From: Actinoplanes octamycinicus
GTDB lineage: Bacteria > Actinomycetota > Actinomycetes > Mycobacteriales > Micromonosporaceae
Direction of reading: 5' to 3'
Length of the DNA: 64,000 nt
NCBI RefSeq assembly: GCF_014205225.1
Contig: NZ_JACHNB010000001.1
Coordinates: 9,777,501 to 9,841,500 of the forward strand
Part shown: in pieces, positions 1 through 64,000 of the stretch
Position numbering within the stretch: the stretch's first letter is position 1
How the letters are laid out: each line of letters starts with the position of its first letter
Notes under the pieces: model-generated
What the model saw: the letters and a program-made list of their open reading frames with translations, nothing else
Database searches by the model: none
Told to the model about the DNA's origin: nothing
Program-made: the position numbers and the translations under genes

Positions 1-296
1 TAGTCGTGCGGGTCGATCTTCGGCCGCAGCTTCATTTCCTTGATGACGGTCTGCTGCTGGTTGCGCCGCGCTTCGCGGGCCTTCAGTGCGCTCTCGTACT
101 TGAACTTGCCGAAGTCCATGAGCTTGCACACCGGCGGCCGGGCCATCGGAGCAACCTCGACCAGGTCCAGGTCCACGTCCGCGGCCAGTTGGAGCGCGCG
201 CTCGAGCGGCACGATGCCGACCTGCTCACCCTCCGGACCGACCAGACGGACCTCACGAGCCCGGATCTGTTCGTTCACGCGTGGTTCGACGCTGAT
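1..296 (-). CDS. infC: Translation initiation factor IF-3 (5' part, runs off window)
   Basis: IF-3 binds the 30S subunit, keeps it apart from 50S and proofreads start-codon pairing. Only the first 98 codons are inside the window. They cover the N-terminal domain and the start of the linker helix: [36 protein letters not shown] and [16 protein letters not shown] are family signatures. The reading frame starts with ATC at 296-294, and no ATG, GTG or TTG fits better. A strong GGAGG lies just upstream (about 301-306 on the plus strand as cctcc). A non-canonical AUU/AUC start is the known basis of IF-3 autoregulation in enterobacteria, and the same logic may apply here. The upstream leader is structured. 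Confidence 0.93.
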
Positions 297-545
297 GGGG
301 CCTCCTCAGAACGTACCTACTTCTGCCAATGTCGGTCGGCCCCGAGTCACCGTCCCGCTGGACCACGGGACGGCCGGGAAAGCAGAAGACCTCGGCAACA
401 CGTCTGGCGTGCATGCCGAGGCCCGCTCGACCGGTCATCGGCGTCCCAAGGGAGGACGCACTCCGAACAGGGAATATTCCCCCGGACGGATGACCGGACC
501 CGGCCACAGTGAGTGACTCGGGTGGGAACCAGCGGGCTCCTCTTT
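297..545 (-). promoter_or_regulatory. Structured 5' leader and promoter region of infC
   Basis: No gene is supported here. On the minus strand the leader can form two 8-bp hairpins: CCTCGGCA (390-397) pairs with TGCCGAGG (414-421), and CCGTCCCG (350-357) with CGGGACGG (366-373). Further upstream is a perfect 12-bp palindrome GGGAATATTCCC at 470-481 that could be a promoter or regulator site. infC-rpmI-rplT operons are regulated through leader RNA in several phyla, so a regulatory role is plausible but not shown by sequence alone. Confidence 0.4.
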
Positions 546-547
546 CG

Positions 548-638
548 CGCCCAGCTCAGAGCTGGGCGTGGTCGACTGCCCGCAAGCTTACCAGGCCCCG
601 CATCAACCCTGATGCGGGGCCGCATCAGGGTTGATGCG
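548..638 (-). terminator. Hairpin cluster after the PH-domain gene
   Basis: There are three strong hairpins in 90 bases: CGCCCAGCTC/GAGCTGGGCG (548-557/559-568), an 11-bp perfect stem GCCCCGCATCA/TGATGCGGGGC (595-605/610-620, loop ACCC), and CGCATCA/TGATGCG (621-627/632-638). They lie downstream of the minus-strand hisE-hisG-PH genes and upstream of the infC leader, where a transcription end is expected. There is no clear U-run, which is common for actinobacterial terminators. Confidence 0.55.
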
Positions 639-674
639 CAGCCGGAGGTCCGGGTTGATGCGCAGCCGGAGGTC
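628..674. repeat. Two-copy 23-bp direct repeat
   Basis: A 23-bp unit beginning GGGTTGATGCGCAGCCGGAG occurs at 628-650 and again at 652-674, separated by one base. The first copy shares its left part with the hairpin arms at 621-638. No coding role is seen, apart from the second copy touching the end of the PH-domain gene. Confidence 0.7.
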
Positions 675-1143
675 AGGCCTCTTGCGAGGCCGAATGCAAA
701 GCCCGGAGCTTGCGTACGCCATCCACCGCGTAGTCCTTGTCGACCGCCTGCAGCGCGTGGATCGACACCTGCTCGTCGTCGAGCAGCTCCAGATGCGCCC
801 AGGCCGAGTTCCGGTCGAAGCGCACCGCGCGCACCACGGTCCACGGCAGGTCGTAGCCGCCCACCACGTTGCGCACGTGCACGCCCTGCTCGTCGGCGCG
901 GACCCGGGGCCGGCAGAAGGTCAGGATGCCCAGCCCGATCAGGATGCCCAGCCCGATCATGGCGGCCTGGTCACCCCGCTGGAAGCTGCCCGAGCCGACC
1001 TGGCCGGCGTTCTCGAAGCCGGCCTGGCCGTGCAGCCCGAAGCTGAGCACGGTGAAGAAGATCGCGACCGCGGCCGCCACCGGGGCGGCCACCAGGCGGA
1101 TCTTCTTGGGGCGGAACACGACGTCGGTCGTCATGACTGTCAT
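673..1143 (-). CDS. PH-domain-containing membrane protein
   Basis: A protein of about 156 aa with two predicted membrane helices (about residues 17-36 and 57-76), followed by a bacterial PH-like fold domain (RVRADEQGVHVRNVVGGYDL, then a WTVVRAVRFDR strand). Proteins of this type regularly follow hisG in actinobacteria; their function is not established. The ATG at 1143 overlaps the hisG TGA by one base, implying coupling. A GTG at 1146 and an ATG at 1134 are alternative starts. The gene ends just before a hairpin cluster, so it is probably the last gene of the hisE-hisG unit. Confidence 0.8.
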   Translation of the reverse strand: MTVMTTDVVFRPKKIRLVAAPVAAAVAIFFTVLSFGLHGQAGFENAGQVGSGSFQRGDQAAMIGLGILIGLGILTFCRPRVRADEQGVHVRNVVGGYDLPWTVVRAVRFDRNSAWAHLELLDDEQVSIHALQAVDKDYAVDGVRKLRALHSASQEA

Positions 1144-1985
1144 CACAACCTGCAGTTGGCGATATCGGTTACCAGGATCGCACGCGCGCCGAGCTCGTAC
1201 AGCTCGTCCATCACCCGGTGCACCTGACTGCGCTGGACCATCGCCTGCACGGCGACCCAGCCCTCCCGGTGCAGCGGGGAGACGGTCGGCGACTCGATCC
1301 CCGGGGTCAGCCCGGTGGCCTGCTCCAGCAGGTCGGCCCGGACGTCGTAGGCGAGCATCACGAAGTTGCGGGCGACCAGCACGCCGTTGAGCCGGCGCAG
1401 CAGCTGGGTGGCGGCGGCCGGCGGCTCGGCCTCCCGGCCGATCAGGACGGCCGACGAGCGCATCAGCGGCTCGCCGAGCGTGACCAGGCCGGCCTGGCGC
1501 AGCGTGGCGCCGGTCTCCACCACGTCGGCGATCAGGTCGGCGACGCCGAGCCGGACCGCGTTCTCCACCGCGCCGTCCAGGCGGACCACGTCCGCCTTCA
1601 GCTCGTGCTCGGTCAGGTAACTGCCGACCAGGCCGGGGAAGGCGGTGGCGATCCGCTTCCCGGCGATCTGGTCGACCGAGGTCAGCGTGCCGGCCGGGGC
1701 GGCCCAGCGGAACGTGGCCCCGCCGAAGTTCAGGTCGAGCAGCTCGGAGGCCGGCGCCCCGGAGTCGACCAGCAGGTCGCGGCCGGTGATGCCGAGATCC
1801 AGGTCACCCGAGGCGACGTACGTCGCGATGTCGCGCGGCCGCAGGTAGAAGAACTCGACGTTGTTGGCTTCGTCACGGCAGGCCAGGTCTTTGGGATCGG
1901 TGCGCTGACGGTAGCCGGCGTCCTTCAGCATCTGGGTGGCCGGCGCGGACAGGGTGCCCTTGTTCGGGATGGCGATGCGCAGCAT
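1143..1985 (-). CDS. hisG: ATP phosphoribosyltransferase
   Basis: Catalyses the first step of histidine synthesis, joining ATP and PRPP; cytoplasmic. The 280 aa length is that of the long, HisZ-independent form with a C-terminal ACT-like domain (about residues 205-280) that binds histidine for feedback control. Visible signatures are IPNKGTLS at the N-terminus, GDLDLGITGRDLLVDSG near residue 60-75 and the PRPP loop IADVVETGATLR near 155-166. The start ATG at 1985 has AAGGAG eight to nine bases upstream. It follows hisE by 44 bases and overlaps the downstream PH-domain gene. Confidence 0.97.
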   Translation of the reverse strand: MLRIAIPNKGTLSAPATQMLKDAGYRQRTDPKDLACRDEANNVEFFYLRPRDIATYVASGDLDLGITGRDLLVDSGAPASELLDLNFGGATFRWAAPAGTLTSVDQIAGKRIATAFPGLVGSYLTEHELKADVVRLDGAVENAVRLGVADLIADVVETGATLRQAGLVTLGEPLMRSSAVLIGREAEPPAAATQLLRRLNGVLVARNFVMLAYDVRADLLEQATGLTPGIESPTVSPLHREGWVAVQAMVQRSQVHRVMDELYELGARAILVTDIANCRL

Positions 1986-2029
1986 TGACGTGCTCCTTCA
2001 CTCTTCGACGGACGGACCGGGGCCGCACG

Positions 2030-2293
2030 TCAGAGATGTCGGTACACGTCCTTGAGCTCGAGTCCGGTGGCGATCATCAGGACCTGTGCCTGGTAGAACA
2101 GCTGGGAGATCTCCTCGGCGGCGCGTTCCGGACCCTCGTGCTCGGCGGCCATCCAGGACTCGGCCGCCTCTTCGACGACCTTCTTCCCGATGAAGTGGAC
2201 ACCTCGTTGAAGGGCGTCGACCGTGCCCGAACCGGGGGTCTGTTCCGCCGCCTTGCGCTGCAACTCGGCAAACAGTTCTTCGAACGTCTTCAC
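2030..2293 (-). CDS. hisE: Phosphoribosyl-ATP pyrophosphatase
   Basis: Hydrolyses phosphoribosyl-ATP to phosphoribosyl-AMP, the second histidine step. 87 aa, the normal length of the stand-alone all-alpha MazG-like HisE. The metal-binding acidic cluster is visible in [15 protein letters not shown], and [13 protein letters not shown] is typical of the C-terminal helix. GTG start at 2293. It is the first gene of the hisE-hisG-PH run, and its promoter must lie in the 77-bp gap shared with the divergent ABC importer gene. In many actinobacteria hisE directly follows ribH; here the importer genes separate them. Confidence 0.95.
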
Positions 2294-2370
2294 GGGAGAC
2301 GATTGTTGCAGCTCATTACGGTCTGACGACGAACGCCCCCAGCCCGTGGGACGTCTTTTAAGCTCCCCGC

Positions 2371-3243
2371 ATGGTCAGCCGTCTCACCCCCCTCCTCGTG
2401 GGTGGCGCCGCACTGGCGCTCGCCACTGTCACGGCCTGTTCCCCGGTCGAGGACGACAGCACCTCCGGCGCATCCCCCTCCTCCTCCGCGGCGGACGCCT
2501 GTCCGTCCGGCTCCCTCGGCACCGTCGCCGCGGGCAAACTCACCATCGGCACCGACGACCCGGCGTACGAGCCCTGGTTCTCCGACAGCAAGCCGGCCAA
2601 CGGGAAGGGCTTCGAGTCCGCGGTGGCCTACCAGGTCGCCGAGCGGCTCGGGTACTCGAAGGACAACGTGGTCTGGACGGCGGTGACGTTCAACAACGCG
2701 ATCGCCCCCGGGCCCAAGGCGTTCGACTTCGACATCAACCAGTTCTCCATCACCGACGAGCGCAAGCAGGCGGTGGACTTCTCCTCGCCGTACTACCTGG
2801 TCCGGCAGACGGTGATCACGACGAAGAAGTCGAAGATCGCCGGCGCCAAGTCGCTGGCCGACCTGACCGGGGCGAAACTCGGCGCCCAGGTCGGCACCAC
2901 CAGCTACCAGGCGATCACCGACATCATCAAGCCGACCACCAAGCCGTCGGTGTTCAACAACAACGACGACGCCAAGAAGGCGCTGGAGAACGGCACCGTC
3001 GACGGCATCGTGGTGGACCTGCCGACCGCGTTCTACATGACCGGCGCCGAGCTGAAGGACGGCGTGATCGTCGGCCAGCTGCCGCAGGTCGGCGTGCCCG
3101 AGCAGTTCGGCCTGGTGCTGGACAAGGGCTCGAAGCTGACCGGCTGCGTCAGCCAGGCGGTCGACCAGCTGCGTCAGGACGGCACCCTCGCGGTGCTGGA
3201 GAAGACCTGGCTGTCCGACTCCGGGGCGCCCGAGCTCAAGTGA
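2371..3243 (+). CDS. Amino-acid-type ABC transporter substrate-binding lipoprotein
   Basis: A lipoprotein of 290 aa. The signal peptide (residues 1-22) ends in the lipobox VTAC with Cys23 as the lipidation site, then an acidic Ser-rich linker. The mature part is a family 3 solute-binding domain, shown by [30 protein letters not shown] and [20 protein letters not shown]. It should capture a polar amino acid or similar small polar solute outside the membrane and pass it to the permease encoded next. The substrate cannot be read from the sequence. Its stop overlaps the permease GTG (GTGA), so the two are coupled. Confidence 0.9.
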
Positions 3244-4079
3244 CCCACGCACCAAGTCAGCGGCAGCGCGAGCGGATCGCCTACCGTCGCCGGCAGGCGA
3301 TCCGCTCGGTCCTGCTCGCCGCGCTGTCCACCGCGGTCGCCGGCACGCTGCTCGCGGTCGGCGTGACCGGGGCGCCCGGCTGGCCGCGGGTCAAGGAGTC
3401 GTTCTTCAACGGGGACGTCGCCGTGGCGTACTTCCCGTCCGTGCTGGACGGGTTCTGGCTCAACGTCCGGCTGTTCCTGGTGTGCGCGCCGGTGGCGCTC
3501 GCGCTCGGGCTGCTGATCGCGGTGCTGCGCACGCTGCGCGGGCCGGTCACCTTCCCGGTCCGGGCGCTGACCGCCGGGTACACCTACTCGTTCCGCGGGC
3601 TGCCGCTGATCATCGCGATCTACCTGTTCGCCTTCGGCATCCCCGGGCTGCGGCTGCAGGGCACCCCGGACGTGGTGGTGCTGGGCGGGGCGGCCATCGT
3701 GATCACCTACGGGGCGTACCTGGCCGAGGTGTTCCGGGCCGGGATCGAGTCGGTGCATCCCAGCCAGGTCGCGGCGGCCCGGTCGCTGGGCCTGAGCCAC
3801 CGGCAGGCGATGCGCCATGTGGTGCTCCCGCAGGCGGTCCGCCGGGTCACCCCGCCGCTGCTCAACGACATCGTGGCGCTGCAGAAGGACGTCGGGCTGA
3901 TCTCCCTGGCCGGGCCGGTCGACGCGATCCGGGCGGCCCAGATCGGGGTGGCCAAGAGCGGCAACTTCACCCCGTACGTGGTGGCCGCGGTGCTCTTCAT
4001 CCTGCTCGCCCTGCCGCTGATCGCGATCACCGACCGGGTGACGCTGCGCGCGGCCCGAGCCCAGAACGCGGGGGCCTGA
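3240..4079 (+). CDS. Polar amino acid ABC transporter permease
   Basis: An integral membrane subunit of 279 aa (HisM/GlnP type). A long first periplasmic segment precedes the permease core, which has five or more hydrophobic helices. The cytoplasmic EAA loop AAARSLGLSHRQAMRHVVLP contacts the ATPase. The frame is open far upstream, but GTG at 3240 is chosen because it overlaps the stop of the binding-protein gene and gives a normal family length. The ATPase gene begins two bases after the stop. A single permease implies a homodimeric channel. Confidence 0.9.
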   Translation: MTHAPSQRQRERIAYRRRQAIRSVLLAALSTAVAGTLLAVGVTGAPGWPRVKESFFNGDVAVAYFPSVLDGFWLNVRLFLVCAPVALALGLLIAVLRTLRGPVTFPVRALTAGYTYSFRGLPLIIAIYLFAFGIPGLRLQGTPDVVVLGGAAIVITYGAYLAEVFRAGIESVHPSQVAAARSLGLSHRQAMRHVVLPQAVRRVTPPLLNDIVALQKDVGLISLAGPVDAIRAAQIGVAKSGNFTPYVVAAVLFILLALPLIAITDRVTLRAARAQNAGA

Positions 4080-4080
4080 C

Positions 4081-4821
4081 GTGGTGCTCTCCTGCCGGAA
4101 CGTCCGGAAGGTCTTCGGCGACCAGGTGGTGCTCGACGACCTCAGCCTGGACGTCGGTGAGCACGAGGTGGTGGCGCTGATCGGCGCCTCCGGCTCGGGC
4201 AAGTCGACGCTGCTGCGCTGCGTGAACCTGCTCACCGAGATCGACGACGGGACCATCCACCTGGACGGCGACGAGATCACCGACCCCCGGGCGGACGCCG
4301 ACCGGGTACGGCAGCGGATCGGGCTGGTCTTCCAGTCCTACAACCTGTTCCCGCACATGACGGTGCTGGACAACATCACGCTGGCGCCCACCCGCGTCCA
4401 CAAGAAGTCTTCGGCGGACGCGCGGGACGAAGCGGTCCGGTGGCTGGAGCGGGTCGGTCTGGCGGACAAGGCGAAGGCCTATCCGGACCGGCTCTCCGGC
4501 GGCCAGCAGCAGCGGGTCGCGATCGTCCGGGCGCTGGTCAACAGTCCACGGCTGCTGCTGCTCGACGAGGTCACCTCGGCGCTCGACCCGGAGCTGGTCG
4601 GCGAGGTGCTCACCATGATCCGCGACCTCAAGGGCGAGGGGATGACCATGGTGCTGGCCACCCACGAGATGGGTTTCGCCAAGCAGGTCGCCGACCGGGT
4701 GGCTTTCCTGGACGGCGGCCGGGTCCTCGAGCAGGGGCCGCCCGAGCAGGTGCTGGGCGACCCCGTCGAAGCGCGGACCAGGCAGTTCCTGGCCCGGATC
4801 ATCGAAGCCGGACGGCTCTGA
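4081..4821 (+). CDS. Polar amino acid ABC transporter ATP-binding protein
   Basis: An ATPase of 246 aa, the standard GlnQ/HisP length. Walker A is GASGSGKST, the Q-loop is VFQSYNLFPHMTV, the ABC signature is LSGGQQQR, Walker B is LLLLDEVTSALDPE, and the switch histidine is in ATHEMGFA. It powers uptake through the permease encoded immediately upstream. GTG start at 4081. Its stop is only three bases from the stop of ribH on the other strand, so the transporter operon and the riboflavin operon converge here without room for a separate terminator. Confidence 0.95.
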   Translation: MVLSCRNVRKVFGDQVVLDDLSLDVGEHEVVALIGASGSGKSTLLRCVNLLTEIDDGTIHLDGDEITDPRADADRVRQRIGLVFQSYNLFPHMTVLDNITLAPTRVHKKSSADARDEAVRWLERVGLADKAKAYPDRLSGGQQQRVAIVRALVNSPRLLLLDEVTSALDPELVGEVLTMIRDLKGEGMTMVLATHEMGFAKQVADRVAFLDGGRVLEQGPPEQVLGDPVEARTRQFLARIIEAGRL

Positions 4822-4824
4822 GAG

Positions 4825-5301
4825 CTAGTCCTTCTCGATCTCGCGGATGGCGAGCACGGCGTCGAGCACGGCGACCGTGCTCTGCCAGCCCTTGTCCTCG
4901 ATCGAGTCCTCCAGGCCGGCCCGGTCCCGGGCCTGGCCGAGGCTCTGCACGGTGAGCACGCCGTGCGCGACCGGGGTCCGCTCGTCCAGCGCGACCCGGG
5001 TCAGGCCGGCCGTGACCGCGTCGCAGACGTACTCGAAGTGCTGGGTCTCGCCCTTGATCACCACGCCGAGGGCAACCACCGCGTCACAGCGTCTCGCCAG
5101 CGCCTGAGCGACCACCGGCAGCTCGACCGAGCCGGCCACGCGCGCGACGACGACGTCCGTGACGCCGCACGCCTCGGCGGCCGCCCGGGCCCGCTCCACC
5201 ATGTGGTCGACCAGGTCGTTGTGCCAGCGTGAGCCGACGATGCCGAGCCGCAGCCCGGCCGCGTCGACGGGCTGTGTGTGCGGATCACCGAAGCCGGCCA
5301 T
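4825..5301 (-). CDS. ribH: 6,7-dimethyl-8-ribityllumazine synthase
   Basis: Condenses 5-amino-6-ribitylamino-uracil with dihydroxybutanone phosphate to make lumazine, the direct precursor of riboflavin. 158 aa, normal length. Recognisable segments are LGIVGSRWHNDLVDHMVERA near the N-terminus, VARVAGSVELPVVAQALAR and ALGVVIKGETQHFEYVCDAV, which carries the catalytic His region. It is the last gene of the FMN-riboswitch-controlled rib operon, 46 bases after ribBA. Subunits of this family form pentamers or icosahedral shells. Confidence 0.97.
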   Translation of the reverse strand: MAGFGDPHTQPVDAAGLRLGIVGSRWHNDLVDHMVERARAAAEACGVTDVVVARVAGSVELPVVAQALARRCDAVVALGVVIKGETQHFEYVCDAVTAGLTRVALDERTPVAHGVLTVQSLGQARDRAGLEDSIEDKGWQSTVAVLDAVLAIREIEKD

Positions 5302-5347
5302 CTGAACCCCCCTTTTCCGTCATCTTCGCCCCTGGGTGAAGCGCTGG

Positions 5348-6548
<1,201 letters not shown>

Positions 6549-6556
<8 letters not shown>

Positions 6557-7148
6557 TGCGGCTCCCCAGCATCTTCTCGACGTACTTGGCGATCACGTCG
6601 ACCTCGAGGTTGACCGGCTCGCCGATGGCCTTGCTGCCCAGCACGGTGTGCTTGGAGGTGGCCGGGATCATCCCGACCGAGAACGTGTCGTCGGTGACCG
6701 CCATGACGGTCAGCGAGACGCCGTCGACCGTGATCGAGCCCTTCTCGACCACGTATTTCGCCAGCTCGGCGGGGAGCGAGAAGGTGACGATCTCCCACTG
6801 GTCGGCCGGCTCCCGGCTGACCACCCGGGCCACCCCGTCGACGTGGCCCTGCACCAGGTGGCCGCCGAGGCGGCTGCCCAGCGCGGCGGCCCGCTCCAGG
6901 TTCACGTTGCTGCCGACCCGCAGCGCGCCCAGCGACGAACGCCGCAGCGTCTCGCCCATCACGTCGGCGGTGAACACCCCGTCCACGTTGTCGATGACGG
7001 TGAGACAGACGCCGTTGACGGAGATCGAATCGCCGTCGCGGGCGTCCGAGGTGACCAGGGGACCCTTGACCGCGATCACGGCGGAGTCCGCACTGCCCTC
7101 GGTGAGCCGGACGATCTCACCCAACTCTTCGACGATGCCGGTGAACAT
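6549..7148 (-). CDS. ribE: Riboflavin synthase, alpha chain
   Basis: Dismutates two lumazine molecules to riboflavin. 199 aa with the two tandem lumazine-binding barrels expected for the family. The start [12 protein letters not shown] is diagnostic, and each half has an N-G-V-C/S-L-T type segment ([12 protein letters not shown] in the first, [12 protein letters not shown] in the second). It lies four bases after ribD and overlaps ribBA, so the three upstream rib genes are tightly coupled. Confidence 0.97.
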
Positions 7149-7152
7149 AGGC

Positions 7153-8208
7153 TCAGTTCTCCTTTTGGCGGAGCGTGGCGGTGAAGCGCAGGTCGCCCCC
7201 GATCTGCGCGATGTCGGTGAAGTCGAGCTCCAGGGCCTCGGCGATGGTGCCGACCCCGGCGTCGACCAGGGCGGACCGTCCGGCGCCGAGCAGTTTCGGC
7301 GCGACGTAGCCGATCACCCGGTCGACCAGGCCGGCCGCGAGGAACGCGCCGGCCAGCGTCGGGCCGCCCTCCAGAAGAACGTTGCGGATGCCCCGGTCGT
7401 ACAGCTCGGTGAGCATCGCGTGCAGATCGACCCGGCCGTCCGGCCCCTGACCGGTCTCGGCGGTGGTGACGATCCAGGTCGGCGCGGCCGCGTCGCGGAC
7501 CCGGGCGCCGGCCGGGGTCCGCCCGTGCGAGTCGACCACCACGCGCAGCGGCTGCTTGATCGCCAGCGAGCCGTCCCGCAGGTCGCGGACGGTCAGCTGC
7601 GGGTCGTCGGCGACCACCGTGCCGACCCCGGCCACGATCGCGTCGACCGTGCTGCGCAGCACGTGCACGTCGAAGCGCGACTCGCTGGAGCTGACCCACT
7701 GGCTGGTCCCGTCCGCGGCGGCCGAGCGGCCGTCCAGGGTGGCGGCGAATTTCCAGGTCACGAACGGGCGGCCGCGGCGCACGGCGGTCAGCCAGGCGAT
7801 GTTGCCCAGCTCGGCCTCGGCGCGGCGGACGCCGGTCTCCACTTGCAGGCCGGCCGCGCGCAGGGTGGCGGCGCCGCCGGAGGCCACCGGGTTCGGGTCG
7901 TCGACGGCGATCACCACGCGGCGCAGCCCGGCCTGGATCAGCGCCTCCGAGCACGGGCCGGTCCGGCCGGTGTGGTTGCACGGCTCCAGGGTGACCACGC
8001 AGGTGCCGCCGCGGGCCCGCTCGCCGGCCTGGGCGAGCGCGACGATCTCGGCGTGCGGGCCACCCGCGTACGCGTGGAAGCCCTCGCCGACCACCGAGCC
8101 GTCCGGGCCCAGCAGCAGGCAGCCGACCACCGGGTTGGGGCTGGTCGTGCCGAGGCCCCGGGCGGCCAGCGCGATCGCGCGGCGCATCGCCTCGTCCTCG
8201 GTCACCAT
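7153..8208 (-). CDS. ribD: Bifunctional diaminohydroxyphosphoribosylaminopyrimidine deaminase / reductase
   Basis: Performs the deamination and side-chain reduction after GTP cyclohydrolase II. 351 aa. The N-terminal deaminase has the zinc site HAEIVAL with PCNHTGRTGPC. The C-terminal dihydrofolate-reductase-like half has TWKFAATLDGRSAA and LLEGGPTLAGAFL. The open frame extends further upstream, but ATG at 8208 is chosen: it begins MVTEDEAMRRAI as in homologues and has GAGAGGGA upstream. The upstream extension would run into the riboswitch. First gene of the rib operon. Confidence 0.95.
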   Translation of the reverse strand: MVTEDEAMRRAIALAARGLGTTSPNPVVGCLLLGPDGSVVGEGFHAYAGGPHAEIVALAQAGERARGGTCVVTLEPCNHTGRTGPCSEALIQAGLRRVVIAVDDPNPVASGGAATLRAAGLQVETGVRRAEAELGNIAWLTAVRRGRPFVTWKFAATLDGRSAAADGTSQWVSSSESRFDVHVLRSTVDAIVAGVGTVVADDPQLTVRDLRDGSLAIKQPLRVVVDSHGRTPAGARVRDAAAPTWIVTTAETGQGPDGRVDLHAMLTELYDRGIRNVLLEGGPTLAGAFLAAGLVDRVIGYVAPKLLGAGRSALVDAGVGTIAEALELDFTDIAQIGGDLRFTATLRQKEN

Positions 8209-8269
8209 CGCTGCGACGTCCCTCTCACGCGGTCGGATCACGCGCGACAGGCAACGGGAGAAACGCCAA

Positions 8270-8344
8270 GAATCGGACACCGAGGGTACGCTTCGCGCAC
8301 CCCGGCCGGATGCGGCCCTCACTGAGGGCACACCCGTCCGATTC
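8270..8344 (-). promoter_or_regulatory. Probable expression platform of the FMN riboswitch
   Basis: A 9-bp perfect long-range stem, GAATCGGAC (8270-8278) with GTCCGATTC (8336-8344), starts three bases after the aptamer P1 helix and encloses smaller hairpins. These include GCCCTC/GAGGGC near 8315-8329 and GGCCG/CGGCC near 8302-8315. The stem ends about 60 bases before the ribD start. It could act as a terminator or alternative fold; there is no clear U-run, so translational or Rho-linked control is also possible. Confidence 0.5.
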
Positions 8345-8346
8345 CG

Positions 8347-8533
8347 CGCGCTGTCTCCCATCCGGACTGTCTGACCAGGCATGTCGCCTGATCAACCGTC
8401 GGCCCCGGAGTCTCACCAGGTCCACCGGCCGTCGTGGTACGGACGTCCGGGTCGCGGGCTTACCGCCGCGCTGGCCAGGGGCCAGGCAACGGATCACCGC
8501 CGGTTCGGAATTTCACCGAGTCCCGCCAGCGCG
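8347..8533 (-). ncRNA. FMN riboswitch aptamer (RFN element)
   Basis: The minus strand carries the conserved RFN core. It shows GGTGAAATTCC and ACCGGCGGTGATCC near the 5' side (around 8490-8519), AGCCCGCGA in the middle (around 8451-8460), and AGTCCGGATGGGAGACAGCG at the 3' side (around 8350-8370). The terminal P1 helix can be drawn from CGCGCTG (8527-8533 complement) and CAGCGCG (8347-8353 complement). It precedes ribD, so FMN should repress the rib operon. The promoter is not clear: only about 60 bases separate the aptamer from the preceding aminotransferase gene. Confidence 0.95.
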
Positions 8534-8595
8534 TGGTGGGTTACCCCCGAGTCTTGCACGCGCCGGCGGATTTGCCACCCCGGGCGCGAGGGATC

Positions 8596-9777
8596 TCACA
8601 AACGCTTGCCGACCATGGCTCCGACCAGGGCGGCTGCGTGCTCCAGCTCGTCCTCGGTGTTGTAGTAGTGCGCCGAGAACCGGACCAGCGGCGGCAGGTT
8701 CCGCTCCTCGGTGTCGAACTGCTGGTGGGCCGGCTCGGTGCTGGTCACGTTAACCCCGGACTCGGCCAGCCGGGCCACCACCAGCTCCGCCTCCACCCCG
8801 TCGACCTGGGCGGTGACGATCGCGCACCGCTCCCGGCCCAGGTCGTGCACGGTCACCCCCGGGGTGTCCTCGAGCAGGCCGCGCATCCGGTCGCCGAGCT
8901 CGGCGTTCCGCTTGCCGATCTCGTCCAGTCCCAGGTTGAGCGCCTGGTCGACGGCCGCGCCCAGGCCGAGCACCGCCGCGTAGTTCAGCTCCCAGGTGGC
9001 GAACCGCTGTGCGCCGGGCACCCAGTCGAAGCCGCGCGCCCCGTCCCACTCCGCCGACTGGATCTCCGCGACGTGCGGGTCGAGCTGCTCCAGCACGCCG
9101 CTGCGGACCCAGAGGAACCCGGTCCCCCGCGGGCCACGCAGGAACTTGCGCCCGGTCCCGCAGAGGAAGTCGCAGCCGATCTCGTCGACGTCGACCGGGA
9201 ACTGCCCCACCGACTGGGTCGCGTCCAGCAGGTAGGGGACGCCGGCGGCGCGGGCGATCCGGCCCACCTCGGCGGCCGGGTTGACCAGGCCGCCCGCGGT
9301 CGGCACGTGGGTCACGCCGATCAGCCTGGTGCGCCCGTCGATCAGGCCGGCCAGCGCGGCGGTGTCGAGCTGGCCGTCCGCGTCGTTCGGCACCACGACC
9401 ACCTCGGCGCCCACCCGCCGGGCCGCCTGCAGGTAGGCGAGAACGTTGCTGCCGTACTCGTTGCGGCCGGTCAGCACCCGGTCGCCGGGCCGCAGCGGCA
9501 CCGAGTAGAACGCCGCCTGCCAGGCGTGCGTCGCGTTGTCGAAGAGCGCGATCTCGTCGGTCCGGCCGCCCAGCAGCTCGGCGAGCCCGGCATAGACGGC
9601 CGCGACCCGGTCGGCGGCCGCGTCGGCCGCCTCGTAGCCACCGATCCGCGCCTCGAGCCCGAGGTGCCCGACGATGGCGTCCAGGGTCTGCTGCGACATC
9701 AGGGCCGCGCCGGCGTTGTTCAGATGGATCCGATTGCGGCAGCCGGGCGTCCCGGCCCGAAGCACGTCCACGTCCAT
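8596..9777 (-). CDS. Class V aminotransferase-fold PLP enzyme
   Basis: A PLP-dependent enzyme of 393 aa in the cysteine desulfurase/isopenicillin-epimerase-like branch. The aspartate that contacts the PLP pyridine nitrogen is in LLDATQSVGQFPVDV, and the Schiff-base lysine is in GTGRKFLRGPRGTGFL. HLNNAGAALM at the N-terminus matches the substrate-binding loop of the fold. The substrate cannot be assigned. It reads away from a tetR-type gene, with a palindromic operator in the 76-bp gap, which suggests TetR control. Downstream is the rib leader on the same strand, but a functional link to riboflavin is not evident. Confidence 0.85.
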   Translation of the reverse strand: MDVDVLRAGTPGCRNRIHLNNAGAALMSQQTLDAIVGHLGLEARIGGYEAADAAADRVAAVYAGLAELLGGRTDEIALFDNATHAWQAAFYSVPLRPGDRVLTGRNEYGSNVLAYLQAARRVGAEVVVVPNDADGQLDTAALAGLIDGRTRLIGVTHVPTAGGLVNPAAEVGRIARAAGVPYLLDATQSVGQFPVDVDEIGCDFLCGTGRKFLRGPRGTGFLWVRSGVLEQLDPHVAEIQSAEWDGARGFDWVPGAQRFATWELNYAAVLGLGAAVDQALNLGLDEIGKRNAELGDRMRGLLEDTPGVTVHDLGRERCAIVTAQVDGVEAELVVARLAESGVNVTSTEPAHQQFDTEERNLPPLVRFSAHYYNTEDELEHAAALVGAMVGKRL

Positions 9778-9818
9778 GTCCGCAGCCTCGCAGATCCGGG
9801 GCGCGGACGCATCTGGCG

Positions 9819-9854
9819 TAGACAGTGTCTATCGGCTCTGGTAGACACTGTCTA
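9819..9854. promoter_or_regulatory. Paired inverted operator in the aminotransferase/tetR gap
   Basis: TAGACAGTGTCTA at 9819-9831 and its exact reverse complement TAGACACTGTCTA at 9842-9854 form a 13-bp inverted repeat with a 10-bp spacer. Each half is itself nearly palindromic, giving two adjacent dyads. The right copy covers the A of the tetR start codon. This is the pattern expected of a TetR-family operator controlling both divergent genes. Confidence 0.8.
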
Positions 9855-10438
9855 TGCCCGCTGACGACGCCTTACGTGATCGGCTCGTCCGGGTCGGCGC
9901 CGAGTTGCTGCGCACCGAAAGTCCCGGCGCGCTCTCACTGCGTGAGATCGCCCGGCGGGCCGGCGTCTCGCACGGCGCGCCGCGCCGCTACTTCCCGACC
10001 CACAAGTCGCTGCTCTCGGCCATCGCCCGGTCCGGGTTCGCCGAGCTCCGGGCGCAGATCGAGGCGGCCCTGCGGTCCGCTCCGGACGACCCGCGGTCGC
10101 AGATCACCAGCTTGGCCCAGATCTACGTACGATTCGCCGCCGCCAACCGGAGCATGTTCGAGCTGATGTTCCGGCACGACCTGCTGGAGACCGGCGGTGA
10201 GCTGGGGCTCCGGGACGCGTCACTGCCCCTCTTCCGGCTCCTGGTCGACCTGGTCGCCGCGGCCCGGCCGGCCGCGCAGCCACCCGCCCAGGTCACCGCC
10301 GCCGCCATCTGGGCCGCCCTGCACGGCACCGCCCAGCTCTGGATCTGGGGCTCGCTGACGCTGGCCACCGGAGCCACCGACCCAGGCCCGTTCATCGACG
10401 CCACCCTCGCCGCCCACCTGGGAAAGGACTCCCGATGA
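9854..10438 (+). CDS. TetR family transcriptional regulator
   Basis: A one-component repressor-type protein of 194 aa. The N-terminal helix-turn-helix is LSLREIARRAGVSHGAPRRY, directly followed by the family phenylalanine and a helix HKSLLSAIARSGF. The C-terminal ligand-binding part contains a late WAALHGTAQLWIWG segment, typical of a WHG-type TetR C-terminal domain. The ATG at 9854 lies inside the operator dyad, so bound repressor would cover the translation start and probably the transcription start as well. It is coupled by ATGA overlap to the downstream acyltransferase. Confidence 0.92.
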   Translation: MPADDALRDRLVRVGAELLRTESPGALSLREIARRAGVSHGAPRRYFPTHKSLLSAIARSGFAELRAQIEAALRSAPDDPRSQITSLAQIYVRFAAANRSMFELMFRHDLLETGGELGLRDASLPLFRLLVDLVAAARPAAQPPAQVTAAAIWAALHGTAQLWIWGSLTLATGATDPGPFIDATLAAHLGKDSR

Positions 10439-11085
10439 CCCGGATGCCACCGCTGTACGCCGTCGCGCACCGCACCCTGGGCGCCGTGCTGCGCGGCCTC
10501 TGGCCGACCACGGTCACCGGCCTGGAGCACCTGCCGGCCGGCTCCGGCGCGATCCTGGCGGCCAACCACCACGCCATCGCCGACCAGTTGTTCCTCGGCG
10601 TCAACACCCCGCGACACATCGCCTTCTGGGCCAAGGCGGAGTACTTCCGCGGCTCCGGGCTCACCCGCCGGGTGGTCACCGGGATGGGCGCCATCCCGGT
10701 CGAGCGGGCCGGTGGCCGGGCGGTGCTCAGCGCCTTCGACGCGGCGGTGCCGATCCTGCGGGCCGGCGGCCTGGTCGCGGTCTTCGTCGAGGGAACCCGC
10801 TCGCCGGACGGGCGGCTCTACCGGGGGCGGACCGGGGCGGCCCGGCTCGCCGCGCAGGCCGGGGTGCCGATCGTCCCGGTCGGGATCCGGGGCACCGATC
10901 AGGTCCGGCCGGCCGGGCGCCGGTTCCCGCGGCGGCACCCGATCCGGCTCGACTTCGGCCCGGCGATCCCGGTGAAGGTGGAATCCGCCCAGGACGCCCG
11001 GCGCGCCACCGACGAGGTGGTCGCCGCCATCCAGGGGATGACCGGCCAGGAATACGCCGGAAAGTACGCTCCCCCACGTACCTAA
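10435..11085 (+). CDS. Lysophospholipid acyltransferase family protein (PlsC-like)
   Basis: Probable 1-acyl-glycerol-3-phosphate acyltransferase or related membrane-associated acyltransferase, 216 aa. The catalytic HX4D motif is in ANHHAIADQLF, the glycerol-phosphate motif is EGTRSPDGRL, and a late block VPIVPVGIRGTDQV matches motif IV. It overlaps the tetR gene by four bases and is presumably controlled by it. The exact acceptor is unknown, since actinobacteria carry many PlsC paralogues. Its stop codon overlaps the stop of the convergent REC-GGDEF gene. Confidence 0.88.
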   Translation: MTRMPPLYAVAHRTLGAVLRGLWPTTVTGLEHLPAGSGAILAANHHAIADQLFLGVNTPRHIAFWAKAEYFRGSGLTRRVVTGMGAIPVERAGGRAVLSAFDAAVPILRAGGLVAVFVEGTRSPDGRLYRGRTGAARLAAQAGVPIVPVGIRGTDQVRPAGRRFPRRHPIRLDFGPAIPVKVESAQDARRATDEVVAAIQGMTGQEYAGKYAPPRT

Positions 11086-12107
11086 ATGGGGGTTTGATCC
11101 TCATCTTTCGCTTCGTTGCGGCGGCGGTCGATCGCGACGTAGGAGCCCGGCTGGGACTTGGCGACCTTCTTCATCTCCGAGGCGACCGCGATCACCATCC
11201 GCGGATCGGTGAACTGCCGGCCGTCCGCGGTCGCCTGGGCCACCCCGATCGACAGCGTGACCAGGGCGGCGCGCTGCTTGTTGCCGCGGCGGTCGGGCAC
11301 CTCGATGTAGCCGCGCTGCGCGTCCTTCGCGTCGTAGAGCCGGTCGGCGGCCGACTCGAAGTCGGTGACCATGCTCTTGGTCAGCGGCAGCACCTGGTCC
11401 GGGTGGCAGATGAAGACGAAGTCGTCGCCGCCGATGTGGCCCAGGAAGATCGACGGCTTGCCGGTGGACGCGCTGGCCCGCTGCAGGCTGCGCGCCATCG
11501 CGGTGATGAACTCGTCGCCCCGGTCGAAACCGTAGACGTCGTTGACGCTCTTGAACCGGTCGATGTCGATGTAGCCCACCGAGTAGTCGCCGCCGGACCG
11601 GATCCGGTCGATGATCTCCCGGCGCACCCGGGCGTTGCCGGGCAGGCCGGTCAGCGGCGAGACCTCGCGGAACTCCTTGTTGCGCCGCAGTGTGGTGGAG
11701 ACCCGGGCGATCAGCTCGGCGGTGTCGAACGGCTTGGTCAGATAGTCGTCGGCGCCGGTGGTCAGCCCGACCACCTTGTCCACCGTCATGCTCCGGGCGG
11801 TCAGCATGATCACCGGGAGCGCGGAGGTCAGCGGGTCGGCCCGCAGATTGCGGATCAGCTCGACCCCGTCCATCCGGGGCATCATCCAGTCGACCAGCGC
11901 CAGGTCCGGCCGGTGCTCCTCCATCAGGTCGAGCGCCTCCTGCCCGTCCCGGGCCCGGATCACCTCGAAGCCGTGCACCTTGAGGTTGAACTCGACGAAG
12001 CTCGCGATGTCCTGGTCGTCGTCGACGACCAGGATGAGGTCCGGTCGTTGCTCCTCGGCGTCGAGCCCGAGGTCCTCGACCACGGGCCCCGGCTCGGAAG
12101 TACTCAC
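11082..12107 (-). CDS. Response regulator with degenerate GGDEF domain
   Basis: A protein of 341 aa. The receiver domain (about residues 23-140) has the acidic pocket VVDDD, phospho-acceptor Asp73 in [13 protein letters not shown] and conserved Lys125 in YLTKPF. The C-terminal GGDEF-like domain (about 150-320) has [15 protein letters not shown], but its signature is GGDDF at 226-230 and the inhibitory RxxD site is not seen. It could be a weak diguanylate cyclase or only a binding domain. No histidine kinase is nearby. GTG start at 12107 overlaps the rpe stop. The c-di-GMP receptor gene bldD lies 21 kb away in this window. Confidence 0.88.
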
Positions 12108-12784
12108 ATCGAGTTCCCCATCCGATTGGCGGCCAGTGCCCGAAGCTTACGCACCGCCTCGGCCGGGTCGGCCATGCCATAGACCGCGGTGCCCGCCACG
12201 AACGCGTCCGCGCCCGCCTCGGCGGCCTGCTCGATGGTGTCCGCGGCGATCCCGCCGTCCACCTCGATGCGCACGTCCAGGTGACCCACCGCGACACGGC
12301 GGCGCACGTCACGCACCTTGTCCAGCATCTCCGGCAGGAACTTCTGCCCGCCGAACCCGGCCTTGATCGTCATGATCAGGACGGTGTCCAGATAGGGCAA
12401 CAACTCCAGGTACGGCTCCACCGGGGTGTCCCGGTCGATCGCCAGGCCGGCCTTGGCCCCGGCCGCGCGCAGCGTCTTGGCCAGCGCCACCGGGTCGTCG
12501 CAGGCCTCCGCGTGGAACGTCACGTTGTACGCCCCCGCCTCGGCGTAGCCCGGCGCCCACCGCTGCGGGTCGGTGATCATCAGGTGCACGTCGAACGGGA
12601 TCGTGGTCGCCTTCCGCAGGCTCTGCACGATCGGCAGGCCGAGCGTCAGGTTGGGCACGAAGTGGTTGTCCATGACATCCACGTGCACCCAGTCGGCGGC
12701 CCCCTCGATGGCGTGCACTTCCTCGGCCAGGCGGGAGAAGTCGGAGGCGAGGATGCTCGGCGCGATGATCGGCGAAGGTGTCAC
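12104..12784 (-). CDS. rpe: Ribulose-phosphate 3-epimerase
   Basis: Interconverts ribulose-5-phosphate and xylulose-5-phosphate in the pentose phosphate pathway. 226 aa TIM barrel. Signatures are [12 protein letters not shown] at the N-terminus, the metal-binding [19 protein letters not shown] and HLMITDP, and [20 protein letters not shown] for the phosphate site. The frame is open upstream, but GTG at 12784 gives the standard length and N-terminus. Coupled by GTGA to the REC-GGDEF gene; rsmB ends 41 bases upstream. Confidence 0.95.
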
Positions 12785-12825
12785 CGAAGCAGTGTATGAC
12801 TCGCGCCGAGCACGTCCCGCACTAG

Positions 12826-14295
12826 TCAGCTGGTCCTTCGCAGGACGGCGAGGAACATCGCGTCGGTGCCGTGCCGGTGCGGCCACAGCTGGACCGTCGG
12901 GCCCGGGCCGAGCCCCGGCATCCCCGGCGGCAGCAGCGGCCGGGCGTCCACGAAGTCGACCTCGACCCCGCTGCGCCGGGCACCCTCGCTGACCGTGACC
13001 TGGGTCTCCACCATGTGAGGGGAACACGTCACGTACGCCACCACGCCGCCCGGGCGGACCGCGCGCAGCGCCGCCACCAGCAACTCGCGCTGCAGCTTGG
13101 TCAGCGGCGGCAGGTCGGCCGGCTGCCGGCGCCAGCGCGACTCCGGCCGCCGGCGCAGCGAGCCCAGCCCGGTGCACGGCGCGTCGACCAGCACCCGGTC
13201 GAACGCCTCCTCCGGCAGGTCCGGGTCGCGGCCCACCGAGCGGCCGTCCATCGGCAGGACGGTCACCGGCATGCCCTCGGTGGCCTGCTCGACCAGGCGG
13301 GCCCGATGCTCGGCCACCTCGACCGCGGTCACCTCGGCGCCCCGGCCGGCGGCGATCGCGCCGATCAGGCCGGTCTTGCCGCCCGGCCCGGCGCACAGGT
13401 CCAGCCAGCGGGTGTCCCGGCCCTCCAGCGGGGCGGCCAGCAGCGCCGCCGCGACCAGCTGGGAACCCTCGTCCTGGACGTGCGCCCGGCCCTCCCGGAT
13501 GGCGGCCAGCTCGCGCGGGGCGCCGCCGTTCAGATACACCGCGTACGGCGAGAAGGCACCGGGGACACCGTTGACCTCGTCGGCCAGCTCGACCGCGTCG
13601 GCCCGGCCCGGACGGGCGCACAGGTGCACCACCGGCGCCTGGTTGTCCTCGATCAGCAGCCGGGCGGTGTCCTCCAGGTCGCCGCCGAGCGCCTCGGCGA
13701 ACGACCGCACGATCCACTCCGGATGGTGGTGGTGCACCGCGAGGTTGCCGACCGGGTCCTCGTCGTGGGACGGGGCCAGTTTCGCCAGCCAGTCGTCGAG
13801 CGAGGTCTCCGAGATGGTGCGCATCACCGCGTTGGCGAACCCGGCCGCGCCCGGCGCCACCGAGCGGACCAGGTCGACCGTCTGGTTCACCGCGGCGTGC
13901 GACGGCACCCGGGTGTAGAGCAGCTGGTAGGCGCCGAGCCGGAGAGCGTCCCGGGCCGGCGGGTCGATCTGCGACAGCTCCCGCCCGGAGGCGTCCGCGA
14001 TGATCAGGTCGAGGGTGCCGAGCGCGCGGAGCGTGCCGTAGGTCAGCTCGGTGGCGAACGCGGCGTCCCGCCCGTGCAGGCCCATCCCGCCGAGGATCTC
14101 GCCCAGCACCAGGTTGGCGTAGGCGTCGTCGCGGTGCACGGCGGCAACCGCCTCGTAGGCGGCCTGGCGCGCCGGGTCCGACGGCGGCCGGCCGGCCCGC
14201 GGCGCGCGACCGCTGCGCTGGTCGCGCGGATGTCCCGGCCCGGACGGCCGGCGAGGGCCGGCGCCGTGCGGCCGTGGAGCCCGATGTTCCGTCAC
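12826..14295 (-). CDS. rsmB: 16S rRNA m5C967 methyltransferase
   Basis: Methylates C967 of 16S rRNA using SAM. About 489 aa. An N-terminal Arg/Pro-rich stretch and NusB-like RNA-binding domain are followed by a Rossmann methyltransferase with [18 protein letters not shown] (SAM binding), the motif IV cysteine in [15 protein letters not shown] and the catalytic motif VI cysteine in [12 protein letters not shown]. The start is taken as GTG at 14295 because it overlaps the fmt stop (GTGA); the frame stays open upstream. Neighbours fmt and def place it in a translation-related run. Confidence 0.94.
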
Positions 14296-15218
14296 GCGAA
14301 TTTTTCCCCTGCCTCGATACGCATACCGCGCGCCCAATCGGTCGCGGCCATCGGTTTCTTGCCCGCCGCCCGGACCTCGCCGAGCTGCACGGGCGTGGTG
14401 GCGGTGCCGGCGAGCACCTGGGTGCGCTCCACCCGCAGCTCGCCCGGCTCCAGACGCGGCGCGTTGGCGACCGGCCGGACCGGTCCCAGTTTGAGCCGGT
14501 CGTCGCGGAGCGTGGTCCAGGCGCCCGGCGCCGGCGTGCACGCCCGGATCCGCCGGTCGACCGCGAACGCCGGATCGGTCCACCGGACCCGGGCGTCGTC
14601 GGCGGTCAGTTTCGGCGCCAGGCTGACCCCGTCGTGCGGCTGCGGGTGCGCCCGGGCGGTCCCCGCGCCGATCGCGTCGAGCACCGCGACGAGCAGGCCG
14701 GCGCCCTCGTGGGCGAGCCGCTCCAGCAGGTCGCCGGAGGTGTCGTTGAACCGGATCTGGTCGGTGACCGTGCCGTAGACCGGGCCGGTGTCCAGCCCCG
14801 CCTCCAGCTCGAAGACGCTGGCCCCGGTCACCTCGTCGCCGTGCAGCACGGCGTGCTGCACCGGCGCCGCGCCGCGCCAGGCGGGCAGCAGCGAGAAGTG
14901 CAGGTTCACCCAGCCGTGCCGGGGGATCTCCAGGGCCGACGGCGGGACCAGGGCGCCGTAGGCCACCACCGGCACACAGTCCGGCGCCAGGGCGCGCAGG
15001 CGCTCCTGGAAGTCCGGGTCGCGCGGTCTGTCCGGGGTCAGCACCTCGATGCCGCGCTCGTCGGCCCAGGCGCCGACCGGGGAACGGACCAGGCGGCGGC
15101 CGCGGCCGGCCGGGGCGTCCGGGCGGGTCACCACGGCGAGCAGCTCGTGCCCGGACGCGGCGATCGCGTCCAGGCTGGGCAGCGCCACCTCCGGGGTGCC
15201 GGCGAAGACCAGGCGCAT
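14292..15218 (-). CDS. fmt: Methionyl-tRNA formyltransferase
   Basis: Formylates initiator Met-tRNA with 10-formyl-tetrahydrofolate. 308 aa, normal length. [19 protein letters not shown] is the standard N-terminus. The catalytic Asn-His-Asp region lies in [19 protein letters not shown] plus the following conserved Asp. The basic loop [15 protein letters not shown] is a tRNA contact. It starts four bases after def ends, so formylation and deformylation enzymes are co-transcribed. Confidence 0.97.
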
Positions 15219-15222
15219 CAGC

Positions 15223-15780
15223 TCACCGCCCCACGCCGAAGATGCCCCGGCCGTGCGGGCTCTCCTTGACCGTCGGGGGCTTGGCCGCGTCGTACCACTC
15301 GGCGGCGCGGATCTGCTTCATCGCGTCCTTGCGGCCGGCCGTGTCCAGCCGGTCCAGGAACAGCACGCCGTCCAGGTGGTCGGTCTCGTGCTGCACGCAG
15401 CGGGCCATCAGGCCGGTGCCGACCAGCTGGACCGGCTCGCCGTGCTCGGAGAAACCGTTCGCCACCACGTTCTGCCGGCGCTTGGTGTCGACGTAGATGC
15501 CCGGGATGGAGAGGCAACCCTCCGGTCCGTCCTGCTCCTCGTCGTCCGGGAACGACAGCACCGGGTTGACGATGTGCCCGACCACGTCGTCCACGTCGAA
15601 GGTGAACACCCGCAGGCCGACACCCAGCTGCGGGGCGGCCAGGCCGGCGCCGCCCTCGTCCAGCATCGTGTCGGTCAGATCCTTGACCAGCTTGCGCAGT
15701 TCCTTGTCGAAGTCGACGACCGGATCGGCCGCAGTGCGCAGCACCGGATCGCCGAAGAGACGGATGGGCTGGACGGTCAC
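15223..15780 (-). CDS. def: Peptide deformylase
   Basis: Metalloenzyme that removes the formyl group from nascent proteins. 185 aa. All three family motifs are visible: [10 protein letters not shown] (motif 1), EGCLSIPG with the metal-binding Cys (motif 2) and [12 protein letters not shown] with the HExxH-type zinc/iron site (motif 3). It sits between priA and fmt on the minus strand, 48 bases after priA. Confidence 0.97.
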
Positions 15781-15828
15781 GCGGCGGAACTCCTCAGTCT
15801 AAGAAAACGGCTAACACAGTCTACGGAC

Positions 15829-18180
15829 CTAGAAGAGGTCGGCCGGGTCCACCTGGATGCGGACCGGGACCGCCGCCTTGCGGGCGCTGCGCACCCCGGC
15901 GGCCACGTGCAGCGCGTGCGCCAGGTCGGCGGCCCGGGACCGGGACACCCGCAACAGCATCCGCTCCTGCTCGTCGCCGGCCGGAACCGGGCCCAGCTGC
16001 TCGGTGCCGTCCGGCAGGTCGGCGATGCCGAGCAACTCGGCGACAGCCGGCGCCGGGCCGGTGACACTGGCCATCCGAGCCGCCGGCGGGAAACCCAACT
16101 CGCGGCGTTCGGCCAGCTCACGGGCTGCGAACCAGCCCGGGTCCCAGCGCAGCAGGGCCTGCACCGGGGCCAGCGAGCCGTCCGCCACCACGATCACCTT
16201 GCCGCCCTCCGAGCCGGGACGGGCCAGCGCCGACGCGTTCAGCCAGCGGCGCATGGTCTCCTCGGCGGCCCGCAGATCGGCCCGGCTGAGCAGCGCCCAG
16301 GTGTCCAGCAGCAGCACCGTGCCGTAGCCCCCGGCGGCCACCGGCTCGGCGCCCGGGGTGGCCACGACCATGGCCGGCCCGCCCGGGACCGTGTCCAAGA
16401 TCTCGTCCCGGCCGGAGGTGCGCACCGGCACACCCGGGAACGCCCGGCCCAGCTCCTCGGCGGTCCGCCGGGCGCCGATGATCGACGCGCGCAGCCGCCG
16501 CTCGCCGCAGACCGGGCACTGGTAGGCCGGGAAGTTCCGTCCGCACCACAGGCAGACCGGCACGTCCCGGGCGCTGTGCAGGGCCAGTGGACCGGAGCAT
16601 TTCGGGCAACGGGCCGGATTTCGGCACTCCACGCAGGCCACCGCCGGCAGGTAACCCCGCCGCGGCACCTGGACCAGCACCGGCGCGCCGGCCTGCAACG
16701 CGCCCCGAGCCGCCTGCCAGGCCACGCTCGGCAGCCGTGCGGTCACCGCGCCCGGATCCCGGGCCAGCTGCGGATCGTCGCCGGTCGGCGAGATCATCGG
16801 CTGCCGGCGGCGGAGCACGCCCCGGTCCGCGACGATCTCCCGGGCCCAGCCGGTCTCCAGCAGCAGCTGCCCCTCGCCGGTCCGGGCGAAACCGCCGACC
16901 AGGGCGGCGCAGTCGGCCAGCCGGGCGCGGGTGAGCAGCACGTCGCGGGCGTGCGGATAGGGCGAGCGGGGCTCGGCGTGCAGGTCGTCGCCGTCGTCCC
17001 AGATCACCACCAGGCCCAGGTCGGCGACCGGGGCCCACATCGCGGCCCGGGTGCCGGCCACCACCGGCACCTGATGCCGGCTGGCGGCGAGGAACCGCCG
17101 GTAGCGCTCGGCCGGGCCGAGCGCCGCGTTCAGCGCGACGTGCCGGCCGGCGCCGAGCACCTCGGTCAGCGCGCGGTCGACGCGGTCCAGGTCACGCGCG
17201 TCGGCGACCACGATGACCACGCCCCGGCCGCCGCGCACGGTGGCCGCGGCCGCCTCCGCGATCCGGAGCGGCCAGTCCTCGCCCGGCAGCGCCGACCAGA
17301 CCGCCCGGGGGGCGCGGCCGTCCTCCAGGGCCCGCAGATAGGCCGGGCCGGCCGCATAAGCGTCCCAGCCACCCGCGGCGGGCGGGCGGAAAGCGGGCGG
17401 GCCCTCGGCAGCCGGGTCACCCTCACCGGACGCCGGCACCGCTGACTGCTGCCGCCCGCCGGGGCCCTCACCGGCTCCCGTCGCGAGCGCCTCGGGCTCG
17501 GCCACTGCGGCCACCCCGGGCTGCCCCGCCGCGACCGCCTCCAGTTGACCCGCCGGGACCGCTGCGGGCTGCCCCGCTGCGACCGCCGCCGGCTGGTCCG
17601 CCACGCCCGCTCCGGGCTGCCCCGCCACGCCCACTCCGGGCTGCCCCGCCACGGCCGCCTCTGGCCGCTCCGCCACGGCCGCCTCTGGCCGCTCCGCCGC
17701 GGCCGCCTCCGGCCGGTCCGCCGCGATGCCGTCCCCCGCCACGCCGCTCGTGGCCGCGCCGGCCGCGGGATCGTGCCGCGACCTGGGCGGGGCCGCCTGC
17801 GACTCCACCCGTGCGTGCCGGGGTGGCACCGCGAGCCGCAGCACGTCCGCCAGGCTCCCCGCATAGCGGTCCGCGACGGCCCGGGCGGCCCGGACCACCT
17901 CCGGGTCGAGCACCCGCTCCGGGGAGACGACCTTCTCCAGGAAGGCCAGCCGGCCCTGATGCTCCGAGGCCTCGGCCCGGGCCAGCAGGAACCCGCCGAC
18001 CAGCTGGCCGGCGAACCGCACCTTCACCCGCACGCCGGGCTGCGCCGCCTCGTCGTCGGCGCTGGAGACCAGATAATCGAACGGCCGGTCCAGGTGCGGC
18101 AACGGCACGTCGACACACACCCGGGCCACCGGCAGACGCTCCGCCGGCTCCCGCTCCGCACGCACACTCTTGGTCCCCAT
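15829..18180 (-). CDS. priA: Primosomal protein N' (PriA), probably without helicase activity
   Basis: Replication-restart protein homologue of about 783 aa. The N-terminal DNA-binding part (ARVCVDVPLPHLDRPFDYLV) and the eight-cysteine zinc segment (from CVECRNPARCPKC to QCPVC) are clear. I see no Walker A GxGKT or DEAH box, as is known for actinobacterial PriA, so it probably lacks ATP-driven unwinding. Residues about 150-235 are an insertion of octapeptide repeats of the type ERPEAAVA/GQPGVGVA, encoded by near-identical 24-bp units at about 17480-17730. ATG at 18180 is chosen over an upstream extension of low-complexity sequence. Confidence 0.92.
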   Translation of the reverse strand: MGTKSVRAEREPAERLPVARVCVDVPLPHLDRPFDYLVSSADDEAAQPGVRVKVRFAGQLVGGFLLARAEASEHQGRLAFLEKVVSPERVLDPEVVRAARAVADRYAGSLADVLRLAVPPRHARVESQAAPPRSRHDPAAGAATSGVAGDGIAADRPEAAAAERPEAAVAERPEAAVAGQPGVGVAGQPGAGVADQPAAVAAGQPAAVPAGQLEAVAAGQPGVAAVAEPEALATGAGEGPGGRQQSAVPASGEGDPAAEGPPAFRPPAAGGWDAYAAGPAYLRALEDGRAPRAVWSALPGEDWPLRIAEAAAATVRGGRGVVIVVADARDLDRVDRALTEVLGAGRHVALNAALGPAERYRRFLAASRHQVPVVAGTRAAMWAPVADLGLVVIWDDGDDLHAEPRSPYPHARDVLLTRARLADCAALVGGFARTGEGQLLLETGWAREIVADRGVLRRRQPMISPTGDDPQLARDPGAVTARLPSVAWQAARGALQAGAPVLVQVPRRGYLPAVACVECRNPARCPKCSGPLALHSARDVPVCLWCGRNFPAYQCPVCGERRLRASIIGARRTAEELGRAFPGVPVRTSGRDEILDTVPGGPAMVVATPGAEPVAAGGYGTVLLLDTWALLSRADLRAAEETMRRWLNASALARPGSEGGKVIVVADGSLAPVQALLRWDPGWFAARELAERRELGFPPAARMASVTGPAPAVAELLGIADLPDGTEQLGPVPAGDEQERMLLRVSRSRAADLAHALHVAAGVRSARKAAVPVRIQVDPADLF

Positions 18181-18279
18181 CGCCGAACATTCTGCCCGCC
18201 CCCTCCGACAATTCCGGTCGCAGGCGAGGGCACGGCGGCAGCCGGCCGGGATCAGTGGGCCAGGCAGGTCACCGTCAGG
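18181..18279. other. Start of priA-metK gap, no gene seen
   Basis: The gap between priA and metK (18181-18725, 545 bases) has no convincing gene on either strand. This first part should contain the priA promoter. The rest is the 69-bp tandem repeat, about 120 bases without recognisable features, and the metK terminator. Confidence 0.5.
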
Positions 18280-18560
18280 CGCCGCCGCTGGCACTCACGG
18301 TCGCGGCCGCCATCCACTGCCCGCCGCTCGTCACCGCTGGCAGCCAGACACCACCGCCGGCACTCACAGTCGCGGCCGCCACCCACTGCCCGCCGCTGGT
18401 CACCGCCGGCAGCCAGACGCCGCCGCTGGCACTCACGGTCGCGGCCGCCACCCACTGCCCGCCCGCTGGTCACCGCTGGCGCCAGACACCACCGCCGGCA
18501 CTCACGGTCGCGGCCGCCACCCATTGCCCGCCGCTGGTCACCGTGGTCGCAGCATCACCG
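18280..18560. repeat. 69-bp tandem repeat, about four copies
   Basis: The marker GCACTCAC recurs at 18291, 18360, 18429 and 18498, an exact 69-bp period. Each unit contains GTCGCGGCCGCCACCCACTG followed by CCGCCGCTGGTCACCG with a few substitutions, and copy 3 has small compensating indels. The length is a multiple of three, and frames are open through it on both strands, but none has a credible start, ribosome site or protein signature. I treat it as a non-coding minisatellite between priA and metK. Confidence 0.85.
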
Positions 18561-18681
18561 CTGTTCCTCACGGTTGCTGTGCCGTCCGGGTTGCGGTGCT
18601 CGCGGTTGGCCGGTTTCGGTACGGCCGGAGCACCCCCCAGCCGCGCAGTGCCTCGTGGCGGGCTACCCGGTCGGGAACGGA

Positions 18682-18713
18682 CGAAGCCGGCGCCCCTGGG
18701 GGCACCGGCTTCG
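18682..18713 (-). terminator. Terminator hairpin after metK
   Basis: CGAAGCCGG (18682-18690) pairs with CCGGCTTCG (18705-18713), and the stem continues with GC-rich pairs around a short loop. It starts 13 bases past the metK stop on the minus strand. Confidence 0.75.
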
Positions 18714-18725
18714 CGAAAGGCAGCG

Positions 18726-19916
<1,191 letters not shown>

Positions 19917-19958
19917 GGTGCTCCTCAGTTGTCGAATACAGGTAACGCGGAAGTCTAA

Positions 19959-21170
19959 TCAGACCGGCCGACCGTCACCGACCTGGGCATCGAGCCTGCC
20001 CACGACGTGGTCCAAGATCCTATCGGATACATCGTCTTTGGATAATTCCTCGAGCGCCTCGGTGTAGCCGTCCGCGCCCAGCACAGTAACGGTGTTCCGA
20101 TCCTGGCCGAAGACCCGATCGACGCCCACCTCATTCACCACGATGAGATCCGCACGCTTCTTCCGCATTTTCGCCCGGGCGTGTTCCAGCGCGTCGTGGG
20201 TCTCCGCGGCGAACGCCACCAGGATCTGCCCGGGCAGCTTGGCCGCGCCCAGCTCGGCGGCGATGTCCGGGTTCGTGACCAGGGTGATCGGGGCGGGCAG
20301 GCCGTCCTCGGTCTTCTTGATCTTCTGCTCGGCGACGGTGGCCGGGCGGAAGTCGGCGGGCGCGGCGGCCATCACCACGACGTCCGCCGACGCGGCCGCC
20401 TCGACGGTGGCCTTGCGCAGCTCCTCGGTGGTGCCCACCCGGATCAGGTCGGCGCCGGCCGGGTCGGGCAGCGACACGTTCGCCGCGATCAGCGTCACCC
20501 GCGCGCCGCGGGCCAGGGCGGCCCGGGCCAGGGCGTAACCCTGCTTGCCGGACGAGCGGTTGCCGAGGAAGCGAACCGGGTCGAGGGGCTCGCGGGTGCC
20601 GCCGGCGGTCACCACGACGTGCCGGCCGGCCAGATCCGGCGCGGCGGCCAGGGCGCGGAGGGCGTACGAGAAAATCGCCGAAGGCTCAGGCAAGCGGCCC
20701 TTGCCGGTGTCCTTGCCGGTGAGGCGGCCGACGGCCGGCTCGATCACCAGGGCGCCGCGGGAGCGCAGGGTCGCCACGTTGGCCCGGGTGGCCGGGTTCT
20801 CCCACATCTCGGTGTGCATGGCCGGCGCGTAGACGACCGGGCAGGTGGCCGTGAGCAGGGTGTTGGTGAGCAGGTCGTCGGCGATCCCGTGGGCCGCCTT
20901 GGCCAGGATGTCGGCGGTGGCCGGGGCGACCACGACCAGCTCGGCGGCGCGGCCGATCCGCACGTGCGGCACCTCGTGGGCGTCGTCCCACACCTGCGTC
21001 GCGACCGGGCGGCCGGAGAGGGCGGCCCAGGTCGGCTCGCCGACGAACTTGAGCGCCGAGGCGGTCGGCACCACCCGGACGCCGTGGCCGGACTCGGTGA
21101 ACAGTCGCAGCAGCTCGCACGCCTTGTAGGCGGCGATGCCCCCACAAACCCCCAGAACGACCTCAGTCAC
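19959..21170 (-). CDS. coaBC: Bifunctional phosphopantothenoylcysteine decarboxylase / synthetase
   Basis: Catalyses two steps of coenzyme A synthesis. 403 aa. The N-terminal CoaC flavoprotein half has GVCGGIAAYKACELLR, the active-site His in EVPHVRIG and PAMHTEMW (a variant of the PAMN motif usual in actinobacteria). The C-terminal CoaB half has VVTAGGTREPLDPVRFLGN and the Lys-rich KIKKTEDG. The substrate-clamp cysteine of the E. coli enzyme is not obvious in the segment RLTGKDTGKGRL. It lies between rpoZ and metK. Confidence 0.96.
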   Translation of the reverse strand: MTEVVLGVCGGIAAYKACELLRLFTESGHGVRVVPTASALKFVGEPTWAALSGRPVATQVWDDAHEVPHVRIGRAAELVVVAPATADILAKAAHGIADDLLTNTLLTATCPVVYAPAMHTEMWENPATRANVATLRSRGALVIEPAVGRLTGKDTGKGRLPEPSAIFSYALRALAAAPDLAGRHVVVTAGGTREPLDPVRFLGNRSSGKQGYALARAALARGARVTLIAANVSLPDPAGADLIRVGTTEELRKATVEAAASADVVVMAAAPADFRPATVAEQKIKKTEDGLPAPITLVTNPDIAAELGAAKLPGQILVAFAAETHDALEHARAKMRKKRADLIVVNEVGVDRVFGQDRNTVTVLGADGYTEALEELSKDDVSDRILDHVVGRLDAQVGDGRPV

Positions 21171-21244
21171 CGATTCTCACCTCGGATAGCAGTCGATCCC
21201 GCGCCCAGGAGCTGGACACGGGATCGGACGAACGCGCGGACCCT

Positions 21245-21508
21245 TTACGGGTGGTCGGTCGACTCGGCGGTCAGCAGACCAGCGTTGATCTCCCGCATCG
21301 CGATGGAGAGCGGCTTCTCCTGCGGGGTGGTCTCGACCAGGGGCCCCACATACTCGAGCAGACCCTCGCCGAGCTGGCTGTAGTAGGCGTTGACCTGGCG
21401 GGCGCGCTTGGCCGCGAAGATCACCAGCGAGTACTTCGACGAGGTCTTGTCGAGCAGCTCGTCGATCGGCGGGTTGGTGATGCCCTCGGGGTTGGCGACA
21501 GTTCCCAC
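21245..21508 (-). CDS. rpoZ: RNA polymerase omega subunit
   Basis: Small subunit of 87 aa that helps assemble beta-prime into RNA polymerase. [20 protein letters not shown] followed by [12 protein letters not shown] is the omega signature, and the C-terminal tail [16 protein letters not shown] is also typical. It sits 12 bases after gmk in the conserved gmk-rpoZ-coaBC-metK order. Confidence 0.97.
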
Positions 21509-21520
21509 TGTGGTGAATCC

Positions 21521-22114
21521 TTAATGCTCGTGGGCTAGGTATAACGAACCGAGCAAGCCTACCAGCTCGTCAGCGGCCCGCTCGACGAAGTCGTTCACCA
21601 CGGTGACGTCGAACTCGGACTCGGCGGCCAGCTCCTCGTCCGCGTGGGCGAGCCGGCGCTTGATCGTCTCCGGGTCGTCGGTGCCCCGGCCGATCAGCCG
21701 GCGCTGCAGCTCCTCGACGCTGGGCGGGGCCAGGAAGACCAGCTGGGCCTCCGGCATGGCGGCCCGCACCTGGCGGGCGCCCTGCAGGTCGATCTTCAAC
21801 AGAACGGGCCGGCCCTCCATGAGCCAGCCCTCGACCTGCGCGCGAGGCGTGCCGTACAGGTTGCCGGCGAATTCCGCCCACTCCAGTAGCTGACCGCCGT
21901 CGATCAGGCGCTGGAACTCGGCGCGAGTTGCGAAGTGATAGTGCTCGCCGTCGGTCTCGTAGTCGCGTTTCTTGCGTGTCGTGACCGACACCGACAACCG
22001 GATCCAAGGCGAGCGCGCCCGGATCAGCTCGATCACACTGTCCTTGCCGACCCCGGAGGGGCCGGACAGGACGGTGAGGCGGGCTGCCGGGCGCGCGTCG
22101 TCATCCATGCTCAC
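21521..22114 (-). CDS. gmk: Guanylate kinase
   Basis: Phosphorylates GMP to GDP. About 197 aa. The P-loop is GPSGVGKDS, the GMP-binding segment is [19 protein letters not shown], and [13 protein letters not shown] is the Walker-B-like block. GTG at 22114 is used; an ATG two codons inside is an alternative. Located between mihF and rpoZ. Confidence 0.97.
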
Positions 22115-22140
22115 GGCTCATTCCTACACGAGCCGATGAG

Positions 22141-22458
22141 TCAGTTCGCAGCGAACTCCCCCAGGAGGGCCTTGCGCTGCTGGTCGCCGAGACCCCGGAG
22201 CCGGCGGCTCTCGGCGATCTTCAGCTTCTCCATGATCTGGGTCGCGCGGATCTTGCCGATGCCCGGCAGCGCCTGAAGCACGGCCGAGACCTTCAGCTTG
22301 CCGACGACCTCATCGGCCTCCGCGCGGTCCAGCACGGCGGCGAGGGTGGTCTTGCCGGACTTGAGCTGTTCCTTCAGCTCAGCCCGAGCCTTGCGAACTT
22401 CCGCAGCCTTCTCCAGCGCGGCAGCGCGCTGCTCGGGGCTCAGTGACGGGAGCGGCAC
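22141..22458 (-). CDS. mihF: Integration host factor, actinobacterial type
   Basis: A DNA-binding nucleoid protein of 105 aa specific to actinobacteria and unrelated to enterobacterial IHF. The N-terminal coiled helix (SPEQRAAALEKAAEVRKARA) is followed by a helix-two-turn-helix, with LQALPGIGKIRATQIMEKL carrying the HhH-like G-x-G-K loop. In Streptomyces the homologue affects development and antibiotic production. It is separated by 174 bp from pyrF, so it may have its own promoter. Confidence 0.95.
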   Translation of the reverse strand: MPLPSLSPEQRAAALEKAAEVRKARAELKEQLKSGKTTLAAVLDRAEADEVVGKLKVSAVLQALPGIGKIRATQIMEKLKIAESRRLRGLGDQQRKALLGEFAAN

Positions 22459-22526
22459 CAGTTCTCCTCAGGTCCCTATCGCGGCGGTAGTTCAATACCG
22501 GCGCTTCTGTGAAACGTGGTGTGCCA

Positions 22527-22563
22527 GGGAACCAAAGGGGCATGTGGTTCCCGGCGCCGGGAA
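22527..22563. promoter_or_regulatory. Overlapping inverted repeats between pyrF and mihF
   Basis: GGGAACCA (22527-22534) and TGGTTCCC (22545-22552) form an 8-bp inverted repeat. It overlaps a perfect 16-bp palindrome TTCCCGGCGCCGGGAA at 22548-22563. The two structures are mutually exclusive. They lie about 70-105 bases upstream of mihF and could be the pyrF terminator, a regulator site for mihF, or both. Confidence 0.5.
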
Positions 22564-22632
22564 AACTAGCGGTCATCGGCGCGTTCGGCAACGTCGGGGT
22601 ACCCCGGCCCGCACCCGGATACGCAGCGGGTT

Positions 22633-23463
22633 TCACCCGAGCGCGGTGCGCACCTCGCCCAGAACACGGTCCGCCGCGGCCCGGAGATCACCGATTTCCG
22701 GGCCCGCCGCGAGGACTTCCCGTGAGTACGACGGCAACACGTTGTGCAGGCTTTCGCCGAAGACCGCGCGCAGGTCATCGGGTGTTCCGCCCTGCGCTCC
22801 GAGGCCCGGCGCGAGCAGCGGACCGTTCACCGAGGAAAGCTCGTGACCGGTCTTTCCGATCGTTGCGCCGACCACCAGCCCGAAACTTCCGAGAGTGCTC
22901 ACACCCGCGTTGAGCTGGGAAATCTCGTCGATCACGGTCTGCGCGACGGTCTTCCCACCAGGGCTGACGGCATGCTGGACGGAAGCGCCTTCCGGGTTTG
23001 ACGTCAGTGCCAGGACGAAAATTCCGGCGCCGGTTTCGGTCGCGAGATCGAATGCCGGCCGCAGCGAGCCGACTCCGAGATAAGGACTCACAGTAATCGC
23101 GTCGGCGCGCAGAGTACTCGCCGGATCGAGGTAGGCGGACGCGTACGCGGCCATCGTCGAACCGATGTCGCCCCGCTTCACATCGAGAAGAACAAGCGCT
23201 CCGGCTTCTCGGGACTGTCGGATAGTTGACTCAAGAATCGCGACGCCACGTGACCCAAATCTCTCAAAAAACGCCGACTGCGGCTTCAGCACGGCCACCC
23301 GATCGGCCAGCGCCTCGACCACCGTACGGGCGAAGCGTTCCAGGCCGGCGACATCGTCGGAGAGGCCCCAGCGGGCCAGCAGAGCGGCATGAGGATCGAT
23401 GCCCACGCACAGCGGACCCCGTTGATCCATAGCGGTACGGAGCCGTTCGCCGAAGGTTTCCAT
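22633..23463 (-). CDS. pyrF: Orotidine 5'-phosphate decarboxylase (type 2)
   Basis: Last step of UMP synthesis. 276 aa, the length of the larger actinobacterial/myxobacterial type. The catalytic Lys-Asp motif is in LLDVKRGDIGSTMAAYA, and GPLCVGIDPHAALL is the N-terminal substrate loop. It follows bioA by 21 bases; the rest of the pyrimidine operon lies upstream. Confidence 0.96.
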   Translation of the reverse strand: METFGERLRTAMDQRGPLCVGIDPHAALLARWGLSDDVAGLERFARTVVEALADRVAVLKPQSAFFERFGSRGVAILESTIRQSREAGALVLLDVKRGDIGSTMAAYASAYLDPASTLRADAITVSPYLGVGSLRPAFDLATETGAGIFVLALTSNPEGASVQHAVSPGGKTVAQTVIDEISQLNAGVSTLGSFGLVVGATIGKTGHELSSVNGPLLAPGLGAQGGTPDDLRAVFGESLHNVLPSYSREVLAAGPEIGDLRAAADRVLGEVRTALG

Positions 23464-23484
23464 GGAGCAATTACCTCTCTCGTG

Positions 23485-24759
23485 TCAGCTAGCCGCTACG
23501 GCCGCGGCGATTCCTCGGGTAATGCGCGCCACGTCGTCGTCGTCCGCGACATAGGGCGGCATCGTGTAGATCAGGTCCCGGAACGGCCGCAGCCACACGC
23601 CCTCGGCCACGGCGGCCGCGGTCGCCCGCCGCATGTCCACCGGGTGGTCCAGCTGGACCACCCCGATCGCGCCGAGGACCCGCACGTCGGCGACCCCGGG
23701 CGCGCCGCGGAGCGGTTCCAGGCCGCTCGTCAAAGAGCTTTCGATCTCCGGTACGCGCCGAGCCCACCCGCCGTCGCGGAGCAGCCCGAGCGAGGCGTTC
23801 GCCACCGCGCAGGCCAGCGGATTGCCCATGAAGGTCGGCCCGTGCATCAGCCCGCCGCCCTCCCCCGCCGAGATCGCCCGCGCCACCTCCGGGGTGCAGA
23901 GCGTCGCGGCCAGCGTCAGGTAGCCGCCGGTCAGCGCCTTGCCCAGGCACATGATGTCCGGGCTGACCCCGGCGTGCCCGGCGGCGAAGAACCGCCCGGT
24001 CCGGCCGAAGCCGGTGGCGATCTCGTCGAAGATCAGGAAGATGCCGTGCTCGGCGGTGATCTCGCGAAGGACGGTGAGGTACTCCGGGTCGTGGAAGCGC
24101 ATCCCGCCGGCGCCCTGGACGACCGGCTCGATGATCACCGCCGCGATCTCGTCCTGGTTCTTCGCGACGATCTCCCGCAGCGCGTCCGCGTACTCCGGGA
24201 GGTACTCCGCCGGCGGCGCGTCGGCGAACACCTGGGCCGGCAGCACCCCGGTCCAGAGCGAGTGCATCCCGCCCTCCGGGTCACACACGCTCATCGGGTG
24301 GAAGGTGTCCCCGTGATAGCCGCCGCGCCAGGTGGCCAGCTTGCGCCGCCCCGGCCGGCCGAGCGCCCGCTGCGCCTGGAGCGCCATCTTGATCGCCACC
24401 TCGACCCCGATCGAGCCGGAGTCGCAGAGGAAGACGTGCTCCAGGCCGGGCGGGGTCAGCTCGACCAGCGTGCTGGCCAGCTCGATGGCCGGCGCGTGGG
24501 TGAGCCCGCCGAACATCACGTGGCTCATCCGGCCGGCCTGCTCGGCGAGCGCCGCGTCCAGCACCGGGTGCCGGTACCCGTGCACGGCGGCCCACCAGGA
24601 GGACATGCCGTCAACCAGCTCCCGGCCGTCGGCCAGCCGCAGCCGGACCCCGGCAGCGCTCTCCACCAGGTAGGGGTCGCCGGTGCCCGGCATCGGCCCG
24701 TACGGGTGCCAGACGTGCGCCCGGTCGAGCGCAAGCAGGTCGCGCTCGGCCGGGCTCAT
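23485..24759 (-). CDS. bioA: Adenosylmethionine-8-amino-7-oxononanoate aminotransferase
   Basis: PLP enzyme of biotin synthesis that uses SAM as amino donor. 424 aa. HVWHPYGPM and [19 protein letters not shown] are BioA-specific N-terminal signatures, [17 protein letters not shown] holds the PLP aspartate, and the Schiff-base lysine is in [20 protein letters not shown] overlaps the pyrD stop (ATGA), and pyrF begins 21 bases after its stop, so it is embedded in the pyrimidine operon. No other biotin gene is in the window. SAM-using BioA rather than a lysine-using homologue is inferred from the motifs only. Confidence 0.93.
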
Positions 24760-25780
24760 CGCGCGGTCGTGGCGCGGGACGGGCGGGCGCCCTGGGCGAC
24801 CGCCTTGACCAGGTCCGGGCCCTTGTAGATGAACCCGGAGTAGAGCTGCACCAGGCTGGCGCCGGCGTCCAGGATCCGCGAGGCGTCGTCGGCCGACATG
24901 ATCCCGCCGACCCCGATGATTGGCAGCCGGCCGCCGGTCTCGCCGTGCACGAACGCCACCACCTCGCGGGCCCGCTCGGTGAGCGGCTTGCCGGAGAGCC
25001 CGCCGGACTCGGCGGCCAGGTGCTGGTCGCCCGGGGCGAGCCCGTCTCGGGCCAGGGTGGTGTTGGTGGCGATCAGCCCGGCCGCGCCGTGCTCCAGGCA
25101 GACCTCGAGCAGCTCGGCGATGGCCGGCTCGGTCAGGTCCGGGGCGATCTTCACGAGCACCGGGACGTCGCCGCTGAGCGCCTTCAGGATCTCCGTCATC
25201 GAGTCCCGATCCTGGAGACTGCGCAGACCGGGCGTGTTCGGCGAGGAGACGTTGACCGCGATGTAGTCGGCGTAGGGGCGCAGCAGCCGATAGGACTCCG
25301 CGTAGTCCTCGACCGCCTGGTCCAGCGGGGTGACCTTGGACTTGCCCAGCGAGATGCCGAGCGGCACCCCGATCGGGCCGAGCTCCGCCAGGCGCGCGGC
25401 CAGGGCGGCCGCGCCGGCGTTGTTGAAGCCCATCCGGTTGATGATCGCCTCGCTGTCCCGGAGCCGGAACAGGCGCGGCTTGTCGTTGCCCGGCTGCGCC
25501 TTGGCGGTCACCGTGCCGACCTCGACGAAGCCGAACCCCAGCGCCGGCCAGGCGGGCAGCGCCAGGCCGTTCTTGTCCATCCCGGCGGCCAGGCCGACCC
25601 GGTTCGGGAAGCGCACGCCGAACGCGTCGACCGGGGCGGAGAACGCGTAGCGGCGGCGCATCACCTCACGGGCGGCCGGCGGCATCGAGGCGAGCCGGTG
25701 CAGCGTCCACTCGTGCGCGGACTCGGCGTCGCCGCCGCCCAGCCGGAAGAGCACCGGCCGGACGGCGTTGCGGAAGAGGT

Positions 25781-25784
<4 letters not shown>
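24756..25784 (-). CDS. pyrD: Dihydroorotate dehydrogenase (quinone), class 2
   Basis: Oxidises dihydroorotate with the respiratory quinone pool; FMN enzyme on the membrane face. 342 aa. The N-terminal helix region [15 protein letters not shown] and EWTLHRLAS match the class 2 membrane-associating extension. [13 protein letters not shown] and the active-site serine segment [14 protein letters not shown] are present. ATG at 25784 is chosen because it overlaps the carB stop (ATGA); the upstream open frame is antisense noise. Confidence 0.96.
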
Positions 25785-29140
<3,356 letters not shown>

Positions 29141-29145
29141 TGAAC

Positions 29146-30252
29146 TCAGCCCTTCTTCTCGACGAGTTCCACGAAGCGGTCGAACAGGTAGTCCGCGTCG
29201 TGCGGGCCGGCGGCGGCCTCGGGGTGGTACTGGACGGTGAACGCGGGCACCTCGATGCCGCGCAGCCCTTCGACCACGTTGTCGTTGAGGCAGACGTGGG
29301 AGACCTCGACGCCGCCGAAGTCGGTGTCGATCACCTGGTTCAGCGGGGCGTCGACGGCGAACCCGTGGTTGTGGCTGGTCACCTCGACCTTGCCGGTGGT
29401 CTTGTCGAGCACCGGCTGGTTGATGCCGCGGTGGCCGTACCCGAGCTTGTAGGTCCCGAAGCCGAGCGCCCGGCCGAGGATCTGGCTGCCGAAGCAGATG
29501 CCGAACAGCGGCACCTGGCGGCGCATCACCTCCTGGGCGAGCGCGACCGGGCCGTCGGCGGTGGCCGGGTCACCCGGGCCGGGCGAGAAGAACACCGCGT
29601 CCGGGCTGACCTTCAGCAGGTCCTCGATCGACGAGGAGGCCGGGAAGATGTGCGTGGTCACGCCGCGGGCGGCCAGCCGGCGGGCGACGTTGCGCTTGAT
29701 CCCCAGGTCCAGCGCGGCGACCGTGTAGCGGTGCTCGCCCTCGGCCTCGACGGTGTACTTCGACCCGGTGGTGACCTGCGCGGAGAGGTCGGCGCCGAGC
29801 ATCTGCGGCTGGTCGAGCACCTTTGTCAGGAGCGACTGCGGGTCCAGATCGACGCTTGACACACCGACCCGCATGGCGCCGCGCTCGCGCAGGTGCCGGG
29901 TCAGGGCCCGGGTGTCGATGCCGCTGATCCCGACCACGCCCTCGGCGGCCAGGCGCTCGCCCAGGTCGCCCTTCGAGCGCCAGTTGGACGGGCGGCGGGC
30001 CGGGTCGCGGACCACGTAGCCGGAGACCCAGATCCGGTCCGACTCGTCGTCCTCGTCGTTGACGCCGGTGTTGCCGATCTGCGGCGCGGTCTGCACCACG
30101 ACCTGCTTGTGGAACGACGGGTCGGTCAGCACTTCCTGGTAACCGGTCATGCCGGTGGTGAAGACCGCCTCGCCGAAGGTCTCCCCCACGGCGCCGTAAG
30201 CCGTGCCGGAGAAGGAACGCCCATCCTCCAGCACCAGAATCGCCTTGGTCAC
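29146..30252 (-). CDS. carA: Carbamoyl-phosphate synthase, small subunit (glutaminase)
   Basis: Releases ammonia from glutamine for CarB. 368 aa. The class I amidotransferase nucleophile is the Cys of [15 protein letters not shown], and the His-Glu pair is in [13 protein letters not shown]. The N-terminal block [15 protein letters not shown] and [16 protein letters not shown] are typical CarA. GTG at 30252 is chosen because it overlaps the pyrC stop (GTGA). Confidence 0.97.
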
Positions 30253-31514
30253 TTGACCGCCTTCCCGTCCAGCACAGTTGCTTCTCCCCGCAGGAAGGTC
30301 GCCACGATGCGACCGGGCAGGGTCATACCCGCGTACGGCGTGTTCCTGCTGCGGCTCGCCAGCCCGGCCGGGTCTACGACCTGGCGCGCCGTCGGGTCCA
30401 CCAGCGTGAGGTTGGCCGGGGTGCCGGCCGTGGTCAGGTCGCCGCCGTGCCCGGCCAGCCCGGCGATCCGGGCCGGCGCGATCGACATCCGGTCGGCGAT
30501 CAGGTCCCACTTCTCGCCGAAGACGCTCAGCACGATCGGCAGCGCCGTCTCCAGCCCCAGCATGCCCGGCCGGGCGTACGACCACTCGCATTCCTTGTCC
30601 TGCACCGCGTGCGGGGCGTGGTCGGTGGCGACCACGTCGATCACCCCGTCCAGCAGCGCCTGGCGCAGCGCGGCGACGTCGGCGGCCGTACGCAACGGGG
30701 GGTTGACCTTGAAGACCGGGTCGTAACCGGCGGCCAGCTCGTCGGTCAGCAGCAGGTGGTGCGGGGTGACCTCGGCGGTGACCCGGACGCCGCGGGCCTT
30801 GGCCTGGCGCAGCACCTCGACCGAACCGGCCGTGGAGACGTGGCAGACGTGCAGGCGGCTGCCGACGTGCTCGGCGAGCAGCACGTCCCGGGCGATGATC
30901 GCCTCCTCGGCGACCGCCGGCCAGCCGGTCAGGCCGAGCCGGGTGCTGACCTCGCCCTCGTGCATCTGCGCGCCCTCGGTGAGCCGGGGCTCCTCGGCGT
31001 GCTGGGCGATCACGCCGTCGAACGCCTTCACGTATTCGAGCGCGCGGCGCATCAGCTTCGGGTCGGCGACGCAGAAGCCGTCGTCGGAGAAGATCCGGAC
31101 GTTGGCCGCCGAGGTGGCCATCGCGCCCAGCTCGGCCATCTGCTTGCCGGCCAGCCCGACGGTGACCGCGCCGATCGGCTGCACATCGACCAGGCCGGCC
31201 TCCCGGCCCAGCCGCCAGACCTGCTCGACCACGCCGGCGGTGTCGGCGACCGGCGAGGTGTTCGCCATCGCGCAGACGGCGGTGTAACCGCCCAGGGCGG
31301 CGGCGCGCGAGCCGGTCTCGACCGTCTCGGCGTCCTCCCGTCCGGGCTCGCGAAGGTGGGTGTGCACGTCGACCAGACCGGGCAGGGCCACCAGGCCGGT
31401 CGCGTCGATCACCTCGGCGCCCTTCTCCGCTTTGTCGGAGATGACGCCATCTGCGATATGCAGATCCGTCGGCGTTCCACCGAGAATCGAGACGCCCTTG
31501 AGCAGGTACGCCAT
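30249..31514 (-). CDS. pyrC: Dihydroorotase
   Basis: Cyclises carbamoyl-aspartate to dihydroorotate. About 421 aa, class I zinc enzyme. The metal site DVHTHLREPGREDAET and MANTSPVADT are diagnostic, and VATDHAPHAVQDKE carries the late metal-binding Asp/His. ATG at 31514 overlaps the pyrB stop by one base (TGATG); a GTG one codon upstream is an alternative. Confidence 0.96.
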   Translation of the reverse strand: MAYLLKGVSILGGTPTDLHIADGVISDKAEKGAEVIDATGLVALPGLVDVHTHLREPGREDAETVETGSRAAALGGYTAVCAMANTSPVADTAGVVEQVWRLGREAGLVDVQPIGAVTVGLAGKQMAELGAMATSAANVRIFSDDGFCVADPKLMRRALEYVKAFDGVIAQHAEEPRLTEGAQMHEGEVSTRLGLTGWPAVAEEAIIARDVLLAEHVGSRLHVCHVSTAGSVEVLRQAKARGVRVTAEVTPHHLLLTDELAAGYDPVFKVNPPLRTAADVAALRQALLDGVIDVVATDHAPHAVQDKECEWSYARPGMLGLETALPIVLSVFGEKWDLIADRMSIAPARIAGLAGHGGDLTTAGTPANLTLVDPTARQVVDPAGLASRSRNTPYAGMTLPGRIVATFLRGEATVLDGKAVK

Positions 31515-32434
31515 CACTTGCCTCCCAGGAGCAGGTAGAGGACGGCCATCCGGACGCTGACGCCGTTGGCGACCTGTTCGACGATCGTGGAGCGGGGTGA
31601 GTCGGCCACCTCGGGCGCGATCTCCATCCCGCGGTTCATCGGGCCGGGGTGCATGACGATCGCGTGCTCCGGCAGCCTCTTGAGCCGCGGCACGTCGAGC
31701 CCGTAGCGGCGGCTGTACTCGCGCGCGGACGGGAAGTAGGAGTCCTGCATCCGCTCGGTCTGCACGCGGAGCATCATCACCACGTCGCTGTCCGGCAGGA
31801 CCTCGTCGAGGTCGTAGGAGACCTGGAGCTTGTCGGACAGCGCCGCGGCCACGTCCACCGGGATCAGCGTCGGCGGGCCGACCACGGTGACCTGCGCGCC
31901 GAGGGTGGTGAGCAGCAGGACGTTGGACCGGGCCACCCGGCTGTGCAGCACGTCGCCGACGATGGCCACCCGCAGGCCGTCCAGGCGGCCCAGGCGGGAG
32001 CGCATCGTGTACGCGTCCAGCAGCGCCTGGGTCGGGTGCTCGTGGGTGCCGTCGCCGGCGTTCACCACCGAGCCGTCCACCCAGCCGGCCAGCCGGTGCG
32101 GGGCGCCGCTCGCCGAGTGCCGGATGACCACCGCGTCGGCGCCCATCGCCTGCAGGGTCAGCGCGGTGTCCTTCAGGCTCTCGCCCTTGGAGACGCTGGA
32201 CCCCTTCGCCGAAAAGTTGATCACGTCGGCGGAGAGCCGCTTGGCGGCCGCCTCGAAGGAGATCCGGGTCCGGGTGGAGTCCTCGTAGAAGAGGTTCACC
32301 ACGGTCCGGCCGCGCAGCGCGGGCAGTTTCTTCACCTCGCGCCCGGAGAGCGCGGCCATCTCGCCGGCGGTGTCCAGGATCAGCGTGGCGGTCTCGGCGT
32401 CCAGGTCGGCGGCGGAGCGCAGGTGCTTGATCAC
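31514..32434 (-). CDS. pyrB: Aspartate carbamoyltransferase, catalytic chain
   Basis: Condenses carbamoyl phosphate and aspartate. 306 aa. The carbamoyl-phosphate loop [17 protein letters not shown] and the [11 protein letters not shown] segment are present. No pyrI regulatory chain gene is seen, as expected for this operon type. It overlaps pyrR by four bases and continues directly into pyrC. Confidence 0.97.
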
Positions 32435-32991
32435 TGAAGGCCTCCGATCAGTCGGACCTCGTCGGCGCCGTCGGTCTCGGTGAGCGCGACCTTGACGCTC
32501 TCGCTGAGCGCGGTCGGAATGTTCTTGCCGACGTAGTCGGCGCGGATCGGCAACTGCCGGTGACCGCGGTCGACCAGCACCGCGAGCTGCACCGAGCTGG
32601 GCCGGCCGAGGTCCTGCAGGGCGTCCAGGGCGGCCCGCACCGAGCGGCCGGAGAAGAGCACGTCGTCGACCAGGATCACCCGCAGGCCGTCGATGCCGCC
32701 GGCCGGCAGCTCGGTCTTGCCGAGCGCGCGGGTTTTCTGCAGGCGCAGGTCGTCGCGGTAGAGCGTGATGTCCAGGGAGCCGACCGGGACCTCGACGCCC
32801 TCGAAGGCGTGGATCCGGGCGGCCAGGCGGTGCGCCAGCGGGACGCCGCGGGTCGGGATGCCGAGAAGCACCGTGCCGGTCGCGCCGGACGTCTTCTCCA
32901 GGATCTGGTGGGCGATCCGGTCGACGACCCGGGACAGGTCGGACCCGGCCAAAATGATCTTGCTGGGCGCGTCTGCGCGTGGCTGCGCCAC
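32431..32991 (-). CDS. pyrR: PyrR: pyr operon RNA-binding regulator / uracil phosphoribosyltransferase
   Basis: About 186 aa. Binds pyr mRNA in response to UMP and also has uracil phosphoribosyltransferase activity. The PRPP loop [20 protein letters not shown] is clear, with [17 protein letters not shown] upstream. The start is set by a strong AAGGAGGT (32997-33004 complement) placed correctly for GTG at 32991; an upstream in-frame start would put its first codons inside the regulatory hairpin. It is the first gene of the operon and probably its own target. Confidence 0.95.
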
Positions 32992-33005
32992 GGCGGACCT
33001 CCTTC

Positions 33006-33023
33006 CCCGCCTCACGGGACGGG
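33006..33023 (-). promoter_or_regulatory. PyrR-binding RNA hairpin at the pyrR ribosome-binding site
   Basis: The minus strand reads GTCCCGTGAGGC (complement of 33009-33020), matching at every core position the PyrR binding-loop consensus known from Bacillus (RUCCNGNGAGGY). Flanking CCCG/CGGG (33006-33009 with 33020-33023) forms the stem. The hairpin touches the Shine-Dalgarno sequence at 32997-33004. This fits PyrR-dependent translational repression as described for mycobacteria rather than Bacillus-type attenuation. Confidence 0.75.
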
Positions 33024-33041
33024 TCGTTAAAGGACGTCGGG

Positions 33042-33074
33042 ATCGGGCCGATTTCCGGAGAGATCCGGCCCGAT
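33042..33074 (-). promoter_or_regulatory. Second leader hairpin upstream of pyrR
   Basis: ATCGGGCC (33042-33049) pairs with GGCCCGAT (33067-33074). An internal CCGGA/TCCGG pair allows an alternative smaller hairpin. It lies about 20 bases upstream of the PyrR-binding hairpin in the predicted leader. It has no obvious U-run; its role is unknown. Confidence 0.5.
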
Positions 33075-33106
33075 GGCTGACGCTACGTTACCAGTGGACG
33101 GGGCGT

Positions 33107-33129
33107 TGACCAGGGTGACCTGCCTGACC
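33107..33129. promoter_or_regulatory. Three TGACC direct repeats at 9-bp spacing
   Basis: TGACC occurs at 33107-33111, 33116-33120 and 33125-33129, exactly nine bases apart, in the divergent region between pyrR and bldD. This may be a binding site for a regulator of one or both genes. No named regulator motif is claimed. Confidence 0.4.
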
Positions 33130-33213
33130 CGCAGACAAAGCGGACAAATTCTGCAACTAGGGATACAGCCGGTAACTTTGGTGCGGCCCGCACGACTCAT
33201 CGGTAACCAACAC

Positions 33214-33242
33214 TTGACCGGCGGTCGCAAACTCCGTACCGT
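33214..33242 (+). promoter_or_regulatory. Putative sigma-70-type promoter of bldD
   Basis: TTGACC at 33214-33219 and TACCGT at 33237-33242 are separated by 17 bases, a good match to the housekeeping actinobacterial promoter pattern. Transcription would start near 33249, about 60 bases before the bldD ATG. Confidence 0.55.
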
Positions 33243-33310
33243 CACGCAGCGTAGCGATCCGTGAGGAAGAACCCTCCGGGAAGGCACAGCACAGTACTGG
33301 GAGTGTCCGA

Positions 33311-33799
33311 ATGCCGTCTGAGTACGCGAAGTCGCTGGGCGCTCGCCTGCGCTCCATTCGCCAACAGCAGGGCCTGTCCCTGCAGGGAGTCGAAGAGAAG
33401 TCCAACGGCCGGTGGAAGGCCGTCGTCGTCGGCTCGTACGAGCGTGGCGACCGTGCGGTGACCGTCTCGCGCCTGGCCGAACTGGCCGACTTCTACCGTG
33501 TGCCGGTTTCCGAGCTGCTGCCCGACGGCAGTGGCATCCGCCTCGAGGCGACCAACAAGATCGTGCTGGACCTCGAGAAGCTCTACGACACCACCGGTGA
33601 GGACCTCGCCTACGTGGCGCGGTACGCCCGGGCCATCCAGCAGCAGCGTGGCGACTACAACGGCCGGGTGCTGTCGATCCGCGCCGACGACCTGCGCGCC
33701 CTCGCCATCGTCTACGACATCTCGCCGTCCGGCCTGATCGAGCGCCTGACCGAGCAGGGTGTCCTGGTCGCTGACCCGCGGGCGTTCTTCGCCAGCTGA
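33311..33799 (+). CDS. bldD: Developmental regulator BldD
   Basis: Global repressor of sporulation genes that dimerises on c-di-GMP. 162 aa. The N-terminal helix-turn-helix region SEYAKSLGARLRSIRQQQGL and KAVVVGSYERGDRAVTVSRL closely matches Streptomyces BldD. In the C-terminal domain both c-di-GMP motifs are present: RGD at 113-115 and R-x-D-D as RADD at 124-127. GGGAG lies seven bases upstream of ATG 33311. It is monocistronic, divergent from pyrR as in Streptomyces, and followed by a strong terminator. Confidence 0.96.
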   Translation: MPSEYAKSLGARLRSIRQQQGLSLQGVEEKSNGRWKAVVVGSYERGDRAVTVSRLAELADFYRVPVSELLPDGSGIRLEATNKIVLDLEKLYDTTGEDLAYVARYARAIQQQRGDYNGRVLSIRADDLRALAIVYDISPSGLIERLTEQGVLVADPRAFFAS

Positions 33800-33824
33800 G
33801 CCGGTTGCGGCCCACGAACCACCG

Positions 33825-33862
33825 AGCCCGCGCCGGCCCCCCCAGATCGGCGCGGGCTTTCT
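33825..33862 (+). terminator. Rho-independent terminator of bldD
   Basis: An 11-bp stem AGCCCGCGCCG (33825-33835) / CGGCGCGGGCT (33848-33858) is followed by TTTCTT. It lies 25 bases after the bldD stop. Confidence 0.9.
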
Positions 33863-33897
33863 TCGTACCGGAAGCCTGTCTGCTCTCCAGAAATGAC

Positions 33898-33932
33898 AAA
33901 CGGCCCGGACCGCCAGCGGTCCAGGCCGTTTT
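33898..33932 (-). terminator. Bidirectional terminator hairpin, nusB side
   Basis: AACGGCC (33899-33905) pairs with GGCCGTT (33924-33930), and the stem continues through GGACCGC/GCGGTCC around a short loop. A-runs and T-runs on the two sides suit both strands. It lies ten bases past the nusB stop on the minus strand and forms a pair with the bldD terminator. Confidence 0.85.
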
Positions 33933-33941
33933 GCGCTTTTC

Positions 33942-34376
33942 TTACCTTGTTGCGAAAGCGGCGATCCGGTCGAGCAAGCCGTTGAGGAAGCGCGGGCTGT
34001 CGTCGGTCGACATCTCCTTCGCCAGCTCCACCGCCTCGGTGATCGCCACCGGGTCGTCCACGTCCGGCTCGTAGAGCAGCTCGTAGACGGCGATCCGGGC
34101 CAGGTTGCGGTCGACGACCGGCATCCGGTCGATCGTCCAGCCCTCGGCGTAACTCGCGATCAGCTCGTCGATCCGGTCCAGGTGCTTCGCGACGCCCTCG
34201 ATCAGGGTCGTCGCGTAGCCCAGGTGCTCCGGGTGCGGCTTGGCGATCCGGTCGAGGTAGGTGACCAGCACCTGACCCGGCGGCAGATCGCGCATGTCGG
34301 CCTCGAAGAGGACGTCCAGCGCCCGCTTGCGCGCCTTGCGGCGCGCAAGTCGCTCCTTCTTGGGACCTTCCGCCAT
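33942..34376 (-). CDS. nusB: Transcription antitermination factor NusB
   Basis: Binds boxA RNA with NusE for rRNA antitermination. 144 aa all-alpha protein. ARRKARKRALDVLFEADMR at the N-terminus, and MPVVDRNLARIAVYELLY and FLNGLLDRIA at the C-terminus, are family signatures. Its ATG overlaps the efp stop (TGATG), so it is coupled to efp. Confidence 0.95.
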   Translation of the reverse strand: MAEGPKKERLARRKARKRALDVLFEADMRDLPPGQVLVTYLDRIAKPHPEHLGYATTLIEGVAKHLDRIDELIASYAEGWTIDRMPVVDRNLARIAVYELLYEPDVDDPVAITEAVELAKEMSTDDSPRFLNGLLDRIAAFATR

Positions 34377-34933
34377 CAGCTGCGGCCGAGGTAGCGGCCG
34401 TCGCGGGTGTCGACCTTGATCTTCTCACCGGTGGTGATGAAGAGGGGAACCTGAACCGTGGCGCCGGTCTCGATCGTCGCCGGCTTGGTGCCACCGGTCG
34501 AGCGGTCGCCCTGCAGGCCCGGCTCGGTGTAGGTGACCTCGACGAAGATGCTGGTCGGCAGCTCGATGTAGAGCGGGACGCCCTCGTGCAGCGCCACCGT
34601 GGCCTCGGCCTCGGGCAGCAGGTAGTTGGCGTTGTCACCGACCGTGGCGCCGGAGACGTGGATCTGGTCGTAGGTGTCCAGGTCCATGAAGACGTAGTCG
34701 TCGCCGTCCTGGTACAGATACTGCATCGTGCGCTTGTCCACGGTCGCGGTTTCGACCTTGGTGCCCGCGTTGAAGGTCTTGTCGACGACCTTGCCGGACA
34801 GCACGTGCTTCAGCGTGGTCCGCACGAAGGCCGGACCCTTACCGGGCTTGACGTGCTGGAACTCAACGACGGACCACAGCTCCTTGTCGAGGTTGAGAAC
34901 CAGGCCGTTCTTCAGGTCGTTGGTGGAAGCCAT
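34376..34933 (-). CDS. efp: Elongation factor P
   Basis: Relieves ribosome stalling at polyproline stretches. 185 aa, three-barrel protein. The loop with the tip lysine is in [18 protein letters not shown], and [15 protein letters not shown] is the usual N-terminus. No EF-P modification genes are nearby, and actinobacterial EF-P generally acts without beta-lysylation. This genome should depend on it strongly, given the 1992-residue Pro-rich protein encoded about 15 kb away. Confidence 0.97.
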
Positions 34934-35008
34934 GTCCTGCCTTGATCTTGACGCGAATCGTTGACCGAACCACTTTACCGGCGAGGACCTGGTGAGGGCG
35001 AATCGGGT

Positions 35009-35428
35009 CTACCGGCAGATGTGCTCCAAAGCGAGCCGGTAACCGTCGATACCGAGCCCGGCGATCACCCCGGTGGCCACCGCCGAGATGACCGAATGGT
35101 GCCGGAACTCCTCCCGCTGGTGCACGTTCGAGATGTGCACCTCGATCAGCTTGCCCCGCAGCATCGCGCAGGCGTCCCGGATCGCGATGTTGTAATGCGT
35201 CCAGGCGCCCGGGTTGAGCACCACGTCGGCGCCCTCGTCGGCGGCCGCGTGCAGCCACTCGAGCATCTCGTGCTCGGCGTTGGTCTGCCTGATCGTGACG
35301 GACGCGCCGAGGTCGTCGGCGACGGTCTGGCACATGTCGACCAGGTCCTGATATGTGGTCTTGCCGTAGATGTCCGGCTCCCGGGTGCCGAGCCGGTTGA
35401 GGTTCGGCCCGTTCAGCACATAGATCAT
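35009..35428 (-). CDS. aroQ: 3-dehydroquinate dehydratase, type II
   Basis: Third shikimate-pathway step. 139 aa, type II dodecameric enzyme. MIYVLNGPNLNRLGTREPDI is the signature N-terminus, the catalytic Tyr is in DIYGKTTYQDL, and NPGAWTHYNIAIRDA and VHISNVHQREEFRHHS form the active site. Four-base overlap with aroB. efp starts about 75 bases downstream. Confidence 0.97.
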   Translation of the reverse strand: MIYVLNGPNLNRLGTREPDIYGKTTYQDLVDMCQTVADDLGASVTIRQTNAEHEMLEWLHAAADEGADVVLNPGAWTHYNIAIRDACAMLRGKLIEVHISNVHQREEFRHHSVISAVATGVIAGLGIDGYRLALEHICR

Positions 35429-36495
35429 CGCGCCACCGCCTTGTAGGCCTCCCGCAGCAGGTCGTCGGCCGGACCGGCGAGAATGCCCGGTCGCGCCAAG
35501 CCGTCCAGGACCACGAACCGCAAGGTCGCGGCCCGCGTCTTCTTGTCCACGCGCATCCCGGCCGCCAGCTCGGTCCAGGCGCTTTCAGCGTACGTCGTGG
35601 GCAGGTCCAGGGTTTCCAAGATCTTTTTATGGCGGGCCGCCGTGGCGTCGTCCAGCCGCCCGGACAACCGGCCCAGCTCCGCCGCGAACACCATGCCGAC
35701 CGCCACCGCGTGCCCGTGCTTCCAGGAGTACTTCTCCCGGCGCTCGATCGCGTGACCCAGCGTGTGCCCGTAGTTGAGGATCTCCCGCAGCCCGGACTCC
35801 TTGAGATCCACCCCGACCACGTCGGCCTTCACCCGGATCTTCCGCTCGATCAGCTCGCGCAGCACGTCACTGTGCGGATCGAGGGCCGCCGCCGGGTGCT
35901 CCTCGACCAGCTCCAGGATCCGCGGATCGGCGATGAACCCGCCCTTGACCACCTCGGCCAGGCCGGCCGCGATGTCCTCCCGCGGGAGGGTGTCCAGCGC
36001 GTCCAGGTCGCAGAGCACGCCGGCCGGCGGGTGGAAGGCGCCGACCAGGTTCTTGCCGGCCGCGATGTTGACCGCGGTCTTGCCGCCGACCGCCGCGTCC
36101 ACCATGCCGGCCACCGACGTGGACACCGGGATCCAGCGGACGCCGCGCAGCCAGGCCGCGGCGACGTAGCCGGCCAGGTCGGTGGTGGCGCCGCCGCCGA
36201 CCCCGACGACGACGTCGGTCCGGGTGAACCCGGCCGCGCCCAGCTCGTCCCAGCACCGCGCGGCGACCTCGACCGTCTTGCCCGCCTCGGCGTCCGGCAC
36301 CTCGATCAGCACGGTCTGCCGGCCGGTCACCGCGGCGACCGCCTCGGCCCGCTCCCGCAGCGTCGGCGGATGGATGACCGCCACCCGCGCCGCGCCGTCG
36401 ATCAGTCCCGGCAGCTCGCCGTTCAACTCCCGCCCGACGATCACGTCATACGGACGGTCACCCTGCACCGGAATTCGCGTCACCACGCGCGTCAC
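35425..36495 (-). CDS. aroB: 3-dehydroquinate synthase
   Basis: Second shikimate-pathway step, NAD- and zinc-dependent. 356 aa. GVGGGATTDLAGYVAAAWLR binds nucleotide, and the metal-binding histidines are in NYGHTLGHAIE and SWKHGHAVAVGM. GTG at 36495 or an ATG slightly upstream would serve; the given start has the usual length. A 246-bp repeat-bearing gap separates it from aroK, so it may have its own promoter. Confidence 0.97.
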   Translation of the reverse strand: MTRVVTRIPVQGDRPYDVIVGRELNGELPGLIDGAARVAVIHPPTLRERAEAVAAVTGRQTVLIEVPDAEAGKTVEVAARCWDELGAAGFTRTDVVVGVGGGATTDLAGYVAAAWLRGVRWIPVSTSVAGMVDAAVGGKTAVNIAAGKNLVGAFHPPAGVLCDLDALDTLPREDIAAGLAEVVKGGFIADPRILELVEEHPAAALDPHSDVLRELIERKIRVKADVVGVDLKESGLREILNYGHTLGHAIERREKYSWKHGHAVAVGMVFAAELGRLSGRLDDATAARHKKILETLDLPTTYAESAWTELAAGMRVDKKTRAATLRFVVLDGLARPGILAGPADDLLREAYKAVAR

Positions 36496-36562
36496 CCTAT
36501 CCGCGCGGTGCTTCCACTCTCGCCCCGCACGCCCAGGTTCCGCCAGGTGGGCACCGTGCCCC

Positions 36563-36627
36563 GGTCCCGGCTGGGCGTCAGGGGTCCCTCAGAGCCGCCG
36601 AGACACCCCGGAGAACCAGCCCGGGCC
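36563..36627. repeat. Palindromic intergenic repeat, copy A
   Basis: About 65 bases flanked by imperfect arms built on CCGGCTGG and CCAGCCCGGG. The core reads GTCAGGGGTCCCTC, AGCCGCCGAGACACCCC. It shares a consensus with copies B and C in this window. Located between aroB and aroK. Confidence 0.7.
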
Positions 36628-36646
36628 GGCAGCCTCGCACCGCCCG

Positions 36647-36706
36647 GACCCGGCTGGGTGTCAGGGGTCTCTCCAAGCCGCCGAGACACCCCTCACCACC
36701 AGCCGA
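36647..36706. repeat. Palindromic intergenic repeat, copy B
   Basis: About 60 bases, in direct orientation to copy A and 20 bases after it: CCGGCTGGGTGTCAGGGGTC, AGCCGCCGAGACACCCCTCA, then CCAGCCG. Arms CGGCTGG (36651-36657) and CCAGCCG (36699-36705) pair. The rest of the 36496-36741 gap shows no gene. Confidence 0.75.
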
Positions 36707-36741
36707 GGCTCGGCACCACGGCGCCGCCCGAACCCGGCTGA

Positions 36742-37245
36742 TCAGGCCCGCAGCAGCGCGGCGACCTCGGGGGCGATCTCCGCCGGCTCCCGGCCGTCCG
36801 TGCTCACCGTGTGAGTGGCGACCTCGGTGTAGAGCGGCCGCCGCTGCTCCAGCAGGAACTTCATCGTCGCGCGCGGGTTCATCGCCAGCAGCGGACGGCC
36901 GGCGCCCAGGCCGACCCGCTTGATCGCGTCGGCGAGCTCGACCGACAGGAACACCACGGTCTGCTCCCTCAGCAGTTTCCGGGTGGACTCGTCCATGATC
37001 GCGCCGCCGCCGAGGGCGAGCACCCCGTCGAAGGCGGCCAGCGACTCGGCCACCACCGTGCGCTCCAGGGCGCGGAAGGCCGGCTCGCCGTCCTCGACGA
37101 AGATGTCCGGGATCGGTTTGCCCGCCCGCTGCTCGATGATCGTGTCCGTGTCGGCGAAGCCGACGCCCAGGGCGGCCGCGACCGCCTCGCCGACCGTCGT
37201 CTTGCCGGCGCCGGGCGGGCCGACCAGGACCGCGACCGGCGCCAT
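36742..37245 (-). CDS. aroK: Shikimate kinase
   Basis: Phosphorylates shikimate at O3. 167 aa. P-loop [19 protein letters not shown], shikimate-binding Asp in [13 protein letters not shown], and [10 protein letters not shown] as the GGG substrate motif. ATG overlaps the aroC stop by one base (TGATG). Confidence 0.96.
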
Positions 37246-38423
37246 CAGCGGATCACCAGGGCGTCGAGGTAGGACGCCAGGTTGCGGCGGATCTCGGCGA
37301 CCGAGTCGCCGCCGAACTTCTCGGTCGCCGCCTCGGCCAGCACCAGGGCCACCATCGCCTCGGCGACCACCGCGCCGGCCGGCACGGCGCAGACGTCGGA
37401 GCGCTGGTTGATCGCGGTGGCCGGCTCGCCGGTGGTGATGTCGATGGTCTGCAGCGCCCGGTTCAGCGAGGAGATCGGCTTGAGCGCGGCGCGCACCCGC
37501 AGCGGCTCGCCGTTGGTGATGCCCCCCTCCAGGCCGCCGGCCCGGTCGGTGACCCGCTTGACCCCGTCCGCGGTCGGCACGATCTCGTCGTGTGCGACCG
37601 AGCCGCGCGAACGGGCCTGGGTGAAGCCGTCACCGATCTCCACACCCTTGACCGACTGGATCGACATCAGCGCGGTGGCCAGCCGGGCGTCCAGCTTGCG
37701 GTCCCACTGGACGTGCGAGCCCAGGCCGGGCGGGATCTGGTAGGCCAGCACCTCGACGATGCCGCCGAGCGTGTCGGCGTCCTTCTTCGCGGCGTCGACC
37801 TCGGCGACCATCCGGGCGCTGGCCTCCGGGTCGAGGCAGCGCAGCGGGTCGGCGTCGATCCGGTCGAAGTCGTCCGGCGTCGGGATCAGCCCGGACTTGG
37901 CGGCGACCGAGCCCAGCTCGATCACGTGCGAGACGATCTCGATGCCCAGCGCCTGCTTGATCAGCTGCTTGGCGACCACGCCGACGGCGACCCGGGCGGC
38001 GGTCTCCCGGGCGCTGGCGCGCTCCAGGATCGGCCGGGCGTCGGTGTGCCCGTACTTCTGCATGCCGGCCAGGTCGGCGTGCCCGGGGCGGGGGCGGGTC
38101 AGCGGCGCGTTGCGGGACTGCTGGGCCAGCACGTCCGGGTCGACCGGGTCGGCCGACATGACCGTCTCCCACTTGGGCCACTCGGTGTTGCCCACCCGGA
38201 TCGCGACCGGGCTGCCCAGGGTGAGCCCGTGCCGGACGCCGCCGATGAACTCGACCTCGTCCTGCTCGAACTTCATCCGGGCGCCGCGCCCGTAACCCAG
38301 GCGGCGGCGGACGAGGTCACGGGTGATGTCCGCGCTCGTCACCTCGATCCCGGCGGGGACACCCTCGAGCAGCGCGACGAGCGCCGGTCCGTGCGATTCA
38401 CCTGCAGTAAGCCAGCGCAGCAT
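37245..38423 (-). CDS. aroC: Chorismate synthase
   Basis: Final step to chorismate, using reduced FMN. 392 aa. [20 protein letters not shown] is signature 1, [20 protein letters not shown] matches the conserved substrate site, and [13 protein letters not shown] is near signature 3. First gene of the aroC-aroK run, divergent from an MFS gene across a 166-bp gap. Confidence 0.98.
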
Positions 38424-38589
38424 GGCTGAAGTCTAGAGACGCGGCGGGCACGGCCTCACGGGAGGCACGCGGATCCCGCTCTCCGGACGCCCCTTCAAGA
38501 TCAAGACCAGCCTCGCGTACGGCCGGAGCACCCGTCCCACCGCGGAGTGTGACGGCGGTTACCAATCCTGACCGGCTGGAAGATCCGGC

Positions 38590-39894
38590 GTGGCCGGCGA
38601 CTTGTCACCGGATGTGGCCGAGACTCGAAATCTGACCCTGTCCGACGCCGGCCTCACTCCCGGTGAGCTGCTGCCGATGGGCCGCCGCTTCCGGATCGTG
38701 CTGGTGCTGGGCTTCCTCACCGCGCTCGGCCCGCTCACCATCGACATGTACCTGCCCTCGCTGCCCGCGATCACCACCGACCTGCACGCCGGTGCCGCCG
38801 CGGTGCAGCTCACCCTGACCGGCACGCTGCTCGGCCTGGCGTTCGGCCAACTGCTGGTCGGCCCGCTCTCCGACGCGATGGGACGGCGCGTCCCGCTGCT
38901 CGCCGGCATCGCGGTGCATGTGCTCGCCTCGGTGTTGTGCGTGCTCGCGCCGAACCTGGCCGTGCTCGGCACGCTCCGGGTGATCCAGGGCCTGGGCGCG
39001 GCGGCCGCCGCGGTGGTCGCGATGGCGATGGTCCGTGACCTGTTCGACGGGATGGCCGCGGCGCGGCTCTTCTCCCGGCTGATGCTGGTGGTCGGGGTGG
39101 CGCCGATCCTGGCGCCGACGATCGGCGGCCTGGTGCTGAACTGGGCGTCCTGGCGCGGGGTCTTCGTGGTGCTCGCCGTCGCCGGGCTGGCGATCATGGG
39201 GGCGGCCGCGCTGGTGCTGCCGGAGACGCTGCCCCGCGAGCGGCGCCGCGACGGCGGGGTGCTGGGCACCGTCCGGGACTACGGCCGCCTGTTCACCGAC
39301 CGGGTCTACGTCGGCCTGATCCTGGTGGCCGGGCTCGCGATGGCGGCGCTGATCGCGTACGTGAGCGGCTCGTCCTTCGTCTTCCAGGACGAATATCAGC
39401 TGAGCGAGCAGCAGTTCGCCCTGATCTTCGCGAGCGGCGCGATCGGCCTGATCGGCGCCACCCAGTGCAACGTGCTGCTGCTGCGCCGCTGGACCGCCCA
39501 GCGGATCCTGGCCGGGTCGCTGCTCGCCGGCCTCGGCTTCGGCCTGCTCCTGCTGCTCACCGCGGCGACCGGTCTGGGCGGCCTGCTCGGCGTGCTGGTC
39601 CCGCTCTGGCTGGTGCTGGCCACGGTCGGCCTGATCATGCCGAACGCGCCGGCGCTCGCCCTGTCCCGGCACGGCGAGGCAGCCGGCACCGCGGCGGCCC
39701 TGCTCGGCGCCGTGCAGTTCGGCGTCGGCGCCCTCGCCGCCCCACTGGTCGGCGTGCTCGGCGTCGGCGCGGTCGCGATGGCGATCGTGGTCGTTGCCGG
39801 CATGCTCGCCGCCACCGCGGTCGGCTTCCTGGTCGTCCGCCCCCACCGCCTGCCCGCCGACCACACCTCACCACCGGTCACCGTCGTCCACTGA
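38590..39894 (+). CDS. Bcr/CflA-type MFS multidrug efflux transporter
   Basis: A membrane protein of 434 aa with about 12 predicted helices. After a 35-residue hydrophilic N-terminus come GFLTALGPLTIDMYLPSLPA (typical of the Bcr/CflA family) and the loop 2-3 motif GPLSDAMGRRVPLL (motif A), then RVIQGLGAAAAAVVAMAMVR (motif B, with a conserved Arg). It likely exports drugs or metabolites in exchange for protons; the substrate is unknown. GTG start at 38590 with GGAAGA upstream. Followed by the 20-bp perfect inverted repeat of copy C. It breaks the minus-strand aro cluster. Confidence 0.88.
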   Translation: MAGDLSPDVAETRNLTLSDAGLTPGELLPMGRRFRIVLVLGFLTALGPLTIDMYLPSLPAITTDLHAGAAAVQLTLTGTLLGLAFGQLLVGPLSDAMGRRVPLLAGIAVHVLASVLCVLAPNLAVLGTLRVIQGLGAAAAAVVAMAMVRDLFDGMAAARLFSRLMLVVGVAPILAPTIGGLVLNWASWRGVFVVLAVAGLAIMGAAALVLPETLPRERRRDGGVLGTVRDYGRLFTDRVYVGLILVAGLAMAALIAYVSGSSFVFQDEYQLSEQQFALIFASGAIGLIGATQCNVLLLRRWTAQRILAGSLLAGLGFGLLLLLTAATGLGGLLGVLVPLWLVLATVGLIMPNAPALALSRHGEAAGTAAALLGAVQFGVGALAAPLVGVLGVGAVAMAIVVVAGMLAATAVGFLVVRPHRLPADHTSPPVTVVH

Positions 39895-39918
39895 CGTCTC
39901 CGACCGCGGGTACGCACC

Positions 39919-39985
39919 GCCGTCCGGCTGGCTGTCAGAGGTCTCTCACAGCACGTGAGGCACCCCTGACAGCCAGCCGGACGGC
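39919..39985. repeat. Palindromic intergenic repeat, copy C (perfect 20-bp arms)
   Basis: Arms at 39919-39938 and 39966-39985 are perfect reverse complements over 20 bases (core CCGGCTGGCTGTCAG/CTGACAGCCAGCCGG), with a 27-base centre AGGTCTCTCACAGCACG-type. It shares GGCTGG-TGTCAG-GGTCTCTC and CACCCC-TGA-CCAGCC with copies A and B. Placed 25 bases after the MFS stop, it may also terminate that transcript. Confidence 0.8.
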
Positions 39986-40131
39986 CGCGATACGCGCTGC
40001 GGACCGGACCGCGGCGTGCCTCGCGGCAGTGCCCACGGATCAGCGCGCTCACGCACCCTGGCAACCGGCGCGCTCCGCACCGCGGCCTGACCCGCTGGTG
40101 TTGATCTCCGGAACCACCCGCGGACAGTGCA

Positions 40132-40179
40132 GGAGGCAGCGATCGCCCTGGACGCGCCAGCGGCCAGATCGCTGCCTCC
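40132..40179. repeat. 13-bp inverted repeat between the MFS gene and IS110
   Basis: GGAGGCAGCGATC (40132-40144) and GATCGCTGCCTCC (40167-40179) form a perfect stem with a 22-base centre. It is a terminator-like hairpin of unknown owner. The rest of 39986-40200 has no supported gene. Confidence 0.65.
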
Positions 40180-40209
40180 GGCCCGCGCTACTTAAAGAGA
40201 ATTGATGTA

Positions 40210-40419
40210 CGACCGCGGCCCGGCCAGGCTTGGTCGAGGTGATCGGTAGGGATTCTCAGGCCCGCGCTGCCCACTCAGATGGCGGGGTGTGGCTTTCTCC
40301 CGGCTTGAACCCTGCCGGTCACCGTGGCGCGGAGTGGCTTGAGAGGGGTTTGCCCAGCTGTAAGTAGCGATGCCCTCCCGCCGGCGTTGTGTGCTGCGAC
40401 GACGGGAAGGTTACCGACG
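40210..40419 (+). ncRNA. Candidate bridge RNA / left non-coding end of IS110 element
   Basis: IS110-subgroup recombinases are known to use a bridge RNA transcribed from the left non-coding end. This 210-base segment has the right place and size. It can form small hairpins, for example GGCCA/TGGTC near 40232-40245. I cannot assign the donor and target loops from sequence alone. Confidence 0.4.
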
Positions 40420-41598
40420 ATGGGTCAGCTGATCATTGGGGTCGATCCGCACAAGCGGTCCGCGACGATCGAGATCATCAACGAGCGTGAACAGGTACTG
40501 GCCCGCGGTAGGTACGGCACCGACACCGGCGGCTACCAGCAGCTGCTCGCTGCCGGCCGCCGTCACGCCGGCCGGGTGTGGGCGGTCGAGGGCTGTAACG
40601 GCATCGGCCGGCACCTGGCCCAGCGGCTGGTCGCCGACGGCGAAACCGTGCTGGACGTCCCGGCGAAACTCGCCGCGAAAGCCCGCAACTTCGACACCGG
40701 CCACGGCCGCAAAACCGACGGTCACGACGCCCACCACATCGCCGTGACAGCGCTACGCACCCCGGGCCTGCACCAGGTTCGTGCCGACGGCGCCACCGTC
40801 GCGCTGCGGCTGCTGGCCGACCGCCGCGACCAGCTCGGCGCCACCCGCACCGAGACCATCAACCGGCTGCACCAGCTACTGCTCGAACTGATCCCCGGCG
40901 GCGCGAAGAAGAACCTGACCACCGACCAGGCCCGCACCCTGCTCGAACGCGTCAGCGTCCCGGCCGGCGACATCGTCACCGCCACCCGCTATCAGCTGGC
41001 CGGCGACCTGGTCGACGAGCTCACCACCCTGGACACCAAGATCAAAGCAGCCAACCGGCAGCTGACGACCGTGCTGGCCGCCACCGGCACCCAGCTGACC
41101 AGCCTCAACGGCATCGGCCCCTCCGGCGCCGCCCGCCTGCTCGGCGACATCGGCGACATCCACCGCTTCCCGACCCGCGGACACTTCGCCACCTGGAACG
41201 GCACCGCCCCCATCGACGTGTCCTCCGGCGACCATCACCATCACCGGCTCAACCGGGCCGGGAACCGGCGCATCAACCGGGTCCTGCACATCATGGTCAT
41301 CACCCAGCTCCGCTACGACACCCCCGCACGCGCCTATTACCAGCACAAACGCGCCGAAGGCAAAACCGCGATGGAAGCCATGCGAGCGTTGAAACGACGC
41401 CTGTCCGACACCGTCTACCGACAAATGATCAAAGACGCGGCAGCCGCAACAACCCCGGCGACGGATCCGGGAGGACACACGGGGGCGACTCGAAACTCCA
41501 GCGCGGCCGACCCAAACCCCAAGATCGACACTTCGGAAAAGTCACAACCCGGACCCGCCAACCACCACCCTAAAACATCCCCCACACCAACCCCTTGA
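40420..41598 (+). CDS. IS110 family transposase (bridge-RNA-type recombinase)
   Basis: About 392 aa. The N-terminal RuvC-like DEDD domain shows Asp9 in GVDPHK, Glu57 in WAVEGCNG, and Asp100/Asp103 in KTDGHDAHH. The C-terminal Tnp_20 domain has LNGIGPSGAARLLGDIG and a Ser-Ser-Gly at 268-270 (DVSSGDHHHHR), where the family's catalytic serine is expected. The Pro/Thr-rich tail after residue 345 is likely disordered. All visible catalytic residues are intact, so the enzyme may be active. ATG 40420 is preferred over an in-frame upstream start because it gives the family N-terminus. Confidence 0.92.
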   Translation: MGQLIIGVDPHKRSATIEIINEREQVLARGRYGTDTGGYQQLLAAGRRHAGRVWAVEGCNGIGRHLAQRLVADGETVLDVPAKLAAKARNFDTGHGRKTDGHDAHHIAVTALRTPGLHQVRADGATVALRLLADRRDQLGATRTETINRLHQLLLELIPGGAKKNLTTDQARTLLERVSVPAGDIVTATRYQLAGDLVDELTTLDTKIKAANRQLTTVLAATGTQLTSLNGIGPSGAARLLGDIGDIHRFPTRGHFATWNGTAPIDVSSGDHHHHRLNRAGNRRINRVLHIMVITQLRYDTPARAYYQHKRAEGKTAMEAMRALKRRLSDTVYRQMIKDAAAATTPATDPGGHTGATRNSSAADPNPKIDTSEKSQPGPANHHPKTSPTPTP

Positions 41599-41669
41599 CA
41601 GAGGGGTGCCGGGAGCATGCGATCCGCACCCCGCTGGGCCCGCGTATATGAAGATCTTGAAGGTGATCC

Positions 41670-42533
41670 TCAGCGATTCCGGGCGGCCTCGTCGAGGGCG
41701 GTGCGCATCGCGTCCTCCGGCGCCTGCGTGCCGGTGAACTGCTCGAACTGGCTGAGTGCCTGGGCCAGCAGCAGGTCCAGGCCGGAGACCACGGCCAGGC
41801 CGGCGGCGGTCGCCGAGGCGGCCAGCGGGGTCGGCCACGGGTCGTAGAGCGCGTCGAACAGGACCGTCCCGGGGTGCCAGGTGACGTCGGCGGCCAGGTG
41901 GTCGGCGGCGCCCTTGGGCACCGTGGAGATCACCGCCTGGGCGTCGAAGGCGGCCGGGGCATCCGCCCAGTCGGCGCCCTCCAGTTTGAGCCCGAGCGCG
42001 CCGGCGACCGGCTCCAGCTCGGCCCGCGCCTCCGGGCGGCGGGTGACCACGGTGACCACCTCGGCGCCCAGCTCGGCCGCGGCGGCCAGTGCGGCCCGCG
42101 CGGTGCCGCCCCCGCCGAGCACGGTGACCCGGGGCGGCGCCTCCTTGACCGCGTGCCGGCCGGTGCTCACGCCGAGCCCGGCCTCCCGCAGCACCCGGAC
42201 CATGCCGGGGATGTCGGTGTTGTCGGCGTGCCAGCCGCCGTCCGGCTGCCGCACCAGCGTGTTCGCCACGCCGGCGGCGATCGCGGCCGGGGTGGCCGAG
42301 GTGGCCAGCTTGAGCGCGGCCTCCTTGAGCGGCATGGTCAGCGACAGCCCGGCCCACTCCGGGCCGAACCCGGCGACCAGGTCGGGCAGCTCCGACTCGG
42401 CGCACTCGATCGCCTCGTAGCTCCAGCCGGTGAGCCCGGCGGCGGCGAACCCGGCCCGGTGGATCACCGGGGAGAGCGAGTGGGCGATCGGCTTGCCGAG
42501 GACTGCCGCTCGGCGCGAGCTGGTGGTCTGCAC
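41670..42533 (-). CDS. aroE: Shikimate 5-dehydrogenase
   Basis: Reduces 3-dehydroshikimate with NADPH. 287 aa. The shikimate serines are in GKPIAHSLSPVIH, the catalytic Lys in LSLTMPLKEAAL, Asn-Asp in HADNTDIPG, and the NADPH loop is VLGGGGTARAALAAA followed by TRRPEA. It is separated from the rest of the aro genes by the MFS gene and IS110, and lies directly downstream of the mltG pair. Confidence 0.95.
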   Translation of the reverse strand: MQTTSSRRAAVLGKPIAHSLSPVIHRAGFAAAGLTGWSYEAIECAESELPDLVAGFGPEWAGLSLTMPLKEAALKLATSATPAAIAAGVANTLVRQPDGGWHADNTDIPGMVRVLREAGLGVSTGRHAVKEAPPRVTVLGGGGTARAALAAAAELGAEVVTVVTRRPEARAELEPVAGALGLKLEGADWADAPAAFDAQAVISTVPKGAADHLAADVTWHPGTVLFDALYDPWPTPLAASATAAGLAVVSGLDLLLAQALSQFEQFTGTQAPEDAMRTALDEAARNR

Positions 42534-42636
42534 AGCGGTCCGTCCTTGTCCTCGTCGAAGGGTCGCCGCCGATTTTACGGAACCGGCCGGCCGGCACGAC
42601 GCTGCCCGCGCCGCGCCGGATGTGCCACCTGCCGGC

Positions 42637-43827
42637 TCAGCAGAGCGGGATGCCGTTCTTGCAGGCGAGCTGGGTGTTCCGGACGTGGTCCTCGCCGGTC
42701 TTGCCGTAGGCCATCGTGCCCTTGGTGTCGATGCTGATGAAGTAGTAGTACGGGAAGTTGTTGGTCGGGTTCATCGCGCCCTTGAGCGCCACCTCGCCCG
42801 GGTTGCCGATCGGCCCCGGCGGCAGGCCCGACTTGTCGTGCGTGTTGTACGGGTTGTTCGGGTTGTGCAGGTCGGCCTGGGTCAGCTTCTCGGACGGCTT
42901 GACCTTCTTGCCGGTGATCCGCAGCCAGTAGTTGACCGTGCTGTCCAGCCCGAGGCACTTGCAGTCGAAGTCCCCGTACGCCCGGTTGTAGATCACCCGG
43001 GACACCTTGGCCATGTCGACGTCCTTGAGCGCCTCGGCCTGCGCGATCGACGCCACGATCAGCGCCTGGTAGGGCGAGATCCCGCCGCGGGTCTTCTGCA
43101 CCGTGGCGACGAACTCCAGCCGCTCCATCTCGGCGTTGAAGTTCGCGATGATCGCCTTGAGCACCCCGGTGGCGTCCGCTCGCGGCGACAGCTCGTAGGT
43201 CGCCGGGTAGAGGAAGCCCTCGATGTCGGTCTTGTCGACCTTCTTGCCGTCGGTCCGGGTGAACCAGGACTCGTCGACGCCGAGCCCGATGGGGTTCTTC
43301 GCCGCCTTCTCGAACTCGGCGACCGGGATCTTGGTGGCTTCCGACAGCTTCTGGAAGGTCTGCTGGTAGGACAGCCCCTCCGGCAGGGTGACCTTGGTGA
43401 CCCAGCGGCTCTTCGGGTCGAGCAGCGCGGCGAGGGCGTCGCTCGCCTTCATCTCGACCCGCAGCTTGTACCACCCGGCCTGGATGTTCTTGCTGCGGTT
43501 GTTGTCCTTGGCGGCGCCGGTGAACGCGTCGACCGAGGCGACCACCTTCTGCTGCACCAGCGTGGTGCCGATGTCGGTGGCCGACTGCCCGGACTTGATC
43601 TCGACGATCGCCTCGGCGCCGCCCGGTCCCGGGTAGTCGTCGTCGACGAAGAAACCCTTCACCTTGCTGTACGCGTACCACCCGCCGCCGGCCAGCAGGC
43701 CGAGCAGGACCAGGCTCATGAAGAACGCGACCGCCGAGCGCCCGCCCCGGCCCCGGGCACGGCGCCGTGTCTCGGCCGGTCTCGCCTGTTCCTCTTCCTC
43801 CAGCACCGCATCGAGATCGTCAAGCAT
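42637..43827 (-). CDS. mltG: Endolytic transglycosylase MltG-like protein, copy 1
   Basis: A membrane-anchored peptidoglycan terminase of 396 aa: acidic N-terminus, one transmembrane helix (about 32-54), a LysM-like region and a YceG domain to the end. The active-site region reads IVASIAQAEALKD; the position matching the first Glu of the usual ASIVEKE motif is Gln263, and Glu265 remains. DSTVNYWL and NPYNTHDKSGLPPGPIGNPG are typical. Four cysteines (289, 291, 389, 396) are shared with copy 2. ATG 43827 uses a GGAGG that lies in a 22-base copy of the ruvX 3' end. Confidence 0.87.
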   Translation of the reverse strand: MLDDLDAVLEEEEQARPAETRRRARGRGGRSAVAFFMSLVLLGLLAGGGWYAYSKVKGFFVDDDYPGPGGAEAIVEIKSGQSATDIGTTLVQQKVVASVDAFTGAAKDNNRSKNIQAGWYKLRVEMKASDALAALLDPKSRWVTKVTLPEGLSYQQTFQKLSEATKIPVAEFEKAAKNPIGLGVDESWFTRTDGKKVDKTDIEGFLYPATYELSPRADATGVLKAIIANFNAEMERLEFVATVQKTRGGISPYQALIVASIAQAEALKDVDMAKVSRVIYNRAYGDFDCKCLGLDSTVNYWLRITGKKVKPSEKLTQADLHNPNNPYNTHDKSGLPPGPIGNPGEVALKGAMNPTNNFPYYYFISIDTKGTMAYGKTGEDHVRNTQLACKNGIPLC

Positions 43828-43829
43828 TT

Positions 43830-43851
43830 CTGCCTCCGCTGCGCGTCCAGC
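43830..43851. repeat. 22-bp copy of the ruvX 3' end upstream of mltG copy 1
   Basis: The 22 bases here are identical to 45167-45188, the end of ruvX that carries the GGAGG for mltG copy 2. It marks one junction of a tandem duplication of (ruvX tail + mltG). Confidence 0.85.
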
Positions 43852-43921
43852 ATCCAGGCCCCCGGCTGGAACTACGACGCGAAGGGTGCCACGGATCGAC
43901 CTCCGGCGCTACCTCAGCACA

Positions 43922-43951
43922 ACGGCCGGCCGGGATTCCCCGGCCGGCCGT
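43922..43951. terminator. 13-bp perfect hairpin between the mltG copies
   Basis: ACGGCCGGCCGGG (43922-43934) and CCCGGCCGGCCGT (43939-43951) with loop ATTC lie 19 bases past the end of mltG copy 2. It may end or attenuate the transcript before copy 1. No U-run. Confidence 0.6.
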
Positions 43952-43969
43952 CGATGCCGTGTCAACCCG

Positions 43970-45160
43970 TCACCCGCAGATCGGAATACCGTTCTTGCAG
44001 GCGATTTGCTTGTTCTTCTCATGGTCGTCGTTGGTCTTGCCGTACGCCATGGTGCCCTTTTTATCAATCGTCACGAAGAAGAAGTTCTGGCTCTTCGGAG
44101 CGGTGATCGCACCCTTCAGGGCCACCTCGCCGGGATTGCTGATCGGGCCGACCGCCATCCCCTTGACGTCATAGCTGTACGGATTCTTCGGGTCGTGCAG
44201 CTCGGAGGCGAGCAGCTTCTCCGAGGCCTTCGCGTCCTTCCCGCTGATCCGCAGCCAGTAGTTCACCGTGCTGTCCAGCTGCAGGCAGCCACACGGGAAG
44301 GTGCCGAGGTAGGCGCGGTTGTAGAGCACCCGCGCCACCGGCCCCATGTCCTCCGGCAGCAGCGCCTCCACCTGCGCGATCGAGCCGGCGACCAGCGCCT
44401 CGTACGGCGAGATGTGCAGCTTGCTGGTCGCCTGGTTGGCGAAGTCCAGCTCCTTCATCTCCGCGTTGAAGTGCGCGACCATCGTCTGCAGGATCTTGGT
44501 GGCGTCGGCGTCCTTCGGGAACTCGTAGGTCGCCGGGTACAGGAAGCCCTCGATGTTGGTCTTGTCGACCTTCTTGCCGTCCTGCCGCTTGAACCACAGC
44601 GCCGGCACACCCAGCTTCTGCGGGTCCTTCGACACCTTCTTGAACTCGGCCACCGGGATCTTCGTCGCCTGCGAGAGCTTGTCGAAGATCTGCAGCGAGA
44701 TCAGGCCCTCCGGGATGGTGACCTTGGTGACGTTCTTGTTCTTCAGATCGAGCAGCGCGGTCAGCGCGTCGGCGGCCTTCATCTCCTTGCGGAGCAGGTA
44801 CGATCCGACCTGAATGTCCTTGCTTTTCGGGTTCTCCTTGGCGGCGTCGACGAACGCCGCGGCGCTCTTCACCACACCCAGGGTGTAAAGGGTGTTGGCG
44901 ATCGCCGTCGCGCTGTCGCCGGACTTCACCTCGACGACCACCGAACCGGTCCCCGGACCGGGGTAATCCTCGGCCGAGAAGAAGCCCTTCACCTTGCTGA
45001 TCCCGAAGTAGGCCCCGCCGCCGAGCGCGCCGAGCAGCACGATGACCAGGGTCAGCGTGAGCAGGGTGCGACCGCGGCCACCGCCTTTCCGCTTGCGGTG
45101 CCGCCATCGGCCCGGGTCCTCGCCGGCCCCTTCGAACGCGTTATCCAACTCGTCGATCAA
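43970..45160 (-). CDS. mltG: Endolytic transglycosylase MltG-like protein, copy 2
   Basis: 396 aa, the same length and layout as copy 1, and roughly half identical over the whole length. One transmembrane helix (about 32-53), then the YceG domain with LVAGSIAQVEALLPEDM (Gln, then Glu, as in copy 1), DSTVNYWLRISGK and the C-terminal IACKNGIPICG. Start is TTG at 45160, immediately after the ruvX TAA, with GGAGG nine bases upstream inside ruvX. It holds the ancestral position next to ruvX, so it is probably the original gene. Role: cleaving nascent glycan strands. Confidence 0.88.
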   Translation of the reverse strand: MIDELDNAFEGAGEDPGRWRHRKRKGGGRGRTLLTLTLVIVLLGALGGGAYFGISKVKGFFSAEDYPGPGTGSVVVEVKSGDSATAIANTLYTLGVVKSAAAFVDAAKENPKSKDIQVGSYLLRKEMKAADALTALLDLKNKNVTKVTIPEGLISLQIFDKLSQATKIPVAEFKKVSKDPQKLGVPALWFKRQDGKKVDKTNIEGFLYPATYEFPKDADATKILQTMVAHFNAEMKELDFANQATSKLHISPYEALVAGSIAQVEALLPEDMGPVARVLYNRAYLGTFPCGCLQLDSTVNYWLRISGKDAKASEKLLASELHDPKNPYSYDVKGMAVGPISNPGEVALKGAITAPKSQNFFFVTIDKKGTMAYGKTNDDHEKNKQIACKNGIPICG

Positions 45161-45622
45161 TTAAGTCTGCCTCCGCTGCGCGTCCAGCCAGCCCTGCAGG
45201 ATTTCCACGGCGGCCGCCTGATCGACGACCGCACGCTGCCGACGCCCACGGACGCCCCGCTCGCTCAGCCTACGGCTGGCGACCACGGTCGACATCCGCT
45301 CGTCGGAGAGCACGACCGGCCGCGGCGCGAGCACCCCGGCGAGCCGTTCCGCGTACGCCCGGACGTGGCCGGCCGCCACGCCCTCCCGCCCGTTCAGCGC
45401 GACCGGGAGCCCGACGACGATCTCGATCGCCTCGTGCTCGTCGGCCAGCCGGGCCAGCTCCGCCAGGTCGGTGGGGAGCTTGTCCTCGCCGGCCTGCTGG
45501 TCCCGGGCCACGGTCGCCACCGGACTGGCCAGGATCCCGTCCGGATCGCACTTGGCGACCCCGACGCGCACCTGTCCGACGTCCACCCCGAGGCGCACCC
45601 CCCGGGTGAAGCCGTGCGTCAC
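45161..45622 (-). CDS. ruvX: Holliday junction resolvase-like RuvX/YqgF
   Basis: An RNase H-fold protein involved in pre-16S rRNA processing in E. coli. About 153 aa. GVRLGVDVGQVRVGVAKCDP is the N-terminal motif with the first catalytic Asp, IVVGLPVALNGREG is motif 2, and VVDQAAAVEILQGWLD ends with the last Asp. GTG at 45622 is preferred because AGGGAGAG lies six bases upstream; an in-frame TTG at 45670 would add 16 residues. Its 3' end supplies the ribosome-binding site of mltG copy 2 and is partly duplicated upstream of copy 1. Confidence 0.92.
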   Translation of the reverse strand: MTHGFTRGVRLGVDVGQVRVGVAKCDPDGILASPVATVARDQQAGEDKLPTDLAELARLADEHEAIEIVVGLPVALNGREGVAAGHVRAYAERLAGVLAPRPVVLSDERMSTVVASRRLSERGVRGRRQRAVVDQAAAVEILQGWLDAQRRQT

Positions 45623-45804
45623 GCTCTCTCCCTGCACACCAGCAACCCGCGTCTCCTTGTCCCCGGCCAAGTCATTCGAAAGGCGCGGGAGCCGTTAATC
45701 AACGAAAGTCCATGAATGGCTCCCGATCGCGGGCAAAGCTTAACCGCTTCGCCCGCCGATACGCGGGCCCCCTCTGCCGCCGCTGAGAATTCTCAAGAAA
45801 AAGG

Positions 45805-45837
45805 AAAGGATCCGTCGCACTGTGCGACGGATCCTTT
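45805..45837 (-). terminator. Rho-independent terminator of alaS
   Basis: A perfect 15-bp stem AAAGGATCCGTCGCA (45805-45819) / TGCGACGGATCCTTT (45823-45837) is followed on the minus strand by TTTCCTTTTTCTT. It lies 22 bases after the alaS stop. The ruvX promoter should lie in the remaining 45623-45804. Confidence 0.92.
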
Positions 45838-45858
45838 ACCGGAACACACTCAGCCGAT

Positions 45859-48540
45859 TCAGTTCGCCTCGGCCAGCGCCTTCTCGATCGAGGCGAGCAG
45901 GTTCGGCGCCTCGGCCGCCGGCACGCCGCCGCCCTGCGCCAGGTCGGCGTTGCCGCCACCCCGGCCGGACAGCGCGCCCTTGACCAGGTCACCCGCCGAC
46001 AGCCCGCGGCTCTTCGCGGCCGCGTTGATCGCCACGATCAGCGTCGCCTTGCCCCCCGAGCGCGCGGTCACCGCGACCACCGCCGGACGGGCCGGGTCGA
46101 ACTTGCCGCGGATGTCCTGGGCCAGCGTGCGCACGTCGTTGCCGCCCGCGCCCTCCGGCGCCTCGGTGCCGACGAACGCCACGCCGCGCAGGTCCTTCGC
46201 CTGGTCGACCAGCGCGCCCGCGCCGGCCAGCACCATCTGCGCCCGCAGCTTCTCCAGCTCCTTCTCCGCGTCGCGCAGCGCCGTGACGGTCTGCTCGACC
46301 CGGTCGGCGACCTGGTCGCCGGGCACCCGGAACAGGTCGGCCAGCCGGGACACCAGCAGGTGCTCCTTGGCCAGGAAGCCGAACGCGTCGATGCCGACCA
46401 GCGCCTCGACCCGGCGCACCCCGGAGCCGATCGACGACTCGGTGAGGATCTTCACCAGGCCGAGCTGGCCGGACCGGGACACGTGGGTGCCACCGCACAG
46501 CTCGCGGGCGTAGTCGCCGACCTCGACGACCCGGACCTCGTCGCCGTACTTCTCGCCGAACAGCGCCATCGCGCCCAGCCGGCGCGCCTCCTCCTGCGAG
46601 GTGATGAACGCGTGCACCTCGAGGTCCCGCAGCAGCACCTCGTTGATCTGCTGCTCGACGTCGAAGAGCACCGACGGGTTGACCGCGCCCGGAGTGTGGA
46701 AGTCGAACCGCAGCCGGCCCGGCGCGTTCAGCGAACCCGCCTGGGTGGCCGACTCGCCGAGGAAGTTGCGCATGGTCTGGTGGACCAGGTGGGTCGCGGT
46801 GTGCGACCGGGAGATCGCCTTCCGGCGGGTCACGTCGATCTCGGCGAGCCCGCTCTCACCGGCGCGCACCTCGCCCTGGACGACCCGCGCCTTGTGCACG
46901 ATCAGGCCGGGGATCGGCTGCTGGACGTCGAAGACCTCGAGCCGGCCGCCGCCCACCTTGATCAGACCGGTGTCCGGCTGCTGGCCGCCGCCCTCCGCGT
47001 AGAACGGGGTGGTGTCCAGCACCAGCTCGATGGTCTCGCCCTCACCGGCGACCTCGACCCGGCCCTTGGTGCCGATCAGCGCCCGGACCCGGGACTCGCG
47101 GGTGATCTCCTGGTAGCCGGTGAACTCGACCGCGCCACCGGCGTCCAGCGCCGACCGGTACGCCGACAGGTCCGCGTGGCCGGTCTTGCGCGCCGCCGCG
47201 TCCGCCTTCGCCGCCTTCCGCTGCTCGGTCATGAGCCGGCGGAAGCCCTCCTGGTCGACCTCCAGGCCCTGCTCCTGCGCGATCTCCAGGGTCAGATCGA
47301 TCGGGAAACCGTACGTGTCGTGCAGCTTGAACGCCTGGTCGCCGGAGAGCTGCGTCTTGTTGGCGGCGCGCGTCTCGGTGATCGCGGTGTCCAGGATCGT
47401 GGTGCCCGCCTTCAGGGTGGCGAGGAACGCGTCCTCCTCCGCGTACGCGTACGTGGAGATCCGCCCGAACTCCTCGGCCAGCTCCGGGTACGACGGCGAC
47501 ATGCAGTCCCGCGCGATCGGCAGCAGCTCGGGCAGCGCCGCGCCCTGCCAGCCGAGCAGGCGGATCGACCGGATCGCCCGGCGCATGATCCGGCGCAGCA
47601 CGTAGCCGCGGCCCTCGTTGGACGGGACGATGCCGTCGCCGATCAGCATCAGCGCGGTGCGCACGTGGTCGGCGATCACCCGCAGGCGTACGTCGTCGGG
47701 GTGGCTCTGGTTCGCCGCGTGCCCGGAGTGCGCGCCGTACTTCTTGCCGGTCATCTCGGCCGCGCGGGCCAGGATCGGGCGCACCTCGTCGATCTCGTAC
47801 AGGTTGTCGACGCCCTGCAGGATCGAGGCGATCCGCTCCAGGCCCATGCCGGTGTCGATGTTCTGCTTCGGCAGGTCACCGACGATCGTGAACTCCTCCT
47901 TGGATTTCACGTCGGTGATCTCGTGCTGCATGAAGACCAGGTTCCAGAACTCCAGGTACCGGTCCTCGTCGACCTCCGGGCCGCCCTCCTTGCCGTACTC
48001 CGGGCCGCGGTCGTAGTACAGCTCCGAGCACGGGCCGGCCGGGCCGGGGATGCCCATCGACCAGAAGTTGTCCTTCTTGCCGCGGCGCACGATCCGCTCC
48101 GCGGGCAGGCCGGTCTGCTTCCAGATCTCGATGGCCTCGTCGTCGTCCAGGTAGACGGTCGCCCAGATCTTCTCCGGGTCGAGGCCGAAACCACCCTGCT
48201 CGACCGGCTTGGTGGACAGCTCCCAGGCCAGCGGGATGGCGCCCGCCTTGAAGTAGTCGCCGAACGAGAAGTTGCCGTTCATCTGGAAGAACGTGCCGTG
48301 CCGGCTGGTCTTGCCGACCTCGTCGATGTCCGGGGTCCGGATGCACTTCTGCACGCTCGCCGCCCGCTGGTACGGCGGGGTGCGCTGGCCCAGGAAGAAC
48401 GGCACGAACTGCACCATGCCGGCGTTGATGAACAGCAGGTTCGGGTCGTCGATGGCCGGCAGCGGGGCACTCGGGACCACCGTGTGCCCGTTCGCCTCGA
48501 AATGCGCCAGAAAGCGCCGCTTGACTTCCGCCGTCTTCAT
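45859..48540 (-). CDS. alaS: Alanyl-tRNA synthetase
   Basis: 893 aa, full length. Class II catalytic core at the N-terminus ([20 protein letters not shown], then the motif 2 region [18 protein letters not shown]). The editing domain has [16 protein letters not shown] (HxxxH) and [15 protein letters not shown] (CxxxH zinc site), and the DHHA1 domain is at the end. ATG 48540 overlaps the upstream small-protein stop by four bases. A strong terminator follows. Confidence 0.98.
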
Positions 48541-48827
48541 CGGTACCCCTCCTGCGAACCGGGCTGCGCGTCATCCCGCAGCTCGGCGAATTTGTCCTCG
48601 TACAGCTCCCCCGCGGCGAACGCCTCGTGGATCTGCTGTTCCCGCTCGGCCATGCCGTCGCGGACGTCCTCCACGAAGTTACGCATCGACTCGACGAGCC
48701 CGCCAGCGGATTGCGAGAGCGACGTGGCGATCCCCGTCGGGGTGAATTCCTCGGCCTTCTGCGTGAGCTTGCGCACGATGAGGGCGCCGACGGCCAGACC
48801 GACACCGAGCCAGAGCAGGCGTTTCAT
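48537..48827 (-). CDS. Small conserved membrane-anchored protein upstream of alaS
   Basis: 96 aa: an N-terminal hydrophobic helix [20 protein letters not shown], then a polar helical region with a possible amphipathic segment ([20 protein letters not shown]) and an acidic tail. Proteins of this kind occupy the same place between alaS and a DUF948 gene in other actinobacteria (DUF6167-like, family name from memory). Function unknown. Coupled to alaS by ATGA overlap. Confidence 0.75.
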
Positions 48828-48840
48828 AGCGGCGATCCTC

Positions 48841-49290
48841 TCAGCGACCGGCGCGGCGGCGCCGCTTGATCTCGGTGCGGACCTCGCGGTCCTCCTCGGC
48901 GGCCCGGCGGGCGGCGGTGGCCTTGCGCAGGCCGTACCCGAACGAGGCCACCTTGACCAGCGGGTTCGCGGCGGCGGCGGAGACCACGGTGGTCAGGTTC
49001 GCGATGTTCGCGGTGACGTTCTGCGCGTGCTCGGTCATCGTGTCGACCTTGGCCAGCTGCAGGTTCACGCCGTCCAAAGAGACCTGAACCTGGCCGAGCG
49101 CGGTGTTCACATTCTCCACCGTGGTGTTCACGTTGCCGAGCAGCGGCCCGGTGCGGTCGGTCACCTCATTGATCGCCCGGGTGGCGGCATCGACGGTGCG
49201 GCCCAGCTTCAGGATCGGGAAGGCCAGCACGACGACGAGCATCAGGAAGGCGCCCGCCGCGATCAGACCAGCGATTTCTCCGGCGTCCAT
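48841..49290 (-). CDS. DUF948 domain-containing protein
   Basis: 149 aa with an N-terminal membrane helix (IAGLIAAGAFLMLVVVLAFP) followed by a long helical, coiled-coil-like region with heptad hydrophobics (VNTTVENVNTALGQVQVSLD), then a basic C-terminus (TEIKRRRRAGR). DUF948 proteins resemble general stress or chemotaxis-like helical membrane proteins; no biochemical role is known. It lies 13 bases upstream of the small protein gene and 80 bases after the giant repeat gene. Confidence 0.85.
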   Translation of the reverse strand: MDAGEIAGLIAAGAFLMLVVVLAFPILKLGRTVDAATRAINEVTDRTGPLLGNVNTTVENVNTALGQVQVSLDGVNLQLAKVDTMTEHAQNVTANIANLTTVVSAAAANPLVKVASFGYGLRKATAARRAAEEDREVRTEIKRRRRAGR

Positions 49291-49370
49291 GTAGCGCGTC
49301 TCCTCTTCGGGTGGTCACGGTAACGGCGGGGACAACGTGCAGACCCTACCGTCCGTGACCACCGCCCGCC

Positions 49371-52300
49371 TCACGACGCCTGGGGTGTCGGCTCCAAGAG
49401 TGGATCGGCGTCGTCCAGCGTCGGTTCCGGCGTCACGCCGACCGGCCCCGGGTTCTTGTCGACCTTGCCGCGCTCGTCACCGATCTCGTACTGCACCTTG
49501 ATGCTGACCGTCGATCCCTCGCACTTGCCCGCGCCGGTCTCCCCGGCCTCGGCCGCGTCGCTGCCGGCCGGCGGGACCGCCTCCTGAGCCACCTGGTCCA
49601 CCGCGCAGCCCGGCAGGCTGACCAGCATGTCCAGGTTGTACTCGTCGCGTTTCCAGCAGGAGTAGACGCCGTTCTCCGGGTCGACCCGCACCTCCGGGCA
49701 GCCCTTGACCTTCCACCGCTGCCACCCGGCCTCCTCCAGCGCCTTGGTGTAAGCCTGCGCGGTCTCCTGGAACGGGTGCTCGGAGTCGGCCAGCCGTTCC
49801 CGCAGCCGGCACTCGAAGAAGCACCAGCGGCTGCCGGTGGCCACGTCCTGCGGGTTCTTGTCCGCCCAGGCCGGCACGTTCAGCGCGTCCAGTGAGGCGA
49901 AGACCGGGTCGCTGGCGACCGCGCGCAGCCCGAAGAAGGCCGGCAGCACCAGCAGCACCACGGCCGCCAGGGTGGAGAGCGTGATCAGCCGCAGGCGCCG
50001 CTGGGTGCGCAGCTTCTGGCGAAGCTCACCGCGCAGGCCACCCTCCGGTTCGCCGCCGGGTCCGCTGCCGCTCCCGGCCTTTTCCGGTACGGCCGCAGCG
50101 GCTTTCGCCACACCCTTCTCCGGTACGCCGGCGGCCCCGCCCACGCGAGCCACAGCGATCGTCCCGGTCCCGTTCGCGAACCGGTCCCCCGGGCCGTCCC
50201 CGTCACCGGGTCCCTCCCCGAAACCGTCACCGAAGCCGTCGGCCGATCCGTCGCCGAAGCCGTCGGGTCCCGCTCCGAATCCGTCGGGTCCCTCGCCGAA
50301 ACCGTCGCCGTCGCCGGGTCCCTCGCCGAAGCCATGGCCAGGGCCGAAGCCGTCCTCGGGGGCCTTGCCCGGTGCCGGCACCGCCGCCGAGGCCGCGCCA
50401 CGGGGGACGACCGCTGCTGAGGCCGCGCCGCCGGGCACCGCGGCGGCGCCGCGTCCCGGGCCGCTGCCGGGCACACGGGCGGCGCCCCGCCCGGGACCGC
50501 CCGGGTTGCTCCCGGGCACGCTCGCGGCACCACGGCCCGGGCCAGCCGGACCGTTGCCGGGCACGCCGGCCGCACCACGACCCGGACCCGCCGGACCGTT
50601 GCCGGGCACGCCGGCAGCGCCACGACCCGGACCGTTGCCGGGGACTCCGGCGTTGCCGCGGCTGGGACCGCCGTTCGGGTCGGCTCCGGGCGCGCCGGCC
50701 GCACCCCGGCCGGGAGCGCTTCCCGGCACCGAGGCGGCGCCGCGTCCCGGACCGGACGGACCGTTGCCGGGCACGGCGACGGACGCCGCGCCGCGCGGCA
50801 CGGCACCCGGGTCACCGGTCTCCGGGCTGCCCGGACCGCTGGCCGCTCCGGCACCGCGCGGCGAACCGCTCGGGCCGCCGGCCTCCGGACCACCGGGTCC
50901 ACCCTGGCCGGGCACGGCTACCGAGGCTGCCCCGCGTCCCGGACCGCCCGGACCGCCCGGACCGCCCGGACCGTTACCGGGCCCACCCGCGGGTCCATTG
51001 CCGGGCACCCGGGCGGAACCGTTGCCCCGTCCGCTACCACCCCGGCCTCGGGCCGGACCGGTTCCCGACCCGGTACCGGACGCACCGGCCGGACCACCGC
51101 CGGCCATCCCCGCAGGTCCGTTCGGGCCGCCTCCGGGCATGCCCGCCGGACCGTTCGGGCCGCCTCCGGGGATACCTGCCGGACCGCTCGGGCCGCCTCC
51201 GGGCATACCTGCCGGACCGCCGGGGCCGTTGCCGGGCATGCCGCCGGGGCCGTTGCCGGGCGTGCCGGTGGGGCCGTTGCCCGGAACTCGTGCCGCGCCG
51301 CTGCCCGGACCACCCCGGCCGCGAACGGCGGCCGCGCCCGCGGCGCCGGCCCGTGCGCCGCCGGCCGCGGATCGGCCACCGCGCCTTCCGGGCGCCGGGG
51401 ACACCGGACCGCTGCTGGCCATGCCCTGCTCCGGCGCGCCGGTTCCGGCCGCGAAGCCCTGGCTCTGCTCCGGGCCCATGCCATGACGACCCGCCGGCCC
51501 CTCAGGACCGCCGGGCGCGAAGCCCTGACTCTGGTCCGGACCGACCGGGCCACGACCCCGGCCCTGCCCCTGGTTCTGCTCAGGGACCGCCCGGCGACGC
51601 CGGCCGCGCGAGGTCGGCTGTTCCGGCCCAGCCGGGAAGCCCTGGCTCGCCTCGGGCCCACCGGCACCGGGCGGGAAGCCCTGACTCTGGTCCGGGCCGC
51701 CCCTGCCCGCCGGGAAACCCTGGCTCTGCTCGGGCCCGCCGCGACCGGCCGGGAAACCCTGGCCCTGTTCAGGCACACCGCGGCCGGCGGGAAAACCTTG
51801 ACTCCGGCCCGGGTCACCCGTGCCGGCCGGGAAGCCCTGGCTCCGGCCTGGGTCACCCATGCCAGCCGGGAAACCCTGGCTGCGGCTCGGATCCCCGGTG
51901 CCGGCCGGGAAACCCTGGCTGCGGCCCGGATCCCCGGTGCCGGCCGGGAAACCCTGGCTGCGGCCCGGATCGCCCGTGCCAGCCGGAAAACCCTGGCTCT
52001 GGCTCGGATCGCCCATGCCGGCGGGGAAAGCCTGGCTCTGGCTCGGGCTGCCCATGCCGGCCGGGAAGCCCTGGCTCTGGTCGGCAGCGCCGCGGCCGGC
52101 CGGGAAGCCGGGCTCGGCCTGTGCGCCGACCAGGTCGGCGAAGGGGGAGTCGGCCGGGATCCGGCTGCCCGCTGTGTCGCCGCGACCGCGCCGGCCCGGA
52201 CCCGGCTGGCCGGGTACCGGGACACCGCCACCGGGGCCCGGGTTCGCGCCCTGCCGGCCCGCGGTCTGCTGACCCGCTTCGAGCGAACGCCGGTCCGTGG

Positions 52301-55300
52301 TGAAGCCGTCCTCGTCCGGCTGGAGCTGACCGTTGCCGCCGCGCGGACCGGGACGCTGGATGACACCCGAGGTGCTCTCCGCCATCGCGCCCGCGCGCCC
52401 GGGCACGGCCGGGGCACGCTTGCCCTGCCGTCCCGGCACCACCGGCGGCACCACGGCAGCAGCTCGGATCGGCCGCCCGTCACCGGGCCCGGCCCGCCGG
52501 GGACCGGGCACGCTGCCCGTGCCCGCTCCGCCCGGCTGCTCCGGACCCTGCGGCCCTTCACCGGGCCGACCCGGCCTCCCACCCGGTCCACCGGGACCGC
52601 GCTGACCAGCACCGGGACCATTCAGGCCACCAGGACCGCCCGGGCCACCAGGACCGCCGGGATTCGGACCGCCAGGACCGTTGGGACCGCTAGGACCGTT
52701 GGGGCCACCAGGACCGCCCGGACCGCCGGGACCGTTGGGGCCGCCAGGATTACGGTCGCCAACACCCGGACCGCCGGGACCACGCTGGCCGGCGCCCGGA
52801 CCGCCGGGACCACGCTGACCAGTGCCCGGACCGCTGGGCATGCCGGGGCCGCCGGGCCCGGCGGGAACGCCACGACCTCCGGGGCCGCGCTGCGGCGCGC
52901 CCGGACCACCTGCGACGCCAGCCTGACCGGCCGCGCCCCGCGGACCGGAACCCGGGCCGCCGACTCCGGCGGGACCGCGCTGACCAGCGCCGGGAACGTT
53001 CTGCGGGCCGCTGTCCGGTTCGGCGGCACGACGGCCGCCCCGCCCACGCGGAGCGTCACCGGGACGGACGAACCCGTGCGCACCGGTGTCGGCGCCTACC
53101 TCGCGGCCGCCATCCGGCGCTTCGTGCCGTCCGGTGCCCTGCTCCGGGACAGCCGCATGACCTGCCCGGTGCCCGGCCGGACCCTCCGGCTGCGCGTGCG
53201 CGCCCGAGACCGGCCGCGCCGAGCCACCACGCATCCCAGCGGGACCACCCACGGGTCCGTCCGGCTGTGCGTGCGCGCCCGAAACCGGCCGCGCCGAACC
53301 ACCACGCACCCCACCGGCAAACCCGTCCGGCTGCGCGTGCGCGCCGGAAACGGGCCGGGCCGAACCACCACGCGTCCCCCCGGCAAACTCGTCCGGCTGC
53401 GCGTGCGCGCCGGAGACCGGGCGGGCCGAACCACCGCGGACCCCGCCCGGACCAGCTGCCGTTCCGTCCGGGGCAGCGTGCGAGGGAGCGGCGTGCGAGG
53501 TCGGCGCACCGGAGACCGGGCGCGGCGCGCGGCCGCCGTAACCGCCGTCCGGGTCGCCGAAGCCACCGGGCTGCGCACCGCCAGGAACGCCCGCGCCATA
53601 ACCACCGGGCTGCGCGCCGCCGGGCTGTGCACCGCCGGGTGCGGCCGCGCCGTAACCACCGGACTGCGCGCTGCCGGGTGCGGCCGTGCCGTAGGCACCG
53701 GGCTGGGCGCCACCGGGCGCGCCGGACACCGGGCCCGGGGCGGTGGCGCCGTAGACGCCGGGCTGGCCGGCCGCCTCGGCGCGGGCACGACGGTTGCGTC
53801 CGCGGCTGGTCCGCTCGGCGGGATCGCCCGGGGCACCGGCTCGGCCCCGGCCGTCGTCAGCGCCCGGGATCGGGCCGGTCTGGTAGACGCTCGGCGGGAC
53901 CGGGTCAGCCTGGTAGACACTCGGCGGCACGGGGTCGCCGGGGAAGCCGCCACCGGCCGGCGGGATCGGCCCGGTCTGGTAGACGGCGGGCGGGATCGGG
54001 CCGGACTGCTGGGCGTCGCTACGGAACCGGTCACGGGCCGGGCCGGCCGGGGAGGTCGGGCGGATGCCGGGAGAGACCGGGCGTACGCCGGAAGTCATCG
54101 CACGGGGCTCACCCGGCGTCGCGCCGCGCGGATCGACCGGCGCGGCGCCTCGCGGATCCGGCGCGGGACGCGCGCCGGGGATCTCCGGAGCGTTCCCGGA
54201 GCGCGGCACCACCGGCGGCGCGGCGGGATCCGGATAGCCCGGAGCGCCACCCGGCTGACCGGCCTCGGGCGGCATACCGGCCCGGCCGGGCGACACCGGC
54301 GCGCCGGGCATGCCCCGGCGGGCGGCCGGAGGCATCTGACCGGGCGGCATCTGACCGGGCGACACCGGCTTCGGCGGGAGCTGACCGCCGCCACCGCGCT
54401 GACCGGGCGGCACCTGGCCAGGCATCGGACCCTGCTGGCCGGGCCGTCCCGGCGCTCCACCGGGCGGCATCGCTCCGGGAATCGCGCCGGACATGTGACC
54501 GGGCGCTTGTCCCTGGGGCCGGCCGGGAGCCTGCCCCTGGGGCTGACCGGGCCTCTGCGGCTGGCCGGGCATCTGCCCCTGCTGTCCGCCGGGGATCGGG
54601 GCGCCCCGCTGGCCGGACGGCACCGCGCCGGGCGGCATCTGCCCCTGCGGACCCATTTGCCCTTGAGGACCCATTTGCCCCGGCACTCCGGGACGACCGG
54701 GCGACACCTGCCCCGGTCCTCCAGGACCGCCTAGCTGCGCCGCCGGCATCTGACCGGAAGGCATCTGACCGGGAGCGGGCTGCCCCGGATTCACCGGCGC
54801 GGCGGCGCCCTGAGCGCCAGGACCCATCCGCCGGACCGGCGGCGCCTGCCCGCCAGCGACCGCGCCGGAACCGGCAGCACCGGCGGGACCACCGGAAACC
54901 GGCCCGGGACGCGACCCGGGCGCGGGAGAACGCTGCGCCGGGCCGGAGTACTCCCCCGACCCCGCCTGCCAGCCGGGCGCGGGCGGGCGCTGCACCGGGC
55001 CGGAGAACTCACCGGAACCGGCCTGCCAGCCGGGCGCCGGACCACCCGCGGCCGGCTCGTCCGGCTCGAAGCCGCCGCCGAAGACCGGGCCGTCGTCCTC
55101 CGGGCGATCGTCCGGGCCGGGCGCCATCCGGCCCGACTTGCTGGTCCGGGCCTCACCGGGCGCAGCACCGGGGCCGATCGCACCGCCCTGCTCCTTGGCC
55201 GACCACAGGTCGTCGAGCCAGCCGGTCTCCTCGCGCGGGATCTCGACCGGCTCGGCCGGCTGCTCGGCGCGGCCACGCCCGAAGCGGCGGCCCTTCTTGC

Positions 55301-55349
55301 CGCCGCCCTGCCCGGCGTCGTCGGGCCGTTCGGCTCCGCGCGGAGTCAC
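49371..55349 (-). CDS. Giant Pro/Gly/Ala-rich repeat protein with one transmembrane segment and six-Cys C-terminal domain
   Basis: A protein of 1992 aa that I do not recognise. Residues 1-85 are charged ([14 protein letters not shown] is the one ordered-looking piece). Residues about 86-1780 are almost entirely P, G, A, Q, S, R in several tandem repeat families and have no recognisable fold. A basic stretch ([12 protein letters not shown]) precedes one membrane helix at about 1788-1808. The last 185 residues carry six cysteines (about 1843, 1847, 1884, 1898, 1915, 1943) and end in an acidic Pro-rich tail. By the positive-inside rule the repeats are cytoplasmic and the Cys domain outside. GTG 55349 overlaps the rarA stop. 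One frame stays open for 6 kb through repeats, which supports translation. Confidence 0.8.
50440..50780. repeat. Repeats coding for GRGAA.VPGN.P units in the giant gene
   Basis: Tandem units translating as [15 protein letters not shown] and variants ([21 protein letters not shown]). Period about 10-15 residues with good nucleotide similarity between neighbours. Confidence 0.75.
51600..52120. repeat. 39-bp tandem repeat, about 13 copies ([13 protein letters not shown])
   Basis: On the minus strand about 13 consecutive 13-residue units follow the pattern GFPAG-x-G-x-P-x-x-S/G-Q, the central ones nearly identical at DNA level. The outer units are more degenerate, as expected for expansion from the middle by slippage or unequal crossover. 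Confidence 0.88.
52610..52870. repeat. Collagen-like GPx stretch in the giant gene
   Basis: Translates to runs of [19 protein letters not shown] type with Gly at nearly every third position over about 80 residues. Short GPx runs may form flexible or polyproline-type structure; a collagen triple helix in the cytoplasm is not expected. Confidence 0.7.
53180..53460. repeat. About 66-bp tandem repeat, 4 copies ([18 protein letters not shown])
   Basis: Four units of about 22 residues translating as [21 protein letters not shown] with minor changes and one short internal insertion. High nucleotide similarity between copies. Confidence 0.8.
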
Positions 55350-57091
55350 GGCTGTTCCTTCCCGGCGGCGTCGCCGCTCTCGTCTGACCGCACTTCGTCA
55401 CCCTCGGCATCCGGTCCGGCCGCTGCCGCACCCGATCCCGTCACCGCCTCCGGCCCGTCGGCCACGACCGACGCCTCCGCATCGGCCACGGCATCCCCGG
55501 CTGGAGCGGAACCGCCCGGAGCACCGGCCACCGACGACCCCGCCGGAGCGGGAGCGCTAGGAGCACCAGCAACCGACGACCCCGCCGGAGCGGAATCCAC
55601 CGGATCACCGGCCACCGGACCCGCCGAGGCGGATGCCGGCGAACCGGAGGCCACCGGCGACTGTGACGCATCCGGGCCCGGAGCACCACCCGCCGCGCGG
55701 TTCGCCCTGCCCGCCGAAGCGGCACGGGGAGCCAGCCCCCGCACGATCCGGCGCAGGCGAGGCACCCGCTCACCGACGGCGCGCTCGGCCCCGTGGTCGG
55801 TCGGCCGATAGTAGTCGGTGCCGACGAGATCATCGGGGACGTACTGCTGGCGGACGACGCCTCGCGGGTCGTCGTGCGGGTAGCGGTAGCCGCGACCGTG
55901 ACCAAGACCACGTGCGCCGGAGTAGTGCGCGTCGCGCAGGTGGGTCGGCACCGGCCCGCCCCGGCCGGCCCGCACGTCGGTCATCGCCGCGCCGATCGCC
56001 GTGGTGACACTGTTCGACTTGGGGGCGGTGGCCATGTGCACGACCGCCTGGGCCAGGTTGAGCTGGGCCTCGGGCATGCCGATCAGCTGCACCGCCTGGG
56101 CCGCCGCGGTCGCCACCAACAGCGCCTGCGGGTCGGCCATCCCGACGTCCTCGCTCGCGAAGATCACGATGCGCCGGGCGATGAACCGCGGGTCCTCGCC
56201 GGCCACGATCATCCGGGCCAGGTAGTGCAGCGCGGCGTCCGGGTCGCTGCCCCGCATGCTCTTGATGAACGCGCTGGTCACGTCGTAGTGCGCGTCGCCG
56301 TCCCGGTCATAGCGCACGGCCGCCACGTCGACCGCGCGCTCCGCGGTGGCCAGGTCGATCTCGGCGGCGCCCTGGGCGAGCGCGGTGCTCGCGGCGGCCT
56401 CCACGGCGGTCAGCGCCTTGCGCACGTCGCCCGCGGCCAGCCGTACGAAATGGTCCTCCGCCTCGGAGGAGACCGTGACCGCCCCGCCCAGCCCGCGCGG
56501 ATCGGTGATCGCGCGCCGGATCAGCCGGCGCACGTCATCCTCCTGCAGGGCTTGCAGGGTCAGCAGGACGCAGCGGGAGAGCAGCGGCGAGATCACCGAG
56601 AAGTACGGGTTCTCGGTGGTGGCGGCGAGCAGCGTGACGGTCCGGTCCTCGACCGCGGCGAGCAGCGAGTCCTGCTGGGTCTTGCTGAAGCGGTGCACCT
56701 CGTCGATGAACAGGACGGTCGGCGGGCCGCCGCGCCGGCGCTCGGTGCGCGCCGTGTCGATCACCGCGCGCACGTCCTTCACCCCGGCGGTGAGCGCGGA
56801 CATCGCCACGAACTTGCGGTCGGTGGCGTGCGCGACCAGGTGCGCGATCGTGGTCTTGCCGGTGCCGGGCGGCCCCCAGAGGATCACCGACATCGGGCTC
56901 GACCCGGTCACCAGCTGGCGCAGCGGCGCGCCGGGGGCGAGCAGGTGCTGCTGCCCGACGAGCTCGTCGATGCTGGCCGGGCGCATCCGGACGGGGAGGG
57001 GGGCATCCGCCGCGGGTGCGCCGAAACCGGCGGCCGGAACCGCTGTCGACGAGTCCGGCTGCGCGAGTGAGAAGAGCCCGTCCATGTCCAT
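55346..57091 (-). CDS. rarA: Replication-associated recombination protein A (RarA/MgsA) with disordered C-terminal extension
   Basis: AAA+ ATPase acting at stalled replication forks. 581 aa; the family is usually about 430-450. Walker [17 protein letters not shown], Walker [15 protein letters not shown], sensor 1 [10 protein letters not shown], and a C-terminal MgsA block with [20 protein letters not shown] and [12 protein letters not shown]. After about residue 450 comes an Ala/Pro/Ser/Gly-rich tail with repeats ([12 protein letters not shown]). Its stop overlaps the GTG of the giant repeat protein (GTGA), coupling the two. Confidence 0.93.
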
Positions 57092-57219
57092 CGCAACCGA
57101 CAGTACCGGCCCTCACGGGCCGATCCGAAATGCGACCTGGCCACCTGTGGACACGCTCCCGGCCCGCTAACGCACCGCTACTGAGCGTGTGCGCGCGGGC
57201 CGGAGAAGAGCGGGTCGGG

Positions 57220-57435
57220 TCAGCCGCGTCCGGGGCGGCGGCCGTAGAAGCGGCGGCCGGAACCGGAGCCGGTGGCCGGGCCGCTGCCGACGCCCGCGAG
57301 GTAGAGCGCGAGCAGCAGCAGGCCGAGCGAGGCCATGGTGGAGAAGTTGAACAGATCGGGGGCGCCGAAGTTGGTGTTCAGCAGGTCGGCGAGCAGGTAG
57401 ACGCCGAAGACGACGGCGGCGGCGATAGCGAGCAT
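57220..57435 (-). CDS. Small two-helix membrane protein
   Basis: 71 aa, two predicted membrane helices (about 2-19 and 34-50) and a Gly/Ser/Arg tail ending GRRFYGRRPGRG. ATG 57435 shares its A with the TGA of the upstream MFS gene, and GGAGG lies seven bases before it, which strongly supports a real coupled gene. No family is recognised. It is probably an accessory protein of the MFS transporter or simply co-expressed. Confidence 0.7.
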   Translation of the reverse strand: MLAIAAAVVFGVYLLADLLNTNFGAPDLFNFSTMASLGLLLLALYLAGVGSGPATGSGSGRRFYGRRPGRG

Positions 57436-58715
57436 CAGGTTCCTCCGGGGGTGAGAGCCGATGTGGGGCTGGTACCCGTATCGATGGGTTCCCGAAACTT
57501 GGGTTTCACCAGATAGAGCGGCGCCGCGGCGGCGAGCACCAGGCCGCCGACGACGATCGCCGCGCTGACGCTCACGCTCTGTGCGAGCGCGGTCAGCAGG
57601 ATCGCGCCGATCGCGAAGCCGGGCTGGCCGACCATCGAGTTGAGCGAGAGCAGGCTGGTCCGGAACTCCCCCTCGGCCTGCCGGTGCAGCAGGCCGGCGT
57701 GCACCGGGTTGGCCGCGCCGTGCACCGCGTAGGTGAGCAGGAAACCGGTGATCACCCCGGCCGGCCCGGCCAGCAGCCCCATCCCGACGATGGTCAGCCC
57801 CTGCAGGATGCGCAGCGCGAATCCGGTCCACGGCGCGCCGATCCGCCGGATCAGCAGCGGGATCAGCGCCGCGCCGGCCGCCGAGGCGCCCCACGCGACC
57901 GAGCTGACCGGGCCCATCAGGGCGGCCGCCGCCTCCTCGCCCGACGTCACCTCGGCGAGCCGGATCGGCATGAGTTTCTCGAAGGTGACCATCCCGAAGC
58001 TCCACAGCAGCTCCACCGCCATCAGCGCCAGCACCACCCGGGAGCGGCGGGCCAGGCCGAGTGCGGAGCCGATCGCCACCGGCACGCCACGGATCGAGGC
58101 GACCCAGGCGGCCGCACCGCGGGCGGGGCGGTCCTCGACCATCAGCAGGATCAGCGACAGCGTGCTCACCGCGCTCAGCCCGAGGGCGGCCACCACCGGC
58201 ACGGTCAGCGCGCTGACCGGCCCGATCGGGCCGAGCCAGACCAGGCCGCCGCTGATCAAAGCGCCGCCGGCGACGGCGAGGCTGAGCGCGACCTCGCCAT
58301 GGCTCAGACCGGTCTCGATATCGGCGTCCCGGTCCACGGCCAGGGACTCGTCGACGAACCAGGAGTCGAGCGGCCCGCTGTCCAGCGCCCGGAAGATGCC
58401 CTGCAGGAACCAGGCCGCGGCGAACAGGGTGACCGAGTCGGCGACACACATGACGGAGAGCGAGACCAGGTTGACCGCTCCGGCGATCAACAGCACCGGA
58501 CGGCGGCCGAGCGCATCGGCCAGACCACCGGTGGGCAGCTCCAGGACCAGAACGGTCAGGCCCTGGACCGCGGCGACCAGCCCGGCCTGGGCGATCGTCA
58601 GCCCACGGTCGAGTGGGAGCAGGGTCAGCATCGGGATGGTGAGGCCGACCGGGAGCCACCGCACCACGATCAAGAACAGGAACCTCAACCGGATCTGACG
58701 TACGTCCATGGTCAC
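57435..58715 (-). CDS. MFS transporter
   Basis: 426 aa, about 12 hydrophobic helices. The loop 2-3 motif GGLADALGRRPVLL is clear, with LDSGPLDSWFVDESLAVDRD as a characteristic segment of a drug-efflux-like subfamily. Substrate unknown. GTG 58715 overlaps the arsR-type regulator stop (GTGA); an ATG two codons downstream is an alternative. Regulation by the co-transcribed ArsR-type protein is likely. Confidence 0.9.
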   Translation of the reverse strand: MTMDVRQIRLRFLFLIVVRWLPVGLTIPMLTLLPLDRGLTIAQAGLVAAVQGLTVLVLELPTGGLADALGRRPVLLIAGAVNLVSLSVMCVADSVTLFAAAWFLQGIFRALDSGPLDSWFVDESLAVDRDADIETGLSHGEVALSLAVAGGALISGGLVWLGPIGPVSALTVPVVAALGLSAVSTLSLILLMVEDRPARGAAAWVASIRGVPVAIGSALGLARRSRVVLALMAVELLWSFGMVTFEKLMPIRLAEVTSGEEAAAALMGPVSSVAWGASAAGAALIPLLIRRIGAPWTGFALRILQGLTIVGMGLLAGPAGVITGFLLTYAVHGAANPVHAGLLHRQAEGEFRTSLLSLNSMVGQPGFAIGAILLTALAQSVSVSAAIVVGGLVLAAAAPLYLVKPKFREPIDTGTSPTSALTPGGT

Positions 58716-59302
58716 GCCCCGGCCTCCGGCTCCTGGATGTGCGGCAGGCCGGCCACGTAGACGGCGACCGGGCGCGCGTCCGGACCGGGCTCGTCCTCAC
58801 CGAGCCGCCGATATCGGTCGATCACCTCCTCCAGCTCCCGGAACAGCGCTTCGGTCTGCGCCGAGCCGAGGTGCAGCATGTAGTCGGAGATGCCGGCCAC
58901 CTCCTGCCAGGCCTCGGGCTCGTCGGGCAGCGCGCGCCGCCAGTGCCGAGCCAGCTCGGCGAAGCGGTTGACCTGCTCCGCCTCCAGCCACTCGGCGGCC
59001 GCGGTGGCCTCCGGGTCGCCTTCGTAGTAGCTGCGCCGGAAGTTGGACATGTCGTGCGCGGCGCGCCACCAGCGCTGCCGGCCGGATCCGGGGCGCTCCT
59101 CCTCGACCACCAGCCCGACCTCGGCGAGCTGGCGCAGGTGGTAGCTGGTCGCGCCGGTGTTGGTCCGCAACACGGCGGCGAGCCCGGTGGCCGTGGCCGG
59201 GCCGGCCCAGCGCAGCTGGCCGAGCAGCCGCAACCGCAACGGCTGGGCGAGTGCGCGGATCTGCGGTCCGCTGAGCTGTACCTCACTGAGTTCCTCCGCC
59301 AT
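58712..59302 (-). CDS. ArsR-family winged-helix transcriptional regulator
   Basis: About 196 aa, larger than metal-sensing ArsR proteins. The N-terminal winged helix reads RALAQPLRLRLLGQLRWAGP, GLAAVLRTNTGATSYHLRQL and VEEERPGSGRQRWWRA. The C-terminal half is acidic and helical with no metal-binding Cys motif, so it probably senses something else. ATG 59302 (MAEELSEV) is preferred to GTG 59323. It heads an operon with an MFS gene and a 71-aa membrane protein. Inverted repeats directly upstream are likely its operator. Confidence 0.88.
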   Translation of the reverse strand: MAEELSEVQLSGPQIRALAQPLRLRLLGQLRWAGPATATGLAAVLRTNTGATSYHLRQLAEVGLVVEEERPGSGRQRWWRAAHDMSNFRRSYYEGDPEATAAAEWLEAEQVNRFAELARHWRRALPDEPEAWQEVAGISDYMLHLGSAQTEALFRELEEVIDRYRRLGEDEPGPDARPVAVYVAGLPHIQEPEAGA

Positions 59303-59318
59303 GCATCCACAATAACTA

Positions 59319-59349
59319 TGCACAGATATTGTGCAAAGCCTTTGTGCAC
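59319..59349. promoter_or_regulatory. Inverted-repeat operator in the arsR/questin-oxidase-like gap
   Basis: TGCACA (59319-59324) and TGTGCA (59330-59335) form a dyad, followed by a second overlapping half-site TTGTGCA at 59342-59348 and the small palindrome CAAAGCCTTTG. The AT-rich cluster lies directly upstream of the arsR start and is the best candidate for autoregulation. Confidence 0.7.
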
Positions 59350-59427
59350 GATCGGCATGGATGCGTCCTGACCTGCAACATTGATGAGCTTGCGCTCAAC
59401 CTCGGTTTAAGTAGCAAGCTCAGGAGC

Positions 59428-60534
59428 ATGGAAAACGGGACACTCGACGAAGCGCTGCAGCGACTGCACCGGACCGGTCCGGAATTCGACGGCTGGCTCT
59501 CCAACCACGCGCCGATGGCCGCCGAGGCGCTGATCCGGCACGGGCATGCCGGCGACGTGCACCAGTGGATCGACGACTACCTGGACCACCTGGAGGAGGT
59601 GCCGCGCGGGATCTCGCCGATCGCCGCGGACGGGTGGCGCGACCCGCTCGGCGACTCCTCGCGTACCGGAGACTGGTTGGTGTTCTTCGAGCGGGAGGTG
59701 CGGGCGCAGCCGTGGCGGGACGTGCTCGCCGCCTGGTGGCCGCGACTGCTGCCGGGGATCGCGGCCGGCGCCACGCACGGGGTGATCAGGGTCGGTCATG
59801 CGGTGCGGGCGCTGCTCGACGAGGAGACGCCGGTCCGGGTGGCCGAGCTGGGACAGGGGCTGGCCTACTGGGCGGCGCGCTGGCAGCCGCTCGCGCCGGC
59901 CGGGCAGGGACCCTATCGCGCCGGTGATCCGCGGGCCGCGCTGGACGCGGTGCCGCGGGTGCCGGACCAGCGGTTCGGGATCCGCAGCCGGCTCGCCCAG
60001 CTCGCCGACCTGCCCGCCTGGCCGCGAGCGGCCGGCGCGGTGCCCGGGGAGGGAGAGGTGGCGGATCGGCTCCGGGCGATCGTCACGGCCGCCGTTCAAC
60101 GACATCTGCGGTACGGGTACGGCAGCCCCGTGATGATGGTGCACGCCGCCACCGCCCCGGCCGCGGTGCTGCGCGCCCTGCCCGCGTTGCCGCCGGAGCT
60201 GGGTCTGCCCAGTCTCGAAGCGGCCTGGGCGGCGTCGGCGGCGGTGACCGCGGCCTACTCCCCCGCCGAGCCCGACCCCGCCGTCGCCGCGACCTCCCCC
60301 GGCGAACCGGAACCCGCTGTCGCCGCGACCTCCTCCTCCCGGGAGCCGGGCCCCGCCCTGATGCAGGACGGCTCGCCGGATCCGGACGAGGTCTTCGACC
60401 GGGCGGTGGCCTCCGGGGACGCGCACGCGATCAAGTTCGCCGACGCGGCCGTCGAGATGTGGCGGGCACGGCCGGACCCGGTGCTGCTGCACGCCGCCAG
60501 GCATGGCACCGAGCTGATCGGGCCGGCCGCCTGA
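59428..60534 (+). CDS. Questin-oxidase-like family protein
   Basis: About 368 aa. The order of conserved blocks matches the questin oxidase (formerly DUF4243) family: FDGWLSNHAPMAAEALIRHG near the start, GDWLVFFEREVRAQPWRDVL, then WWPRLLPGIAAGATHGVIRVGHAVRAL (shown in pieces: LPGIAAGATHG and IRVGHAVRALL), and HAIKFADAAVEMW late. Fungal members open an anthraquinone ring; the bacterial substrate is unknown. A Pro/Glu/Ala-rich repeat (PGEPEPAVAATS) interrupts the protein near residues 278-305. ATG 59428 has AGGAG three bases before it. Divergent from arsR. Confidence 0.75.
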   Translation: MENGTLDEALQRLHRTGPEFDGWLSNHAPMAAEALIRHGHAGDVHQWIDDYLDHLEEVPRGISPIAADGWRDPLGDSSRTGDWLVFFEREVRAQPWRDVLAAWWPRLLPGIAAGATHGVIRVGHAVRALLDEETPVRVAELGQGLAYWAARWQPLAPAGQGPYRAGDPRAALDAVPRVPDQRFGIRSRLAQLADLPAWPRAAGAVPGEGEVADRLRAIVTAAVQRHLRYGYGSPVMMVHAATAPAAVLRALPALPPELGLPSLEAAWAASAAVTAAYSPAEPDPAVAATSPGEPEPAVAATSSSREPGPALMQDGSPDPDEVFDRAVASGDAHAIKFADAAVEMWRARPDPVLLHAARHGTELIGPAA

Positions 60535-60585
60535 CCACGGCGGGTGCTTACCGCGTACCGGAAGGGACGAAGCGGACCGCGACCG

Positions 60586-61074
60586 TCAATCGGCCAGTTT
60601 GAAGAGCAGGACCGTCTCCCATTTGTGCATGTCGGGCTGCTCGGCCGGGTTGGTCATCAGGATCTCCAGCCGGGCGCTCCACCGCTCGCCGGTCGGCGTC
60701 GGCGTCATGTCCCAGGCCAGCCCCTTGCGCTGGGCCCAGTCGAGCAGGCGCGCGGTCACCGCCATCAGCCCGTCCGGGTGACCGACGTGGGTGACCGTGG
60801 CATAGCGGCCGGCCGGCAGCTTGTCGACGAAGAGCGGCGGCTCGACCTGGACCGGGCCGGCGACCGGGATGCCGGCCTCGACGACCATCTCGGCCGCCAT
60901 GTCGATCATGCGGTAGCGGAAGAACGGGGCGCCGGTGACGTGCACGCCGCGCTGCGCCAGGCCGGAGAACATGGTGGGCAGATGGTCGGCGACACGGGCG
61001 AACTCGATCATCGTGATCGACTCGCGGCGTCCGACATAGGGCTGCTCGGCACACTGCACGATGGTCGGCTCCAC
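60586..61074 (-). CDS. GyrI-like / AraC effector-binding domain protein
   Basis: 162 aa stand-alone small-molecule-binding domain (SRPBCC-unrelated, GyrI-like fold). VEPTIVQCAEQPYVGRRESI, PFFRYRMIDMAAEMVVEAG and RYATVTHVGHPDGLMAVTA are typical of this fold. Such proteins bind hydrophobic ligands or inhibit gyrase; no DNA-binding domain is attached. GTG 61074 is used. The same frame stays open into aspS, but that upstream part is antisense-free noise across a terminator. Convergent with the questin-oxidase-like gene. Confidence 0.82.
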   Translation of the reverse strand: MEPTIVQCAEQPYVGRRESITMIEFARVADHLPTMFSGLAQRGVHVTGAPFFRYRMIDMAAEMVVEAGIPVAGPVQVEPPLFVDKLPAGRYATVTHVGHPDGLMAVTARLLDWAQRKGLAWDMTPTPTGERWSARLEILMTNPAEQPDMHKWETVLLFKLAD

Positions 61075-61097
61075 GCCGACAGTCTCACAAAACAGGT

Positions 61098-61125
61098 GCG
61101 GCCCCGCATCTCGATGCGGGGCCGC
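61098..61125 (-). terminator. Terminator hairpin after aspS
   Basis: GCGGCCCCGCATC (61098-61110) pairs with GATGCGGGGCCGC (61113-61125). It begins 15 bases past the aspS stop. The inner arm GCCCCGCATC is the same as in the hairpin at 595-620. Confidence 0.85.
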
Positions 61126-61139
61126 CACCAACAGCGTCG

Positions 61140-62942
61140 TCAGTTGGACCGCTCCACCGGGACGGCCTGGCCGTCGGTGCCGGGCGTGCCGGCCGTCGCC
61201 TTCGGCTTGGCGTCGACGCCGGCCTCCAGGCGCTGCTGCGCGGTGATCGGGGTGGGCGCGCCGGTCAGCGGGTCGAAGCCGCCGCGGCTCTTCGGGAACG
61301 AGATGACCTCGCGGATCGAGTCGAACCCGCCGAGCAGCATGCAGGTCCGGTCCCAGCCCAGCGCGATGCCGGCGTGCGGCGGCGGGCCGTACTTGAACGC
61401 CTCGAGCAGGAAGCCGAACTTGTCCTGCGCCTCCTCCGGGGTGATGCCGAGCAGGTCGAAGACCCGGCTCTGCACGTCTCCGCGGTGGATACGGACGCTG
61501 CCGCCGCCGATCTCGTTGCCGTTCACCACGATGTCGTAGGCGTAGGCCAGGGCCTTGTCCGGAGCGGACTCGAAGGTGTCCAGCCACTCGTCGTTCGGCG
61601 AGGTGAACGGGTGGTGGACGGCGGTCCAGCCGCCCTCGTCGGTCTTCTCGAACATCGGGGCGTCGACCACCCAGCAGAACGCCCAGGCGCTCGGGTCGAT
61701 CAGGTTCGCCCGCTTGGCGATCTCGATGCGGGCCGCGCCGAGCAGCTCCTGCGCCTCGCGGCGCTCGGTGCTCGCCGCGAAGAAGACAGCGTCGCCCGGC
61801 TTGGCGCCGACCGCGTCGGCCAGGCCGGCCAGGTGCGCCTCGGACAGGTTCTTCGCGACCGGGCCGCGGGCCGCGCCGGTCTCCGCGTCGAGCACCACAT
61901 AGGCCAGACCGCGGGCGCCGCGGGCTTTCGCCCAGTCCTGCCAGCCGTCCAGCTCCTTGCGGGTCTGCGAGGCGCCGCCCGGCATCACCACGGCGCCGAC
62001 GTAGCCACCGGCGTCGATCGCGCCGGCGAACACCCGGAACTCGGTGCCGCGCAGGTACTCGGTGAGCTCGACCAGCTCGACGCCGTACCGCAGGTCGGGC
62101 TTGTCGGAGCCGTACCGGTTCATCGCGTCGGTCCAGGTGATCCGCGGGATCGGCAGCTGCACCTGGTAGTCGGCGAGCTCGCTCCACAACCGGGAGACGA
62201 TCTCCTCGCCGAGCGCGATGATGTCGTCCTGCGTGACGAACGACATCTCGATGTCGAGCTGGGTGAACTCCGGCTGCCGGTCGGCGCGGAAGTCCTCGTC
62301 GCGGTAGCAGCGGGCGATCTGGTAGTAGCGCTCCATGCCGGCCACCATCAGCAGCTGCTTGAACAGCTGGGGGGACTGGGGCAACGCGTACCACGAGCCG
62401 GGCTGCAGGCGGACCGGGACCAGGAAGTCGCGGGCGCCCTCCGGCGTCGACCGGGTCAGGGTCGGCGTCTCGATCTCGTTGAAGTCGTGCGCGTGCAGGA
62501 CCTCGCGGGCGATCTGGTTGGCGCGGCTGCGCAGGCGCAGCGCCTTCGCCGGGCCGGACCGGCGCAGGTCCAGGTAGCGGTACTTCAGCCGGATGTCGTC
62601 GGAGGCGGTGATCGCGTCGTCGATCGGCAGCGGCAGCGGGGCGGCCTCGGAGAGCACGGTCAGCTCGGTGGCGACCACCTCGACGGCGCCGGTGGCGAGC
62701 TCCGGGTTCTCGTTGCCGGCCGGGCGGGCGTTGACCTCGCCGACGACCTTGACACAGAACTCGTTGCGCAGCGCGTGCGCGTCCTCCTCGCGGAAGACCA
62801 CCTGCACCACACCGGAGCCGTCCCGCAGGTCGACGAAGATGACACCGCCGTGGTCGCGCCGGCGGGCCACCCATCCGGCAAGCGTCACCGTCGTGCCGGC
62901 GTCAGTGGCACGCAGACTGCCGGCGTCATGGGTCCTGATCAC
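61140..62942 (-). CDS. aspS: Aspartyl-tRNA synthetase (Asp or Asp/Asn)
   Basis: 600 aa, bacterial type. N-terminal OB-fold anticodon-binding domain ([19 protein letters not shown]), class II motif 2 ([19 protein letters not shown]), an inserted GAD domain, and motif 3 in [17 protein letters not shown] 62942 is chosen because AGGAGA lies seven bases upstream; an in-frame start at 62984 would add 14 residues. Whether it also charges tRNA-Asn cannot be settled here. Confidence 0.96.
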
Positions 62943-63100
62943 GGAAACGTCTCCTAACCGAGTTTCGCGGGGCGCACCCGACATTCTGTCAGCACCCCGT
63001 CCCCGCCCGCGCCACGGGCCACTTTCCCCCGATTCGCTCCCGCCCCGCCGACACCCCTCCGGCCCGTCACCCGCACGCCACTCGGGGCCGGTCCACAGCC

Positions 63101-64000
63101 CTATTCCGGCACCAGCCAGGAAGTGGCCCGCAGCCCAGCCGTGCCGATCCCGCCCACCTCAGTGATCTCCACCAGCACCAACTTGGCCGGCTCCGCCGCG
63201 GTCAGCACGCACAGCGCCGCACCCTTTCTGACCTGCACCTCAGCCCCCGGCCCGAGCGGCCCGGTGCGAATCGCCCGCAGACACCCCGCCGCGTCGAGAT
63301 CGCCGTTCGGCACGCTGCTCCCGGCCACCGAACCCACCGCCAAGGTCAGCCGAGCCGGCCCATTCCCGCACCGGCTGTCATAACGCAGATCCGCGACCTG
63401 CTCGGAAACCCCGGCGCGAGGTTCGTCGAGATCCAGGTAGACCAGCGCGGCACAGCCGATCCGCACATGCAGAGCCTCTTTCGCGTACGTCACCGCCGGC
63501 CCCACCGACGACTGCGCCACCGTGGGAACCGCCTCAGGCGCCGCCACCGGCGTGGCAACCAACCGGTAGACGAGATACCCGCTGGCCCCACTCCCGGCCA
63601 GCGCCAGCAAACTGACCAGCAGCGCGACAACCGCCAGCCGCCGTCCACCCTTACCCCCGGGAGCCGGCAGCCGCTCGGTAGCCCCTTGCTCAGTGGGCCA
63701 CCAAGGCGTCCGCGAAACCCCCACGTCCCCGGAAGTCACCCCCACCGACGGCGGCCCCGGCACCTCCCGCGTCCGCCCCGACGCCGCCTGCACCCCTCCC
63801 GGCACCGCCCGCACCCCTCCCGGCGCCGCTTGCACCCGTCCCGACGCCGCTTGCACCCGACCCGGCGCCGCCTGCACCGGCCCCGACGCCGCCTGCACCC
63901 GACCCGGCGCCGCCTGCACCCGACCCGGCGCCGCTTGCACCCGCCGCCCCGGCGCCGCCTGCACCCGGCCCGACGCCGCTTGCGCCCGACCCGGCGTCGC
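63101..64000 (-). CDS. Membrane protein with heptapeptide-repeat N-terminus (partial)
   Basis: About 300 residues are visible and the 5' end is outside the window, because the frame and repeats continue to base 64000. The N-terminal part is a run of VQAAPGR-type heptapeptides, followed by a Pro-rich linker, a basic KGGRR, one membrane helix ([20 protein letters not shown]) and an external domain of about 140 aa with four cysteines ([31 protein letters not shown]). No family recognised. The layout (disordered repeats, one helix, Cys-bearing outer domain) resembles that of the giant protein at 49.4-55.3 kb. Confidence 0.7.
63770..64000. repeat. 21-bp tandem repeat (VQAAPGR)
   Basis: About ten consecutive 21-base units on the minus strand encode [21 protein letters not shown] and similar heptapeptides, reaching the window edge. 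Units differ mainly at one or two bases. Confidence 0.85.

Follow-up and report, generated by a model that had tools for sequence, protein, structure and literature searches.

The divisome proteins ZipA and FtsK carry Pro/Gln-rich disordered linkers between their membrane part and their functional end, and the receptor kinase PknH joins its cytoplasmic part through one helix to an extracellular sensor with disulfide bonds. Low-complexity stretches of great length on the cytoplasmic side have, to our knowledge, received little study in bacteria, perhaps because gene finders can drop such parts. We take the mycobacterial LppA and MTC28 and the structure 1tu1 to be of the Mog1p/PsbP-like kind. 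DcrB and the N-terminal domain of PA1624 have been described as Mog1p/PsbP-like (PMC7716261), and SspA of Actinoplanes missouriensis is presented as a putative disordered, sortase-dependent protein anchored outside on the spore wall (PMC13293333).

Here we describe a protein encoded in a window of 64,000 nucleotides from Actinoplanes octamycinicus, whose genome of 10.28 Mb is a single contig. Architecturally it represents a variant of the membrane-anchored proteins that contain disordered linkers, and its sequence family is unnamed in Pfam and NCBIfam. By layout alone it is like ZipA and FtsK in having a membrane anchor, a long Pro/Gln-rich spacer and a conserved distal end, but it has a much longer spacer, and a short peptide takes the place of a folded domain at the distal end. 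SspA, which comes from a related bacterium, is likewise putatively disordered and surface-related; it is anchored outside, whereas the disordered part is here predicted to lie inside. Neither an SspA-type sortase signal nor a signal peptide was seen by eye in our protein, the C-terminus being the cysteine domain followed by a polar tail and the N-terminus a polar charged module. Among the titles and abstract openings listed from the open-access literature on disordered and membrane proteins of Actinoplanes and Micromonosporaceae, on the rarA locus and on related folds, none concerned this protein.

The gene and its immediate neighbours are placed as follows.
49371..55349, minus strand: complete gene (1992 aa), whose GTG start shares 4 bases (GTGA) with the rarA stop
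55346..57091, minus strand: rarA, upstream and overlapping, with MgsA_C and AAA domains (Pfam)
48841..49290, minus strand: DUF948 gene (Pfam), downstream neighbour

The preliminary description had reported one frame of about 6 kb and 1992 residues, the coordinates of which proved exact, with the gene reading on the minus strand from 55349 to 49371. The product has a computed mass of 187 kDa, and its GTG start lies 5 bases after a GAAGGAA stretch. Past the DUF948 gene follow a DUF6167-like gene (20.7 bits, under the Pfam cut-off of 27) and then alaS, ruvX, two mltG-like genes and aroE, the last five being named by eye from their translations; the two mltG-like genes stand in tandem at 42637-43827 and 43970-45160 (minus strand). 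RarA itself bears an extra low-complexity Ala/Gly/Pro/Ser tail past its last Pfam domain (residues 447-581; 55346-55753, minus strand), which contains a 42-base tandem repeat at 55496-55617 and has a GC3 of 0.71 vs 0.94 in the RarA core.

Synteny of the gene behind rarA had been proposed as a check, and it is nearly complete in 41 loci, i.e., the window and 40 related loci from 40 genomes, hand-picked from the matches to spread over genera: rarA precedes the gene in all 41 and the DUF948 gene follows in 40 (it was not found for L070). In 32 of the 41, the window included, an in-frame ATG or GTG lies at -4, counted from where the rarA stop ends; L079 has its start at -1 and L073 at -11, and no such rarA-linked start was found in seven loci. 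The 4-base overlap of stop and start in these 32 loci would fit a membrane tether of RarA or of the replication fork, in which co-translation with rarA loads RarA onto a docking peptide. However, the overlap occurs equally in seven of the eight short forms described below, which have almost no cytoplasmic part, and rarA persists where the gene has been lost; the overlap thus needs no RarA contact. With the coupling as strict in the short forms, the RarA tether is not favoured, and we consider it highly improbable.

The whole 1992-codon frame is a gene, as the preliminary description had assumed. Among these loci are 26 intact long frames, whose low-complexity parts have no own-frame stop in 24,093 codons vs 215 expected from base composition, and the other five frames of the same loci hold 82, 255, 36, 361 and 74 stops. 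In nucleotide alignments of this part made with the frame ignored, the third codon position changes most in seven of seven pairs, about three- to tenfold over the first and second; between the window and L053, for example, the changes at positions 1, 2 and 3 number 13, 9 and 64. No well-aligned column is out of phase, and of the 48 gaps 46 have a length divisible by three. An initial version of the codon-position test had picked columns by amino-acid identity, which biased it to third-position changes; it was redone on the frame-blind alignments, which agree. The suspicion that the long frame could be an artefact of frameshifts or of repeat assembly is refuted for the window by the absent stops, the codon-position signal and the kept phase. 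Long opposite-strand frames, such as those of 1083 and 706 aa on the plus strand, also occur in this GC-rich region and look like the usual spurious kind.

In many public records only about the last fifth of the protein is present. A profile of the protein's end matched 519 proteins within the size range of about 120-400 aa admitted by the search, and of the 120 of these records that were listed many come from short metagenome contigs. Among proteins longer than about 1100 aa, a search with a single sequence gave one match, a Krasilnikovia protein of 1140 aa that starts with the N-terminal module described below; sizes between about 400 and 1100 aa were searched with this module only, and three Catellatospora records of 698-745 aa hold it. 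The 519 short records against one long record, a comparison of searches that differ in kind and hence no fair ratio, together with the short genes having their own rarA-linked start in 8 of the 41 loci, could be taken to mean that only a short C-terminal protein of helix and outer domain matters, made from an internal start, and that the upstream frame is filler. We regard this as distinctly unlikely, because the N-terminal module is conserved across genera right behind rarA, the conserved islands lie within the supposed filler, the codon-position signal, the phase and the absent stops extend through it, and full-length records exist in Catellatospora and Krasilnikovia. Four matched public records annotate only the last 18-22 % of their frame, i.e., 301 aa of an open frame of 1570 codons in L052, 229 of 1046 in L061, 214 of 1165 in L058 and 288 of 1538 in L089. 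Gene finders may drop the low-complexity part because of its odd codon usage (GC3 0.78). The record names 'integrin beta 3' (JGI) and 'Collagen alpha-5(VI) chain' (UniRef) were taken as low-complexity mislabels.

The C-terminal end of the protein comprises three features.
49989..50045, minus strand: basic stretch of 19 residues, preceding the helix
49923..49988, minus strand: single membrane helix from residue 1788, a hydrophobic segment read from the sequence (helix 2-41 of the 221-aa model)
49470..49910, minus strand: outer six-cysteine domain, residues 1814-1960, from a 63-row alignment and the model

The basic patch, the one helix and the six-cysteine domain named in the preliminary description are all present in the sequence. 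Seven K/R residues fall within the 25 residues ahead of the helix. The cysteines at 1843, 1847, 1884, 1898, 1915 and 1943 are the only ones of the whole protein; all six lie downstream of the helix and are aligned in 59 of the 61 membrane-form rows of the alignment, which consists of the window, 60 of 68 domain sequences (L009, L029, L041, L042, L046, L048, L081 and L085 were omitted) and two lipoproteins. These lipoproteins, from one genus (L103 and L105), are encoded at the same locus and join LTGC, which we take to be a lipobox-like motif, to a homologous domain. When complete six-frame translations of the ten loci that lack a membrane-form match were searched, hmmsearch missed them, but they were found when the pieces were scored alone: their domains reach 21.3 and 19.2 bits vs 6.1 for the best of 1000 shuffles, and the hhalign score is 38.7, with 22.7 as the highest value among 100 column shuffles. 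Since the lipoprotein rows keep only the third and fourth cysteines, 1884-1898 is predicted to be one disulfide pair. The lipoprotein form at the same locus also supports the outer location of the domain. An N-in/C-out topology with a long cytoplasmic low-complexity part, one helix and a compact outer cysteine domain is therefore the well-supported prediction from these sequences, and the position of the six-cysteine domain outside the membrane, common to all forms of the family, is equally well supported. Of the earlier proposal of a cytoplasmic scaffold linked to an outer domain, the topology thus stands on the basic residues before the helix, the cysteines after it and the lipoprotein homologue, and the scaffold part finds some support in the conserved islands.

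The statement that no family is recognisable holds at the sequence level, with no match of note for the whole protein or the outer domain in Pfam or NCBIfam (only chance-level rows) and a single row at E 0.18 when solved structures were searched by sequence. None of the 63 ectodomains matched LppA (PF16708), Lpp-LpqN/MTC28 (PF10738) or PknH_C (PF14032) at E <= 0.5, and PF14032 has no match in the window's genome. The respective hhalign values were 0.2 % (against a 12-row LppA alignment), 0.2 % and 0.4 %, in a comparison that is weak, as PknH_C, LpqN and LppA also fail against each other; ten loci whose family matches were partial or weak (L130-L133, L138, L164, L166, L172, L175 and L177) were kept out of the three comparison alignments. 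The model of the outer domain (pLDDT 84.1, pTM 0.77) has the predicted order strand-strand-helix-strand-strand-(helix)-strand, a like order of elements to that of the Mog1p/PsbP-like proteins, i.e., the PA1624 N-terminal domain, EagT6/SciW (DUF1795), DcrB, LppA and MTC28. In the structure comparison, Mog1p/PsbP-like entries (1tu1 and others) fill 8 of the first 10 rows, with scores of 8.3 for 1tu1, 8.3 for 6td9, 8.2 for 6xrf, 7.9 for 6xrb, 7.6 for 6xrr, 7.2 for 6e8a, 6.9 for 9mvg and 6.6 for 2v7s; MTC28 (4pws) scored 5.5. The model thus hints at a weak resemblance to Mog1p/PsbP-type domains, a likeness that does not settle the proposed sensor or wall-binding role.

The layout recalls PknH, and the protein could be a family-specific receptor whose outer domain senses a ligand and signals via the helix, with clustering or phase separation by the low-complexity part as the output, as in a kinase-less receptor. 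The Actinoplanes protein differs from PknH in having no kinase and no profile similarity to PknH_C, although the latter is a weak test; no folded signalling domain was seen in the inner part. We rate the receptor as unlikely.

Conservation of the C-terminal domain, which had been named as decisive for the proposal, is broad within the family: the domain was found in 137 of 150 Micromonosporaceae genomes and 39 of 44 genera, with one match per matched genome except for one genome with two pieces. All 24 sampled genomes of the genus carry it, and 0 of 16 genomes from other families do. Among 296 genomes of the class there were four matches, in a search that scored nine candidates in each listed genome and may therefore miss distant members, namely the own genome, two family members and one 45-position piece at E 6.7e-4 that is probably due to chance. 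At the sensitivity used, the family appears confined to Micromonosporaceae, with no convincing match outside. Ten of the 13 family genomes without a match were read at the locus (G041, G077 and G128 are the others). In addition to the two lipoprotein loci, there were seven loci of two genera in which the gap of 85-194 bases between rarA and the DUF948 gene leaves no room for the gene, and L109, where the 369 bases between them hold no frame of 70 codons.

The 41 loci divide into 33 long forms and 8 short forms of 175-197 aa. The intact long proteins span 558 to 1992 aa, with a low-complexity part that is hypervariable in length and repeats, and in about 100 of the 150 sampled family genomes the domain lies within an open frame of 550 codons or more. 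The N-terminal extension of about 1,770 residues is well supported as a feature of one group of the family only, hypervariable and yet keeping an N-terminal peptide and one or two islands in fixed order. On a tree of RarA from 51 loci the long form needs two changes, and a branch with 100/99 support joins the 33 long loci and three lacking the gene; one gain and one loss of the extension is the simplest history, and a single gain is well supported. The short forms sit on the first branches of this tree under midpoint rooting, which is a drawing choice, and the short form is likely the older one.

The low-complexity part contains one dominant array.
50106..55124, minus strand: low-complexity, repeat-rich, cysteine-free part, residues 76-1748, from composition, repeats and coding tests
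51631..52106, minus strand: largest tandem array, 39-base unit (13 aa, ...SQGFPAG.G.P...), 12.2 copies

Residues 76-1748 consist of 29 % Gly, 18 % Pro, 14 % Ala, 7 % Arg and 6 % Gln, in line with the composition reported before, and at least four repeat families are indeed present, among them GFPAG (11 times), PGNGP (9), GRGAA (9), DGFG (6) and RPVSGA (5). Tandem Repeats Finder gave 33 rows within the frame, which overlap and are not independent, and the period is a multiple of three in 32 of them. All 26 intact long frames lack cysteine in this part. Its GC3 is 0.78 (50106-55124) vs 0.92-0.98 in alaS, aspS, one mltG, aroE and the DUF948 gene, and GGT makes up 34 % of its Gly codons, unlike in the neighbours. 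Judged by this composition, the part is probably disordered.

Within and ahead of this variable sequence, short stretches are conserved.
55125..55349, minus strand: conserved N-terminal module, residues 1-75, RGAERPDD ... (10 residues) ... ETGWLDDL ... IGPG ... RTSKSGR, from an 18-species alignment
55185..55238, minus strand: N-terminal motif core of 18 residues, 38-55
54168..54206, minus strand: conserved island 1, 13 residues, 382-394
52359..52460, minus strand: conserved island 2, 34 residues, 964-997

In the N-terminal module M1, E40, E41, G43, W44 and L48 are invariant in all 18 alignment rows, across genera. The motif GW[LI]..L is found in 25 of the 26 intact long frames and a like motif in six of the seven irregular loci, giving 31 of the 33 long loci, the two without it being L083 and L085. 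The own genome holds no second copy of the module (next match E 2.5), and a search of 121 genomes of the order gave 12 matches, all within Micromonosporaceae. In L075, L081, L084 and L086 the N-terminal motif is out of frame with the outer domain, through breakage or assembly error. The islands were found by scanning 14-residue windows of the protein against the 25 other intact long frames with shuffled controls. Island 1, P.[ST]GN[AP][PR], is present in exactly one copy in 23 of the 26 intact frames (absent from L068, L080 and L083) and in six of the seven irregular loci, i.e., in 29 of 33 long loci. Its pattern occurs in 19 of 5200 shuffled sequences, a figure that flatters as the island patterns were picked after the alignments had been seen; that it occurs as a single copy across genera is the better argument. 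The core of island 2, P[VA][VM]PGRAGAMA, is shared by all 15 intact frames from the genus and missing from the 11 others, and its 42-aa neighbourhood has no match of note elsewhere in the own genome (best E 0.18). N-terminal motif and island 1 occur together in 23 of the 26 intact long frames, and the order N-terminal motif, island 1, island 2, helix is constant wherever these are present in intact frames. The window has the N-terminal module, island 1, spacer, helix and outer domain in one frame, the set by which the long form is defined.

These stretches bear on the question whether the repeats could be a mostly neutral expansion, in which the N-terminal motif and the outer domain are functional and slippage is tolerated in a very GC-rich genome. 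Hypervariable length and repeats and the unusual third-position usage would be expected from such an expansion; on the other hand, the islands are kept in order, cysteine is absent from this part in all 26 frames, and no intact frame has the N-terminal motif without a spacer, the shortest long protein having 558 aa. We therefore hold neutral expansion to be very unlikely.

Our preferred reading, to which we give about an even chance, is a scaffold or tether that crosses the membrane once, N-in/C-out, and has docking peptides on its cytoplasmic side. The outer domain, perhaps Mog1p/PsbP-like and with up to three disulfides, would bind an envelope ligand or partner, while the conserved N-terminal peptide and the islands would be docking sites for at least one cytoplasmic partner. 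Between these sites, the repeat-rich stretches could act as flexible spacers setting reach and local crowding, and the protein would keep a cytoplasmic assembly close to a given site, or a given state, of the envelope. Against the scaffold speak the variable spacer, the absence of the N-terminal motif from L083 and L085, its out-of-frame position in four loci, and the dispensability of the gene in two genera. A more elaborate version, possible but doubtful, is a very large cytoplasmic multi-dock scaffold that was gained once, within a single actinomycete family, in front of an old surface protein and nucleates a membrane condensate or assembly at a chosen hyphal place via its three peptides, with the outer domain, then of Mog1p/PsbP-like fold, reading the state of the envelope.

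The lipoprotein, the bare membrane form and the forms of 558 to 1992 residues constitute a natural series, which is suited to tests of spacer length and docking peptides. The conserved peptides offer handles for finding partners, and the outer cysteine domain represents an unnamed family in a major antibiotic-producing bacterial family.

Other features of the window include a 287-aa frame at 63101-63964 (minus strand) that combines QAAPGRV repeats, a single hydrophobic segment and an end containing Cys; it has a similar layout, is unrelated by eye and gave a single weak Pfam row at E 0.0096, far below its cut-off. A 424-aa frame at 40324-41598 (plus strand) reads, by eye, like an IS110-type transposase, and an FMN riboswitch was detected at 8346-8534 (minus strand) with 70.4 bits.
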